From the IMG/VR virus record IMGVR_UViG_3300032236_000774, positions 1-42,943 of that record: a stretch of DNA of 42,943 nt, one strand, 5' to 3'. The translations under genes and the position numbers were made by a program. The notes below the pieces were generated by a model that saw only the letters and a list, made by a program, of their open reading frames with translations, did no database searches and had not been told where the DNA came from. Positions 1-42,943 of this stretch are shown one piece after another. Positions within the stretch are counted from its first letter, which is position 1. Each line of letters opens with the position of its first letter. Source of the DNA: a virus.

Positions 1-123
1 ACAATGCTTTTAGGACGACCTTTGGTGTGGCGGTTTTGGGGATTGTCTGTCAGGGTATCTCGAGGGTCCTTCTTACCTGTTGCCAGCTTCATAGCCTTGA
101 TCTGGGCATATTGGGCTTTACTG
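1..123. repeat. Terminal direct repeat, left copy (contig overlap)
   Basis: The first 123 bases are identical to bases 42821-42943, so the contig closes on itself. The repeat lies inside the small terminase coding region and the reading frame continues across it. A circular map is therefore certain in practice. A perfect overlap within a gene fits assembly of a circularly permuted genome better than real fixed virion ends, but reads are needed to separate these. Confidence 0.95.
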
Positions 124-188
124 GCAGCTTTCTGTTTTTCAGAAGAAACCTCAGAACCTTCCGGTCGAATATCACCAAATAAGTTCAT
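1..188 (-). CDS. terS: Terminase small subunit, N-terminal part (gene crosses the contig junction)
   Basis: This is the first part of the DNA-packaging small terminase, which recognises phage DNA and hands it to the large subunit. The frame is open from the ATG at 188 to the contig edge and continues in the right-end copy, giving a 157-residue protein in total. The start is chosen because ATG 188 overlaps the stop of the upstream GNAT-like gene in an ATGA arrangement. An internal ATG at 92 (42912 in the other copy) would remove 32 residues, several of them Lys and Gln. The next part carries a GRPKS-type basic stretch typical of small terminases and their DNA-binding N-termini. Naming rests on this, the acidic C-terminus and the position ahead of terL. 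Sequence similarity to characterised TerS proteins is not proven here. Confidence 0.75.
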   Translation of the reverse strand, partial: MNLFGDIRPEGSEVSSEKQKAASKAQYAQIKAMKLATGKKDPRDTLTDNPQNRHTKGRPKSI

Positions 189-703
189 TTCAAACCTTTC
201 ATTGCGTCTTCAGTACGAATCCAGGCATAAGAGCCATTTACTGTAAACCCACGTTTCTTGTGAATCCGCATAAACCCATCGTGCTCACTACGGATACTGG
301 TTGAGCAAATAATAGGAATACCCCATGTATGTGCCCAAAGTATATGTTGGTCAATCATTTCATTAATCATCCGTACCCTCTGTTTGGCAGGTAAGGATAA
401 ATCTAAATGATGAAACTTGGCATTACTGATTTCTTCATTCGAGTAGGTAGTATACCCACCACGATCAAACCAGCAATAACCCAATAACTTCTGGTCACCA
501 AAAGGAATCGGAATCTCTCTGCATACAGCAATGAATTCCCGTCCTTTATCAAATATCTGTACGGTAGTAGCAATGGTCAGATTCTTTCTGAACACTACTC
601 TATCCCGCTTCAGTATCCCGTCTACTTCCTGTCCATATACCTGGTCAGCAAGAAGAACCATGTCCTCTACGTCTTGTAGCGGATGAGCAAGTGTCCATTC
701 CAT
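185..703 (-). CDS. GNAT-like N-acetyltransferase superfamily protein
   Basis: A 172-residue protein with the look of a GNAT acyltransferase fold. The second half has a 'LDLSLP' beta strand, a long helix, and a C-terminal 'GFMRIHKKRGF' helix followed by a strand. This is the usual GNAT ending, where a residue carrying a side chain or peptide sits next to acetyl-CoA. Substrate unknown. Similar genes often lie beside terminase in podovirus genomes. The frame is open upstream to 853, but the extra 50 residues are low-complexity and derive from G/C-tract DNA, so ATG 703 is preferred. No good Shine-Dalgarno is visible at this start. Its stop overlaps the terS start by 4 nt, implying coupled translation with the packaging genes. 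Confidence 0.6.
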   Translation of the reverse strand: MEWTLAHPLQDVEDMVLLADQVYGQEVDGILKRDRVVFRKNLTIATTVQIFDKGREFIAVCREIPIPFGDQKLLGYCWFDRGGYTTYSNEEISNAKFHHLDLSLPAKQRVRMINEMIDQHILWAHTWGIPIICSTSIRSEHDGFMRIHKKRGFTVNGSYAWIRTEDAMKGLK

Positions 704-869
704 AGCAATGCAATCAAAAGTTTTGGGTGAAAAAATTTTATACCAGAACAGCGAGAAGGAAAAGTTTTTGTAGAAATTTTGGGGATGGGGGAGTGGGCCC
801 CCCTTAAACCTATCCTTTCCAGCCCTACCCCCTCTCCTAAACCCTGCCAACATAGATGGGGGATAAGTT

Positions 870-883
870 AGTGAGTACTCACT
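870..883. promoter_or_regulatory. Perfect 14-bp palindrome, candidate operator
   Basis: AGTGAGTACTCACT is identical on both strands, in an AT-rich setting between two divergently oriented genes. Perfect symmetry of this length fits binding of a dimeric repressor or activator. No phage-encoded repressor is recognisable in the window, so the binding protein is unknown. Confidence 0.4.
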
Positions 884-1250
884 TACATTTACTTTAATGG
901 GAGGGGGTGTTTTTATCCTCTAGGGAGCCCGATGATTTTCTAGTGTTCTGATTGTTCAAGCTCTCAGGCAATGCGCTGGAAAGCCTTTAGTCTTACCCTA
1001 CGGTAAATTGATACTCTCAGAGGGAAGAAACAGAATCTGGGTTCTTTCTTTTTTCTTTTCATTCCCACTACAGAGGCACATATTGCATGGCCTAACATGC
1101 CTACAAACAACCCAGCAAAGCAGCACACCAGAGCAACGCATTGATGTTCATTTGATAGATGCAAGGAATCAAGTTACTGTATAAAGGATCAGTGCTTTGT
1201 AAGGGTTTGTCCCTATGGTTTTTGTGTTGCATGGCGTCAAAATACATGCA

Positions 1251-1267
1251 CTAAACGCAATGTTTAG
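1251..1267 (+). promoter_or_regulatory. Inverted repeat and direct repeat upstream of the plus-strand cassette
   Basis: CTAAAC and GTTTAG form 6-bp arms around a 5-nt centre. The overlapping direct repeat GCAATGTT occurs at 1257-1264 and 1267-1274. The elements end about 20 nt before the first start codon of the GP88 cassette, where an operator or promoter would be expected. Function is inferred from position only. Confidence 0.35.
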
Positions 1268-1293
1268 CAATGTTCATAACTCAATAGGATGCA

Positions 1294-1512
1294 ATGATGA
1301 ACACATACACACACACGGAAGACGGTTACACATTTACATGTGTTTACGAATACGAAAGCCCATTAGCAGCCGATGACATCAACCCAGCATGGGAAGGCAT
1401 GGTTACGGTTTGTGAGGTTTACGTCAATGGCTCAGAGCACGATGCACATGAGCTACTTAATCCAGCTCTCATTCAGAGAATTGAATCTGACATCGCGGAA
1501 TCACTGCAATGA
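1294..1512 (+). CDS. Hypothetical protein, first gene of the GP88 cassette
   Basis: A 72-residue soluble, acidic protein with no family that I recognise. It is rich in Tyr, Glu and Asp, with a hydrophobic patch around 'GMVTVCEVYV'. AGGA at 1286-1289 is the ribosome binding site. Its spacing favours the second Met (ATG 1297) over the first (1294), so the true N-terminus may be one residue shorter. The stop overlaps the next small gene by ATGA, so the cassette is translated as a coupled unit. Confidence 0.6.
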   Translation: MMNTYTHTEDGYTFTCVYEYESPLAADDINPAWEGMVTVCEVYVNGSEHDAHELLNPALIQRIESDIAESLQ

Positions 1513-1595
1513 AATATTTAATCGAAACCTTACAAGCTCTTGTAATTGCTGCCCTATTTTTTGGGCCATTGTTTTACTACTTTTTGAAGGGTTAA
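1509..1595 (+). CDS. 28-residue membrane microprotein
   Basis: A short reading frame starting in the ATGA overlap with the previous gene. It encodes one transmembrane helix ('ALVIAALFFGPLFYYFL') after a short amphipathic N-terminus and ends with Lys-Gly. The next gene starts 3 nt after its stop, so it fills the gap between two genes exactly, which supports it being real. Function unknown. Confidence 0.5.
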   Translation: MKYLIETLQALVIAALFFGPLFYYFLKG

Positions 1596-1597
1596 TT

Positions 1598-1924
1598 ATG
1601 TCTGACGTAATGAATTTAAAAAATGTCGGCCCTTATGTCGGGGTTTCCCGTGACGTTACCCGTTCAGATAATGGCGGGACATATCGTTTTATCGTATATG
1701 GCGCATATAACGCATACGGGCTAATCGGTTCTGAGATGAACGGAATAGCGGTATTAGATGAAGATAAAAAATCGGTTTTATGCGATTTAATAGCCCGTGA
1801 GGATTCCGGCTACTTTGGGCCAAGTGAAAATCAATTAAAAACTCTTGTTGATCTAGTATCAATGCCATTTAATAAATTCAGGGAATTTATCAATAATAAC
1901 CCGCATTCTAGATATAGCATCTAA
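1598..1924 (+). CDS. Hypothetical protein of the GP88 cassette
   Basis: A 108-residue protein that I cannot assign to a family. The reading frame is open further upstream, but the ATG at 1598 follows the AAGGG at 1588-1592 with suitable spacing and begins just after the microprotein stop. The middle has a Gly/Tyr-rich beta-like section ('YRFIVYGAYNAYGL'). The C-terminal third is helical and ends in an Asn-rich tail. It sits two genes after the cassette's operator-like repeats and directly before the GP88 gene, suggesting a related role. Confidence 0.6.
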   Translation: MSDVMNLKNVGPYVGVSRDVTRSDNGGTYRFIVYGAYNAYGLIGSEMNGIAVLDEDKKSVLCDLIAREDSGYFGPSENQLKTLVDLVSMPFNKFREFINNNPHSRYSI

Positions 1925-1970
1925 TATATATTTAATTAATCCACATTAATACGTCTGAAATAGGATTTAT

Positions 1971-2633
1971 ATGCAAAGCAAAACCATTCAAATATTCACC
2001 AAAAAGCAAGCTAATTCAATATGCGGCTCATTGACTACTACGTCAAAAATGCCATGTAAGAGTTATTCGCTACCTACAGAGGCATGCCATACGGGCTACA
2101 AAATGGCCCAGATTGAAGGTTCAATTTGTTCTACGTGCTATGCCAACAAGGGGTCATATCGCATGTACGAAAACAACATAAAACCCGCTCAATTTGCCCG
2201 TTTAGATTCTCTTGATAACCCGCTATGGGTTTCCGGTATGGTTTCACTTATCGGCAATGATGCCTATTTTCGCTGGCATGATTCAGGGGATTTACAGAGC
2301 TTGGCTCACCTTGAATTAATCGTTGACGTATGCAAGGCCACATCTAATACCATGCACTGGCTGCCGACTCGGGAATATGCAATGGTCAAGCAGTACATTG
2401 CAAAAAATGGTGCATTGCCTGAAAACCTAATCGTTCGATTGTCTGCAATGTACCCAGATCAACCCGTAAAAATTCCCGCATCATTGCAAGGTATCAAGGG
2501 CATAACTGCAAGCAATGTGCATGCAAAGCAAAGCCCAGTAGGTGAAGCTTGCAAAGCGCCCCAGCAAAATGGCGCATGTAATGATTGCCGCGCATGTTGG
2601 ACAGATAGCGTCATCTCTTACGGGCTGCACTGA
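1971..2633 (+). CDS. GP88-family protein (mycobacteriophage gene product 88-like)
   Basis: A 220-residue cysteine-rich protein matching the family typified by mycobacteriophage gp88. Visible hallmarks are 'CSTCYA' (residues about 53-58), 'FRWHDSGD' in the middle, 'WLPTREY' and the closing 'CNDCRACW' cluster. The CxxC and CxxCxxC patterns imply a bound metal or Fe-S cluster, and the overall pattern recalls radical-enzyme-like folds, although the biochemical role of the family is not established. It is the largest gene of a plus-strand cassette that runs opposite to its neighbours and ends in a strong terminator, so it may be an independently expressed accessory gene (moron). Confidence 0.75.
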   Translation: MQSKTIQIFTKKQANSICGSLTTTSKMPCKSYSLPTEACHTGYKMAQIEGSICSTCYANKGSYRMYENNIKPAQFARLDSLDNPLWVSGMVSLIGNDAYFRWHDSGDLQSLAHLELIVDVCKATSNTMHWLPTREYAMVKQYIAKNGALPENLIVRLSAMYPDQPVKIPASLQGIKGITASNVHAKQSPVGEACKAPQQNGACNDCRACWTDSVISYGLH

Positions 2634-2634
2634 T

Positions 2635-2715
2635 ATGCGTAAGCTTGAAGCCCTTATTGCACGTTCACGGCTGCTTTTGATAGCCCTAGAAATGCGGCAA
2701 AACCTTAAAAACTAA
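2635..2715 (+). CDS. 26-residue basic peptide, uncertain
   Basis: A short frame starting one base after the GP88 stop. It encodes an amphipathic, arginine- and leucine-rich helix, and its stop codon lies in the ascending arm of the terminator. The ribosome binding site is poor. It could be translated by reinitiation or be simple spacer. Function unknown. Confidence 0.3.
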   Translation: MRKLEALIARSRLLLIALEMRQNLKN

Positions 2716-2733
2716 GCCCTTCGGGGCTTTTTT
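2714..2733 (+). terminator. Intrinsic terminator with UUCG tetraloop
   Basis: AAGCCC pairs with GGGCTT around a TTCG tetraloop, followed by a run of T residues (2728-2733). This is a textbook rho-independent terminator for the plus strand and closes the GP88 cassette transcript. Confidence 0.9.
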
Positions 2734-3006
2734 CGTTTAGCTGGGTTGTTTTGAGCTTCAATGCTCAGGGCGAAGCATTGCCTATTTGCTGGGATTGTCT
2801 CAGGGCTTAGGTGCGCGTTTTTGTTTTATCGGGTTTGGCCTGAGGATTGATTGTGGGTTGATTTTAACCATGTGATTTAAGCCATTTTTTAGGTGTGATG
2901 CACCCACGATATAGGTGCGCTCTCATTCGCACGTTATAGCGCGTTTTAATGCGTTATGGCGCTATTTCTTACGCTATCGCTCACCTTGAAAATTGGGTTA
3001 AGGTGA

Positions 3007-3041
3007 GGGGGTCTGAGGGTAAGTGAGGGGGTTTGGATGGG
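3007..3041 (+). other. G-quadruplex motif
   Basis: Four guanine tracts (5, 3, 5 and 3 G) are separated by loops of 5, 7 and 7 nt on the plus strand, satisfying the classical G3+N1-7 rule. The tract sits in noncoding DNA downstream of the leftward early operon. On the template of that operon it could stall polymerase past the terminator. Its role is unknown. Confidence 0.45.
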
Positions 3042-3103
3042 TTCGCCTAAACGTTTTTGAAAAACGATTTTCCAAAATATTTAGACCCTCCCCCCTCAAA
3101 AAA

Positions 3104-3144
3104 TTTAGGGGTGTACCAAAAATGATACCCCCCCTATTTTTTTT
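3104..3144. terminator. Bidirectional intrinsic terminator after the leftward early operon
   Basis: TAGGGG (3106-3111) pairs with CCCCTA (3131-3136), with an imperfect inner stem. The stem is flanked by T-rich DNA on the plus side (TTTTTTTT, 3137-3144) and by A-rich DNA on the other (AAAAAATTT), which reads as U-rich on the minus strand. It lies just downstream of the GIY-YIG stop and should end the leftward early transcript. It can also act against rightward read-through. Confidence 0.65.
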
Positions 3145-3157
3145 CTTGGGGGTTATT

Positions 3158-3778
3158 TTAAAAATCGCAGTTTTCTTGTTTTTTCCTAGCATGCCATTTG
3201 TAAGCAGCATCAGAGATGGCTTTTTTATGCTCTTCAGAAACCGTAATCTTTCCCTTCAATGACCTTCTGTATTCGGCTAACTTGCGCTTGCCTTCTTCAG
3301 TCATTGTCGATTTGCCCTTTTTGATTTCAGAAATCTTTTTCTTTTGTTCTTCTGACATTGGGCCAACTTTACGTCCCAAAGCTTTTTGTCGAATCTTGTC
3401 TTTTGATTCTTCGCTTAATTTTCGGCCTTTATGTGCTTGTCCAATTTTTCTTTTATGTTCATCACTCTTTGGCATCAATCCAATTTCATATGGAAATGGA
3501 TTTACGTTGTACCCATTCTTGATGGCATCCAATCTATCAATCCATTTGGCTTCCAAAACAGCCATTTCTTTGGTGTCAAAACTGCTCTCTGCAAGTAAAA
3601 ACTCAAATGCATCTTTTCCATACTTGTTGTAAGAGTTTTGCAGATAAGCAGAATGATGTTTACCTCGTGCAAGCTCTCTACGATGCGTAGTCCATCGTCT
3701 ATAAATGTTAATAGACGAACCAACGTAACACTTATTGGTTACTTTGTTTTTAATGAAATAAACGCCAGAAATGCTCAT
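3158..3778 (-). CDS. GIY-YIG endonuclease with NUMOD3 repeats (homing-type)
   Basis: A 206-residue site-specific DNA endonuclease of the homing type. Residues 1-90 are the GIY-YIG nuclease domain, with 'GVYFI' and 'CYVGSS' for the signature motif, the Arg of 'YRRW' and the Glu of 'VLEAKWI' as the expected catalytic residues. Residues about 100-200 carry four or so NUMOD3-type repeats ('SDEHKRKIGQAHKGRKLS', 'SEEQKKKISE', 'TEEGKRKLAE', 'SEEHKKAIS'), which bind DNA. It is the last gene of the leftward early operon, joined to the DUF5856 gene by an ATGA overlap, and is followed by a terminator. Such genes are mobile, so it is likely a late arrival. Confidence 0.88.
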   Translation of the reverse strand: MSISGVYFIKNKVTNKCYVGSSINIYRRWTTHRRELARGKHHSAYLQNSYNKYGKDAFEFLLAESSFDTKEMAVLEAKWIDRLDAIKNGYNVNPFPYEIGLMPKSDEHKRKIGQAHKGRKLSEESKDKIRQKALGRKVGPMSEEQKKKISEIKKGKSTMTEEGKRKLAEYRRSLKGKITVSEEHKKAISDAAYKWHARKKQENCDF

Positions 3779-4128
3779 CGCAAAAATTTGAGCTTATAAA
3801 TCGTGCTGTCGATTAACTGTGCAATTTCATCAACCAGGTTCTGAATTTCACTCTCTTGAGGCAAGACTACATGACGCTCTGTTTGCACATATTCTTTGAG
3901 AGCTTCTAGCTCATCCAAGCCATTGTCCAAGGGTGGGTAATAGTCAACTGGATATTGAATGATCTCGCCTGTCAAACCTTGGATAGCCTCGATCAAGTCA
4001 TCAACCTTGTCTGGCAGTTCTTGGTAAAACGTATTCAAAGCCATGTGCTCGGAAAAGCTTTTGGTCTGCAAATGCAGGATATGGGTATTGGTTGCTGCAT
4101 GCAGTAGTGATAACAAGAACTCACCCAT
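3775..4128 (-). CDS. DUF5856 family protein
   Basis: A 117-residue helical, acidic protein matching the phage family DUF5856, whose members begin with a conserved 'LLHAATNTHILHLQT' stretch and continue with 'YQELPDKVDDLIEAIQG'. Here the N-terminal part is intact, so the full-length start at 4128 is kept rather than the internal Met. The family is widespread in phages of Gram-negative hosts and its role is unknown. The histidines in the first helix and the overall helical-bundle pattern hint at a ferritin-like metal-binding fold (inference). It overlaps the genes on both sides. Confidence 0.7.
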   Translation of the reverse strand: MGEFLLSLLHAATNTHILHLQTKSFSEHMALNTFYQELPDKVDDLIEAIQGLTGEIIQYPVDYYPPLDNGLDELEALKEYVQTERHVVLPQESEIQNLVDEIAQLIDSTIYKLKFLR

Positions 4129-4483
4129 AACTTACTCCTAAATGGTCTAAAACATCTCGGGCAGCTTTAACTTTCCAAGGTCTTAGGCAATGATTTTCCG
4201 CTATTTTAGTCCAAGCGTCTATTTGCCTCTCATAAGCATCTTTGAATACTTCCTTTTGCTGTTCAGAGGTCATATCGCCTTGGTCCAGCATGGTGTGGCA
4301 GAAGTAACAACCCCAAACCGTTCTGCTGTCATCTGCCTTTAATCCCATGCCTTTACCTGCTTCCAGGCTGTTTTCATGGCAAGCAACGGTGGTAGAGCCT
4401 TCACCTGTCAGGCAGCGTTTATGGATGTTGAGCAAGCATTCTTCATCCCTTGCCAATGCTAATAAGTCTTTATTTCTGTACAT
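4121..4483 (-). CDS. YbcO-like putative nuclease (DUF1364 family)
   Basis: A 120-residue protein of the YbcO/DUF1364 group, a zinc-containing HNH-like nuclease family of lambdoid prophages. Visible elements are 'CLLNI' and 'RCLTG', then 'VACHENS' and 'GKGMGLKADD', then 'WGCYFCHTMLD', which give the Cys/His metal ligands and the histidine expected at the active site. In lambdoid phages this gene commonly lies beside rusA, as it does a few genes away here, pointing to a role in processing recombination or replication intermediates. It overlaps both neighbours by 8 to 14 nt. Confidence 0.75.
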   Translation of the reverse strand: MYRNKDLLALARDEECLLNIHKRCLTGEGSTTVACHENSLEAGKGMGLKADDSRTVWGCYFCHTMLDQGDMTSEQQKEVFKDAYERQIDAWTKIAENHCLRPWKVKAARDVLDHLGVSYG

Positions 4484-4802
4484 CGAGGTTCTTCAACTCT
4501 TGGCGTTTGGTGTATTCCTGTGCTTTGAATACTTCAATCCTAGCTAATGCTGCTTTCATCATCCAATTCAGTTCCTCATATTGCCTGTTGGCTTCTTTGA
4601 GGTCCAGCAAGTGTTGCTTGTACTTTGGATGAGCATAAGCATAGGCTTCTTTGTTACCCAATGTGCCTTCTTCCTCATTCATTAGTTCACTTTTAACTAC
4701 TTTGGAGTAGTCATCAAGATGATTGCGATTAGCCAAAGCTTGTCCCATTTGGGCAGCATTTTGGGCTATGTAATTGATTGCTTTGTGAGGGTCAATGTCC
4801 AT
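4470..4802 (-). CDS. Hypothetical helical protein
   Basis: A 110-residue protein with no family that I recognise. The sequence is almost wholly helical, with a likely coiled coil in the C-terminal half (Lys/Glu/Leu spacing around 'LLDLKEANRQYEELNWMMKA'). Its start codon is shared with the preceding stop in a TAATG overlap. It lies between a putative DNA-binding protein and the YbcO-like nuclease, so a role in the same DNA-processing step is plausible but unproven. Confidence 0.55.
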   Translation of the reverse strand: MDIDPHKAINYIAQNAAQMGQALANRNHLDDYSKVVKSELMNEEEGTLGNKEAYAYAHPKYKQHLLDLKEANRQYEELNWMMKAALARIEVFKAQEYTKRQELKNLDVQK

Positions 4803-5071
4803 TACGTTTCCTCGTTAATTAAGGCTTGGATGCCATCTCTTAATATTCCTTTACCCATGTCTTCAAGTATTTGTACTTGGATACGGGTTAGGTTCAGTCT
4901 TACTTCATGTGTGTAGTCTCGGGTTTTTTTTGTTCCTGCACCCTTTCTACGTCCTCCCCAGGTTCCTATTGGTCTACCAAGGCGTTTTGATCTTGCTTCT
5001 CTACGCTTTTCACGTTCGATCTCTTTGATGAAGTCAGGCTTTTCGTAAACAAATGGGTCTTCTAGTTCCAT
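4802..5071 (-). CDS. Small basic putative DNA-binding protein
   Basis: An 89-residue protein with a highly basic centre containing 'GGRRKGAGTKK', a GR-rich stretch like that in small phage and plasmid DNA-binding proteins. It is followed by a beta strand-helix-helix pattern ('HEVRLNLTRIQVQILEDMGKG') that resembles a ribbon-helix-helix domain. The N-terminal 40 residues are charged. It might act as a transcription regulator or replication accessory; this is inference from composition. Start and stop are each shared with neighbours in TAATG overlaps. Confidence 0.55.
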   Translation of the reverse strand: MELEDPFVYEKPDFIKEIEREKRREARSKRLGRPIGTWGGRRKGAGTKKTRDYTHEVRLNLTRIQVQILEDMGKGILRDGIQALINEET

Positions 5072-5544
5072 TAGGCCATCTCCACAATCTTGGTTGCTTT
5101 ACCCCTGCGTACAGTCTCCATTACCAGCTTGATGGCTACTTCTAGCTCTTGCACTGTGCATTCATCAATCTGTGCGTCATGTATAGCCATAAAACGCTTG
5201 AAAACCACCAATTCAGGACCAGTAAACACAAACCTACCTTTTGTTAATCCCCTACCAGCCATTGTTTTGAGTGCTACTTCTGCTTCCAATATCTCTGGCT
5301 TCCAATCCAGCCCCAATGTTGGCCTAATCTTTATCATGGCTTGGGCTATGTTGGTACAGGCAATCAGTACGTCTACATGGTCTTTGGTTGCTTCACCCTT
5401 CAAAAGCTCATCCATTGCTTCATGGTTCTTAAGCTTTAGTTCCACACCAGCGGTAGGTAAGCTACCCACTCGTTTCATTCCTGAAAGAACGTAGTCAAGG
5501 GCATTAATTCGGGGGTATTTACTAACAAATTTCTTTTTTTTCAC
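5071..5544 (-). CDS. Hypothetical early protein with GTG start
   Basis: A 157-residue helical protein that I cannot place in a family. The N-terminus is lysine-rich, and the middle contains 'GRFVFTGPELVVFKRFMAIHDAQIDECTV', a pattern seen in conserved phage proteins of unknown role near rusA. The start is GTG 5544, within a GTGA overlap with the rusA stop, and AGAAGA upstream serves as ribosome binding site. Translation is therefore coupled to rusA. Confidence 0.55.
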   Translation of the reverse strand: MKKKKFVSKYPRINALDYVLSGMKRVGSLPTAGVELKLKNHEAMDELLKGEATKDHVDVLIACTNIAQAMIKIRPTLGLDWKPEILEAEVALKTMAGRGLTKGRFVFTGPELVVFKRFMAIHDAQIDECTVQELEVAIKLVMETVRRGKATKIVEMA

Positions 5545-5969
5545 GGCAAATCTTCTTTAATTAACACTTCAACCATGCCAACAGTGCCATACACCTTTGT
5601 TGCATGTAGGCTACAAACTTGGCTGTCATCCTTGTAAATAACGCCATTTATGGCATCTAAAAACGCTTTTACGATGTTGTCCGTATCGGGCTTCTTCATT
5701 GGTCGCTCTTCATTGGACAAACAAGCTTCCTTGCGTTTCTTAGAATAGCTGGCAGGAATCGGCATAGTGATGTAAAAATATGCCGCTACTGGCGTTTCTA
5801 GAGGCTCACTTGCGCCCATAGCTTTAGTAGCTGCTTCTCTAATCAAATCCTCGTAATCACGGGTTTTAGTAGGTGTGTAGGTCGATACAAAGTTGCCTCT
5901 CCTGGCAAACTTTGGCCTCCCCTTGCCTATAGGTGTGCCTTCTACTTTGAAGATGATCTGAAAGGTCAT
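5541..5969 (-). CDS. rusA: RusA-family Holliday junction resolvase
   Basis: A 142-residue endonuclease that cuts Holliday junctions symmetrically, allowing branched phage DNA to be resolved before packaging. The RusA signature is clear: 'GKGRPKF' near the N-terminus (residues 15-21), 'KPDTDN' at about 93-98 supplying the metal-binding aspartates, then 'FLDAINGVIYKDDSQV', which adds further acidic residues. Length matches the family. It pairs functionally with the ERF annealing protein of the rightward operon. Its start overlaps the small upstream gene by ATGA. Confidence 0.92.
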   Translation of the reverse strand: MTFQIIFKVEGTPIGKGRPKFARRGNFVSTYTPTKTRDYEDLIREAATKAMGASEPLETPVAAYFYITMPIPASYSKKRKEACLSNEERPMKKPDTDNIVKAFLDAINGVIYKDDSQVCSLHATKVYGTVGMVEVLIKEDLP

Positions 5970-6073
5970 ACAAGGGCTGGTTGGTAGGTAGGTGGTGGGT
6001 TCTTAGTGCCAAGCAATGCCTGACTAGCAGGTGTACGCTGGTTGTTGACGATTGGGAAAGGCCACTTGTTCAT
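5966..6073 (-). CDS. 35-residue proline-rich small protein
   Basis: A short gene fitting exactly between two genes with ATGA overlaps at both ends, which is the main reason for calling it. The product has no membrane segment. The C-terminus is proline-rich ('NPPPTYQPAL'). Function unknown. Confidence 0.55.
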   Translation of the reverse strand: MNKWPFPIVNNQRTPASQALLGTKNPPPTYQPALV

Positions 6074-6279
6074 TCAATTTCTCCATTTCTGAATTGCTTT
6101 AGATATGCATGTATACGTTTAACCCCGTCAGCATCAAACCACTTTGACGATCCTTTGACCAGGCTTATCAGGTTGTCCCTGTCGTTGTTTAGGCAGTAAG
6201 TAACCCAAATTTCCCTAGCCCTAGCGACTTCAAGTTGATTGTTAGGTTTGAGCTTATAAGGTTTCCAATCGTTTGTCAT
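6070..6279 (-). CDS. Hypothetical small early protein
   Basis: A 69-residue protein with mixed charge and several aromatic residues ('WKPYKL', 'REIWVTYCL', 'SKWFDADGV'). I recognise no family. It follows the helicase gene by 12 nt and is translationally coupled to the 35-residue gene downstream. The position suggests a helicase or replication accessory, without direct evidence. Confidence 0.55.
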   Translation of the reverse strand: MTNDWKPYKLKPNNQLEVARAREIWVTYCLNNDRDNLISLVKGSSKWFDADGVKRIHAYLKQFRNGEIE

Positions 6280-6291
6280 CAGGGTTAACCA

Positions 6292-7272
6292 TTACGAGGC
6301 AACGTGTGGGTAGTTCGGGAAGAACATGGGTTGATCTGAGGCTTGAGCAACATACTGCTGTGCATCCCTCAGGAACCATAGTTTGATAGTAGGTTCACCT
6401 TCACCTGAACCCTCGTAGTTCCTCTGCTTACGGCAAAGCAGGTAGTGGTCAGGATCGTTCTTGAGTTCAGCATGTAGCCCATTCAACTTGATGTCATCTT
6501 CTTTAGGCTTATTACGCCAAACCAGCATGACGTTATCCACCAAGTCGGTAATCGCTCCTGAACCTTTGTTGTCGTGTTTGTCAGGAACAGCGTTCTCATT
6601 GGCAGGTTTACGCAAGTGGTGAACTAAGTGAACGTGAATGTTGTAGTCCCTAGCCACAGAGGTTAGTTCATCAACAAAACGCTTTTGCCCATTGAAATCG
6701 TCCTCTGCTTTCACGCATTTAGCCAAGTTATCCACAAAGATGTGGTTAATCTGCAATTCCTTTGCACAGTAACGAACCATGCCAATGACGGTATCTGCAT
6801 CAGCAGTGCCTACCTGGTCGTACAGCCAAAGGCGGTTGTCAGTCCAATCACCAAATTGGTCGTACAGTTGGTCAAGAGCTGCTATGCCATCATCACCTTG
6901 GAACTCACTGCTAAACGGGTTTAGACCAACCCACATCCTAGCCATACGCTGCATGGTGGTAATAGGCTTCATCTCAAAGCTTGCAATACAAACCTTCTCG
7001 TCCTGACCCATGACTGACAGGGCAATTTGGCTTGTCATCAGGGATTTACCATGACCGTTTTGACCAGACCAAAGGGTTACTTCACCTTTACGGAACTCAA
7101 AGCTGTCCTTGGTATGAGGCCAAGGTAGGTAGGAAACCTTTGCTTTTTCTTTGACTCGTAACCGTTCTTTCAGTGGTTCAACGTAGTCTTTAGCTCGTCT
7201 GACCTTGGTCTGGTTGTCTGTCTCTTTGAGGTAGACAGAAAAGTCAATGTTGTCATCAATTATCTTTGCCAT
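6292..7272 (-). CDS. DnaB-like replicative helicase (RecA-fold ATPase)
   Basis: A 326-residue ring-helicase motor that would unwind DNA at the phage fork. Walker A is 'GQNGHGKS' at residues 70-77 and Walker B 'HIFVDN' at about 177-182. Downstream 'HVHLVHHLRKP' matches helicase motif H3, and 'GSGAITDLVDNVMLVWRN' the region that contacts DNA and the neighbouring subunit. The protein has only about 60 residues before the motor and lacks a primase domain, so it resembles the C-terminal half of T7 gp4 or a short DnaB. The phage has no polymerase or primase that I can see and probably relies on the host's. The initiator-like gene lies just upstream in the same operon. Confidence 0.85.
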   Translation of the reverse strand: MAKIIDDNIDFSVYLKETDNQTKVRRAKDYVEPLKERLRVKEKAKVSYLPWPHTKDSFEFRKGEVTLWSGQNGHGKSLMTSQIALSVMGQDEKVCIASFEMKPITTMQRMARMWVGLNPFSSEFQGDDGIAALDQLYDQFGDWTDNRLWLYDQVGTADADTVIGMVRYCAKELQINHIFVDNLAKCVKAEDDFNGQKRFVDELTSVARDYNIHVHLVHHLRKPANENAVPDKHDNKGSGAITDLVDNVMLVWRNKPKEDDIKLNGLHAELKNDPDHYLLCRKQRNYEGSGEGEPTIKLWFLRDAQQYVAQASDQPMFFPNYPHVAS

Positions 7273-7280
7273 ACAAATCC

Positions 7281-8036
7281 TTAAATTGAACAGATCAAGC
7301 AGCCTTGACCCTGTTCGTTATTCCACTTTCCACGTTGGCTTGTCCACAATGATTTCCCAATTTTTTCGGAAACAATCATGGTTTGTTCGTATTGTTTCTT
7401 GCCAAAATCATCGTGCTTAAAGGCTTTTTCTTTCCATTGGTCACCTCCAGCAAGGCAAGGAAAGCAACCTACACGGTCAAATCCTTCGTCATACAAAGGG
7501 TTGTGTTTGCCTTCAAGAAACGTAAAAACCTCTTTTGTTGACCAATCAAGCACTGGCAATCTAAATTTGACTCCCATTTTTCCTAGATATTTAGGATATT
7601 TGCTAGGCATGATTTCGTGAGGTTCATATAAATCATCTGAAAGTTTGAACTCATAACGCTTTTCTCTTTCATACGATTCATCGCTTCTCATGCCATACCA
7701 AACCTCAAAAGGTCCTTGTTTTTTAGCAAGTGAGGTGATGTAGTCTTTAGTTGGCCTGATTTTTAGGTAATCAGTACAGTGTCTACTTCCACCACCAGGA
7801 AACCTTCCCCATTTTTCTGATTGTTGCAAAACAGAACCCATGCAAACAGTGTCAATTTCAACTTGATACCAGTTACGCAAGTTATCCACATGCTGATAAG
7901 TCAATGGATGCTCAAACTTTGTATCGCAGAACAAACCCAAAATTTCGCTGTTTTTGAACTTTTGCAAAGCAAGCTTTAAGCAGGATTGACTATCTTTGCC
8001 ACCAGAAATGGGGACCACTACTTTGTACGTTGCCAT
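7281..8036 (-). CDS. PP-loop ATPase, phosphoadenosine-phosphosulfate-reductase-like
   Basis: A 251-residue member of the PP-loop (adenylation) superfamily, close to PAPS reductases and DndC. 'SGGKDS' at residues 11-16 is the pyrophosphate-binding loop. Cys87 in 'RHCTDYLK', Cys191/Cys194 in 'GCFPC' and Cys246/Cys249 in the terminal 'CLICS' give the Cys set typical of forms that bind an Fe-S cluster. Such phage proteins are often annotated PAPS reductase but seldom tested, and a role in sulfur- or adenylation-based modification of nucleic acid is an alternative. The start at 8036 is preferred because extra upstream residues come only from TTG- or ATG-linked overlap with the previous gene. It sits between replication genes. 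Confidence 0.78.
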   Translation of the reverse strand: MATYKVVVPISGGKDSQSCLKLALQKFKNSEILGLFCDTKFEHPLTYQHVDNLRNWYQVEIDTVCMGSVLQQSEKWGRFPGGGSRHCTDYLKIRPTKDYITSLAKKQGPFEVWYGMRSDESYEREKRYEFKLSDDLYEPHEIMPSKYPKYLGKMGVKFRLPVLDWSTKEVFTFLEGKHNPLYDEGFDRVGCFPCLAGGDQWKEKAFKHDDFGKKQYEQTMIVSEKIGKSLWTSQRGKWNNEQGQGCLICSI

Positions 8037-8350
8037 ATGTTCGTCCATCCTTCTTGTTGCCATGCTAACTTGCCAGATTGGTGATGTGAACTAGCAATAA
8101 CCCTAGCTCCAGCACATTTGCAAGCCTCAAAAAGCTCTTTAGCGCGTTTTTCTGTGTCTGCACATATGCTGACCACCATTCCCACACAAAAACGCATATC
8201 AAGCGTTTTAATCGGTTCTAGATGGGTACATACCGTACAGAAGTCGTCGTTTTCCCACCAATCTGTTTGGCAAGGGTAGTCGTTGATGAAGATGATTTGT
8301 GGTGCTTGACCTTCGAGTCTCATTCGGACGATCTCCTCATGGCCTCTCAT
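8018..8350 (-). CDS. Hypothetical Cys-rich protein paired with the PP-loop gene
   Basis: A 110-residue protein with four cysteines in the first half in 'YPCQTDWW', 'FCTVC' and 'RFCVG', then a helix and a strand ('GARVIASSHH'). It looks like a small alpha/beta domain with a possible metal site. I recognise no named family. It overlaps the PP-loop gene by 19 nt and the replication-protein gene by 4 nt, so it is made together with both. Close overlap with the PP-loop gene suggests a partner protein. Confidence 0.6.
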   Translation of the reverse strand: MRGHEEIVRMRLEGQAPQIIFINDYPCQTDWWENDDFCTVCTHLEPIKTLDMRFCVGMVVSICADTEKRAKELFEACKCAGARVIASSHHQSGKLAWQQEGWTNIWQRTK

Positions 8351-8979
8351 AGCAGCCTTAGTTTGTTGTAAGCAGACATGGATTGATCTTTTTTCTGCTG
8401 TTCAAAGCTAGGCTTAGAAGCTACCCATTCAGCCTTAAAAGAACGCCAACCTCGAACGCAAATTTCTTCCAAAGCTTTTTCCAAAGTCCAACCAGCGATC
8501 TCAGCTTCAGAAGCAATTTTTCGTAGCACCAAAGTTGAGATTTCAGCTTTAGCTTTTTTCCTTTGCCGAACAAAGGATTCCCAAACTTCATCAGATACAG
8601 AATCAGGCTTGCCAACTGCTGTTGGCTTCTTCTCTTTCTCTGCCTCTCTCTCTGTCTCTGGGATAGCATCTTGCTTGCTATCTGCTAGCACTCCGCTAGC
8701 AACAATGAAAAATCCTTTATGAATCAATGGCTTAACTCCATCCTCATACTCTTTTGAGGTGATGTGAAGTCTAAAGACAAGCTCATCTACCGAACCATCA
8801 AAAGTACCGTCTTTTGTCTCACTTGCTAGCAGCCAGAGTAACGGTGCTAGTGCCTTGCTAGCGATAGGCAAGCGCATGAATTCTCTGTCGTTCAGCAAAT
8901 CACGGTGAAGCTTTATCCAAGGTGGGCAACGGTCTTTGTAGTGCTGGAAAGCAGACCAGTTTTTAGGTTGCAAGAGCAT
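8347..8979 (-). CDS. Replication initiator/helicase-loader-like protein
   Basis: A 210-residue protein resembling phage replication proteins of the lambda O / DnaD type. The first 100 residues ('WIKLHRDLLNDREFMRLP' and 'SKALAPLLWLLASE') look like a winged-helix DNA-binding domain. A charged linker follows (about 108-125), then a helical C-terminal part ending in 'SMSAYNKLRLL', as in helicase loaders. The start ATG 8979 is preceded by GGAG at good spacing; the frame extends only to a TTG 12 nt upstream. The ribosome binding site directly abuts the U-run of an intrinsic terminator, so expression must depend on read-through or antitermination. The helicase lies two genes downstream. Confidence 0.7.
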   Translation of the reverse strand: MLLQPKNWSAFQHYKDRCPPWIKLHRDLLNDREFMRLPIASKALAPLLWLLASETKDGTFDGSVDELVFRLHITSKEYEDGVKPLIHKGFFIVASGVLADSKQDAIPETEREAEKEKKPTAVGKPDSVSDEVWESFVRQRKKAKAEISTLVLRKIASEAEIAGWTLEKALEEICVRGWRSFKAEWVASKPSFEQQKKDQSMSAYNKLRLL

Positions 8980-8988
8980 CTGTATCTC

Positions 8989-9039
8989 CAAAAAAAATGC
9001 CCCTGAAGTCCGGTAGTACGAGTACCAAACCTCAGAGGC
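8989..9039 (-). terminator. Intrinsic terminator/attenuator in the replication-gene leader
   Basis: On the minus strand a 17-bp stem (arms 9023-9039 and 8999-9015, a few G-U wobbles, no mismatches) with a 7-nt loop CTCGTAC is followed by eight T residues (8990-8997). It is a strong rho-independent terminator, yet its U-run ends at the GGAG of the next gene's ribosome binding site. This leaves no room for a separate promoter, so it should attenuate expression of the replication genes unless bypassed. Confidence 0.8.
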
Positions 9040-9047
9040 AAGCCAGG

Positions 9048-9097
9048 AGATGGCTTAGACATGTCTGGACCTCGTACGCCCAATATCTAAACCATCT
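9048..9097 (-). ncRNA. Structured leader hairpin with kissing-loop complementarity to the terminator
   Basis: On the minus strand the 12-bp arms AGATGGTTTAGA (9086-9097) and TCTAAGCCATCT (9048-9059) pair with one wobble around a 26-nt loop. The loop contains GTACGAG (9071-9077), the exact reverse complement of the full 7-nt terminator loop (9016-9022). The two hairpins could form a kissing complex or alternate states. Together with the terminator this looks like a cis-acting control RNA or a short noncoding transcript end. A replication-origin role for the same DNA is an alternative. Confidence 0.5.
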
Positions 9098-9109
9098 GCC
9101 AAAAGTGTA

Positions 9110-9214
9110 TCACTTCTTTTCCGGTTGTTCCTTCTTTTTACCAAAAATCTTGTCCCAGTTCTCGTCAAACTTCTTACGGTCTGGGATAGGACGGGGTGCT
9201 GATCCTTTGCTCAT
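9110..9214 (-). CDS. 34-residue basic small phage protein
   Basis: A short gene with a strong AAGGAG ribosome binding site spaced for ATG 9214. The peptide begins 'MSKGSAPRPIPD', continues with 'FDENWDKIFG' and ends in a lysine-rich tail. Similar 30-50-residue peptides with 'SKGS.PRP' starts and 'W..IFGKK' ends recur in phages of this kind, which supports it. Function unknown. It is the last gene before the structured leader and terminator. Confidence 0.7.
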   Translation of the reverse strand: MSKGSAPRPIPDRKKFDENWDKIFGKKKEQPEKK

Positions 9215-9226
9215 GTGTTCTTCTCC

Positions 9227-9295
9227 TTACTTCAAAAAAATCCACATCCAAACACAAAAAACAACAGTCAAACAAATTGCTTTTATGTCGCTCAT
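9227..9295 (-). CDS. 22-residue membrane microprotein
   Basis: A short frame starting in an ATGA overlap with the preceding gene. The codons just before encode AAGGAG, serving as its ribosome binding site. The product is a single hydrophobic helix ('CLTVVFCVWMWIFL'), probably inserted in the membrane. It fills the 70-nt gap between two genes. Function unknown. Confidence 0.5.
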   Translation of the reverse strand: MSDIKAICLTVVFCVWMWIFLK

Positions 9296-9558
9296 CCGTT
9301 GCGCTCCTTTAACTTGGCTTTGACGGCTTTCAATACGCATGCAACAGTCGTGCAGTTGTTTTTGATTTCTTGCTCATCTTCAGGAGATAGCCAAACCCAT
9401 TCACGCTTTCGAGGCGCATGAACCATTTCATCACCCTCCCATACAGCACCGCATACGCAATTTAATTCAGGCTTTTGGGATTCAAGTTCAATGATGCGGT
9501 CAATCGCATTACGAGCAATCATGGCTACATCTTTAATTGCTTGTTCACTGTGCTTCAT
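9292..9558 (-). CDS. Modular early protein with REWVWL C-terminal module
   Basis: An 88-residue protein belonging to the array of related genes in 9292-11525. The N-terminal helix ('HSEQAIKDVAMIARNAIDR') is followed by a CxC pair ('NCVCGAVW'). The shared C-terminal module starts 'REWVWLSPEDE' and ends 'KAKLKERNG'. ATG 9558 is chosen over upstream codons because it overlaps the previous stop by ATGA and follows GGAGAAG. Function of the module is unknown. Confidence 0.65.
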   Translation of the reverse strand: MKHSEQAIKDVAMIARNAIDRIIELESQKPELNCVCGAVWEGDEMVHAPRKREWVWLSPEDEQEIKNNCTTVACVLKAVKAKLKERNG

Positions 9559-9728
9559 GTGTTCTTCTCCAAAAAGTCTTCGCACTTGCGCTTCCAGCCC
9601 CATGTCTCACGCATAACGTACACAGGCGCGTAAAAACGTGGTTTGTGCAACATTGCACAGATTAGCGTTGGCTTAGGCAGTGCTCTCATGGTGGTGTGTT
9701 TGCACTGGTCGCAGTTTTGAGTTTTCAT
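9555..9728 (-). CDS. 57-residue Cys-rich protein
   Basis: A gene below the usual length cut-off, bounded by ATGA overlaps on both sides. 'CDQCKHTT' at residues 6-13, a Cys at about 24 and 'KRKCEDF' near the end form a possible four-cysteine zinc site. The aromatic 'PRFYAPVYV' lies between. I recognise no named family. Its final codons contain GGAGAAGAAC, the ribosome binding site of the next gene. Confidence 0.65.
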   Translation of the reverse strand: MKTQNCDQCKHTTMRALPKPTLICAMLHKPRFYAPVYVMRETWGWKRKCEDFLEKNT

Positions 9729-10222
9729 GGCGCGTTCTTCTCCTTGAGTTTGGCTTCTATGGCGTGAATGAAAGCGGCCCGATCACCTTTCCATTCAAAC
9801 GCCCAAACAGTCTTGGCTTCTTTATCCGTCAGACCAACCCACTCACGCTGTGGTTGTGGGGTGTAGTACATACATTCCCCAGCATCACAGCACGCTTGTC
9901 GGTTTGGGCACTTATCGTCCCCATCATGGCAAGCCGGCCTATTCTTCTGCACAGGTGCTGGCTGTGGTTGTGGGGTGGTGTAAATTTTTGTGCTTGGTCT
10001 AAAGTCCAATCGCTCTAATGCAGCATTTGTAAACAATTCTCCGGCTGTTCCAATAGGCTCCTGCACAGGTTCTACAAAGGCTTGCTTGGCTACTTCAAAC
10101 TCCAATGCTCTGATGGCTTCGTATATGTACTCAGGCGCTCCGTCTTCAGTAGAGTATTCAAGATATTTGTCGCGCTCGTCCTTCAACGCCTCAAGCGCCT
10201 GTTTCATTGCTTCTTTAGTCAT
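9725..10222 (-). CDS. Modular early protein (helical N-module, Cys-rich linker, REWVGL C-module)
   Basis: A 165-residue member of the paralogous array. Residues 1-50 are the helical module beginning 'TKEAMKQALEALK'. Next come 'QEPIGTAGELF' and 'IYTTPQPQPAPV', a proline-rich linker. A Cys-rich stretch follows ('ACHDGDDKCPNRQACC', 'GECMYYTPQPQ'), then the 'REWVGLTDKEAK' module ending 'AKLKEKN'. The linker 'TTPQPQ' occurs twice, which suggests insertion of the Cys-rich piece between two copies. Function unknown. Such genes are frequent in phages of freshwater betaproteobacteria. Confidence 0.65.
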   Translation of the reverse strand: MTKEAMKQALEALKDERDKYLEYSTEDGAPEYIYEAIRALEFEVAKQAFVEPVQEPIGTAGELFTNAALERLDFRPSTKIYTTPQPQPAPVQKNRPACHDGDDKCPNRQACCDAGECMYYTPQPQREWVGLTDKEAKTVWAFEWKGDRAAFIHAIEAKLKEKNAP

Positions 10223-10225
10223 GTC

Positions 10226-10792
10226 TTATTCCTTTATGCCGTGGGCGGCTAACTGTTTTACCAAAAAATCATCATAAGTATGGCCCGCCGCATGATGGCG
10301 AATCCATGCGTTGTATTCGTCTGCAACCTCTCGCAACACGTTCATGTCCGGTGACTCGATGGATCGCACAAATGGATGTAGGTCTGCGTCTTCAATCATC
10401 CATTGGTCGCCATCCCATTTGCCGCCACACTTTTTGAACTTGGCCTCAATCTCCTCATCCGTCAGCGGCTTGCGCTTTGGTGGGGTGGTGTAAAGAGGTG
10501 CTACAGCCTGCTCTCCGTTGGCGACTGCGTGGTATCGAGTGCGGTACAGATTCCCAGACGGAGAAAACCAAGCCACCGGCTCTTGCTTCTCAGCGGCTTT
10601 GCACTTGTCGCAGTCGTGGTTGACGCAGCCAATTTTTGGCATATCTGCCTGCTCAACGGCTTGGCGTAGGGCGGTGATAGCTTGGCTATGGGCACGCCTT
10701 TCTTGGACATACGTTTCAGCGCTTTTGCCGACCCGTTCTGGCAAGCTGAGTTCCAACGCCTCAAGCGCCATCTTCATTGCGGTGATGCTCAT
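10226..10792 (-). CDS. Modular early protein with QEPVA and Cys modules
   Basis: A 188-residue member of the array. It has the N-terminal module 'SITAMKMALEALE', then 'AITALRQAVEQA', the short Cys module 'GCVNHDCDKCKA', 'QEPVAWFSPSGNLYRT' and 'PLYTTPPKRKPLTDEEI'. The C-terminal part ('EVADEYNAWIRHHAAGHTYDDFL') differs from its relatives. The first 18 nt after its start are identical to those of the 11525 gene, so the two N-termini duplicated recently. AAGGAGAAGAAC before the ATG is its ribosome binding site and lies inside the preceding gene. Confidence 0.65.
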   Translation of the reverse strand: MSITAMKMALEALELSLPERVGKSAETYVQERRAHSQAITALRQAVEQADMPKIGCVNHDCDKCKAAEKQEPVAWFSPSGNLYRTRYHAVANGEQAVAPLYTTPPKRKPLTDEEIEAKFKKCGGKWDGDQWMIEDADLHPFVRSIESPDMNVLREVADEYNAWIRHHAAGHTYDDFLVKQLAAHGIKE

Positions 10793-10974
10793 GTGTTCTT
10801 CTCCTTGAGGGTTTCTATTGCCATCAAAATAGCTTGACGTCTTGTTATTGAGAAAGCCTCAATTTGCAAAATGTCATCAATCGTCAACCCAACCCATTCA
10901 CGTTTTGGCTGGCAAAACCCACAGTCATGGTTTACACAGCCAAGTTTTGTAATTCCTGTTTCATCTTGGTTCAT
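10789..10974 (-). CDS. Short modular early protein (Cys module fused to REWVGL module)
   Basis: A 61-residue protein that is little more than two modules of its neighbours: 'GCVNHDCGFCQ', matching the Cys module of the 10226-10792 gene, joined directly to 'REWVGLTIDDI', ending 'LKEKNT'. ATG 10974 is chosen for the ATGA overlap with the previous stop and the AAGGAG just before it. It looks like a deletion or recombination product of a longer relative. Confidence 0.65.
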   Translation of the reverse strand: MNQDETGITKLGCVNHDCGFCQPKREWVGLTIDDILQIEAFSITRRQAILMAIETLKEKNT

Positions 10975-11525
10975 CCGTTGCGCTCCTTGAGTTTGGCTGA
11001 GATAACGCAAACAATGTCGGCAAAGACAAAATTATTTGAGACTTTATTGGCAAATACTTGTTCAAGCCAATCAAAATCCGCAGGCGTCAGCCAAACCCAT
11101 TCACGCTGTGGTTGCGGGGTGGCTTCACAAGCTTTGTAAGCCCCATTGCTCCACGCAATCTTTGCGATTTGGTAGCAGTGTTCTTCGCAGTCAAAACGAT
11201 GCTTTGGTGCTGTGCTTCCTTCTTCGTCCCACCATTTTTCGAAAGCTTTGTCAGCCACCGGCTCCTGCTTCACCAAAAATTCCTGACGGTAGTGGTGATC
11301 GTTCATCATCAGCTCGCTTTCATGCACTGATTTTTTCTCTGCTTGCTCTATGGCTTGGCGACCTGCTGTGATGGCAGCTTCAATCAGCTCAACTGAATCA
11401 GAATCATTAGGTGCAAGATGTTCATAGCCCTTAAACTTTTGTGCGTTTTCAAACTGCTCGTCTTTGGCGTATTCCAATCCACGTTCCAACGCCTCAAGCA
11501 TTTGTTTCATTGCGGTGATGCTCAT
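10971..11525 (-). CDS. Modular early protein, longest intact form
   Basis: A 184-residue protein with the same layout as its neighbours. The N-terminal module 'SITAMKQMLEALERG' is followed by a helical stretch with 'AAITAGRQAIEQAEKK', then 'KQEPVADKAFEKWWDEEG', two Cys residues in 'FDCEEHCYQ', the linker 'ATPQPQ' and the final 'REWVWLTPADF' module ending 'AKLKERNG'. 'QEPVADKAFEKWWDEE' is common in phage hypothetical proteins. No catalytic motif is visible. It overlaps the gene upstream by ATGA. Confidence 0.65.
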   Translation of the reverse strand: MSITAMKQMLEALERGLEYAKDEQFENAQKFKGYEHLAPNDSDSVELIEAAITAGRQAIEQAEKKSVHESELMMNDHHYRQEFLVKQEPVADKAFEKWWDEEGSTAPKHRFDCEEHCYQIAKIAWSNGAYKACEATPQPQREWVWLTPADFDWLEQVFANKVSNNFVFADIVCVISAKLKERNG

Positions 11526-11707
11526 AGCATGTCATCTTCATCAAATATCTTGCCAAAAGAACGGTTCGTTTCCTTTTGTTCACGGCGGTAGTTTTCTAGG
11601 TTCTGAATGAAAAGAAATGCGCTTGCACCATCTCCTTCAATCCCACCATCTTCTTTAACTTCCATGCCAGACATGGTTGCGATTCTTATAAGATCACCTA
11701 AGTTCAT
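11522..11707 (-). CDS. Hypothetical early protein
   Basis: A 61-residue acidic protein. ATG 11707 overlaps the end of the first operon gene by 14 nt and starts 'MNLGDLIRIATMSG'. An upstream in-frame Met at 11734 would lie deep within that gene and is less likely. The C-terminal half is polar with a 'FDEDD' end. No family recognised. Confidence 0.55.
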   Translation of the reverse strand: MNLGDLIRIATMSGMEVKEDGGIEGDGASAFLFIQNLENYRREQKETNRSFGKIFDEDDML

Positions 11708-11894
11708 CTTTTTTCTCCATAAAAAGTTGGTCAATCGGTTTAAGTTGTCTGTATGTGGCTGTCTCTATCGCAGTGATCAGAACAGCTACTACAGCAGCGT
11801 CTAAGTCCTCCACCAAAGTGTGAGGTTCCAGCTTCTCTGTTGCGTAAGCAATCAGTTCGTAAGCTGTGTTGAATTCAAGGTGTTGTGGGCTCAT
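11694..11894 (-). CDS. Hypothetical protein, first gene of the leftward early operon
   Basis: A 66-residue helical protein with no recognised family. Its start is 118 nt from the first rightward gene, facing away from it, so it is the promoter-proximal gene of the long leftward operon. A hydrophobic stretch 'AAVVAVLITAIETA' is too short and mixed for a confident membrane segment. A GGTG lies just upstream of the ATG, so the ribosome binding site is weak. Confidence 0.55.
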   Translation of the reverse strand: MSPQHLEFNTAYELIAYATEKLEPHTLVEDLDAAVVAVLITAIETATYRQLKPIDQLFMEKKDELR

Positions 11895-12012
11895 ACGGTG
11901 AGCTTAGTAGAAAAAAAAGTTACGTCTATTAGGGTTTTCACTAATGTTCAGCACCAAAAAACGGGTATAAAGTTCATCCACCTCGTTTTTGAGGTGTAAC
12001 AAAGGACATCAA
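11895..12012. promoter_or_regulatory. Divergent early promoter/control region
   Basis: The 118 nt between the two early operons. ATTAG/CTAAT (11928-11945, 8-nt centre) is an operator-like inverted repeat in the middle. A TATAAA at 11966-11971 could be the rightward -10 element, although no good -35 lies at the right distance. CACCTC-GTTTTT-GAGGTG (11979-11996) is a perfect 6-bp hairpin that would lie near the 5' end of the rightward transcript. AAAGGACATCAA provides the ribosome binding site for the first rightward gene. Promoter identity is inferred from layout. Confidence 0.55.
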
Positions 12013-12183
12013 ATGCAAGTTAATGAAAAGCATGTCGATCAACGATACAAGGTCACATTACCCAGCATCCCCTGTGACGATCCACGTTTTCTGTGGACTC
12101 GTGGTGCAGACGTACAAGCCACCTGGAAGCGTTTTGGTTGGGTAGCTCCTAGCGAACTCAAGGAGAAGACAAATGAAGCTTAA
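12013..12183 (+). CDS. Hypothetical protein, first gene of the rightward early operon
   Basis: A 56-residue protein. ATG 12013 follows AAAGGA at 8-nt spacing; an in-frame codon at 11989 lies inside the leader hairpin and is rejected. The sequence has 'LPSIPCDDPRFLWTRGADVQATWKRFGW', then 'APSELKEK', the same type of C-terminal codons (CTCAAGGAGAAG) that supply the next gene's ribosome binding site in the leftward array. No family recognised. Confidence 0.6.
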   Translation: MQVNEKHVDQRYKVTLPSIPCDDPRFLWTRGADVQATWKRFGWVAPSELKEKTNEA

Positions 12184-12382
12184 GAACTTTCGTCAAGAGA
12201 TTCGTGAAGAACTCATGCGTAGCACTACGCAGTACTGCTGCTACTGCGGTGACCGTAAGGGTGGTAAGTACGTTTGCTGTGGTGAAGCTCACTTCGTCCA
12301 CTTCAGCGATCTGTATGAAGAAGACCAAGATGCCATCATTCAAGATGAACTTGATGAGTATGAAGATTGGAGCAAGAAATGA
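12173..12382 (+). CDS. Small zinc-ribbon-like protein
   Basis: A 69-residue protein with 'CCYCGD' (about residues 22-27) and 'YVCCGEAHFVHFSD', giving four or more cysteines and two histidines in zinc-ribbon spacing. The C-terminal third is strongly acidic ('EEDQDAIIQDELDEYED'). It might be a small regulator or protein-interaction factor. It overlaps the previous gene by 11 nt and uses the AAGGAGAAG contained there as ribosome binding site. Confidence 0.65.
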   Translation: MKLKNFRQEIREELMRSTTQYCCYCGDRKGGKYVCCGEAHFVHFSDLYEEDQDAIIQDELDEYEDWSKK

Positions 12383-12546
12383 AATGTATTGATTTGAACA
12401 AAGATTTAAGTTTGTATGTAGATGAGTTTGAAGATGGCGCTTGGATCAACTTGTCGGGTCAAAACTATCACATTGCCACTTCACTCACCAAAGAGCAAAC
12501 ACTTGAATTGATTTCTACATTAGAAAAAATATTGGAACTCGCATGA
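12379..12546 (+). CDS. 55-residue hypothetical protein
   Basis: A gene too short for a usual length cut-off, linked by ATGA overlaps to both the zinc-ribbon gene and the ERF gene. The product is acidic, with 'VDEFEDGAWINLSGQNYHI' followed by a C-terminal helix ('KEQTLELISTLEKILEL'). Function unknown, but its tight linkage to the ERF gene suggests a recombination accessory. Confidence 0.6.
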   Translation: MKCIDLNKDLSLYVDEFEDGAWINLSGQNYHIATSLTKEQTLELISTLEKILELA

Positions 12547-13160
12547 ACATCTACCAAAAACTTAATGCGGCTCGTGAAGCATTCCACAGTCGCCAATTGA
12601 AGAAGTCAGGTCTAAACAAGTTTGCTGGTTACAGCTACTTTGAACTGTCAGACTTTGTTGTTCCTGCTTTGCAAATCTTTGGTCAGCACGGTTTGACTTC
12701 AATCATCAGTTTTGGCAAAGAGACCGCAGATATGCGGATCGTCAATGTCGATAAACCAGAAGAAGTTATCTTGATTGAATCACCCATGTCTACAGCGGCC
12801 TTAAAGGGCTGTCACGAGGTGCAAAACCTTGGGGCAGTACAAACCTACATCCGCAGGTATTTATGGGTTGCAGCCCTTGAGATCGTTGAACACGATGCCT
12901 TGGACTCAACTACAGGCCGTAAGGGTGATGCACCTGTAACAACACCTCGTGGTGGTATTGGTGAAGACCTGCCTACAGAGGTCAAAGAATTTCTGCGTGA
13001 GTTAGCTGATAGTGTTGAAAGCCTGGTCAAAGCAGGACAAGCACATGACGCACTTGCAATGATCGATGAGCAAGGTTTGGAAGCAGATCAAAAGGTCTAT
13101 CTTTCAAACTTCCTGCAAGCAAGCACCCGTAGTGCATTAAAGAAAGCAAAAGGTAATTAA
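12543..13160 (+). CDS. erf: ERF-family single-strand annealing protein
   Basis: A 205-residue homologue of P22 Erf, which anneals complementary single strands and supports circularisation and recombination of phage DNA. The conserved N-terminal core is present: 'LNKFAGYSYFELSDFVVPAL' (residues 24-43), 'ESPMSTAALKGCHEVQNLGAV' and 'TYIRRYLWVAALEIVEHD' (about 100-117). The C-terminal 75 residues are helical, acidic and probably bind partners. It is adjacent to an SSB-position small gene and works with RusA from the opposite operon. The start overlaps the upstream stop by ATGA. Confidence 0.85.
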   Translation: MNIYQKLNAAREAFHSRQLKKSGLNKFAGYSYFELSDFVVPALQIFGQHGLTSIISFGKETADMRIVNVDKPEEVILIESPMSTAALKGCHEVQNLGAVQTYIRRYLWVAALEIVEHDALDSTTGRKGDAPVTTPRGGIGEDLPTEVKEFLRELADSVESLVKAGQAHDALAMIDEQGLEADQKVYLSNFLQASTRSALKKAKGN

Positions 13161-13409
13161 ATGGAATACGACAACACAAACCGTGGCTCACTTTTCAAGA
13201 ACGAAAAGAAAGAGGAAGAGAAACACCCAGACATGAATGGTTCACTCAACGTCAATGGCGTTGAATACTGGATCAGTGGATGGAAGAAAACCAGCAAAGC
13301 AGGTACAGGCTTCATCAGTCTGTCTATCCGTCCCAAGCAAGAACAGTCTCGTCAGGTTAGCCAGCCAACACGCAAGGCTAAACAAGAGTTTTCTGACTTG
13401 GACTTTTGA
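13161..13409 (+). CDS. DUF736-like small protein
   Basis: An 82-residue protein recalling DUF736-type phage and plasmid proteins. 'YDNTNRGSLFKNEKK' at the N-terminus, then 'GSLNVNGVEYWISGWKKTSK' and 'GFISLSIRPK' form a small beta domain with a basic surface. A basic and acidic tail follows ('KAKQEFSDLDF'), similar to the acidic tip of single-strand DNA-binding proteins. Placement directly after ERF (no gap) fits a DNA-binding or SSB-like role, which is inference. The structured RNA begins 3 nt after its stop. Confidence 0.65.
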   Translation: MEYDNTNRGSLFKNEKKEEEKHPDMNGSLNVNGVEYWISGWKKTSKAGTGFISLSIRPKQEQSRQVSQPTRKAKQEFSDLDF

Positions 13410-13411
13410 TT

Positions 13412-13583
13412 AACGGGGCTGAAAGTTGATGCTGTGTGAGTTGCGTAGCGAACCACGAGTAAAGCAAGTAAGCCCCACCTATTACGGGGGGAAAGCGGAT
13501 TTTGCGCCTTATCGGGAAAGCTGCCGGTGACCAACAGACATATCGTCTGACAAGTGCAAAGCCGCAAGTACCCCCACCTATTT
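13412..13583 (+). ncRNA. Tandem two-domain structured RNA in the leader of the DUF3310 gene
   Basis: About 170 nt of noncoding sequence in two successive domains with shared ends. Domain 1 (13413-13483) is closed by GGGGCT (13415-13420) and AGCCCC (13471-13476). Inside are stacked helices GCT/AGC, GTG/CAC, GTT/AAC and GC/GC. Domain 2 (13484-13582) is closed by GGGGG (13486-13490) and CCCCC (13571-13575), with GCGG/CCGC, TTTGC/GCAAA and a CAGAC/GTCTG hairpin (13535-13549). Both have ACGGGG then GAAAG at the start, and AAGTA, C-run and ACCTATT at the end. The second ends one base before the DUF3310 start codon. I cannot match it to a known riboswitch or ribozyme. Confidence 0.6.
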
Positions 13584-13811
13584 ATGAACGCACTAGAAAC
13601 CCAAATTGACGGGGCACATTACAAAGATTTGCCCATACAGCCTGCTGAATACATCCATGCCAATGCAATGGGCTACATGGAAGGAAATGTCGTGAAATAT
13701 GTTTCTCGCTGGAGAAAGAAAAACGGCATCAACGACTTACTGAAGGCTAAACACTACATAGACCTTCTTATCGAACTGGAGAAAAAATATGGCAACCTTT
13801 CAAGCACTTGA
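13584..13811 (+). CDS. DUF3310 family protein
   Basis: A 75-residue protein of the DUF3310 group, common in phages. The signature is complete: 'YKDLPIQPAEYIHANAMGYMEGNVVKYVSRWRKKNGINDLLKAKHYIDLLIE' falls in two helices with 'GNVVKY..RW..KNG..DL.KA..Y'. Members are sometimes called nucleotide kinase-like, without proven activity. ATG 13584 is unusual: there is no Shine-Dalgarno, and CCCCCACCT, an anti-SD-like tract, precedes it as part of the structured RNA. Thus the RNA probably controls translation. It overlaps the MazG-like gene by 23 nt. Confidence 0.82.
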   Translation: MNALETQIDGAHYKDLPIQPAEYIHANAMGYMEGNVVKYVSRWRKKNGINDLLKAKHYIDLLIELEKKYGNLSST

Positions 13812-14094
13812 GATTGATGTACTGCGTTGGGCTGAAGCTCGAAAAATTATTCCCAATAGTACCCCCCAGGCTCAATTTTTAAAAGCAGTGTCTGAAATGG
13901 GTGAGCTTGCTGATGCGTTGAGCAAAAAAAATTCCCACGACATTCAAGATGCGGTGGGTGATGTGACAGTTTGCTTGATTAATATGTGCGCTTTGCTTGA
14001 CATTACATTCACGGAATGTCTCGAAATGGCATATCTGCAAATCAAAGATCGCAAGGGAACTTTACTGCCATCAGGTGTGTTTGTAAAGGAATGA
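13789..14094 (+). CDS. MazG-like nucleotide pyrophosphohydrolase
   Basis: A 101-residue all-helical protein of the MazG-like/dUTPase-like group that hydrolyses nucleoside triphosphates. Visible is 'FLKAVSEMGELADAL' (residues 30-44), matching the ExxELxxA helix that binds Mg2+, and 'DIQDAVGDVTVCLINMC', matching the second acidic helix (xxDxxxDxxV). Length fits single-domain phage MazG. The likely role is balancing nucleotide pools or alarmones during replication. It starts within the DUF3310 gene and is translationally coupled to it. Confidence 0.78.
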   Translation: MATFQALEIDVLRWAEARKIIPNSTPQAQFLKAVSEMGELADALSKKNSHDIQDAVGDVTVCLINMCALLDITFTECLEMAYLQIKDRKGTLLPSGVFVKE

Positions 14095-14095
14095 T

Positions 14096-14191
14096 ATGAA
14101 AGTATTTGAATATGTATGGACTTGGTTAGCCTGTGTAGGCTTCTTGTTTACAGTAACGTCTATCTCTTATTTAGGATTCTTTTTCAAATGA
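14096..14191 (+). CDS. 31-residue membrane microprotein
   Basis: A short gene just after the MazG-like stop with AAGGA upstream as ribosome binding site. It encodes one transmembrane helix ('WLACVGFLFTVTSISYLGFFF') after a short N-terminus. It overlaps the next start by ATGA. Function unknown. Confidence 0.6.
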   Translation: MKVFEYVWTWLACVGFLFTVTSISYLGFFFK

Positions 14192-14415
14192 AGTATTGGC
14201 CTGGAACTAACATCATCAAGAGCAACAATAACGCTTTTGACTGGAATACTGGTGAGTCAAGTATGGCAAAGATTGCTCGTGTTACTGAAGGCAGCAAGAA
14301 GGGCATTCAGCAGGTCATAGAGCAGCGTAAAAAGGAAGGCAACCCTATGTACGCCACACCTACAAATCAGTTCACTGTGTACAGCAAAGCAAAAGCTGTT
14401 CGATTTACAAATTAA
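14188..14415 (+). CDS. Hypothetical basic protein, last gene of the rightward operon
   Basis: A 75-residue basic protein. The ATG at 14188 is chosen for the ATGA overlap with the microprotein; an internal Met (14263, 'MAKIARVTEGSKKG') is an alternative and would leave 50 residues. The sequence contains 'GIQQVIEQRKKEGN', a charged helix, then a beta-like end. Its TAA stop overlaps the endolysin's stop on the other strand. No family recognised. Confidence 0.6.
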   Translation: MKYWPGTNIIKSNNNAFDWNTGESSMAKIARVTEGSKKGIQQVIEQRKKEGNPMYATPTNQFTVYSKAKAVRFTN

Positions 14416-15011
14416 GAGGTCAAAATAGTCAAAGCTTCATTGGTGTGTTTGATACGGTCATCAAGGCCAATCGTTCCGCCATTGATAGCCTTGGTTAGCT
14501 TTACCCAATCAGCAGCTTCTGCAAGCTCATTGCACTTGTGGGTAGACCAGAACCAGCCAGCAGTTAAGGCCGCATATGTAGGCGTTCCCACAAGGTCAGG
14601 GTCAGCCCAGAAATCCATTCCAAGAGTCTTCCCAGCGTTGAAATAATTAGTAGAACCAGTAAGCTGGATACAGCCACGCCCACGAAAACGATAACCATCA
14701 CCAGATGACTCATCGCGATTGCCCATTCGGTTAGAGTAAACCATGTTGGCAATCTTTTTTGGGTTTCCTGCGTATGCATTTGCAATCTCCTGAGTTGGGA
14801 ATCGTTTAGGCCAAAGCTTCATCAATGTAGCAGCACGGTAATTCAGGTTCTCTTCGAGGATTCTGAAGTTTCCGCATTCATGCCCACATTGACCAATGAA
14901 AGCAGCTTGTTGACGAGGTGTAGTGATGTTGAAACGGGCAAACGTGCTATTCAAGGCATCTACCCATTGCACTCCTATTTTGAGTGCTTGCAATTGTTTA
15001 TCGTTGACCAT
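14412..15011 (-). CDS. Endolysin, glycoside hydrolase family 19
   Basis: A 199-residue peptidoglycan-degrading enzyme of the GH19 (chitinase-like) lysozyme group, which cuts the glycan strands at the end of infection. 'QQAAFIGQCGHECGNFR' at residues 34-50 carries the catalytic Glu45, and 'SGDGYRFRGRGCIQLTGSTNY' provides the second part of the active site and the family's usual 'GRG..QLTG' motif. 'WFWSTHKCNELA' and 'AINGG..GLDDR' complete the fold. There is no signal peptide, so release depends on a holin. Its start overlaps the Rz gene by 14 nt. It is the last gene of the late transcript. Confidence 0.92.
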   Translation of the reverse strand: MVNDKQLQALKIGVQWVDALNSTFARFNITTPRQQAAFIGQCGHECGNFRILEENLNYRAATLMKLWPKRFPTQEIANAYAGNPKKIANMVYSNRMGNRDESSGDGYRFRGRGCIQLTGSTNYFNAGKTLGMDFWADPDLVGTPTYAALTAGWFWSTHKCNELAEAADWVKLTKAINGGTIGLDDRIKHTNEALTILTS

Positions 15012-15492
15012 TCAGGCTCTCCCGTAGAGTCTCATATGCTGTGATGCAGGCATTTAGTTGAGCAGTGTTTCTATCACCCTGGGCAACTATTTCTGCGATG
15101 GCTGCAAGGGTTGCTCTGTCGGCATCAGAAGTTTCGTTAGCCTGTCTGTCAGGTTCACTTCTCGTTTCGTTCCGATCTCCGGTGGAAGTGGTGGGACTTG
15201 TGGAGGTTTGTACACAACTTGAGGTTGGGAGGCGCACCCTACCAGCACGGATAGCACGATCAAGAGCAGACTGTTTTTCAGTAATTGCATTGTTAGCCTC
15301 CACTAACTTAGTTGACGTTTGATTCATTTGCTCGTTCAGCTTCTGTTCAGTAGCACGAGCCTCATCATTTTTCCTGGCAATCTCTACTTGCATTTCTTTA
15401 TCACGCTCAACCCAGCCCTTATGGTGACCGTAGAAGTAAAACGTCAAAACTGAGACAATAACTCCTACGATTACCCAAGGGTTTGGAATCAT
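14998..15492 (-). CDS. Rz: Inner-membrane spanin subunit (Rz-like)
   Basis: A 164-residue i-spanin. It has a single N-terminal transmembrane helix ('WVIVGVIVSVLTFYFYGHH', about residues 6-24). A long charged coiled coil follows (about 30-85, 'VEIARKNDEARATEQKLNEQ'), then a Ser/Thr-rich linker and a helical periplasmic end ('ATLAAIAEIVAQGDRNTAQLNACI'). It spans the periplasm and pairs with the Rz1 lipoprotein encoded inside it, fusing inner and outer membrane to finish lysis. The presence of spanins means a Gram-negative host. It overlaps the endolysin and holin-like genes. Confidence 0.85.
   Translation of the reverse strand: MIPNPWVIVGVIVSVLTFYFYGHHKGWVERDKEMQVEIARKNDEARATEQKLNEQMNQTSTKLVEANNAITEKQSALDRAIRAGRVRLPTSSCVQTSTSPTTSTGDRNETRSEPDRQANETSDADRATLAAIAEIVAQGDRNTAQLNACITAYETLRESLNGQR
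15087..15290 (-). CDS. Rz1: Outer-membrane spanin lipoprotein (Rz1-like), embedded in Rz
   Basis: A 67-residue lipoprotein wholly inside the Rz gene in another reading frame, the arrangement known from lambda. 'LLLIVLSVLVGCAS' is a signal peptide with a 'LVGC' lipobox. The mature protein starts at Cys and is rich in proline ('VVYKPPQVPPLPPEIG'), as in Rz1. It is processed by signal peptidase II and anchored to the outer membrane, where it meets Rz. Confidence 0.85.
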   Translation of the reverse strand: MQLLKNSLLLIVLSVLVGCASQPQVVYKPPQVPPLPPEIGTKREVNLTDRLTKLLMPTEQPLQPSQK

Positions 15493-15995
15493 GTCTCACT
15501 CCTTGCCGCCAATCTCTCCTGTGCGATCTCTTCACGTTCGGGGTGTAGGTAGTCCTCGGGAGTCGTTGGAGGTGGACCAGGTGTCCAAGTCTCGTCCAAA
15601 GCGGGATTTACCCATGTCGGCAATTGACCAAGACCAGCGGATACTGGTGATGCACCGTAAGCACTTGGTACTGGTTGGGGTGAACCTGAACCGACACATG
15701 GTTGATATGTTTGTGTAGAAGGGCTTGTAGGAGGTTTTGTAGTCCTCTTAGCCATAATCCCACCAATACCCCCTACGATCAGCAAAACGATGTCGTTGAG
15801 CATCTTTGTGTAGGCTTGATCGATAGGAGCCATCGACTTGATGGGCTGGGTCACAAACGTCACTGAGTACAGCAACATTACCACAATGAAGACCAGCACC
15901 AAGGTCACCATAACCACCACAAAGCCCCAAATACGAACCTCAAAAGCTTCTGGTGTTAAGGGGTCACTGTTTGTTTTCTGGAGCAGGTTGAACAA
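15489..15995 (-). CDS. Two-helix membrane protein, holin candidate
   Basis: A 168-residue protein with two hydrophobic helices in the first half ('VVVMVTLVLVFIVVMLLYSV' and 'IVLLIVGGIGGIMA'), then a long proline/serine-rich tail and a charged end ('EREEIAQERLAA'). The start chosen is TTG 15995, which follows GGAG at 7-nt spacing. A frame to 16019 also begins with TTG but lacks a ribosome binding site. Position directly before Rz and two transmembrane segments fit a class II-like holin, although the tail is long for one. It overlaps the Rz start by ATGA. Confidence 0.55.
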   Translation of the reverse strand: MFNLLQKTNSDPLTPEAFEVRIWGFVVVMVTLVLVFIVVMLLYSVTFVTQPIKSMAPIDQAYTKMLNDIVLLIVGGIGGIMAKRTTKPPTSPSTQTYQPCVGSGSPQPVPSAYGASPVSAGLGQLPTWVNPALDETWTPGPPPTTPEDYLHPEREEIAQERLAARSET

Positions 15996-16167
15996 TTTGC
16001 TTCTCCAATACAGGTGCAACTAGATATTCAGGGCATTGTTGGGTGAACAGGCACTTGGGCTTCTGACAATCAGGCTTGTAAAAGTTATCAGGGTTTTGGC
16101 AAGGATACCTGTAGGTGTCTTCCATGCATCCAACCAGTAACAATACAGTTAGCAGTAAGTATTTCAT
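15964..16167 (-). CDS. Small secreted lipoprotein
   Basis: A 67-residue lipoprotein. 'MKYLLLTVLLLVGC' is a signal peptide with lipobox LVGC, so Cys14 becomes the lipidated N-terminus. The mature part is Cys- and Pro-rich ('CQNPDNFYKPDCQKPKCLFTQQCPEYL'), with four cysteines that may form disulfides in the periplasm. It is the second lipoprotein of the lysis region besides Rz1. It is not a typical o-spanin because proline spacing and length differ. Role unknown. Confidence 0.7.
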   Translation of the reverse strand: MKYLLLTVLLLVGCMEDTYRYPCQNPDNFYKPDCQKPKCLFTQQCPEYLVAPVLEKQIVQPAPENKQ

Positions 16168-16325
16168 TTAATCCTACTCATCAATGCTGCAACAATAGGG
16201 TCTGACAACTCATCAGGCAATTTAGGTAACAGGTCTACAAGCCAATATGCAAACAACAAATAGCACATGACCTTGCACCAGTTCTCAAAACCTTTGATGA
16301 TCTCATTGGTTAAGAACGTCCGCAT
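16164..16325 (-). CDS. 53-residue membrane protein
   Basis: A gene missing from length-filtered lists. ATG 16325 overlaps the end of the preceding gene by 16 nt, and the stop overlaps the lipoprotein start by ATGA. It contains one hydrophobic segment ('WCKVMCYLLFAYWLVDLLP', residues about 16-34) and an acidic C-terminus. It could be a holin, antiholin or pinholin partner. Not proven. Confidence 0.6.
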   Translation of the reverse strand: MRTFLTNEIIKGFENWCKVMCYLLFAYWLVDLLPKLPDELSDPIVAALMSRIK

Positions 16326-16804
16326 ACATTGTGCTTGCAGTAGTCTACAAGTTCAAATGCTCCCCAAATAGCCAAGCCTAGAATTACTACACCAAAGCAG
16401 CAATAGAAAGTGATCTCAATGATCTCATCCATTTCTGCTTTCTTACGCTGTGCTTCTTCTCGTTCTTCACGAGCAGCAATTGCATCTGCTTTATCCATCT
16501 GCAAAGCTCGTAGTTTGATGTTATTCCAAACGTCAACCTTACCTGCTTGCATAAACAGCATCTGGAGTTCGTTTTCAAAGTCTTTGGCTTGCTCCAGTGC
16601 CATTTCAATTTGAATGGCTGACCCCATGTTGGAGCCGCCTTTCTTTTTACTTTGAACCATTGCCTTTGTAGCGGCAGATTTGGCATCAAAGTATTTCCCG
16701 AGAACGGGACCCAAGCTGGCAACATCATCTACTGTTGCCGACATTTTCTTTACGAGCTTAACCGCTGACTGAATCCCTGCTAGGGCGCTAATAGGATCAA
16801 TCAT
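16310..16804 (-). CDS. Helical protein with C-terminal membrane anchor
   Basis: A 164-residue protein with helices and a coiled coil in residues 55-125 ('EMALEQAKDFENELQMLFMQAG', 'AREEREEAQRKKAEMDEI'). A transmembrane helix ('ITFYCCFGVVILGLAIWGAF', about residues 131-150) and a Cys-containing tail follow. The N-terminus resembles small phage virion-associated helical proteins ('PISALAGIQSAVKLVKK'). Membrane-bound lysis or superinfection role possible. Its neighbours on both sides are membrane proteins. Function unknown. Confidence 0.6.
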   Translation of the reverse strand: MIDPISALAGIQSAVKLVKKMSATVDDVASLGPVLGKYFDAKSAATKAMVQSKKKGGSNMGSAIQIEMALEQAKDFENELQMLFMQAGKVDVWNNIKLRALQMDKADAIAAREEREEAQRKKAEMDEIIEITFYCCFGVVILGLAIWGAFELVDYCKHNVCGRS

Positions 16805-16940
16805 TTTTCACTCTCTTCCATTCGAGACAATAAACTCTACGCTCGAATACGTCCCCTTCCCACCTCCATCTAATGCATATGTACTTTTCTTCTGCCTTGA
16901 CCAAAAAGGTTGTTAACAGCAATGCAATCAAAAGACGCAT
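16797..16940 (-). CDS. 47-residue secreted protein with conserved RWxWxGDV motif
   Basis: A gene too short for usual cut-offs, bounded on both sides by overlap or adjacency. It starts immediately after the stop of the 70-residue gene and its stop overlaps the next start. The product has a signal-like hydrophobic start ('RLLIALLLTTFLVKA') and a basic mature part ('CIRWRWEGDVFERRVYCLEW') with two cysteines that could form one disulfide. Similar short proteins with 'WxGDV.NRRV.CL.W' are familiar from other phage late regions. Function unknown. Confidence 0.6.
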   Translation of the reverse strand: MRLLIALLLTTFLVKAEEKYICIRWRWEGDVFERRVYCLEWKRVKND

Positions 16941-17153
16941 TCACTTTTTGTGTTCAAGCCAAAAGTAAAGGGCTACAACACATACACCTACACCAGCAAA
17001 CAGCTTTTCAATAACTGATTTGCCGATAGCTTTATAAGCACTGTCAGTCATTTTCTGAACAGCACGTTCGGCTGCTTTTTCAGCAATGACATCAATTTGT
17101 TCATCACTAAGGTGTATTTCTTTCCTGCGCTCAGGACCTTTGTACTCTTCCAT
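16941..17153 (-). CDS. Membrane protein with N-terminal charged helix
   Basis: A 70-residue protein with an amphipathic N-terminal helix ('SDEQIDVIAEKAAERAVQKM', 'YKAIGKSVIEKL') followed by one C-terminal transmembrane helix ('LFAGVGVCVVALYFWLEHKK'). Small phage proteins of this layout are sometimes annotated as holins, but that is guesswork here. It is the first gene of the lysis and membrane cluster, 2 nt after the structural genes. Confidence 0.55.
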   Translation of the reverse strand: MEEYKGPERRKEIHLSDEQIDVIAEKAAERAVQKMTDSAYKAIGKSVIEKLFAGVGVCVVALYFWLEHKK

Positions 17154-17155
17154 GA

Positions 17156-18427
17156 TTACCTCGGTGCTACACCCAAAGCACGAGCTTCTGGGCTATTAAG
17201 AGTGCCAGATGAAAGTTCTTTAGAACTTAAACCAAGAGCAGCAGCAAGTGCAGCAGGACCACCAAGAATCTTGGCAAGTAATGCTCCGCCACCAACATCA
17301 AAACCTAGCTCTTTAGCAGGTGCAGTATTACCTTGTTGAGCCTGTTGCTGTGCATAAAGCAATGCAGGAGCCATTAGAGCCATGCCAGCCATAGGAGCTA
17401 TACCAGCACCACCTTTGATGTATTCAGGAATATGTTTTGGTGAACCAGCATTTACAGATGGAGCAACACTTTTTACTGGACCAGTAATGCCTTCACCAGC
17501 AGCTTCATTGTATTTTTTAACAAATTCTGAATAAGGCACATTTTTTTTGCCAACTGCTTCTTCCCAATACTTAATAGCTTGCTCTTGACCCATTAAGTTA
17601 TGCAGCCAGTTGTAAGCTCCTGGTCCCATTTCACCACTACCTTTTTTGTATGTGGCACGGAATCCAGGAGGTGCAGAAGCTTCTAAAGCAGCTTTATCAG
17701 CAGCAATTTGTTCAGCAGTACGTCTTACTCTGGTTTTGACAGATTTTTCAGCAGGAGGAGCTACAGCCTCATCAACCATAGGAGCAATATCTGCTTGAAT
17801 TGATTTAGTAGGGCTTTGACCTGTTTCAACTGCTTGAGTAACAGAAGGTACTACAGGCTGTCCAGCAGGTGGTTGAACAATTGCAGGAGCTTGAGGTGTT
17901 TGTGCAGCAGGAGCTTGTGGAGCAGGTGCAGGACCTTTTGCTTCCATAGCTTTCTGAGTATCAGCAAGACGTTGTTGAGCTTGCTGTACGGGGTTTGGTG
18001 GAGGTGGGGTATTGTTATCTACAGAAGGTACACCTGTAGATTGGCTCATGGACCGTTCTTTAATGCTTTTAACAATCTTGCTACCAGCCAAAGCACTAGC
18101 TACACCAAGAGCAGCACCACCAACAACAGCAGGTAAAACAGAAAGACCAGCCGCCTTTTGAAAGTTAGGATTGAAAATAGGATTCTCAATCGCTGGCATC
18201 TCAGGCATTGCAGGTTGTGGAACAGCAGCCGCTACATCCGCAGGATTTACCTGTGGCAAAGGAGGCATAGCAACATTAGGCGTAACAGGTTTAGTTGCTA
18301 CAGGTTTTGCTACTTGAGGTGGAGGGACAACAGCCTCTACAACTTTCTTTACAGCCTCGTCTTTTTTGACTTCAGGTCGAAAAGCTGCGGCAACGTCATC
18401 AAATCCAAATTCGTCATTATTTGCCAT
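17156..18427 (-). CDS. Putative virion/ejection protein, Ala/Pro-rich
   Basis: A 423-residue low-complexity protein with a long Pro/Ala/Val-rich N-terminal half ('VVPPPQVAKPVATKPVTPNV') and a glycine-rich hydrophobic stretch ('VVGGAALGVASALAGSKIV', about 100-120). A folded region follows around 'GSGEMGPGAYNWLHNLMG' (about 268-285), then alanine-rich hydrophobic segments near the end ('MALMAPALLYA'). The two alanine/glycine-rich hydrophobic segments suggest membrane insertion during DNA entry, as with podovirus ejection proteins. It overlaps the 471-residue gene by 11 nt. Identity is inferred from position and composition. Confidence 0.5.
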   Translation of the reverse strand: MANNDEFGFDDVAAAFRPEVKKDEAVKKVVEAVVPPPQVAKPVATKPVTPNVAMPPLPQVNPADVAAAVPQPAMPEMPAIENPIFNPNFQKAAGLSVLPAVVGGAALGVASALAGSKIVKSIKERSMSQSTGVPSVDNNTPPPPNPVQQAQQRLADTQKAMEAKGPAPAPQAPAAQTPQAPAIVQPPAGQPVVPSVTQAVETGQSPTKSIQADIAPMVDEAVAPPAEKSVKTRVRRTAEQIAADKAALEASAPPGFRATYKKGSGEMGPGAYNWLHNLMGQEQAIKYWEEAVGKKNVPYSEFVKKYNEAAGEGITGPVKSVAPSVNAGSPKHIPEYIKGGAGIAPMAGMALMAPALLYAQQQAQQGNTAPAKELGFDVGGGALLAKILGGPAALAAALGLSSKELSSGTLNSPEARALGVAPR

Positions 18428-19832
18428 TTAATAACTCCCATTTTTCGCCTGTCCAAATCTTTGGCTTATTGCTGTTGTCAGCCATGATGTCACCCTTTTG
18501 TGGCTCATACTTTTGGCCTGTACGAACAGAGTTCATAAACTGATCGTAACGGTTAGTAATACCACGAGCAACATTGGTGGACATAAACTCAGAACTGGCT
18601 TCTGATAAGTCAACAGCTTTGCCACGAGAACTGTGTACTTTGCTTGCTAAGAAATGATTCCAAGCAGACAAGAGAGCTTCGTTCTTAATGCCTTGATAGC
18701 TTGCAATTGCAGCATTCTGGCGACCTGACAAACCAGGATCAAGATCAGGTACAGGTGATGCACCAGGAGCAAGACTTTCTACGCCACGTTTTTCTTGAGC
18801 AAGTCGAATCTGATCTTGCAAAGAAACAAAACGCTGGAGGTCAGAAAACTCTTGTGGGTCTTTAATTGCGTTTTGTAGCAAAGCATTAACTTGGCTTTGA
18901 AAGTTAAGTTGCTGTTGAACTGCACTGTTTGCAGAAGTGCCGCCTTCAGTACGACCTGTACTAGTTGCAGAAGCTTGAGTACCAGTAGAAGCACCTTCTG
19001 AACCTGATACGTTAGCGTTGATGTTGGGAGCAATACCCATTTTTCCAGCACCACCAGCACCTCCTGCTTTTTCTGGAGGAACTGCACCTTTAGCACCAAG
19101 ACCACCACCAACTTCAGCACCTTGACCAACTGTTTTGCCAGTGGTTGTGCCAGCAGTAGAACTTGTGGTTTTGCCAGTAGCGGTGGTTGTACCTTGAGAA
19201 GCTTGGTTTTGTTGGCTAACGTATCGGAAAAGATCAGCACGTTTTTCAGGATCAAGCTGTGCAACAGCATCCATCCATTTAGCACGTTTGGCAATATTGG
19301 CTTGTTCGTTATAAAGGTTTGCGATACCAGCAGAAGACAAACCAATTGCTTGTGCTTTTTGATAAGCAGCAAGAGCAGGAGCCCGAACAGCATCAGCAGC
19401 AGCCTGTACACCTGTACGTTCAGATAAGAAACCGCCAGTGGCAGAAGCAGTAACGTCTTCTTTAGAAATCAAACCACCAAGCTCATCAATCTTTTTGATT
19501 TGATCTGGTTTGAGTTCATTGCCGTTTCCATCAAACACTCGACCAGTACGACCACGAGCGTTGTACTCTTGAATATAACGAGTGTTGTCAGGACCGTAAG
19601 CATCAACGGAACGAGTAAGACCACCATTCCAAGCAGTCAAAGCACCTTTGTAATCTCTGCCTAACAAGGAAAATATTAAAGGAGCCCACTGAGTATTAGT
19701 GTTTACATGCCCTTCTTTATCATTTTCGATCTTTTTATTAATAAGATCACTTGCAGCAAGACGAGCATTAGAGTCATTACTAGATACAGCTTTATCTAGT
19801 ACGTCAATCGGGTCAATAATTTGATCTGCCAT
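18417..19832 (-). CDS. Putative internal virion/ejection protein
   Basis: A 471-residue protein. The N-terminal 210 residues are helical with regular charged repeats ('SNDSNARLAASDLINKKI', 'AQLDPEKRADLFRYVSQQ'). The middle (about 210-290) is Gly/Thr/Ser/Ala-rich low complexity ('STAGTTTGKTVGQGAEVGGG'). The C-terminal part is helical again ('LLSAWNHFLASKVHSSRG'). It ends with 'KPKIWTGEKWELLNGK', similar to small terminal motifs of virion proteins. Late position between fibre and lysis genes, size and low complexity fit an ejection protein. No enzyme motif is visible. Confidence 0.5.
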   Translation of the reverse strand: MADQIIDPIDVLDKAVSSNDSNARLAASDLINKKIENDKEGHVNTNTQWAPLIFSLLGRDYKGALTAWNGGLTRSVDAYGPDNTRYIQEYNARGRTGRVFDGNGNELKPDQIKKIDELGGLISKEDVTASATGGFLSERTGVQAAADAVRAPALAAYQKAQAIGLSSAGIANLYNEQANIAKRAKWMDAVAQLDPEKRADLFRYVSQQNQASQGTTTATGKTTSSTAGTTTGKTVGQGAEVGGGLGAKGAVPPEKAGGAGGAGKMGIAPNINANVSGSEGASTGTQASATSTGRTEGGTSANSAVQQQLNFQSQVNALLQNAIKDPQEFSDLQRFVSLQDQIRLAQEKRGVESLAPGASPVPDLDPGLSGRQNAAIASYQGIKNEALLSAWNHFLASKVHSSRGKAVDLSEASSEFMSTNVARGITNRYDQFMNSVRTGQKYEPQKGDIMADNSNKPKIWTGEKWELLNGK

Positions 19833-19840
19833 ATATCACC

Positions 19841-20143
19841 TCAGTGAGGGCTTTCAGAGAAATTGAAACCGCTTGCAGGAGCTTCTTTTTGTTTCATGGT
19901 ACTGTATGCACTTGAAACATTACCACTCGTAGCCTGACCAAAAGCAGTCTGAATCTTATTAAATTTATCAGCGTAAGGTGCAATAGCAAGCTTACCCAAA
20001 TCTTCCATGCTAGAAGGTGGAGCAATACCTGCTACTTGTGCAAGTCTAGACTCTTCTTGCTGACCAGTTTTACGATCAAAACCAGCTAAAGAAGCCCAAT
20101 CGCTGTAATCAGGTGGTGCAAATCCAAAACTTAAGTCTGCCAT
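19841..20143 (-). CDS. Hypothetical late protein
   Basis: A 100-residue protein between two candidate ejection proteins. It begins 'ADLSFGFAPPDYSDWASL' and contains 'QQEESRLAQVAGIAPPSSMEDL' and a Ser/Ala-rich middle. No family recognised. The spacing of 8 to 9 nt to both neighbours and similar composition suggest another virion-associated or ejection component. Confidence 0.5.
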   Translation of the reverse strand: MADLSFGFAPPDYSDWASLAGFDRKTGQQEESRLAQVAGIAPPSSMEDLGKLAIAPYADKFNKIQTAFGQATSGNVSSAYSTMKQKEAPASGFNFSESPH

Positions 20144-20152
20144 GATGGTTCC

Positions 20153-20875
20153 TTAGAACTTAAAGCCCAAGCCTTTGCCAGAAGTACTGCCTGTACTGCC
20201 TTGAGTACCTTGGAAGTTAGGCGTAGTAGAAGCTTGTGGAGTACCGTAGATGATGGATGCGTATTTAGACAGTGCATCCTGAGGTGCGCCAGCATAGCCA
20301 ATACGACTTGCAGCAGAAGTTTGAGCAGCATTAAGACCAGCTTGACCAGCACCAAGAAGACTATTAGCAGCCGCTTGACGCTGATTTTCGATATTGCCAG
20401 ATACTTGGGCAGCAACATTACCCAAACGAGCCTGAGAGAGGCTTGCAAGGTTTTGAGAAGCCAAGGCTTGACGAGAAGAACCCAAAGCACCTGCACCACC
20501 GTACAAATTACCTTGCTGGTTCATTTGCTCACGGATGTCTTCAGTAGCAGGTTGCAAAGCAGCATTAATTTGCTGTTGCTTGAACTGAGGGCTAAACAGG
20601 TTTTGCAGACCTTGGATGCCTTGAACATAAGCTTGACTACCGCCAGCCTCTTGTAAAGCACCAGCACGACCTGACACATCCATTGCTGTTTGAGCAGTAG
20701 TATTAATGGCAGGGTTTACTTGTCCATAGACATTGTTAGCCATACCCAGCGTTTTTTCATACGCAGGAAAGGCTGTGTTTTTAAGGAAACCTGTTTGTGC
20801 GGCAAGAAGGTCTTTTTGCTCTTGCGTTACTACTGGTGCTGAACTGGAACTACCAGATGATTTACCACCGCCCAT
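20153..20875 (-). CDS. Putative virion/ejection protein, Gly/Ser/Gln-rich
   Basis: A 240-residue protein with a Ser/Gly-rich N-terminus ('GGGKSSGSSSSAPVVTQEQK') and long alanine/glutamine helices ('FSPQFKQQQINAALQPATEDIREQ'). A recurrent phage motif around 'GNLYGGAGALGSSRQALASQNLASLSQ' (about residues 120-146) is followed by Ala/Ser-rich repeats and a glycine-rich end. The motif 'GGSSR..LA' with helices is shared by many podovirus-like putative injection proteins. It lies directly below the fibre gene cluster. Not verified by homology search. Confidence 0.5.
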   Translation of the reverse strand: MGGGKSSGSSSSAPVVTQEQKDLLAAQTGFLKNTAFPAYEKTLGMANNVYGQVNPAINTTAQTAMDVSGRAGALQEAGGSQAYVQGIQGLQNLFSPQFKQQQINAALQPATEDIREQMNQQGNLYGGAGALGSSRQALASQNLASLSQARLGNVAAQVSGNIENQRQAAANSLLGAGQAGLNAAQTSAASRIGYAGAPQDALSKYASIIYGTPQASTTPNFQGTQGSTGSTSGKGLGFKF

Positions 20876-20900
20876 GATGTTTACCTTTCATGTTGCTGGG

Positions 20901-21209
20901 TTAATAACCCTTACCCTTGCCAGATTGTGTCTGTCTAGGTTGAATGTTTGCATTATCCCACGGTCCTACCGTATTTGAATAGTTATTAGGTCTGCCAAAA
21001 CGGGGTTGACCACCTTGACCTGGAAAGGTTGCAGAACCACCTTTGCCCATAGGTTGTTGAGTAGGCTGAGATACATTTTCAACAATAGGTTGAGGCTGTG
21101 TATCTTGAGCAGTTTGCTGACTAGCTGGTGTAGAACCAAAAGCCCCACCTTTGCCTGATGGCTGGTTTTGACTCATTGGTTGAGCAATGTTTGCGGATGC
21201 CATTCCCAT
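20901..21209 (-). CDS. Low-complexity Gln/Gly/Pro-rich protein
   Basis: A 102-residue protein almost wholly composed of Gln, Gly, Pro, Ser and Asn ('QPSGKGGAFG', 'PMGKGGSATFPGQGG', 'PRQTQSGKGKGY'). 'GKGG' occurs repeatedly. No fold or family recognised. It follows the large fibre by 10 nt, so it may be a small virion or tail accessory. An internal start at Met3 is possible. Confidence 0.5.
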   Translation of the reverse strand: MGMASANIAQPMSQNQPSGKGGAFGSTPASQQTAQDTQPQPIVENVSQPTQQPMGKGGSATFPGQGGQPRFGRPNNYSNTVGPWDNANIQPRQTQSGKGKGY

Positions 21210-21219
21210 GATTTATCCT

Positions 21220-24200
21220 TTATGCACAAACTTGGAATATTGATAATGTTGCAGACAAATTAGTATTTGCGCTACTACTTGAAACAGAATTACCGCTGCT
21301 GTCTCTTAAAGCATTTAAACCTGCTGAAGCATAAAACGAATAAGTATCAGCAGCTAAATTTAGCGGAATAAATGCCGATAATTGTTCTCTTATTGAAACA
21401 GCATAAAGTGGACCAACAATAGGAGGTGTATAACTTAATGTAGCAGCAGCAGAGTAGTTAAAAGAAAATGTATATAAAACTGTTCCTGCTGAATTTCTTA
21501 ATTCAATATTTAATGTACCAAAATCTAAATATCTCCAAGTTGCAAAAGATGAAGGAGATGATTGTGATATTTGGATTATTCCATACATTGAAACTAATGA
21601 AAATCCTGGCTTTGTAAGCGTCATTGAACCAAGATTAATGGTTGATGCAAAAGGATTTACATTAATTACATTTACTTGTGGGCCACTTGTAAAGCCGTTT
21701 AATGTTGCTGTTGTACCATTGAATGCAATATTTGTTGAGCTATTGCCCATCACAAATCTACCATCACTGTACAGGTGAGTGCCAGTACCCGTCATGGTTG
21801 TACCACTGACAGCAGGACTTGTACCAACCTGAATATCTCCAGCGGTAATGCTTCCTAAGTTTGCAGTAATCGCTGATAGCTGCGTAACACTTAACTTTGA
21901 AGCAGTAATTGTTCCGTCAACAATCAGGCTACCTGTAATGTAAGTAGCTTGAGTTATCCAAGTAGTTGTAAATCTATAAACAACTGCATTATTTCCATTG
22001 TTGTAAGAGACAGTAACAATATCTCCTGCCACTGGATTACGACCAATAACTGCTGTAACTTCACCATTAGAAGGTGACGAACTATCATTAGCTGTACGAG
22101 TTACGACAAATGTAGCTGAACCAGCAGAGCCAGTAGCACCTGTTGCACCATTAGAACCATTCGTACCAGCTAATGATTTGCTGATGTTGTAATTCTTTTG
22201 AATGGTTATGCCGCCATATACAGCTTGCAAAACAGCAGAGCCTTGATTGGCAGACATTGCAGTAACGCTATAAACGCCACTTGAGTTGATAAAAATGGTG
22301 ACGTTTGATGAACTGTAGACAGAAAAGCTAGAACTAGTTGTTACATCAGTCAAGCCATAAAACACTTGGAATGTTCCACCAGCCCCAGCAAAGCTAGAAA
22401 CATTACCTGAACTGTCAGCAGCAACAGTAACCGCTTCATTGGTCAGCAAGCCTACAACAGCATTCTGTCCAGCAGAACCTGTAGAACCAGTTGCACCGTT
22501 TTGAATCCGAACAACAGTCATCGTGTCTGAAAAACCAGACAAAGAAGCTACAACCGTTGCATAAGCAGCACCAGCAAACTGAGCATTTGTCAAAAAACGT
22601 GTGTTCCCTGATCCACCCATAGTCACTGTGCCAATGTTTGAACCTGATGAGTTGTACAGGTTACATGTGAATGTTGCTGTACCTGAAAGGTTTTGAAAGT
22701 TGGCAGTGAAGTTGATGGTTTGGGTAGTAGGAGATGCGTTTCCTGAACCATCATAAGTAAATGTTTGTGCAGTGCTAGACAAGAACAACAGACTAGCAGT
22801 AAGACCATCTACACCAGCAATAGACTTGGCAACTGTGTAAACCTTGTCAATCGTTACACCACCATAGACAGCCCTAAATGTAGCTGTGCCATAGTTGGAT
22901 GACATGCCAGTAATGCTGTAAGCACCACCGGATGTGATTGATACTGTTACGCCAGAAGAAACATAAACAGAGAATGTTGCAAGGCTGGTGACATCAGTAG
23001 TTCCTTGGTAAACCAAAAAGTTACCGTTACCAGGAGCAAAACTAACAACGGTTCCTGTACTACTTGCTTGCAGGGTTACAGCTTCATTTGTAAGCAAACC
23101 AACAATAGGACTAACACCATTAGTACCGTTTGTGCCTGAAGCACCTGTAGCACCATTTTGCAAACGAACGATGGTTATGGTGTCACTGAAGCCTGAAAGA
23201 CTTGCTGTAACTACTGCATATGAAGCAGAACTAAACTGAACATTGGTTAATGTTCTTGTATTGCCACTGCCACCCATAGTCACAGAACCAATATTTGTTC
23301 CTGTGCTGTTGTAAAGATTGCAAGAGAACGTAGCAGTTCCAGGCAAGTTTTGCGTATTAGCAGTAAACGATATTGTTTGTGATGCAGGATTTGCAGTACC
23401 AGTACCATCATAGGTAAAGGTTTGAGCAGTTGATACAAGCGTCAACACACTTGCATTACTGCCATCAACACCAGCTACAGATTTACTGATGTTGTAAATC
23501 TTGTCGATGGTCAAAGAGCCATACACTGCTCGTAAAGTTGCTGAACCTTGACTAGCAGACATGGCAGTTACTGTATATACACCAGCATTTGTGATGCTTA
23601 AAGTTACACCTGATGAAGAGGCTACAGAGAATGTGCAAGAACTAGTAACATCTGTAATGCCACTGTAGACATAAAAGTTACCACCAGCCCCTGCAAAACT
23701 AGGCACTGTGCCACTGCTAGTAGCCGCTACAGAAGCAGCTTCATTGGTCAATATGCCTGTAACAGAAGCAACACCATTAGTACCATTTGCACCATCTTGC
23801 AAACGAGCAACAGTCATTGTGTCGTTGTAACCAGACAAGCTGGCATTTACAACAGCATATGAAGCAGTACCGAATTGTGTATCTGTAAGTGTCCTGACAT
23901 TACCAGAACCACCTAAAGTAACGCTTCCGATGTTTGTGCCTGAACTGTCGTACAGATCGCAAGTAAAGGTTGCAGTGCCTGTTAAGTTTTGTAGGCCAGC
24001 AGTAAACGTAATGGTTTGTGGTGAAGGTACTGGTGTACCTGTTCCATCATAAGTAAATGTCTGTGCAGTAGCAGACAAAGCAAGAATAGAAGCATTAGCT
24101 CCATTCGTGCCGTTGTAGGCAATACAGCGAATTGGATAAGCAGTATTTGTCCAATCCAATGTGGATGTTGTTGTCGTAGCAGTTACGTTCAAAGGAATCG

Positions 24201-25554
24201 TAATCTGCCACAAATAGTTACCAGTGGTGGTATTGCTAGGAGCAGATGTATACCAGCCTGATGGAGCCGTATATGCACCTGTAGACCATGTATATGTAGA
24301 TGTTGTAGATGGTCGTGTAGGAACTGCTGAAGAACCTGTCCAAATGTAAATACTTGGAAAAGCAGACTGAACACCATTACTACCAGCCGTACCTGGAACA
24401 CCATCAAAGGTGACAGGCATTGTTTTGGTAGTAGTAACGGATGACGTTAAGTTACTGCCATTAACTGTCAGTGCAACTGTTACAGATGTTGCAGAAGATA
24501 ATGGCGTGATAACTACAGAAGAACTTGTCGAGCTTGTAGGTGTAGCACCTGTAATGCTCCAAGAATAAGTTGGAGAAGTTACGTTAGCAGCAATTGCAGA
24601 AAGCGTTGCTGTAGAAGGTGTAAAGACGTTGCTGTTGTTAACAGAAAACCCTGTAAACCCTGAAAAGTCTACTTGTGGACCATTGCTACCATTAACACCA
24701 GGATCAGCAAAGGACAACTGAATACGAGCTACAGAAGCTTGTGTAACAGCACCAAGACTGTTCTTAAATCGAATCGGTACATCAATGTAAGCTGTACCTG
24801 TCATTGCTGTTGGATTAGGCCAAATGGCGTAATCACCAGCATCCGTAGGGTTGCCAATAGTAATGTTTGTATAAGTAATATCACCCAAGCCTGTTGTGGG
24901 TGAGTTACCAATACGCCATGAGTTATTTACAAAGGAAGCACTGGTGTCTAAGGTAGCACCAGAATAAGGAACCACAGTACCACCGTTAGTGGCATACAAA
25001 GTTGGTGTGATGCCTGTAAATGATGGTGTTAACGGACTTCCTGAACGAGGCACAAACAAAATGCCAGGAGTAAAGTAAGACGTAAATGTCTCAGCAACAA
25101 CAGGAATGTTGCCTGATGTAACAACATCAAGGTCAATGGCAGAGCCAGGATCAACCAACCATGCTGTATCAGGAGCAGTTGTTGCTACTGCAAACTGAAT
25201 CTGTCTACCACCTGTGGATAAGTACCAAAGAAACTTGGTTGTACCAAAACCACCTGTAGCTTGATACCAAATGTAGTCAGCAGGATTTGTAGATTCAGCA
25301 GAAGAATCGCTATTGCTTAGACCGTAATACGATCTGCCTGTGGGACTAGATGAAAAGTTAACAGAACCATCACGACTATCAGAATATTTGATAGCCATGT
25401 ATTTGTACAAATAGCCCGAAACAATCCCTTGTGGACCAGTAATCTGTCCAGTACCAGGATCAGCAGAAACGCTACCGCCATAGTTTGCCAACAAATAATT
25501 AATGGCATCCGAAATCTCGGACTGTGACGGGTCAGAATCTAGAGCGAAAGGCAT
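21220..25554 (-). CDS. Large repeat-rich tail fibre/receptor-binding protein
   Basis: At 1444 residues this is the largest protein in the window, very rich in Ser, Thr, Gly, Asn and aromatic residues with few charges, as in extracellular phage fibres. Residues about 490-1130 contain an alternating repeat: A ('STAQTFTYDGTG...QT...NLxGTATF', three copies) and B ('LTNEAV...FAGAGG...DVT...AVYGG', three copies). Before 490 are single beta-rich domains. At about 1190-1210 is 'GTITASKLSVTQLSAI', the coiled-coil-like motif of tail proteins such as lambda J/DUF1983. A globular end follows. It likely forms a trimeric central fibre that contacts the host. TAATG overlap with the nozzle-like gene. Confidence 0.72.
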   Translation of the reverse strand: MPFALDSDPSQSEISDAINYLLANYGGSVSADPGTGQITGPQGIVSGYLYKYMAIKYSDSRDGSVNFSSSPTGRSYYGLSNSDSSAESTNPADYIWYQATGGFGTTKFLWYLSTGGRQIQFAVATTAPDTAWLVDPGSAIDLDVVTSGNIPVVAETFTSYFTPGILFVPRSGSPLTPSFTGITPTLYATNGGTVVPYSGATLDTSASFVNNSWRIGNSPTTGLGDITYTNITIGNPTDAGDYAIWPNPTAMTGTAYIDVPIRFKNSLGAVTQASVARIQLSFADPGVNGSNGPQVDFSGFTGFSVNNSNVFTPSTATLSAIAANVTSPTYSWSITGATPTSSTSSSVVITPLSSATSVTVALTVNGSNLTSSVTTTKTMPVTFDGVPGTAGSNGVQSAFPSIYIWTGSSAVPTRPSTTSTYTWSTGAYTAPSGWYTSAPSNTTTGNYLWQITIPLNVTATTTTSTLDWTNTAYPIRCIAYNGTNGANASILALSATAQTFTYDGTGTPVPSPQTITFTAGLQNLTGTATFTCDLYDSSGTNIGSVTLGGSGNVRTLTDTQFGTASYAVVNASLSGYNDTMTVARLQDGANGTNGVASVTGILTNEAASVAATSSGTVPSFAGAGGNFYVYSGITDVTSSCTFSVASSSGVTLSITNAGVYTVTAMSASQGSATLRAVYGSLTIDKIYNISKSVAGVDGSNASVLTLVSTAQTFTYDGTGTANPASQTISFTANTQNLPGTATFSCNLYNSTGTNIGSVTMGGSGNTRTLTNVQFSSASYAVVTASLSGFSDTITIVRLQNGATGASGTNGTNGVSPIVGLLTNEAVTLQASSTGTVVSFAPGNGNFLVYQGTTDVTSLATFSVYVSSGVTVSITSGGAYSITGMSSNYGTATFRAVYGGVTIDKVYTVAKSIAGVDGLTASLLFLSSTAQTFTYDGSGNASPTTQTINFTANFQNLSGTATFTCNLYNSSGSNIGTVTMGGSGNTRFLTNAQFAGAAYATVVASLSGFSDTMTVVRIQNGATGSTGSAGQNAVVGLLTNEAVTVAADSSGNVSSFAGAGGTFQVFYGLTDVTTSSSFSVYSSSNVTIFINSSGVYSVTAMSANQGSAVLQAVYGGITIQKNYNISKSLAGTNGSNGATGATGSAGSATFVVTRTANDSSSPSNGEVTAVIGRNPVAGDIVTVSYNNGNNAVVYRFTTTWITQATYITGSLIVDGTITASKLSVTQLSAITANLGSITAGDIQVGTSPAVSGTTMTGTGTHLYSDGRFVMGNSSTNIAFNGTTATLNGFTSGPQVNVINVNPFASTINLGSMTLTKPGFSLVSMYGIIQISQSSPSSFATWRYLDFGTLNIELRNSAGTVLYTFSFNYSAAATLSYTPPIVGPLYAVSIREQLSAFIPLNLAADTYSFYASAGLNALRDSSGNSVSSSSANTNLSATLSIFQVCA
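22150..24095 (-). repeat. Three A-B domain repeats within the large fibre
   Basis: The DNA encodes three successive copies of an approximately 215-residue unit (about 650 nt), each of an A domain and a B domain. The A starts lie near 24085, 23450 and 22790, and the 'LTNEA' B starts near 23750, 23095 and 22445. Copies diverge in sequence but share phrases such as 'QTFTYDG', 'GGSGN.R.LT', 'LTNEA' and 'AVYGG'. Copy number may vary by recombination. Confidence 0.65.
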
Positions 25555-27164
25555 TAGTAAGCATCCTCAACAATAGTTGCTTGCCAATTCATTGCAGTCA
25601 TATTCCAATGATTTGTAGCGTCATTGGACTCAACTTTGACAGACACTGTACGAACAGCGTTTTGTTGAGTAGACATCCAAGGTGTATCGGTGCTGATATT
25701 AGCAGTTCCTATTTGACCGTATGTAGCTGGTTGAGCAGTAGAGTTAGCACCACCAACAGTTACGTTGATTGCACCTGTACCTGCAATCTCAGGCAAAACA
25801 CGGTGAATGTAGGTCTTGGAACTAAAAGGGACGGGACCTTTGTCTGTTTGCAAAACCATGTTGTTACGTTCAAACAAAGCAGGAATAGCTGCACCGTTAA
25901 ATGAATTGCCTACAGCAGTCTGAATCAGCTTCTGTGACGTAGAACTGGCTTGGGCATAGGTGACAACACGGGAAGCTAAATTAAACGCTCCTGACACGAC
26001 TTTAGGGCCTTCTGTACCCATGCAAGCATTCTGTACAGTCTTAGGAGCATTCCAAATCTTCAGGTCATAGCGGTATGCAAGCATTTTGTTGCACCAGCCT
26101 GTAGACGTCAGATCAGGATAATAAATTTCGATCTGATACTTCTGAGTGTTGTTGACCATGAATACACGGTCATAGTAAGCAAAGTTCAGATTACTAAAAA
26201 AATAATCTTTTACTCGTTGATTGCCAATCGAATCAAAATTCGAGCCATCAAACACCCAAATATCACGAGCGTCAATTCCATAAACATTAGCGTCTGTGTT
26301 TGTCCAGCAGTTATTGTTAAGTAAACCACGACCTTGGTTTAGCAAACGTACACCAAAGATAGGTGCTGTGCTGTTTTGATAAGCAATAGGACTAAAAACG
26401 ACTGTATCCCAATAAGAACAGACGTAAAAGCAGCCACCCAAGAAGAAGCCATCAATCAAAGGTCCACGAACAGGAACTTCTTGTTCATTGGCTACGTTGG
26501 TAAGCGTAGGTTGCCAAGTGTTAGGAATACCTGTATTGGCAAAAGATTGTGACCAACGAACTGTAGTTGGATAGTTATTGGTAGTGCCTGAAACTACTTT
26601 GGAAATGTTTCCTGCAATAAGAATATTGCCGACATTAGGACTACAGAAATTGCGGACAAAACCAGCAGTAGTCTTAGTAACTCCAACATCGTAATTCCAA
26701 GCAGAATCAGGAGTAATTTGAATTTCATTGGCTGTAGGCAAGAAATACATGGGATTGGACAATGTGTCATTGATAAAGAACACATTACCAACCCAAGATG
26801 TCGTGATATTGATGTCGTTGTTATATCCGGTCAGATATACGGATGGGTTTGCACCGTAGCCAGGAGTAATATTGGTAACACCAGCAGTGGTCACCATGTA
26901 CCAACGACCATGATCTGAAGAATCACGAGTTGCTACGATATATACCCAAGTTGTTTCGTTCCGAAAACCACCTTCCATGAAGATAGCTTGATTGGGAACA
27001 GCAGTCAGAATCTCTTCTTCACCAAAGATTTTCTGAATACCACGGACATCAGTTTCTACGTTATACCCGCTGTTGTACTCATTTGGAGCCAAAGCGTTAC
27101 TAGGCACATCAGGCGTAAAGCTCATGTTTACAAATGGAGTGCGTAGCCGAGTATAGTCGCTCAT
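25554..27164 (-). CDS. Tail nozzle/stabilisation-like structural protein
   Basis: A 536-residue beta-rich protein with no transmembrane segment or enzymatic motif. It has repeated aromatic and Asn-rich strands ('TTWVYIVATRDSSDHGRWYMV', 'GNVFFINDTLSNPMYF') and a WD-like 'DIWVFDGSNF'. It has the appearance of podovirus tail-nozzle proteins of the P22 gp10 type, which form propeller-like domains under the portal. Position between fibre and head genes and size support this. Not confirmed by search. Confidence 0.55.
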   Translation of the reverse strand: MSDYTRLRTPFVNMSFTPDVPSNALAPNEYNSGYNVETDVRGIQKIFGEEEILTAVPNQAIFMEGGFRNETTWVYIVATRDSSDHGRWYMVTTAGVTNITPGYGANPSVYLTGYNNDINITTSWVGNVFFINDTLSNPMYFLPTANEIQITPDSAWNYDVGVTKTTAGFVRNFCSPNVGNILIAGNISKVVSGTTNNYPTTVRWSQSFANTGIPNTWQPTLTNVANEQEVPVRGPLIDGFFLGGCFYVCSYWDTVVFSPIAYQNSTAPIFGVRLLNQGRGLLNNNCWTNTDANVYGIDARDIWVFDGSNFDSIGNQRVKDYFFSNLNFAYYDRVFMVNNTQKYQIEIYYPDLTSTGWCNKMLAYRYDLKIWNAPKTVQNACMGTEGPKVVSGAFNLASRVVTYAQASSTSQKLIQTAVGNSFNGAAIPALFERNNMVLQTDKGPVPFSSKTYIHRVLPEIAGTGAINVTVGGANSTAQPATYGQIGTANISTDTPWMSTQQNAVRTVSVKVESNDATNHWNMTAMNWQATIVEDAY

Positions 27165-27165
27165 G

Positions 27166-28242
27166 TTATGTCACCGTAGTTGGCTCCGTCATTTGCTGGA
27201 GATTCTGGATTAGACGGTTATCAGATGGGTTAAATTCTAAAGCTTTTTTGCATAACTCAATAGCCTCAGATTTCAAGCCCAAATTCCATGCTCCAAGGCT
27301 TGCCAAGTCCCAAGGCTTTTCTGTCCATACTGACGGATCCATAGTATAAATAGCAGCTTTGTCAGTAATCTGTAGGGCTTGTTTGGCAGAAGAATAGCAC
27401 TCTACCCACAGATTTCTACGGTAGCAGAACATGGCTAGATCAACCCAAGGCTCACGGGTATTAGGAGCTTCAGCACAAGCCAAACGTAGCCATTTTTGTG
27501 CTTCCCAGCCATTACCTAGCTCGTCATGAGCTTTGCCCAGCAAACGCATGGCATAGCAGCGTTCATTAGCCCAAGTAGCCTCAGGCATAGCAAGGTACTT
27601 ATTTAGGGCTGTAATGGCCTCTTCCCAGCGATCATAGAAGGTTAGTTCACGAGCATGGTAGAAGGCGTTACGAGGGCAATATGGGTCTTCCTTGACTGCC
27701 AGTTCTAGCAAAGGCATGTACTGACCACGGGACTTGGTAGGGTCAGGATGGTGACTTACCAGAAGCATGTCCGTTTGAGCATATACCTCATTAATTCGTC
27801 CGTCAGGTCTTGGGTACTCATGTACGGGATGATGGAAACTGTACCCATGTCTTGCGAAGATTTTTTCATAAAAGAAGGATATTCCACATCCCCAATCAAA
27901 CTTGTAACGTAACCGTGTGGTTTCGGCTGTCCATACTCGTTCGATTTCTTCTCGCCATCCATCTTCTAAGACCTCATCAAGATCAAGACTGATAACAATA
28001 TCTATATCTTTTGGAAGAAGTGCAATAGCTGCATTTCTAGCCAAATCAAACCGCCAAGGTGTGATGCAGATGTCATGTACTTTAGCTCCACACTCAAGAG
28101 CTAACTTTACAGTATCGTCATCTGATCCAGTGTCTGCAATACAAATTAAATCAGCATCTTTTGCTGAATCACAAAATCTTTGAACAAATGCAGCTTCATT
28201 TTTTGAAATGGCTGAAACAGCAATTTTTAACTTTTTTTGCAT
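27166..28242 (-). CDS. Family 2 glycosyltransferase with TPR repeats
   Basis: A 358-residue sugar transferase. Residues 1-100 carry a GT-A nucleotide-sugar fold: 'AISKNEA' (11-17), 'CIADTGSDDDT' (34-44) and the metal-binding 'DLDE' (87-90), with 'CGAKV' after the second strand. Residues about 185-350 contain tetratricopeptide-like repeats ('RWEEAITALNKYLAMPEATW', 'ELGNGWEAQKWLRLACAEAP'), which often bind the protein substrate. ATG 28242 is used, with AAAGGA upstream; the longer frame begins at TTG. It lies between nozzle-like and fibre-chaperone genes, so the likely substrate is a tail fibre or host surface polymer. Confidence 0.82.
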   Translation of the reverse strand: MQKKLKIAVSAISKNEAAFVQRFCDSAKDADLICIADTGSDDDTVKLALECGAKVHDICITPWRFDLARNAAIALLPKDIDIVISLDLDEVLEDGWREEIERVWTAETTRLRYKFDWGCGISFFYEKIFARHGYSFHHPVHEYPRPDGRINEVYAQTDMLLVSHHPDPTKSRGQYMPLLELAVKEDPYCPRNAFYHARELTFYDRWEEAITALNKYLAMPEATWANERCYAMRLLGKAHDELGNGWEAQKWLRLACAEAPNTREPWVDLAMFCYRRNLWVECYSSAKQALQITDKAAIYTMDPSVWTEKPWDLASLGAWNLGLKSEAIELCKKALEFNPSDNRLIQNLQQMTEPTTVT

Positions 28243-28257
28243 AACAATCCTTTGCAA

Positions 28258-28740
28258 TTAAATACTTACATTTCCTGATGGCATAGAAATTTGTGTTCCA
28301 GGCTTTACAGGCCATTCAATAGTTTGAGGAAATCCTGATTGTTCAGGAACATCCCTCAAAGCCTGACGATAAGTAGCCCATGCTGATTTGTCAATTGTTG
28401 CATCTGACAATTGTGTCCAATCACATTCGGCTAACAAACGATCACGTTGTTCACGCACTGTTTGACCAAGGGCTGTCAGACGATCAGCTTCCTGCTGTGC
28501 TTTTTCTTCATCTGTCAAAGCTACTAAATCAGCGGTGTAAACCACGCCATCACGCAATGTAGGGGTTATGCCTACACGCTTAAATTGTGATGCATCAAAG
28601 TAAAGATGTTCTTCAACTGGATAAACGCCTGACTGAGCCAACCATTCAGCATCAGGGCCAGTGGCAGGAAATGATGTATCGGGAAACAACACTGACAAAA
28701 CAGTGATGTGAAAACCTGAGTCTGTTTGTTTTGCGTACAT
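28258..28740 (-). CDS. Tail fibre assembly chaperone
   Basis: A 160-residue protein of the phage tail assembly chaperone group (Phage_tail_APC-like). The N-terminal half is a beta domain. The C-terminal half shows the family signature 'QRDRLLAECDWTQLSDATID', 'WATYRQALRDVPEQSGFPQTIEWP', which ends in 'WPVKPG'. Such proteins aid folding or assembly of distal tail fibres and may remain attached. It directly follows the LamG-like and collagen-like fibre genes, suggesting one of them as its client. Confidence 0.8.
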   Translation of the reverse strand: MYAKQTDSGFHITVLSVLFPDTSFPATGPDAEWLAQSGVYPVEEHLYFDASQFKRVGITPTLRDGVVYTADLVALTDEEKAQQEADRLTALGQTVREQRDRLLAECDWTQLSDATIDKSAWATYRQALRDVPEQSGFPQTIEWPVKPGTQISMPSGNVSI

Positions 28741-28743
28741 GAT

Positions 28744-30765
28744 TTATGGCCCTGTTGGGAATGTCTGTGTGGGCGGTGTAAAACTAGCGGTGTAACGAGC
28801 CACGCCCTTGGTGATACGAATGTCGTCTAAGTAGCCATTTAAGCCATTCAAATTGCTTCTATCGCATCCAACCAAAAGGGCATTGGTTTGATTGAAATTA
28901 GTGCTATCTGTAGCGGTGGCTTCTAAGTTTCCACCGACAAAAAGTCGGGTACTAGAACCTGATCGGGTTACGGTAACAAACGTCCAAGTAGTTGCAGCAA
29001 TTGTGGTTGTGCTTGTCAAAATAGCCGTACTTGTAACCGTAAACACCAATTGGTTTGAACTGTTGACTTGCAACAACCAACCAGTAGCAGCTGCACCTTT
29101 ACAAATCAAAGAATGAAGAACGCCAGCGGCATTACGGTACACCCACATTTCTATGGTGTAGTCACCTGTTCCTAATTGAAGGTTTACAGCATCATTGACT
29201 GTCTGATAAGCAGTCGCTGTGTAGCTTGCGCTTTCATTGCCGTACTTCTTAATTTGAGTGGTAACAGCCGTAGTTCCTGTGTTTGATTCAGGATTACCGT
29301 TGTTACTCAAATCATAGAACGCACCTGTATCACCACGGATAAGCAAACTGGTATTGGTTACAGCAGTCAGCGGAGTGGTTGAGGGTGTGAAGTTGCTGGT
29401 GTAAAGGGCTGTGCCTTTGACTACTCGAAAATTGCTAATACTGCCAGTAAAGTAATTATCACTTGAAGTACCTGTTCCAAAAGCCGAACCGCCAAAACAG
29501 CCGCCATTTAAATATGCTGCGGTAAACGTAATTGTGCCAATGCGTGAGGCTTCTAAAACACCATTTACAAACAGGTAAGCATTTGACCCGCTACGAACGC
29601 AAGCAATATGTCGCCATGTATTATCAAGCACAGTTGTTGTACTTACCATTGGCAAAGTGCTACCTTGTACATTAAAACAAAGTTTGCCAGCAGTGCCTCC
29701 ATTATTAACTCCAACACCAATGTTAGTTGCCGAGTTGTTAGTGCTTCCGTCCGTTATGATGGCATAAGTTACTTGGCTAGAACCTGCTTTCATCCAAAAT
29801 TCTATGGTGAAATCGCCAGCATCAAACTGCAAAGACGTTGATGTTGCAAGCCTAAAGCGTTGCCCACCAGTAAAAAATAAGCTGCCTGGATAGCTGTTTC
29901 CAAAAGGACTGCTTCCCGCATAAACAGGAAAAGTATTAGAAGCCGTCAATGCCAAAGCATTTGGCCCTTGGTCTACAAAGGTGGAGTTGTTAAACATCCC
30001 TTGACCAGTGCCTGTGATGAGCAGGGAAGTGCCTGAGATGGCGGTTAGTGGGGCTGTGGGAGGGGTGAAGTTAGCGGTGTAAAGGGCTGTACCTTTGACT
30101 ACTCTAAAGTTGCTAATATTCCCTTGCGTTGTATATTGAAAACCTGTCGCACCGATTTGCCCAACATCCAAAACACCCGAATCAGTCCACGCAGCAGATG
30201 ATGTAGTTGTGTTAATCAACGCACCATTTACAAAAATTCTGAATGATGTGCCACTTCTAATTACTGCAATGTGATACCAAGTATTTAATGAAAAAGATTG
30301 AGCTTGGTTGATGTTAATTTGAGATACATTTGATGTTTTAGCTTGAAAGTTTATGCCGGTATAAGACGATGCTGTGCCAGTAATAGCAAACTCAAATCCA
30401 CTTGTACCGCCATTATATGAACCGCATAATGCAGATTCATAAAAACCACTATAACTTGGCGAATATCCTGTTAAATATATCCAACCTTCAATTGTAAAAT
30501 CACTACCTGAAAGAGATAGTGTTGAAGATGTAGCTTTTAAAGAATTTCCAGATGTAACAAAACTAAAACTACCGCCTACTCCACCACCGAATGGAGTATT
30601 AAGACTTGGGTTAACTGTTCCAGTTCGCGTCAATGCAAGGTTATTACTACTACCGTCTTGAAAAGACAGGTTGTTTTCAAAGTTGGTCAGCAGACTGACG
30701 CTTGACCAGTAAGGGTCACCCGTAGATGCTGCTGCTTTTCTTGCGGTTTTAGATGCGGCAAACAT
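28744..30765 (-). CDS. Tail protein with three LamG/concanavalin-like domains
   Basis: A 673-residue protein with three jelly-roll lectin-like domains of the LamG/Laminin_G_3 type, roughly at residues 20-245, 265-475 and 485-670. Each has a 'GSxFTIExWxY'-type strand ('GSDFTIEGWIYL', 'AGDFTIEFWMKAG', 'TGDYTIEMWVYRN') and an 'SRxRLFVxGxLEAT' or 'FRIFVNGALIN' strand. The first two end in 'NFRVVKGTALYT.NF'. These domains bind sugars, so the protein is a candidate receptor-binding or virion-decorating tip. It starts in a TAATG overlap with the collagen-like gene. Domain number and divergence suggest duplication. Confidence 0.82.
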   Translation of the reverse strand: MFAASKTARKAAASTGDPYWSSVSLLTNFENNLSFQDGSSNNLALTRTGTVNPSLNTPFGGGVGGSFSFVTSGNSLKATSSTLSLSGSDFTIEGWIYLTGYSPSYSGFYESALCGSYNGGTSGFEFAITGTASSYTGINFQAKTSNVSQININQAQSFSLNTWYHIAVIRSGTSFRIFVNGALINTTTSSAAWTDSGVLDVGQIGATGFQYTTQGNISNFRVVKGTALYTANFTPPTAPLTAISGTSLLITGTGQGMFNNSTFVDQGPNALALTASNTFPVYAGSSPFGNSYPGSLFFTGGQRFRLATSTSLQFDAGDFTIEFWMKAGSSQVTYAIITDGSTNNSATNIGVGVNNGGTAGKLCFNVQGSTLPMVSTTTVLDNTWRHIACVRSGSNAYLFVNGVLEASRIGTITFTAAYLNGGCFGGSAFGTGTSSDNYFTGSISNFRVVKGTALYTSNFTPSTTPLTAVTNTSLLIRGDTGAFYDLSNNGNPESNTGTTAVTTQIKKYGNESASYTATAYQTVNDAVNLQLGTGDYTIEMWVYRNAAGVLHSLICKGAAATGWLLQVNSSNQLVFTVTSTAILTSTTTIAATTWTFVTVTRSGSSTRLFVGGNLEATATDSTNFNQTNALLVGCDRSNLNGLNGYLDDIRITKGVARYTASFTPPTQTFPTGP

Positions 30766-32609
30766 TAGTAGTTCTGTCCCACGGTTACACCATACCAGTT
30801 TGTACCATCGCTAAAGAACGAGTAAATATCTTGTTTGCTTGCAGTGCTAGTGATAGTAGGTGCAGTTCCAGCAGGCCATACCACGGTTGACCATGTAACA
30901 GTACGGCTACCTGTTGCGTCCTGTTTCAACATAATCACAAACGATTTACCAGCCGATGCGGTGGGCATGGTAATGGTGGCATTAGCTGTCAGGGTTAATT
31001 GCTGAACTGTACCATTTGCCAAACTTACCGTGATGGCTGTGCTGGTATTAGCGGTATACAGCGTTTCAGTGTAGTTGGTAACTGTTGGATTGGTTAGTGT
31101 TTTGTTGGTTAATGTTTGCGTGTCAGTATCGCCAACTACTACACCTGTTGGTGTTGCTTTAGATGTGCCCCAAGCAGAACCTGTAGATACAGCCATGCCA
31201 GCACCAGGGTAAACCATCGTAGCTGACGAACCTGTAGGTCCAGTTGGGCCACCAGCACCTGTGCTACCCGTAGGGCCTGTAGGACCAACTACACCTTGAA
31301 TGCCTTGTGCTCCAGTTGGGCCAGTTGGACCAGGAGTTGTACTTACAGCACCTGTCGGACCTGTGGGACCTCCGGCACCAACACTGCCTGTGGGACCTGT
31401 TGGACCTGCGATACCTTGTGTTCCTTGAGCACCTGTTGGACCTGTAGGACCTGCCACAGTGCTTGCTGCTCCTGTAGCTCCAGTGGGACCAGTAGGACCT
31501 ACAACAGATGATGCTGCACCAGTTGGACCTGTAGGACCAATCTGATTGTTCATTATTTGTGCAATGGAAACTATTGCACTTGCAGATGCTGGTCGAGTTG
31601 GACTTGTACCACCAGCTTGATAAACAAGGCTAACTGTTGTTGCCGTACTAGACCAATAAACTTGGATCGTATCGCCAGCAGTAATATCAATAATCCAAGT
31701 GCAACTGGTCATGGCTACGTTGCCAGAACCTCCAAGCAATTGAATGTCTTGCAAACTGTTGGCAATATTTGTCCCGTTTTGAGACAACCATGATCTAAAT
31801 ACTGGATTTGCACCTGAAGAATTAGATGCAGCTAGTTCAGTAGTAATTTGATATTTACCAGTATTGGCAAACGTCAAAGTACCAGATGAATTTGTAATGC
31901 CTGAAGCACGAACACTGGTATCAAGAGCCAATAAATTAGCAGTAGTAGTACCAGCATTTGATTGATTGGCAGTGCTGATAAATAAGCCGTAATAACCTAA
32001 AGCTCCACCAGGACCTGTTGGGCCAATACCGCCTGTAGGACCTGTAGGTCCAACAATACCCTGTGTTCCAGTAGGTCCAGTAGGTCCAGCTACTGTAGAT
32101 GCAGCACCTGTAGGTCCTGTTGGCCCTGCTACGCCTTGTATACCTTGGCTACCTGTCGGTCCTGTTGGGCCAACATTGCCTTGAACACCTTGAGCCCCTG
32201 TTGGTCCTGTGGGTCCAGCAACTCCTGTTGGTCCAGTAGGTCCAGCCACATTAGAAGCAGCACCTTGCGCTCCTGTTGGACCAGTTGCACCAATATTGCC
32301 CGTGGGACCTGTAACGCCTTGTATGCCTTGTGGACCTGTGGGGCCAACATAACCTTGTGCGCCTTGGCTACCAGTAGGTCCTGTAGGGCCAGCAATTGTA
32401 GAAGCTGCACCAGTAGGTCCAGTTGCCCCTGTAGGCCCTGTAGGGCCTTGTACGGTAGAAGAAGCCCCAGTGGGTCCAGTAGCGCCAGTAGGTCCCGTAG
32501 GACCTGTTACGCCAAACTTAACTGTGGATTGATAAAGACCAGTAGTTTCTGCGCCTGGTGTTGCAGGAACAGCATTGGCTGTGTTTCCGTAAAGACCGCT
32601 TGTAGCCAT
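30765..32609 (-). CDS. Collagen-like tail fibre with internal C1q-like domain
   Basis: A 614-residue fibre. Residues about 34-207 and 362-465 are collagen-like Gly-X-Y repeats, mostly 'GPTGPTG' and 'GPTGAQG', that form triple helices. Between them (about 208-360) lies a globular beta domain that looks C1q/TNF-like, as in BclA-type proteins ('[11 protein letters not shown]', '[13 protein letters not shown]', 'SIAQI'). The C-terminus ('[17 protein letters not shown]', then '[19 protein letters not shown]') is a common fibre end. It is a trimeric stalk probably carrying receptor-binding tips. Bacterial and phage collagens lack proline hydroxylation and use threonine or charged Y residues instead; here Thr dominates. 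Confidence 0.85.
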
Positions 32610-32617
32610 CTTTTACC

Positions 32618-33601
32618 TCACTTAAACGAGTAGCGATATGTACGGGGCTGGAATTCTGAGGTGAGGTGTTGATCCCCACCACGCCATTTGCCTTTGTAAT
32701 TTTGGTCTTCAATCAAGCCGTAAGCAGAGTCAAAACGATCAAGCCATTTTTGCGCTTCTTCTACGTTTTTGTTCTTGTCGTAGTAAGCCCAAAGAGTGCC
32801 ATACATATAGCCTTCAGGGAATGAAGACAAAATGGCATTGTTTTGCACAACAGGATAGCTTGTAGACTCTGTAGGACCAAAAAGGAACGGAAAAGTGCGC
32901 TGATAGTAGGCTTTGATGGTTACGCTTTGACCAGGATTAGGGGTAAAGACGTAGTTAGGGCCAACTTCAGAGAAAGAAGCACGAATAACTCGAGGTACAC
33001 CAAAAGGACGAATGTACAACTGGTCAATCATCCTGCGTCTAATGATCTCACGATCGCCAACACGGTCATAAATGATCCAAGGGCCTACATTTGTAGCACC
33101 TGCTGGCTGATTCTGTGGATATGTGTCCTGAAAGAACAGGATTGGAAAACACATGTCGGCAGGGATAGGAGCCATGCCAGTAGCATCTGTGGTCAGAATA
33201 GACGGATTGGTAGCGTCATATGGGTCTGAACGTAATGCAGGCAATTCAATAGTACGCATTTTTAGTTCAGCCATCTGAATGCAGGACTGAATCTCCAAAG
33301 AGGAACTGGTAGGAATCTTAAGGATTGCTGTAGGCAGGGTTACTGTTGACCAGGTAAGGTCAGGATCGTTAACAGTAATGGTTGAGGAGCTTACCGCTGT
33401 AACAAGCGTAAACGGACCCATGATGTTTGGGCCAATAAAGTCACCAACAATAACAACTGACGATGGATTTGCAGAGCAGGTAATAACTCCTGTGGTGGAG
33501 TTATAGGCGGTAGCGTTAATGCTGACAGAACTAGGAATGGCTCCTACCCATTGTGCGATCCGACTAACGAGTGCATTGCCAGATTGGATAAAAAGAGCCA
33601 T
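32618..33601 (-). CDS. Putative head-tail adaptor or structural protein
   Basis: A 327-residue structural protein lying just below the capsid genes. It has an N-terminal beta-rich part ('SVSINATAYNSTTGVITCSANP'), a helix with 'SSLEIQSCIQMAELKMRTIELPALR', then 'PADMCFPILFFQDTYP' and an 'IIYDRVGDREIIRRRMID' strand-helix. The later 'YYDKNKNVEEAQKWLDRFDSAYG' helix resembles those of adaptor proteins at the portal. The role is proposed from position and size rather than from a family match. Confidence 0.5.
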   Translation of the reverse strand: MALFIQSGNALVSRIAQWVGAIPSSVSINATAYNSTTGVITCSANPSSVVIVGDFIGPNIMGPFTLVTAVSSSTITVNDPDLTWSTVTLPTAILKIPTSSSLEIQSCIQMAELKMRTIELPALRSDPYDATNPSILTTDATGMAPIPADMCFPILFFQDTYPQNQPAGATNVGPWIIYDRVGDREIIRRRMIDQLYIRPFGVPRVIRASFSEVGPNYVFTPNPGQSVTIKAYYQRTFPFLFGPTESTSYPVVQNNAILSSFPEGYMYGTLWAYYDKNKNVEEAQKWLDRFDSAYGLIEDQNYKGKWRGGDQHLTSEFQPRTYRYSFK

Positions 33602-33610
33602 TTTGGTTCC

Positions 33611-34108
33611 TTACTTAGTCGGTATTGAGGGATTATACGGAATGGGAATTTTCCCGCTAGGGTGACACACAAAATCTGAATAATCCCGATTCACAATTGC
33701 GTAAAACAAGATTTTATCTTTCTTGTCCTGTTTAATCAGTTCCCAAGGACGGTTATTGAAATACTTGGAGCTGATTTCATGTGCAAAGCATTTGGGCAAT
33801 TCCATCATGTGTGCAGTTCCAGCAAAGAACGGGTTATCAGTACCATGTTCTTTGTAGAACTCACGCAATTCTTTGCATCTTGTCCGAACAGCTTCTACGT
33901 TCTTTTGTTCGTATTGAACGTAACGTACACCGTCTTCAGCACCAACTTTGTAGTTGATGTTTTGAGTGTTGAAAGTCTGTGACCAAGTGCCAGACTTAAC
34001 TTCATTGAAGAGTTTGTCGTTATGACGGAAAACACCGTCAATGCCTCCTTCTAGGATGCCTTTGGTGTAATACTCTTCGTTGACTTTAACTTCGTCTTCA
34101 TTGGTCAT
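33611..34108 (-). CDS. Hypothetical late protein downstream of the HNH gene
   Basis: About 165 residues, with no family that I recognise. Lys/Glu-rich helices ('VEAVRTRCKELREFYKEHG') are followed by 'AHMMELPKCFAHEISSKYF' and 'KILFYAIVNRDYSDFVCHP', a mixed alpha/beta pattern. It reads like a conserved late protein normally next to the capsid gene. Start choice is uncertain: ATG 34108 is used, and ATG 34117 is possible. The overlap with the HNH stop is 11 nt. In an ancestor without the HNH gene, this would follow the capsid gene directly. Confidence 0.5.
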   Translation of the reverse strand: MTNEDEVKVNEEYYTKGILEGGIDGVFRHNDKLFNEVKSGTWSQTFNTQNINYKVGAEDGVRYVQYEQKNVEAVRTRCKELREFYKEHGTDNPFFAGTAHMMELPKCFAHEISSKYFNNRPWELIKQDKKDKILFYAIVNRDYSDFVCHPSGKIPIPYNPSIPTK

Positions 34109-34607
34109 ACCATGCATTGCCTTTACGTTTGTTTTCTGTTTCAGTCAAAATTTGAAGATTGAAGTGGTTGTGAAGACCGCACACATTTTTTCCAACTAAA
34201 GGAACAATGTGGTCAACATGGTATTTCACAGACGGATTCATTGCTTCAAATTGTTTGGCTTTTACATAAAAATCTTTAACTTTTTCCTGTCCCCAAGACG
34301 TTGTTGCCAACAATCTAAGGGCACGTTTTTTTGCATCTTTAGCAATATAGTAAGCTTTTTTGGCTTCATAGTGCTTTTTTGAACTTATGTTTGTGCTTAT
34401 TCGTCTTTTGTCAGATTGACGATAAGCTAAATGCTTTTCAGGATTATTTTTAGTCCATGCATTTGTACGTTCACGTTGACATTCAGCACAATTACCAGTT
34501 GCTGTCCAACGCTTTGATACATGTCCTTGTTTGCAAGATAAGCCCGTGAAATAAGCTTTTGAACCTATTTCACGAGCTCCTTGACGAGTATTTGGCAAAT
34601 CATACAT
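34098..34607 (-). CDS. HNH homing endonuclease inserted between capsid and next gene
   Basis: A 169-residue free-standing HNH endonuclease. The N-terminus ('GSKAYFTGLSCKQGHVSKRW', 'GNCAECQRER') carries a CxnH...CxxC zinc site. The C-terminal catalytic block is 'VDHIVPLVGKNVCGLHNHFNLQIL', followed by 'NKRKGN', the typical HNH arrangement. ATG 34607 follows GGGG at suitable spacing; in-frame codons above it lie within the hairpin region and are ignored. It cuts cognate DNA lacking the gene and so spreads. Its product is not needed for virion assembly. Confidence 0.87.
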   Translation of the reverse strand: MYDLPNTRQGAREIGSKAYFTGLSCKQGHVSKRWTATGNCAECQRERTNAWTKNNPEKHLAYRQSDKRRISTNISSKKHYEAKKAYYIAKDAKKRALRLLATTSWGQEKVKDFYVKAKQFEAMNPSVKYHVDHIVPLVGKNVCGLHNHFNLQILTETENKRKGNAWYDQ

Positions 34608-34618
34608 GACAACCCCAA

Positions 34619-34638
34619 TGACCAGTATATTCTGGTCA
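34619..34638 (-). promoter_or_regulatory. Hairpin immediately upstream of the HNH gene
   Basis: TGACCAG and CTGGTCA are 7-bp arms around a 6-nt loop, 11 nt ahead of the HNH start codon and just after the capsid stop. No U-run follows, so it is not an intrinsic terminator. It may limit translation of the endonuclease or protect the capsid mRNA 3' end, as hairpins do for mobile endonuclease genes in T4-type phages. Confidence 0.5.
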
Positions 34639-34660
34639 AAGGAGTATATCATATATTGAC

Positions 34661-35818
34661 TTATACCAAATAGCGTTTTACTTGCGCTGCTGGGCGAGGT
34701 GTAGTAACCGCTGCGCCTGTTGGCGAGATTGCGGCAAGAACTGCAACGCCTGCTGGATTGCGGACGATCAAAGTGCCTTCCATCACATATTGGTCCAAAG
34801 AAGCGTCAGCAGAGCTAAACACTTCGTTGTTCGGGCCAAGTTCACGCAACGAACCCCACTGGATAACGTCAGGGTTCAGGAACAGGGCAGAGGTATTGTC
34901 TGCACCAGTTTGGTCCATAACCCAAGAGTCATCGATCTGGTAGGTGTAGTTGAAGTCACCTTCGTAAGTACCAATCGTGTCACCCTTGTCAGCAGGGTTG
35001 AAACGGTTGATCGAACGGCTGGTAGGCATCATGTCGCTGATGTGAGTACGCATGGAGGTAGGCACAACCATGTTCGTAATCTTGGCATTGAAACGCTGTT
35101 CAGCAGTAGTCACCAACTGTTTGTACAGGTAGGGACTGAACTGTTGCAGGGTAGTGCCAGAAGAGAACGAGAAGTAGCCCAAGCCAGCGTTAGCCAACGA
35201 ACCGTTAAACGGGGTGTTGGTATCGGTAGCGGTGGTGGTATCAGTACCATCGGAAGAAGCCAAGTTCAACACAGAAGTACCATCAGTGTCGTTACCCGAA
35301 CGAGTACCGGCAAAGGCGTACAACGAGCCAAAACGACGACCGTTGTTAGGGCTAGTACCTTGCGAGGCAGATTGACCGCTGTACTTGATGGATGCACCGT
35401 CAGCACGAACCATCTGTAGTTCAACGTCAAACATGATCTCGGTCAACTGTTTGACTTCTTGGTAAGCCTGTGGATCACCACCAGCTTGTTCAACAGCACG
35501 AGCAGTGCCAGTAGCACCGATCACAGTGGTGAAAATCTGGGTGTAGTTACCGCAGTTTGCACGAGTGTTGTTGTCTGCCAAAGAAGCAGTAACAGCAGCG
35601 CCTTCCAGCTTTGCGTTCAAAGCAGGGGTGCGATAGTAGTCAACAGGCCAGATGTGCAGAGTCGAATTGACTTTGCGCTTTTTGGACATAGCCATGTTGG
35701 TCAGGGGAGTACGGTCTTTAACATAGTTAGAGACAGTCATATCGAGGTCTTTAACCACGATGTCGGTGGTATACGAGCCGTTGCCGTTACCAAGGTTAGC
35801 AGAGGTAATAGTTGCCAT
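34661..35818 (-). CDS. Major capsid protein, SU10/DUF5309 type
   Basis: A 385-residue protein of the SU10-type major head protein group. The N-terminus 'TDIVVKDLDMTVSNYVKDRTPLTN' and 'MSKKRKVNSTLHIWPVDYYR' are typical. The middle contains 'IIFTTVIGATG'-like and 'QAGGDPQAYQEVKQLTEIMFDVELQM', a strand-helix characteristic of the HK97 E-loop and spine helix. The late 'PTSMRTHISDMMPTSRSINRF' and 'NPDVIQWGSLREL' belong to the A- and P-domains. It forms the icosahedral shell with the scaffold encoded just upstream. Expression is likely high. Confidence 0.85.
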   Translation of the reverse strand: MATITSANLGNGNGSYTTDIVVKDLDMTVSNYVKDRTPLTNMAMSKKRKVNSTLHIWPVDYYRTPALNAKLEGAAVTASLADNNTRANCGNYTQIFTTVIGATGTARAVEQAGGDPQAYQEVKQLTEIMFDVELQMVRADGASIKYSGQSASQGTSPNNGRRFGSLYAFAGTRSGNDTDGTSVLNLASSDGTDTTTATDTNTPFNGSLANAGLGYFSFSSGTTLQQFSPYLYKQLVTTAEQRFNAKITNMVVPTSMRTHISDMMPTSRSINRFNPADKGDTIGTYEGDFNYTYQIDDSWVMDQTGADNTSALFLNPDVIQWGSLRELGPNNEVFSSADASLDQYVMEGTLIVRNPAGVAVLAAISPTGAAVTTPRPAAQVKRYLV

Positions 35819-35832
35819 GTTAATTTCTCCAG

Positions 35833-36951
35833 TTAACGCTTGCGATTTTTGTTAGACGCAAGCATGGTTGCCAAAAGGTCCCGTGTCGCATTCTTATCGC
35901 CAGATTTTGCTTGCTTTTGAAGTTTTTCCACATCGCTTTCGGGTGCGGTTTTAGCTTTTGGCACGACTTTAGAAGCCGCAGCCAATGAGCCACCTGCGTT
36001 ACGCACTTTTGGACCTTCACGGAATTTAAGACCATCCCGAATTAGGCTCAAAAGATACTCATCACTGGACACCAAATCAAGATTCGGTACACCAGGGACA
36101 AACGAGGTGTTTGCCGCTTTCCAATCTTTAGCAAGCTTCTCTCGAATCTCACTAAACACTGCCTTGTTAGCCAACTCTTTATCTGCAAACGACTGCCTTG
36201 CTTTATCCAGGGTTTCCTGAACAAGAGCAGCCCGATGTTGATAGAACTGGTCAACCTTAGGCCGATTTGCTTTAATGAACTGTGCTTTTTCCTCGATCAA
36301 CTCAGCGTTTTGGCGAATAGCCGCTTCCGCTTGAGCTTTCTCGGCAGGATCAGTTGCACCTTGAAGAATCTTGCTCCATTGCTGGTTATATTGCTGGAGG
36401 GTTACCAGTTCATCAGCCGTTGTTTGTAGCTGGGGAACAATGGTAAGTTCCAACCCTATTTGCAAGCCATCAAGTTCACTTCTGCGCTTTGCTTCAAACT
36501 CTTCAAATTCAGCACGATCAGCTTTAAGCTTACGAGCGTTTTCATGGATAGCACTACCTTGACCCAGAATTGAAGCCGCTTTCTCTGCTGTAACCTCAAT
36601 AAAGCCACCTTCTGCGTCTTTATTAGGGATTCGCAACGTCAAATTCGGATTCTCTTTGGCAAACTCAAGGAAATTGACTGCATCACTTACTCCATCGGAG
36701 GGTTCCGCTTCAGTTTCCGAATTAGCCTCATCTGACTCAACTGCAATACCATCTTCAGGTTCGGCATCCACTACTGGAGCCGCCTCAGGGGATTCAGCTT
36801 GCGCTTCCTCTTGTCCTGCTGGTGGAGGTGAACTGCCATCGGGTTGCGGATTGTTACGCTTGTTAGCGGCAATCATTGCAGCGATAGCATCGGCGGGATT
36901 CACGACACCAGTTTGCTCAGGGGCGGTCGCATTTGCGATTACGTCTGACAT
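35833..36951 (-). CDS. Scaffold protein
   Basis: A 372-residue acidic, helical protein with low-complexity Pro/Glu/Ala N-terminus ('SPPPAGQEEAQAESPEAAPVV') and a long coiled-coil middle ('LQTTADELVTLQQYNQQWSKI', 'EAAIRQNAELIEEKAQFI'). The C-terminus is basic ('NKNRKR'), which in scaffolds contacts capsid subunits. Position directly before the major capsid gene and these features make a scaffold the best reading, although there is no strict sequence signature. Confidence 0.75.
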   Translation of the reverse strand: MSDVIANATAPEQTGVVNPADAIAAMIAANKRNNPQPDGSSPPPAGQEEAQAESPEAAPVVDAEPEDGIAVESDEANSETEAEPSDGVSDAVNFLEFAKENPNLTLRIPNKDAEGGFIEVTAEKAASILGQGSAIHENARKLKADRAEFEEFEAKRRSELDGLQIGLELTIVPQLQTTADELVTLQQYNQQWSKILQGATDPAEKAQAEAAIRQNAELIEEKAQFIKANRPKVDQFYQHRAALVQETLDKARQSFADKELANKAVFSEIREKLAKDWKAANTSFVPGVPNLDLVSSDEYLLSLIRDGLKFREGPKVRNAGGSLAAASKVVPKAKTAPESDVEKLQKQAKSGDKNATRDLLATMLASNKNRKR

Positions 36952-36967
36952 AGTTTACTCTTTTTGG

Positions 36968-37285
36968 TTAAGTGTTAATCTTTTTAGCCACTTTCCCAAG
37001 ATATTCAGTCCTCTCAATGAAGCCAATGAAATCTCGGACTCCAGCAACATAATGTGCATTTTCAATGCGTTCTGGATCGGTTCGACAATCTTCTAACCTT
37101 TCCAGCATATTGAACCTATACAGGTTAAATAGCAGTGCGAAATCCTCACTCTTCATGAGGCGGGAAGCTGACTCCCCATTTTCAATAACTAGAGTGCGTC
37201 TTTCAATATTGGCCTCCTTGTGTGCATCAACGGCTTTTGTCCGTTTATTAAAATAACTCCTGATATTCAATACCAAGCTTTTCAT
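36968..37285 (-). CDS. Hypothetical head-region protein
   Basis: A 105-residue helical, basic protein between the portal and scaffold genes. It shows 'YFNKRTKAVDAHKEANIERR' and 'SEDFALLFNLYRFNMLERLEDCR'. Small helical genes at this place are common in podovirus-like head modules, yet I recognise no named family. A regulatory or head-assembly role is possible. Spacing to neighbours is 8-16 nt. Confidence 0.55.
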   Translation of the reverse strand: MKSLVLNIRSYFNKRTKAVDAHKEANIERRTLVIENGESASRLMKSEDFALLFNLYRFNMLERLEDCRTDPERIENAHYVAGVRDFIGFIERTEYLGKVAKKINT

Positions 37286-37293
37286 TGCAATTC

Positions 37294-39465
37294 CTAGTCA
37301 ATCTCTACAGCAGAAAGTTTACCTCTTTTTGCTGCCAATGCTTCAAACATATTGTCTGTATCAATATCTTCTGCTTTCTTCATATTCAAAGCAGTCACTG
37401 AGCCAGATTCCTGTGTCTTAGCCTTATTCAAATCCACTTTGGACTGAATTTCTTGCTGTTCAGGGCTAGGACCTTGTTGGGCTTTAGCTTGCATGATTTT
37501 TGCAACTTCGTCAATGGTCGGCAAATAGCTGTCAACGTCTTTGACACCCAATACACGCAGGGTATCTTCAAAAGGCTTGCGAACCTTCAGGAATAACTCA
37601 GGAACGCTTGGATCAAGCTGGGTCATCAGTTGGGCAAACTGCTGTTGAGCCTGACCAATCAGTTGTTGACGGGTAAGACGGTTCTCATCCGACAAGAAAC
37701 CCAAGGCCAAGTCAATATTAATCAGCTTACGATCAATAAACTCGTAGTTATTCATGGAAATGGCATCCATGAACGGTTTACCTTTACCGCAAACACCAGC
37801 CAATTGCTGAATGTTGTAGTCATCAGCGTACTGGATCAGGGTTTTCCACACAATGTAGATAGCATCACGCAGACCAATGGCACAGTTTTTGACCATCTCG
37901 TCTTGGATCAACTGATTTGGACCCATTGCCAATTGCAGCTTAAAGCCTGAGTTACCATCCTTCATCACTTCAGGATTCAGCACATCAGTGGGGCTGGTCA
38001 TGCCAATCATGGACATCTTGTCAGCTTCAAATCGCTCCATAGAGGATTGAACATAAGCAAGATTGCCCTGCATGGGCTGGAATTCAAAAACGTGTTTACC
38101 TGGATCAAATTTGCGATCCAAAACAAACATGGCAGATACACCACGCTGGATTTCTTCAGCATCAATGAACTCTGGGTTCACACCAATACGAGGTGTAGAC
38201 GCTTGCATGGCAAAAGCCATTTCAGCACGAGCAATAGATGTGGCGTATTCCTGCATTGGCACAAGGCGTTCTGCAAGAGAGTAGCCAAAGAAGTTGCCAG
38301 TGATAGGCTTGGGACACATTGCCGCCAAAGGAATGAAATCCACTTCCTTGACGTACAAAACATACGAACCTGAGAAGCAAACTTCTACGATTTCTTCTTC
38401 ACCATCGTTGTCTACGTCTTTGCGAATCCAAGCTATAGTCAGCATGATGACTCGGCTGTACTTGTCAGCACCAGCAGAGGCTACAACGCCTTGACCTGGA
38501 ACTGGAGTCGAATCACGAGCATGAAGAGCCAAGTCGTTTTCCAATGCGCCAGCTTGGTAAGCACCAGCAGGACCGTAAGCAGCATGTTCTGCTAGTTTTT
38601 CGATGTCCACATATGGGAATTGAGACTTGCACTCATGAATCGTCATGGGATCATAAAAACCCACAAAATCTTGATCTTGGATACGAGGAATTGTGGGGTT
38701 ACACACAAAGTAATGTTGTGCAACTGGTTTGATCTTGACGGTGGTTGAGTAACCTGTCAGTTTGTACTTAGCACGGTAGATGGTGTTGGCTTTGATGGCC
38801 TCATCCATCTCCTCTTGTGGCGAACTGATCTCAGTTTCCTGCTCTTCAGGAGCCATCACGCCTTGGGCAACAGCAGCCAAGTCAACGTCAATCCTACGCA
38901 TGTTTTGACGCTTGGCAGTCAAACCTTTCTCAGCCGCCATAGTCTCAAATACACGCAGTTGGTCTTTCGTGCCTTCGACTTCTTTGTACTGAGTAATGGG
39001 CTCTCGTACAGGCGAGATCATCACGATACCGTTTTTGTGCAACAAAGCGTCTTGTGCCCAATCACGGACAACAGCATAAGAATCATTCTTGCTGTTAATC
39101 ATGTACTTGACCATTTCAGTGGCTTGATTGGACTGTTCGCTGTCCATTTCACTAAAACGCTCAAACTCAAAGTTAACCTTGCCGTTAGGCATCAGGCACT
39201 TGGTAATGATGGCTGTGGCGTAATCAACGCCAGGAGTCACTACAGGGTGAATGTAGTCAATGCCTCGGATTGGCTCAGTAGAGTTACTGACAGCAATATT
39301 GAGGTAGTGGTAATCAGAAAGGCGGTTAAACGTATTCTTGGCTTGCGTTAATCGCAAGTAATCCACCATTTTGAGATACACCTCATGGGCTACCTGAAAA
39401 ACGATGCCTTTATTAGAGGCAGGTGCTTCGATGTACTCAACGATTATGTTTTGGCGATCCAACAT
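37294..39465 (-). CDS. Portal protein, P22-like
   Basis: A 723-residue protein that would form the twelve-subunit portal ring through which DNA enters and leaves the head. Length matches the 725-residue P22 portal. 'YLRLTQAKNTFNRLSDYHYL' near the N-terminus, a central 'NPTIPRIQDQDFVGFYDPMT', 'GNFFGYSLAERLVPMQEYATS' and 'DRKLINIDLALGFLSDENRL' match the family layout, and Gln/Ala-rich helices near the end ('QAQQQFAQLMTQLDPSVP') resemble the barrel. ATG 39465 has AGGA at 8 nt; GTG 39471 is too close to it. Confidence 0.87.
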   Translation of the reverse strand: MLDRQNIIVEYIEAPASNKGIVFQVAHEVYLKMVDYLRLTQAKNTFNRLSDYHYLNIAVSNSTEPIRGIDYIHPVVTPGVDYATAIITKCLMPNGKVNFEFERFSEMDSEQSNQATEMVKYMINSKNDSYAVVRDWAQDALLHKNGIVMISPVREPITQYKEVEGTKDQLRVFETMAAEKGLTAKRQNMRRIDVDLAAVAQGVMAPEEQETEISSPQEEMDEAIKANTIYRAKYKLTGYSTTVKIKPVAQHYFVCNPTIPRIQDQDFVGFYDPMTIHECKSQFPYVDIEKLAEHAAYGPAGAYQAGALENDLALHARDSTPVPGQGVVASAGADKYSRVIMLTIAWIRKDVDNDGEEEIVEVCFSGSYVLYVKEVDFIPLAAMCPKPITGNFFGYSLAERLVPMQEYATSIARAEMAFAMQASTPRIGVNPEFIDAEEIQRGVSAMFVLDRKFDPGKHVFEFQPMQGNLAYVQSSMERFEADKMSMIGMTSPTDVLNPEVMKDGNSGFKLQLAMGPNQLIQDEMVKNCAIGLRDAIYIVWKTLIQYADDYNIQQLAGVCGKGKPFMDAISMNNYEFIDRKLINIDLALGFLSDENRLTRQQLIGQAQQQFAQLMTQLDPSVPELFLKVRKPFEDTLRVLGVKDVDSYLPTIDEVAKIMQAKAQQGPSPEQQEIQSKVDLNKAKTQESGSVTALNMKKAEDIDTDNMFEALAAKRGKLSAVEID

Positions 39466-39476
39466 TTTCACTGTCC

Positions 39477-41069
39477 TTATATTCGTTGCACCTTACCCTC
39501 AACCGTAGACGGTCTACGATATTGGAATGTGTTTGCTCTGCTTACAACTGATTCGCCATGACCTTGAATTAAAGCAAGAATTCCAATCCTAGCCGAATCA
39601 ATATGGTCATCAGGATCACTGAACCTGCCAGCATCATCAATCGCATAGTTTCTGGCTTCATCTAAGAACTCCACACATGATTCATTAATCATAAATGTGC
39701 CACGTTCCATTCCTACTCGCATTATATTGATTCCGTAGGACTTATGGTTCGTCACTTTACCCTGATCGTTAACAGGATTCAAGATAGCACCAGGAATACA
39801 GTTCAATCCGTAATTGTCTTCAAAGACCTCTCGGACTGACTGTTCGGTCAAAGTATACCGTCCAGCCTGTGTCGCATCATGTGGCAATGCAATAGGTACG
39901 CCTTTAGATTCCCTGTTCATCAGGTAATGAACATATTCATCCGGTGTTTCACCGCTGGCTACCTTAATCTGACGATGCAGGTAAATAATCTCTTCTACAG
40001 GGTCCCTAAAGAAAAAACTGATAACCGTAGGGTCGTTTTTAATCCCTAAGTCAAAAGAAATCAAGCGTTCTAAGGCAGGATTATTCTTAAGGTCAATATC
40101 GACAGCCTTGTAGGTAGGCCATTTCAGCAATGGGAATACAACGCCTTTGCCCACCAAAGGAATACCATTCATACGGCATTCCCGTTCCCAAGGCATAAAG
40201 TCTCGGGATAACTGTTCACGTTCTTTTTGGCTGAAAAACTCTTCGTCCCACTCGTTGACAAAGGGTACGTCATTCCAAGTCACACGGACATGGGTGTATC
40301 CATCAATCTTGTCCCAGAACTTACGGACAAGTCCTGACATACCTTTGAGGGGCGTGAAGGAACACAACACCTGCCCATTACGGGAAGCTGTACGGACAAC
40401 AAGTTCCGAGAAGGTTTCATCAGGGGGTTGCTCGTCCAAGAGTACCAAGTCAAGTTCAAAACCTTGCAGGTGACGCACTTGTTGGGTGTAGTTCGAGAAG
40501 TAAAGTTTGGATTTGCCACCAGATTCGTGCCAGATTTCTACGGCTAATACGTTTGCGCCATCAGTACGGATGGATTTGTCATCTAAGCATTCACGGGGAA
40601 TAGAACCCGTACCCAGCTTGTAGGACTGCTTAATATCGTCACAACCTAATAGCTTGCTTTGCAGGGTCTTGGCTACCTGTTCCCAGGATTCACCGGATGC
40701 CATAGCAATAATGGGTTTGTCCCACTTCTTGCCTTTCCAACCTTTTGGATACCGCCCTGTCAGGTGATAGGCAGCTTCGTAGGTCGATGCAATGGTCTTG
40801 CCAGCACGGTTAGCGGCAATCATTCCCCTACGGGTATGGGTAGCACCTGTTTCAAAGAATGCAGTCTGATACTTGAAGGGCCGAAACCACTTCAAAGTAT
40901 TGAACTGCATGTCTTTAGCAATAACATCCCGAGCAGCTTTCATTTGCTTAAGCTGGTCAGTAGACAAGTGCTTGATGGCAGATTTGCCACCAGCTAACTT
41001 AACAAGATGTTTTAGAGCCCGATCTTTATAGATGGGCTGTATGTAGTCACTTGCTTCACTTTTTGCCAT
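39477..41069 (-). CDS. terL: Terminase large subunit
   Basis: A 530-residue packaging motor. Residues 85-92 'AANRAGKT' are the deviant Walker A, and 208-213 'LVLLDE' the Walker B with catalytic Glu. 'CSFTPLKGMSGL' lies near the coupling motif. The nuclease half has Asp340 in 'LISFDLGIKNDP' and Asp488/Asp491 in 'DDHIDSARIG', the expected metal-binding acids. It couples ATP hydrolysis to DNA translocation and cuts the concatemer. ATG 41069 is preferred over GTG 41078; both lie inside the previous gene's end. TerS lies six genes upstream, across the contig junction. Confidence 0.93.
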   Translation of the reverse strand: MAKSEASDYIQPIYKDRALKHLVKLAGGKSAIKHLSTDQLKQMKAARDVIAKDMQFNTLKWFRPFKYQTAFFETGATHTRRGMIAANRAGKTIASTYEAAYHLTGRYPKGWKGKKWDKPIIAMASGESWEQVAKTLQSKLLGCDDIKQSYKLGTGSIPRECLDDKSIRTDGANVLAVEIWHESGGKSKLYFSNYTQQVRHLQGFELDLVLLDEQPPDETFSELVVRTASRNGQVLCSFTPLKGMSGLVRKFWDKIDGYTHVRVTWNDVPFVNEWDEEFFSQKEREQLSRDFMPWERECRMNGIPLVGKGVVFPLLKWPTYKAVDIDLKNNPALERLISFDLGIKNDPTVISFFFRDPVEEIIYLHRQIKVASGETPDEYVHYLMNRESKGVPIALPHDATQAGRYTLTEQSVREVFEDNYGLNCIPGAILNPVNDQGKVTNHKSYGINIMRVGMERGTFMINESCVEFLDEARNYAIDDAGRFSDPDDHIDSARIGILALIQGHGESVVSRANTFQYRRPSTVEGKVQRI

Positions 41070-41244
41070 ACATGTCACGCATGGTCAACAAGAGTTCGGC
41101 AGCAGAAGAAAGGTAGTAAACCTCTTCAGGGCTCAGTTTTCGATCTCCTTGGAGGTCTTTCTGTAGCCACTCAAGAGCTTTCCTAGCGCAAACTTCTACT
41201 TGCCCTGAAAGCTTCTGACGGAAGATAGCGGAATGATCGTCCAT
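41056..41244 (-). CDS. Hypothetical small protein upstream of terL
   Basis: A 62-residue helical protein. ATG 41244 lies in a TGATG overlap with the preceding stop; a frame to 41253 starts with TTG and is less likely. The sequence ('AIFRQKLSGQVEVCARKALEWLQKDLQG', 'EEVYYLSSAAELLLTMRDM') contains amphipathic helices. Its 14-nt overlap with terL suggests coupled expression. No family recognised. Confidence 0.6.
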   Translation of the reverse strand: MDDHSAIFRQKLSGQVEVCARKALEWLQKDLQGDRKLSPEEVYYLSSAAELLLTMRDMYGKK

Positions 41245-41885
41245 CACGCCCAAGGATTAGTTACGTTCTTCTGGGCAATGTTGAGAGTTTCACGGTCAAT
41301 CAATGTCCAGATACCAGCACCCTTTTCACCAACGCAATAAGCATACAAACCACGACCTTTTTCGGTATAGGTTCCATCTGCCCTACGCAGCACAGTCTCA
41401 GATGTACGGGGATCAAGCCATGTGTACTTCTCAGGAACCACTTGACCAAACTTGTTGATGCGTTCACCAACAGCTTGTTGCTCAATAGGACCCATGATCT
41501 GAAAAGTAATCACGCCATTGTCGTACTTGCGGAAGTTAATCTGCACTTTACGATCTGACTGTGGGTCTTCAGGGTGAGGCATGTTAGTTGCCCCAAAGAA
41601 ATGCACTTGAGAACTTTGTTCAGGCAGGTCAGCAGGACGAGGAGGCATAGGCTTCAACTCATCCATCGGGATCAACTCTTTTTTGTCGATGTAAGGATTC
41701 AAATCAGTCTGGTAGTCTGAAGGAATCTTCTTACCTTCCAAGGCGTTTTTGGCGACTTGGTATTGATCCTCTTTGGGTTTGCCAATGAGGTCTAGACTGA
41801 TTTGAGTCTTGTCGTAAACAAACTGAGCTAATTCTTTTGCAGTAGGCAGGTCTGCCTTCAGTGCTTCAATATCATACGTTGCCAT
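41244..41885 (-). CDS. Hypothetical late protein (packaging/virion region)
   Basis: A 213-residue protein. The N-terminal half is charged and helical, and the C-terminal half beta-rich and aromatic ('KVQINFRKYDNGVITFQIMGP', 'GQVVPEKYTWLDPRTSETVLRRADG', 'GLYAYCVGEKGAGIWTLIDRE'). The C-terminal part resembles a small virion-surface or fibre-like domain, but I recognise no named family. It lies between terS and terL, so a DNA-packaging or decoration role is possible. Confidence 0.5.
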   Translation of the reverse strand: MATYDIEALKADLPTAKELAQFVYDKTQISLDLIGKPKEDQYQVAKNALEGKKIPSDYQTDLNPYIDKKELIPMDELKPMPPRPADLPEQSSQVHFFGATNMPHPEDPQSDRKVQINFRKYDNGVITFQIMGPIEQQAVGERINKFGQVVPEKYTWLDPRTSETVLRRADGTYTEKGRGLYAYCVGEKGAGIWTLIDRETLNIAQKNVTNPWA

Positions 41886-41895
41886 ACATTACCTT

Positions 41896-42120
41896 TCAGA
41901 CGTTCTTGGGAAGTTTAGGAGTAGTGAACTTGCCACCATTGATGTTATTCAAATGGGGATCAGACAAAGGCTTTTGATCGAATGCACGACCAACAGCACC
42001 AGCGACAACCTTACGGCGCTCGTTCTCTTTGGCAAAACCTGACAACTTGTCGTTAATGCCAGCAGTCAAGCCTTTAGCCATCTGCTTGCCACCAGAAATA
42101 ATTTTTCCGTAACCAGACAT
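41896..42120 (-). CDS. Hypothetical small late protein
   Basis: A 74-residue basic, glycine-containing protein ('SGYGKIISGGKQMAKGLTAG', 'KVVAGAVGRAFDQKPL') with a Pro/Lys/Thr C-terminus. No family recognised. It lies 10 nt before the next gene in the terS-terL interval. Confidence 0.5.
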   Translation of the reverse strand: MSGYGKIISGGKQMAKGLTAGINDKLSGFAKENERRKVVAGAVGRAFDQKPLSDPHLNNINGGKFTTPKLPKNV

Positions 42121-42121
42121 A

Positions 42122-42388
42122 TTAGCCCCCGTAGTTCTTTACAGATTTGTTCATGTAGCCATCGTTCTTGATGGTTCCGCAGTAATCAGCATGGGTGCTG
42201 ACACTTACTTTATTGCCAGGAGCATAGATATTGCCATTGGCTTTAGGAGCACCTTGGGAGCCTTTAGAAGTAGCAGTACCGTGCTTAGGACCAGTCACAG
42301 CAGTCACACCAGTGTTGTTGCTAGGAGTGTGCTTGGAGATATTGCCCTTGCGATTAGGAGCTTGGGCGAATTGGAAGTTGGTAGTCAT
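42122..42388 (-). CDS. Hypothetical small late protein, Gly/Asn/Thr-rich
   Basis: An 88-residue low-complexity protein rich in Asn, Thr, Lys and Gly ('NRKGNISKHTPSNNTGV', 'KGSQGAPKANGN', 'MNKSVKNYGG'). It could be a disordered virion component. It begins in an ATGA overlap with the 48-residue gene and ends one base before the next start. No family recognised. Confidence 0.5.
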   Translation of the reverse strand: MTTNFQFAQAPNRKGNISKHTPSNNTGVTAVTGPKHGTATSKGSQGAPKANGNIYAPGNKVSVSTHADYCGTIKNDGYMNKSVKNYGG

Positions 42389-42531
42389 TTGTTGCCTTTC
42401 CGTTTATGTTCGGCATCACGTTTAACAGAATAGGCAATTGCAACAGCTTGGGACTGCTTCTTGCCTGCTTTCATTTCAGTCTTGACATTCGATTTGAATG
42501 ACTTTTCTGAAGTACCTTTTTTCAGTGGCAT
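42385..42531 (-). CDS. 48-residue DUF6496-like basic protein
   Basis: A gene under the usual length cut-off between terS and the 88-residue gene, with AAAGGTG as ribosome binding site and an ATGA overlap after it. The sequence 'PLKKGTSEKSF', 'MKAGKKQSQAVAIAYSVKR', then a lysine-rich tail, matches the small phage/plasmid family DUF6496. It is highly basic and probably DNA- or protein-binding. Biological role unknown. Confidence 0.7.
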   Translation of the reverse strand: MPLKKGTSEKSFKSNVKTEMKAGKKQSQAVAIAYSVKRDAEHKRKGNK

Positions 42532-42534
42532 ATA

Positions 42535-42943
42535 TTACACCTTTCGGATAGATTGCAGGAAGTCATCCAAAGCTTCATCAGCAGTTACTTCCTCTTCCTT
42601 ACTGATGTTCTGCACATGCTCAATACTGATGATTGGAGCACGGCTAGACTCAAATGTAGCAAGCTTTTCAGCGATCTTAGCTTTTTCTTTCAAATCTAGC
42701 TCATCACTATTCATTGCTTCAATTAAAACGTCCATAGCCGTTCTAAGTGGGCTTAGACCCTTCTCTAGGCGTTCATCATTGAGCTTGTTGAACAAAGCAC
42801 CATACTCAGTAACCTTGTTAACAATGCTTTTAGGACGACCTTTGGTGTGGCGGTTTTGGGGATTGTCTGTCAGGGTATCTCGAGGGTCCTTCTTACCTGT
42901 TGCCAGCTTCATAGCCTTGATCTGGGCATATTGGGCTTTACTG
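42535..42943 (-). CDS. terS: Terminase small subunit, C-terminal part (joins the left-end fragment)
   Basis: This continues the gene begun at 1-188. From the ATG at 42912, an internal Met, 125 residues are visible here; the real start lies at 188 in the left copy, giving 157 residues. Features include 'HTKGRPKSIVNKVTEYGALF' with the basic patch and a helix, an acidic middle ('NSDELDLKEKAKIAEKL') and a strongly acidic end ('EEEVTADEALDDFLQSI') that could contact TerL. Family assignment is by position and composition rather than by a strict signature. The stop lies 3 nt before the start of the 48-residue gene. Confidence 0.72.
   Translation of the reverse strand, partial: SKAQYAQIKAMKLATGKKDPRDTLTDNPQNRHTKGRPKSIVNKVTEYGALFNKLNDERLEKGLSPLRTAMDVLIEAMNSDELDLKEKAKIAEKLATFESSRAPIISIEHVQNISKEEEVTADEALDDFLQSIRKV
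42821..42943. repeat. Terminal direct repeat, right copy (contig overlap)
   Basis: Exact copy of the first 123 bases of the window, inside the terS coding region. It shows that the assembled sequence is circular or terminally redundant, with 42,820 bases before the repeat. Confidence 0.95.

Follow-up and report, generated by a model that had tools for sequence, protein, structure and literature searches.

A Phage Leader RNA Class in Which the Terminator Loop Is Complementary to the Loop of the Preceding Hairpin

The leader of a replication gene on the minus strand of a virus record of 42,943 bases (the window, that is, the whole stretch of DNA analyzed here) belongs to a so far undescribed class of RNA leaders in phages, recognized by its architecture, its recurrence in unrelated phages, and the compensatory evolution of its loops. 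From the sequences, the leader is probably a portable transcription attenuator in which read-through would be set by a kissing contact between two loops, in cis and perhaps in trans, a reading that we favor with moderate confidence.

Results

Architecture of the Leader in the Window

The order of elements along the minus strand is an extended −10 box, hairpin 1, a terminator hairpin, a U8 tract, GGAG, and an ATG that opens an O/DnaD-like replication gene. Individually, these are:

9110..9214, minus strand: 34-aa upstream gene, near-identical in the relative L570 (sequence comparison)
9104..9112, minus strand: promoter-like box of the extended −10 type, TGATACACT, which shares bases with the TGA stop codon of the 34-aa upstream gene (sequence)
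9049..9096, minus strand: hairpin 1, a 7-nt loop on a 5-bp inner stem that is separated by a 3-nt bulge from the 14-bp outer stem (MFE fold; pair counts on 31 members)
9071..9077, minus strand: loop 1, GTACGAG (RNA GUACGAG), the exact reverse complement of loop 2 (sequence, fold, covariation)
9065-9063, minus strand: 3-nt bulge of hairpin 1, on the 3′ strand (MFE fold)
8998..9040, minus strand: hairpin 2, an intrinsic terminator with an 18-bp stem and a 7-nt loop (MFE fold, covariation)
9016..9022, minus strand: loop 2, CTCGTAC (RNA CUCGUAC) (sequence, fold)
8990..8997, minus strand: U8 tract of the terminator (sequence)
8986..8989, minus strand: GGAG ribosome binding site, abutting the U-tract (sequence)
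8347..8979, minus strand: downstream gene, a 210-aa O-like/DnaD-like replication initiator with its ATG at 8979-8977 (PHROG matches)

The box TGATACACT at 9104..9112 is called promoter-like by comparison with the −10 and extended −10 consensus. Both hairpins and both loops of an earlier sequence-only reading were recovered in the sequence and the MFE fold where that reading had placed them. Equally, the terminator loop (9022-9016) is the full reverse complement of GTACGAG (9077-9071), and U8 leads into GGAG (8989-8986) and then the ATG, just as had been read. The 26-nt loop assigned to hairpin 1 has to be revised: within the 12-bp stem that had been read, the chain forms a second stem of 5 bp, set off by a 3-nt bulge. 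This bulged inner stem presents exactly the 7 complementary bases, and the two loops of the window are both 7 nt long and fully complementary.

In the fold, the linker between hairpin 1 and the terminator is five bases long. The pair of hairpins has a folding energy of −58.8 kcal/mol against a mean of −35.4 for shuffled sequences (z = −6.4), and 0 of 200 shuffles were as stable. The 18-bp hairpin at 8998-9040 followed by U8 has the structure of an intrinsic terminator, with termination itself predicted. The window leader has the defining features of the class, namely a 7-nt loop 1, its exact complement as the terminator loop, and a start codon shortly after the U-tract. Covariance model R1 scores the window leader, which is one of its training rows, at 108 bits.

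The initiator encoded at 8347..8979 matches phrog_26426 (replication protein, 1.2e-31) and phrog_678 (replication initiation, O-like, 1e-15). A PAPS-reductase-like gene (7281-8063, minus strand) lies within the replication region, between the initiator and a DnaB-like helicase gene, and genes for a GIY-YIG-type homing endonuclease and an HNH endonuclease are found at 3158-3778 and 4121-4483 (minus strand).

Recurrence of the Leader and Complementarity of Its Loops

A descriptor scan of fetched loci showed that the architecture of the window leader recurs with different, still complementary loop letters. A pattern on hairpin 1 alone retrieved 91 stretches, and the exact 7-nt complement was present downstream in 44 of the 64 distinct matches with enough flank. 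It was absent in the other 20, which we read as chance or antisense matches. Since this selection itself used the complement, three membership tests independent of it were run. In the pattern-found set, all 35 leaders passing a test for the inner stem and the terminator have the exact 7-nt loop complement; another 66 pattern matches failed this test, among them 14 leaders that have the complement and were lost at the search for a terminator. When three substitutions were allowed, 2 of 38 rows passing the stem and terminator test lacked the complement, both with poor stems. Likewise, 53 of 53 distinct matches to R1 (of 75 supplied, with one of the 53, L098, placed by hand) are complementary and have 15 different loops; R1 does not model the loop pairing, yet all of its training rows had it. 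The third test was a scan anchored on the terminator stem only, with the loop left free, and gave 22 complementary leaders out of 22 distinct ones in an AT-rich subfamily. Their loops are of three kinds: GTTGCAG (12 leaders), GTACGAG (9), and GTAAGAG (1). In all 22, loop 1 ends in AG and loop 2 begins with CT, which the pattern did not require; for the first clade, the terminal AG of loop 1 had been built into the pattern.

The pooled sets contain 17 loop sequences in total. A descriptor of the 7-nt loop-loop pairing plus terminator found 77 matches on both strands of 10.9 Mb, three of them antisense readings, and no match across 1.78 Mb of loci that had been retrieved for unrelated purposes. 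On the three sets and this absence, chance complementarity was rejected. The sequence-only reading had proposed a loop-loop contact and asked whether homologues keep the terminator while losing the complementarity; in all three sets the opposite is the case, which strongly supports the contact.

The same shape is built on unrelated stems. A scan that fixed only the two loops of the window and a T-run retrieved 87 stretches with 51 distinct matches, of which 24 passed a strict stem test, and most of the stems are unrelated to those of the window. Several of these matches come from AT-rich phages, in which the U-tract is followed by the start codon and a ribosome site is not obvious. Upstream of the leader, 20 of 22 members of the AT-rich subfamily have a TAnnTTTG box, which corresponds to the promoter element of Bacteroidota; because of this box, the leader class probably spans phages of distant hosts. 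The 5-bp stem below the 7-nt loop is near-universal, with five pairs in 22 of 27 clusters and four in the others (two of the 27 being antisense readings). The 3-nt bulge on the 3′ side is common to the clade of the window and the unrelated L676. It is not universal: among the 61 elements whose outer stem is good, an offset of 3 fits best in 54, but counted by sequence cluster it does so in only 8 of 14. The lengths of hairpin 1 and of the linker correlate weakly (−0.41 over 33 clusters), and this correlation was not relied on. Alike HNH-like proteins with a DPRWQKKRLE motif follow the leader in L481, L512, and L515 and in L034, L611, and L656, and thus occur in both the clade of the window and the AT-rich subfamily despite the unrelated leader stems.

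Covariation and Divergence of the Loops

Covariation was assessed in an alignment (A2) of 31 rows, made from the 44 complementary pattern matches minus near-copies and the truncated L529, so that complementarity within it is partly by construction. Of the seven loop pairs, five have changed at both positions, always as Watson-Crick pairs. Over the whole structure, 31 pairs changed on both sides compared with a shuffled mean of 20.2, and 0 of 500 shuffles were as high by any measure. On this covariation, the loop-loop pairing is established.

Counted per site, loop divergence exceeds that of the remaining leader by only a small margin, a point that we count against kiss-gated attenuation. In the classes of close pairs, the divergence of loops and rest was 0.109 and 0.062, 0.131 and 0.111, and 0.253 and 0.205, respectively; in the most distant class, that of the loops fell below that of the core (0.418 versus 0.448). 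Among close leader pairs, the loops change at least as fast as the rest, though each change must occur twice.

Exchange of the Downstream Gene in a Close Relative

The relative L570 is syntenic with the window, with 82.8%–88% identity over the main flanking blocks and 94.7% across the upstream gene and leader. The replication gene of the window (8370-8984) is replaced in L570 by a non-homologous initiator. With it, loop 1 has changed from GTACGAG to GGTCGAG and loop 2 from CTCGTAC to CTCGACC in a leader that is otherwise almost unchanged, a single case. The junction of the swap lies at the end of the leader (L570 1489-1736 versus window 8370-9227). All five genomes with two true copies of the leader carry two different loops, which could be chance.

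Promoters and Downstream Genes

In 45 aligned members, hairpin 1 is preceded at a constant distance by a TATAAT-like box, and the clade with GTACCAG loops (L434, L468, and others) additionally has a TTGACA-like box upstream. An open reading frame starts 5–13 nt past nearly all R1 matches. For 70 of 72 matches, a frame of at least 40 aa, or an open one, starts a few bases after the U-tract; the other two have no frame of 40 aa. In the AT-rich subfamily, an ATG is found 6–9 nt past TTTT in 22 of 22 leaders. From the −10-like box before hairpin 1 and the start after the U-tract, the unit consists of promoter, hairpin, terminator, and gene.

The downstream genes fall into 25 sequence clusters. They encode HNH proteins with or without AP2, several unrelated replication initiators, DUF1376, RdgC, and Rha proteins, as well as ParB-like, SNF2/DNA methylase, and GIY-YIG proteins. 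One cluster holds 26 of the 70 genes, from GTACCAG loci, and is represented by an HNH+AP2 homing-endonuclease-like protein. The leader had been read as a switch for replication genes; replication initiators are indeed among the genes behind it, but given the 25 clusters this description is too narrow, and a replication-only switch was rejected. A replication origin, the other possibility raised from the sequence, found no support and was rejected as well, since the leader also precedes unrelated, non-replication genes.

Database Searches and a Different RNA in Relatives of the Replication Gene

No Rfam family, C4 antisense RNA and isrK included, matched at the gathering threshold across the whole window. 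At E values up to 10, positions 8900-9300 gave no match, including to RF02996, C4 antisense RNA, and isrK. Membership in a known Rfam 15 family was rejected for want of a match at the elements tested. A hit of another kind was noted at L671 178-226 (minus strand), where DUF3800-XI RNA scored 35.5 bits, just under its gathering score of 37.8.

Close relatives of the window's replication protein mostly have a different RNA at the leader position. The int-alpA RNA (RF02996, gathering score 35.8 bits) was found in L009 at 38.6 bits and just under threshold in L010 (34.6) and L008 (34.0). By a strict motif, int-alpA-like RNAs make up 54 of 84 distinct replication-gene leaders, some of these loci having been fetched with that motif, and in most relatives the replication gene follows them immediately (L004-L010, L136, and L254-L333). 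The loop of their hairpin is complementary to the sequence just before the start codon: the longest exact complement averages 6.04 over 51 leaders, compared with a mean of 3.99 for shuffled targets and a maximum of 4.76 in 200 shuffles. Such complementarity points to C4-like antisense action by a family that is otherwise listed simply as an sRNA.

Searches with R1 of 14 genomes, of 299 of one family, and of 399 of one order gave no match, which is uninformative without a positive control. Named phages yielded one good match (MW202710.1) and plasmids a terminator-sized match only; an AT-rich member gave four weak partial matches and L468 none. Megablast of window positions 1-25000 found no phage. 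No description of the leader was found in the open-access journal literature searched. Phage attenuator leaders are a known broad kind; the core device of this one, a terminator loop apparently kissed by the preceding hairpin, was not found described there.

Discussion

From known biology, a strong terminator between a promoter and a gene must hold down expression, and a short RNA should be set free at it. In an attenuator of the kind we favor, most transcripts would end at the U-tract and yield an RNA of ∼110 nt. Hairpin 1 would fold first, and loop 1 would meet loop 2 as the latter leaves the polymerase, just before the U-tract is made. From the end of loop 2 to the U-tract there are 18 nt, and the polymerase covers about 14 nt of RNA, so that loop 2 should be available just before the termination decision. 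The kiss would alter the chance of termination and so set the frequency of read-through into the gene. Terminated leaders would bear both loops as well; as they accumulate, they could bind in trans to the loops of newly made leaders and bring about a dose-dependent, sequence-specific shut-off. The direction of the effect is a guess and the weakest step: a kiss in cis may favor read-through and occupation in trans termination. That a kiss would promote termination is not obvious because the terminators look strong unaided.

A loop-loop kiss that steers termination, as first read from the sequence, is plausible and fits the anatomy, and a second role for the terminated leader as a small RNA is possible. 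The complementarity stops at the loops and misses the terminator arm, unlike that of a classical antiterminator, which we count against attenuation. Because both stems can thus stay formed, a kissing complex fits better than a classical antiterminator. The link of only a few nucleotides between the two long hairpins in the proteobacterial-type clade also counts against it, since a full 7-bp kiss in cis would probably need a bend at the 3-nt bulge. The varying loop code argues for recognition between molecules too, as described for IsrK (PMC4825925).

A bolder and more tentative extension, which we consider somewhat doubtful, would be that each leader bears a private seven-letter code. The terminated RNA would then be a sequence-specific regulator, able to diffuse, of every copy with the same code, the code would change with the guarded gene, and the whole would amount to an immunity or incompatibility group made of RNA only, with phages of distant host groups gating early genes by a portable cassette.

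The changing code can also be explained by a leader that acts only in trans, as an antisense RNA whose loops target other copies of the leader for self-immunity or copy control in the manner of the P4 CI RNA and IsrK, intramolecular pairing being irrelevant. The 17 strictly complementary loop sequences, the different loops in all five two-copy genomes (possibly by chance), and the loop of L570 that changed along with the replication gene are consistent with such an RNA, and IsrK is a precedent, its short RNA acting in trans on the longer read-through form of itself (PMC4825925). We consider this unlikely. No orphan half was seen, in that each hairpin 1 or terminator found without the complement criterion had its partner in the same leader, and homing-endonuclease and methylase genes need no immunity.

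The constant adjacency of the two hairpins in cis, together with a geometry of 3-nt bulge and 5-bp stem that much of the set shares, could instead reflect a purely structural element. The kiss would then make the 3′ end compact and stable, or act as a partial terminator of fixed strength, and give constant low expression with no regulation. A fixed weak terminator needs no loop code that changes in step through 17 versions, which makes this reading less probable still. That the kissing shape is a platform recognized by a protein or the polymerase, which would then resist this and later terminators (compare HK022 put and the Rop-bound RNA I/RNA II), accords with a conserved shape without conserved sequence and with the 5′ position in the transcript, yet is very improbable given that the leader ends in its own terminator, which put is not known to do.

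If the attenuator reading is true, the leader would be a widespread, protein-free phage attenuator in which termination is gated by an upstream hairpin kissing the terminator loop, and would represent a class of structured RNA that is new and strongly covarying. Regulation of early phage genes and of homing endonucleases could then be looked for in a new place, orthogonal RNA switches could be drawn from nature, and the leader would serve as a clean system in which to study how intrinsic termination responds to contacts that the nascent RNA makes.

Among the closest known systems is the IsrK sRNA of the Salmonella prophage Gifsy-1, which has its own promoter and terminator and by read-through gives a longer mRNA bearing the same leader (PMC4825925). 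The short form acts in trans upon that read-through transcript, its loops or arms being able to pair with the mRNA, and the P4 seqA/CI RNA is named there as the structural homologue of IsrK (PMC4825925). In the window leader, a promoter-like box and a predicted terminator stand before the gene, which may make it a unit of this kind. IsrK differs in that its pairing region lies beyond its terminator and its effect is on translation; in the window leader, the partner is the loop of the terminator itself. RNAs of the int-alpA type, which we group with C4 antisense RNA, resemble the window leader in their place before the same replication gene family in many relatives and in having a complementary loop; they differ in fold and motif and in their target, which is unstructured leader sequence near the start codon. 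Early transcripts of phage HK022 begin with a pair of hairpins, the put RNA, that acts on termination as an antiterminator; unlike the window leader, put is not known to have loop-loop pairing or a built-in terminator. In ColE1, RNA I and RNA II kiss through fully complementary 7-nt loops, and in pT181-type plasmids an antisense RNA controls transcription termination. The window leader is like both in the loop-loop recognition between hairpins and in the loop sequence as a specificity code; in pT181 and ColE1 the partner RNA comes from the opposite strand, whereas in the window both hairpins lie in one RNA, transcribed from one strand.

Follow-up and report, generated by a model that had tools for sequence, protein, structure and literature searches.

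A family of structured phage RNAs lying just past stop codons, with ends that may imitate a tRNA acceptor

Two structured RNA domains between ssb and DUF3310

The window, a virus record of 42,943 bases, contains two RNA domains in tandem between ssb (13161-13409) and a DUF3310 gene (ATG at 13584), in the following arrangement:

13161-13409, plus strand: ssb, a small single-stranded DNA-binding protein of 82 amino acids with the acidic tail SDLDF; TGA stop at 13407-13409
13410-13414, plus strand: spacer UUAAC, 5 nt, from the ssb stop to copy 1 (mostly 4-8 nt in the family)
13415-13476, plus strand: element copy 1 (fold z -2.8; found by structural scan and covariance model)
13415-13420 with 13471-13476, plus strand: outer helix P1 of copy 1, GGGGCU/AGCCCC
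13421-13424 (GAAA) opposite 13466-13470 (AAGUA), plus strand: bulged-G loop of copy 1
13425-13465, plus strand: P2 and variable interior of copy 1
13477-13479, plus strand: ACC immediately 3' of copy 1 P1, resembling A73-C74-C75
13486-13575, plus strand: element copy 2 (fold z -4.2; found by structural scan)
13486-13490 with 13571-13575, plus strand: P1 of copy 2, GGGGG/CCCCC
13491-13494 (GAAA) opposite 13566-13570 (AAGUA), plus strand: loop of copy 2
Within 13486-13575, plus strand: P2 of copy 2, GCGG/CCGC, and an interior consisting of a three-way junction and two hairpins
13576-13578, plus strand: ACC immediately 3' of copy 2 P1
13584-13811, plus strand: DUF3310 gene (PF11753, E 4.5e-12), its ATG 5 nt past the ACC and without a Shine-Dalgarno sequence
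13789-14094, plus strand: MazG-type pyrophosphohydrolase gene, next in the operon (PF03819 at the cut-off, 22 bits)

The SSB matches two protein families described as single strand DNA binding protein, PHROG 7364 (E 3e-19) and PHROG 18154 (E 2e-18). Elsewhere in the window, the minus strand of 9292-11894 carries an array of small, apparently paralogous open reading frames with a common C-terminal tail resembling AKLKEKN.

As an earlier note on this DNA had described, the two domains have common ends (both open with ACGGGG..GAAAG and finish with GCAAGTA..CCCC-ACCTATT) and are closed by the P1 helices at the positions listed. Both are real structured RNA, folding on the plus strand only: domain 1 folds at -22.9 kcal/mol (z -2.8 against shuffled sequence; reverse strand z -0.8) and domain 2 at -40.2 kcal/mol (z -4.2; reverse strand z -1.8). 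In both copies, GAAA stands opposite AAGUA, and GAA/AGUA is the signature of the bulged-G, or sarcin-ricin, motif. The bait AAGTAN{0,4}CCCACCTATT has two matches in the window, whereas 100 shuffles gave none. Copy 1, which was itself part of the covariance model, matched that model at 29.1 bits (E 5e-5), while copy 2, like other members with long interiors, was missed by the model (R1), probably because its interior measures 71 nt.

The earlier note could assign the RNA to no known class, and neither could we: at gathering score, neither the window nor any of 17 related loci matched an Rfam 15 family, an unrelated int-alpA RNA (RF02996) aside, which lies above threshold at 6272-6348 of L107, a related phage contig. 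Below threshold, only a 26-base partial match to nuoG appeared (E 0.21). Neither ARAGORN nor Rfam predicted a tRNA in the window. It had also been proposed that CCCC at 13473-13476 and GGGG at 13486-13489 pair in a mutually exclusive structure. The minimum free energy is -63.1 kcal/mol without constraint and -52.0 kcal/mol when this pairing is forced, and the pairing has a probability of 0.0; a tandem switch is thus rejected, since the rival pairing costs 11 kcal/mol and members with a single copy cannot form it.

Extent and genomic position of the family

The two domains of the window represent a single family of phage RNAs, here in tandem, that is found between co-directional genes. Approximately 110 distinct copies were collected, all in phage contigs; they were seen in metagenomic contigs, and the slot that they occupy was compared in a few phage genome records. 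The family is widespread and apparently undescribed, a search of open-licence papers having found no description of it. Its consensus consists of P1 closing on a G:C pair, a sarcin-ricin-type loop (GAA/AGUA), P2, a freely variable interior, and A-C-C after P1. Constant features are the G:C-closed P1, in most cases the loop, and N-C-C directly behind P1, most often as ACC; everything else can vary.

The first relatives were recovered with a pattern for the 3' half, and dozens more with two-part patterns, one of which omitted the ACCTAT bait. A structural scan of the collected loci for P1, GAAA/RAGUA and P2 gave 102 matches against 2 in reversed sequence, most of the loci having been obtained with sequence baits; a looser scan for the GAA/AGUA core gave 116 distinct cores, of which a handful are chance matches. 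Of the 34 records searched with the covariance model, 28 have matches, at a single place in each phage record and with tandem pairs; the three bacterial genomes among the 34 have none. None of 767 bacterial genomes contained the strict pattern, exact long 3'-end patterns had no viral match, blastn of the elements against isolated phages gave chance or flanking-gene matches only, and the eight matches of a genome-contig scan included no convincing member. The element is often in tandem, with pairs recurring in L031, L226, L230, L249, L259, L261, L268 and L362.

A set of 69 representatives, which includes a few chance matches, has a G:C closing pair in 59 (both window copies included), C or U at position -1 in 57 and C at position 74 in 62. 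The second P1 pair varies with compensation (GAGG/CCTC, GTCC/GGAC, GATGG/CCATC, GCGGG/CCCGC). Since position 76 is not conserved as A and is mostly U, the tail is ACC rather than ACCA; some members (L227, L228 and the L254 group) end in ACU or AUU. Four loci (L227, L228, L232 and L236) carry an additional hairpin, GUUCC-UUCAC-GGGAAC with the loop UUCAC, between the stop codon and the element, and a second GCUUCACAUAC loop within the element.

Of 57 listed cases across all members, 39 have the first element beginning 4-8 nt past a stop codon; the preceding stop codons are TAA (32), TGA (16) and TAG (9). Stop-codon readthrough and a SECIS element were rejected, as all three stop codons occur; in most loci no long open reading frame runs through the element, and in the window the frame stays open for only 9 more codons. 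The most frequent upstream gene encodes an SSB from one of at least three unrelated families (PHROG 7364/18154; Enc34/gp2.5-like PF10991; and, by inspection, an OB-type SSB sequence in L290), and other upstream genes encode a PD-(D/E)XK nuclease, an HTH protein and another small protein. Downstream genes include those for DNA polymerase, primase/helicase, MazG and DUF3310. The association is with the preceding gene, whether ssb or another one that supplies the stop codon, and not with DUF3310 or MazG: in 80 loci with the closest DUF3310 relatives, the structure is absent directly upstream of DUF3310, and the ten model matches in nine of these loci are distant from that gene.

The DUF3310 ATG had been described as lacking a ribosome binding site, and this holds: the best anti-Shine-Dalgarno duplex at 13584 reaches only -0.2 kcal/mol, against -3.3 to -8.5 for neighboring genes. 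Seven listed elements (window, L214, L310, L329, L330, L339 and L383) have an ATG 3-7 nt past the trailing CC without a Shine-Dalgarno sequence; among these is L310, where a single copy is followed directly by DUF3310. The remaining start codons of the family lie at least 12 nt from the trailing CC, most with a Shine-Dalgarno sequence, and none of the listed elements has one at 8-11 nt. In L034, L064, L067 and L225, a mini-hairpin, CGGUAACCGUAAUG, precedes the DNA polymerase start codon in place of a Shine-Dalgarno sequence.

Covariation and exchange of structures behind ssb

A test set was chosen by protein only, comprising 80 loci with relatives of the window SSB and 70 distinct downstream sequences. 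The loop-bearing element is present in 41 of the 70, and in 37 of these it starts 4-6 nt past the ssb stop codon. The triplet after P1, whose bases were not used in the selection, is ACC in 32 of the 41 and N-C-C in 39; conservation of the ACC may partly reflect common descent. As 29 of the 70 loci are without the loop-bearing form, the element is not essential for this gene order. In at least four further loci (L361, L371, L373 and L384), the helix is kept and ordinary pairs replace the loop motif, giving a continuous helix; an automatic scan read ACC in three of them and CTC in L373.

The earlier note had named covariation as a check on its helices. Our first count was discounted for P1, since pairing had served in the selection, and was redone on 31 ssb-selected sequences whose anchors were sequence motifs and not pairing, two mis-anchored rows included. 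P1 covaries in this set, with pairing of 93.5% and a covariation score of 0.478, compared with 0.138 in shuffled and at most 0.169 in slid controls; because the sequences are related, the shuffles overstate the significance, while the slid controls keep the relatedness. Among the sequence-anchored members, P1 is paired in 152 of 160 cells, against 124 after shuffling.

Interiors differ in length and sequence between members. They are exchangeable and are swapped between relatives: in L325, whose SSB is 94% identical to that of the window, copy 2 is almost unchanged and the interior of copy 1 has been replaced. L049 has a tRNA-Thr(UGU) inside its element (Rfam RF00005, 30 bits, cut-off 29), and L362 shows by eye a hairpin resembling a T-arm, where ARAGORN calls no tRNA. 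In Burkholderia phage Bm1 (PP183292), an annotated tRNA-Met with the ends GGGCGG..CCGCCC-ACCA lies 6 nt past the ssb stop codon and before DNA polymerase. Lake phage DSL-LC05, which shares 89% DNA polymerase identity with the family member L064, has GGGAUCGG..CCGAUCCC-ACC in the equivalent slot, an unrelated stem from which the loop motif is absent. These slot occupants have in common a G:C-closed helix with ACC behind it; other slot structures, those of L353/L359 and the Sashaviruses, end in UCU or AUU. The former belong to a different, longer structured RNA that has no Rfam match and lies directly past the ssb stop codon in L345, L353 and L359 (approximately 1705-1840 in each locus), with the form GGGGGCAUCG..CGAUGCCCCC and the conserved interior GGGCAGGACUGGAUAGCUAAGAC. 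In the Sashavirus isolates Bas82 and KP13-27 (L390 1450-1500, L397 180-230), a short GGGGC-CAUAGU-GCCCC hairpin stands 8 nt past the ssb stop codon and before DNA polymerase.

A possible imitation of the tRNA acceptor end

Bacterial RNase P RNA reads the G1:C72 pair, N-1, and pairing of the 3' RCC(A) with GGU (PMC11143913), and the enzyme cuts the phage M3 and C4 RNAs as well as mRNAs (PMC11143913; PMC12710915). As the features of the element match those that RNase P RNA reads, and as RNase P cuts RNAs other than tRNAs, we infer that it may cleave here. On our analysis, the chances are evenly balanced that the G1:C72 helix with A73-C74-C75 mimics a tRNA acceptor end and that RNase P cuts the polycistronic mRNA just past ssb, which makes this the best of the readings considered. 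It is supported by the tRNA-Met in the Bm1 slot, the tRNA within the L049 element and the G1:C72-ACC end kept by DSL-LC05.

In the mechanism we propose, P1 and the ACC would imitate the acceptor end (G1:C72, discriminator 73, C74 and C75), and host RNase P would bind the element, the ACC pairing with the GGU of its P15 loop. The enzyme would then cut before G1, at the predicted sites C13414/G13415 and C13485/G13486. This would split the polycistronic message just past ssb; the downstream mRNA would begin with a base-paired 5' end, and the two halves could then decay at different rates. More speculatively, where starts without a Shine-Dalgarno sequence lie 3-7 nt past the ACC, as in the window, initiation might be made possible by further cleavage at the 3' end of the tRNA-like part, giving a nearly leaderless mRNA, or by direct transfer of ribosomes across the helix.

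Both the G1:C72 first pair and the 3' R-C-C tail of RNase P substrates are present in the element. P1, four non-canonical pairs and P2 could stack to a length similar to that of a 12-bp acceptor/T domain, with a T-loop only in L049 and L362. Against acceptor mimicry, the GAA/AGUA loop and a P1 of 4-6 bp are unlike the normal 12-bp acceptor/T stack. The mostly U position 76, the members ending in ACU or AUU, the slot structures with UCU or AUU ends and the 29 ssb loci lacking the loop-bearing form also count against it. The fuller proposal, that phage-specific acceptor mimics with an exchangeable interior recruit RNase P past stop codons, in the manner of tRNA punctuation but without tRNAs, and produce some nearly leaderless mRNAs, is one we put forward tentatively.

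A rigid structure past the stop codon could instead block 3'-to-5' exonucleases and raise the level of ssb mRNA relative to that of the following genes, without RNase P. The position directly past the SSB stop codon, the strong folding and the freely variable interior all suit such an intercistronic stability element, as do the plain GC hairpin that fills the slot in Sashaviruses and the continuous helix that replaces the loop motif in L361, L371, L373 and L384. We nevertheless consider it rather unlikely, as it leaves the invariant G:C closing pair, the N-C-C tail, the GAA/AGUA loop and the tRNAs in the slot unexplained, and as genes other than ssb (nuclease, HTH and others) also precede the element.

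Less probable again is structure-mediated translational coupling, in which the helix would loop out the spacer and the ribosome restart at the next start codon. A first helix 4-8 nt past the stop codon, and the seven listed elements with an ATG 3-7 nt past the CC, none lying at 8-11 nt, would fit this arrangement; however, most downstream genes, starting at least 12 nt away, have their own Shine-Dalgarno sequence, the path is longer where copies are in tandem, and the ACC and the loop motif would be left unexplained.

The sarcin-ricin-type loop, as the most conserved interior feature, might alternatively serve as an operator bound by a protein of the phage or the host (for example in SSB autoregulation) or by RNA polymerase (as in put-like antitermination), and the presence of the element behind ssb genes of at least three unrelated families, at one place per phage record, would be in keeping with this. 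We think it improbable, slightly more so than coupling, because natural variants in the same slot are without the loop, a single RNA target common to unrelated SSB families is unlikely, and we found no sequence in common with known operators.

The earlier note's own interpretation, a riboswitch or tandem switch controlling DUF3310 and MazG, drew on a stable, tandem structure directly before a gene without a Shine-Dalgarno sequence, but we regard it as very improbable: the link to DUF3310 is incidental, interiors are swapped and differ even among close relatives, so that there is no conserved ligand-binding core, no expression platform is evident (terminator, Shine-Dalgarno sequestration or alternative pairing, the window having no Shine-Dalgarno to sequester), Rfam gives no match, and the element directly adjoins the preceding gene instead of occupying a 5' leader.

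Of known systems, the tRNA-Met of Bm1 occupies the same slot and has the same G1:C72-ACC end pattern, but is a full tRNA, whereas the window elements, negative in ARAGORN and Rfam, are not. Intercistronic REP/BIME hairpins are likewise structures between genes that alter relative expression, and are chromosomal repeats present in many copies; the phage element, in contrast, usually has one locus per phage and, by the strict pattern, is absent from the 767 bacterial genomes. The tRNA-like structures of the plant viruses TYMV and TMV also imitate a tRNA end and serve as RNase P substrates (PMC12710915), but lie at the genome 3' end and have pseudoknots, while the phage elements lie between genes and have a sarcin-ricin-type loop. 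There is also a likeness to the non-tRNA substrates of RNase P, among them phage M3 RNA, the C4 antisense RNA of phages P1/P7, pre-4.5S RNA and polycistronic mRNAs: these are structured RNAs within longer transcripts, which the enzyme recognizes by an acceptor-like helix and a 3' RCC and cuts (PMC11143913, PMC12710915). The present RNAs differ from them in forming a recurring family with its own loop motif, located just past stop codons between genes, and in that their cleavage is predicted.

The replication operons of many environmental phages contain, at a fixed place, a large and apparently undescribed RNA family. If RNase P does act on it, these phages would divide their own messages using the tRNA enzyme of the host, which would account for some phage genes that start without a Shine-Dalgarno sequence, and the element would provide a marker of operon structure for viral metagenomes.
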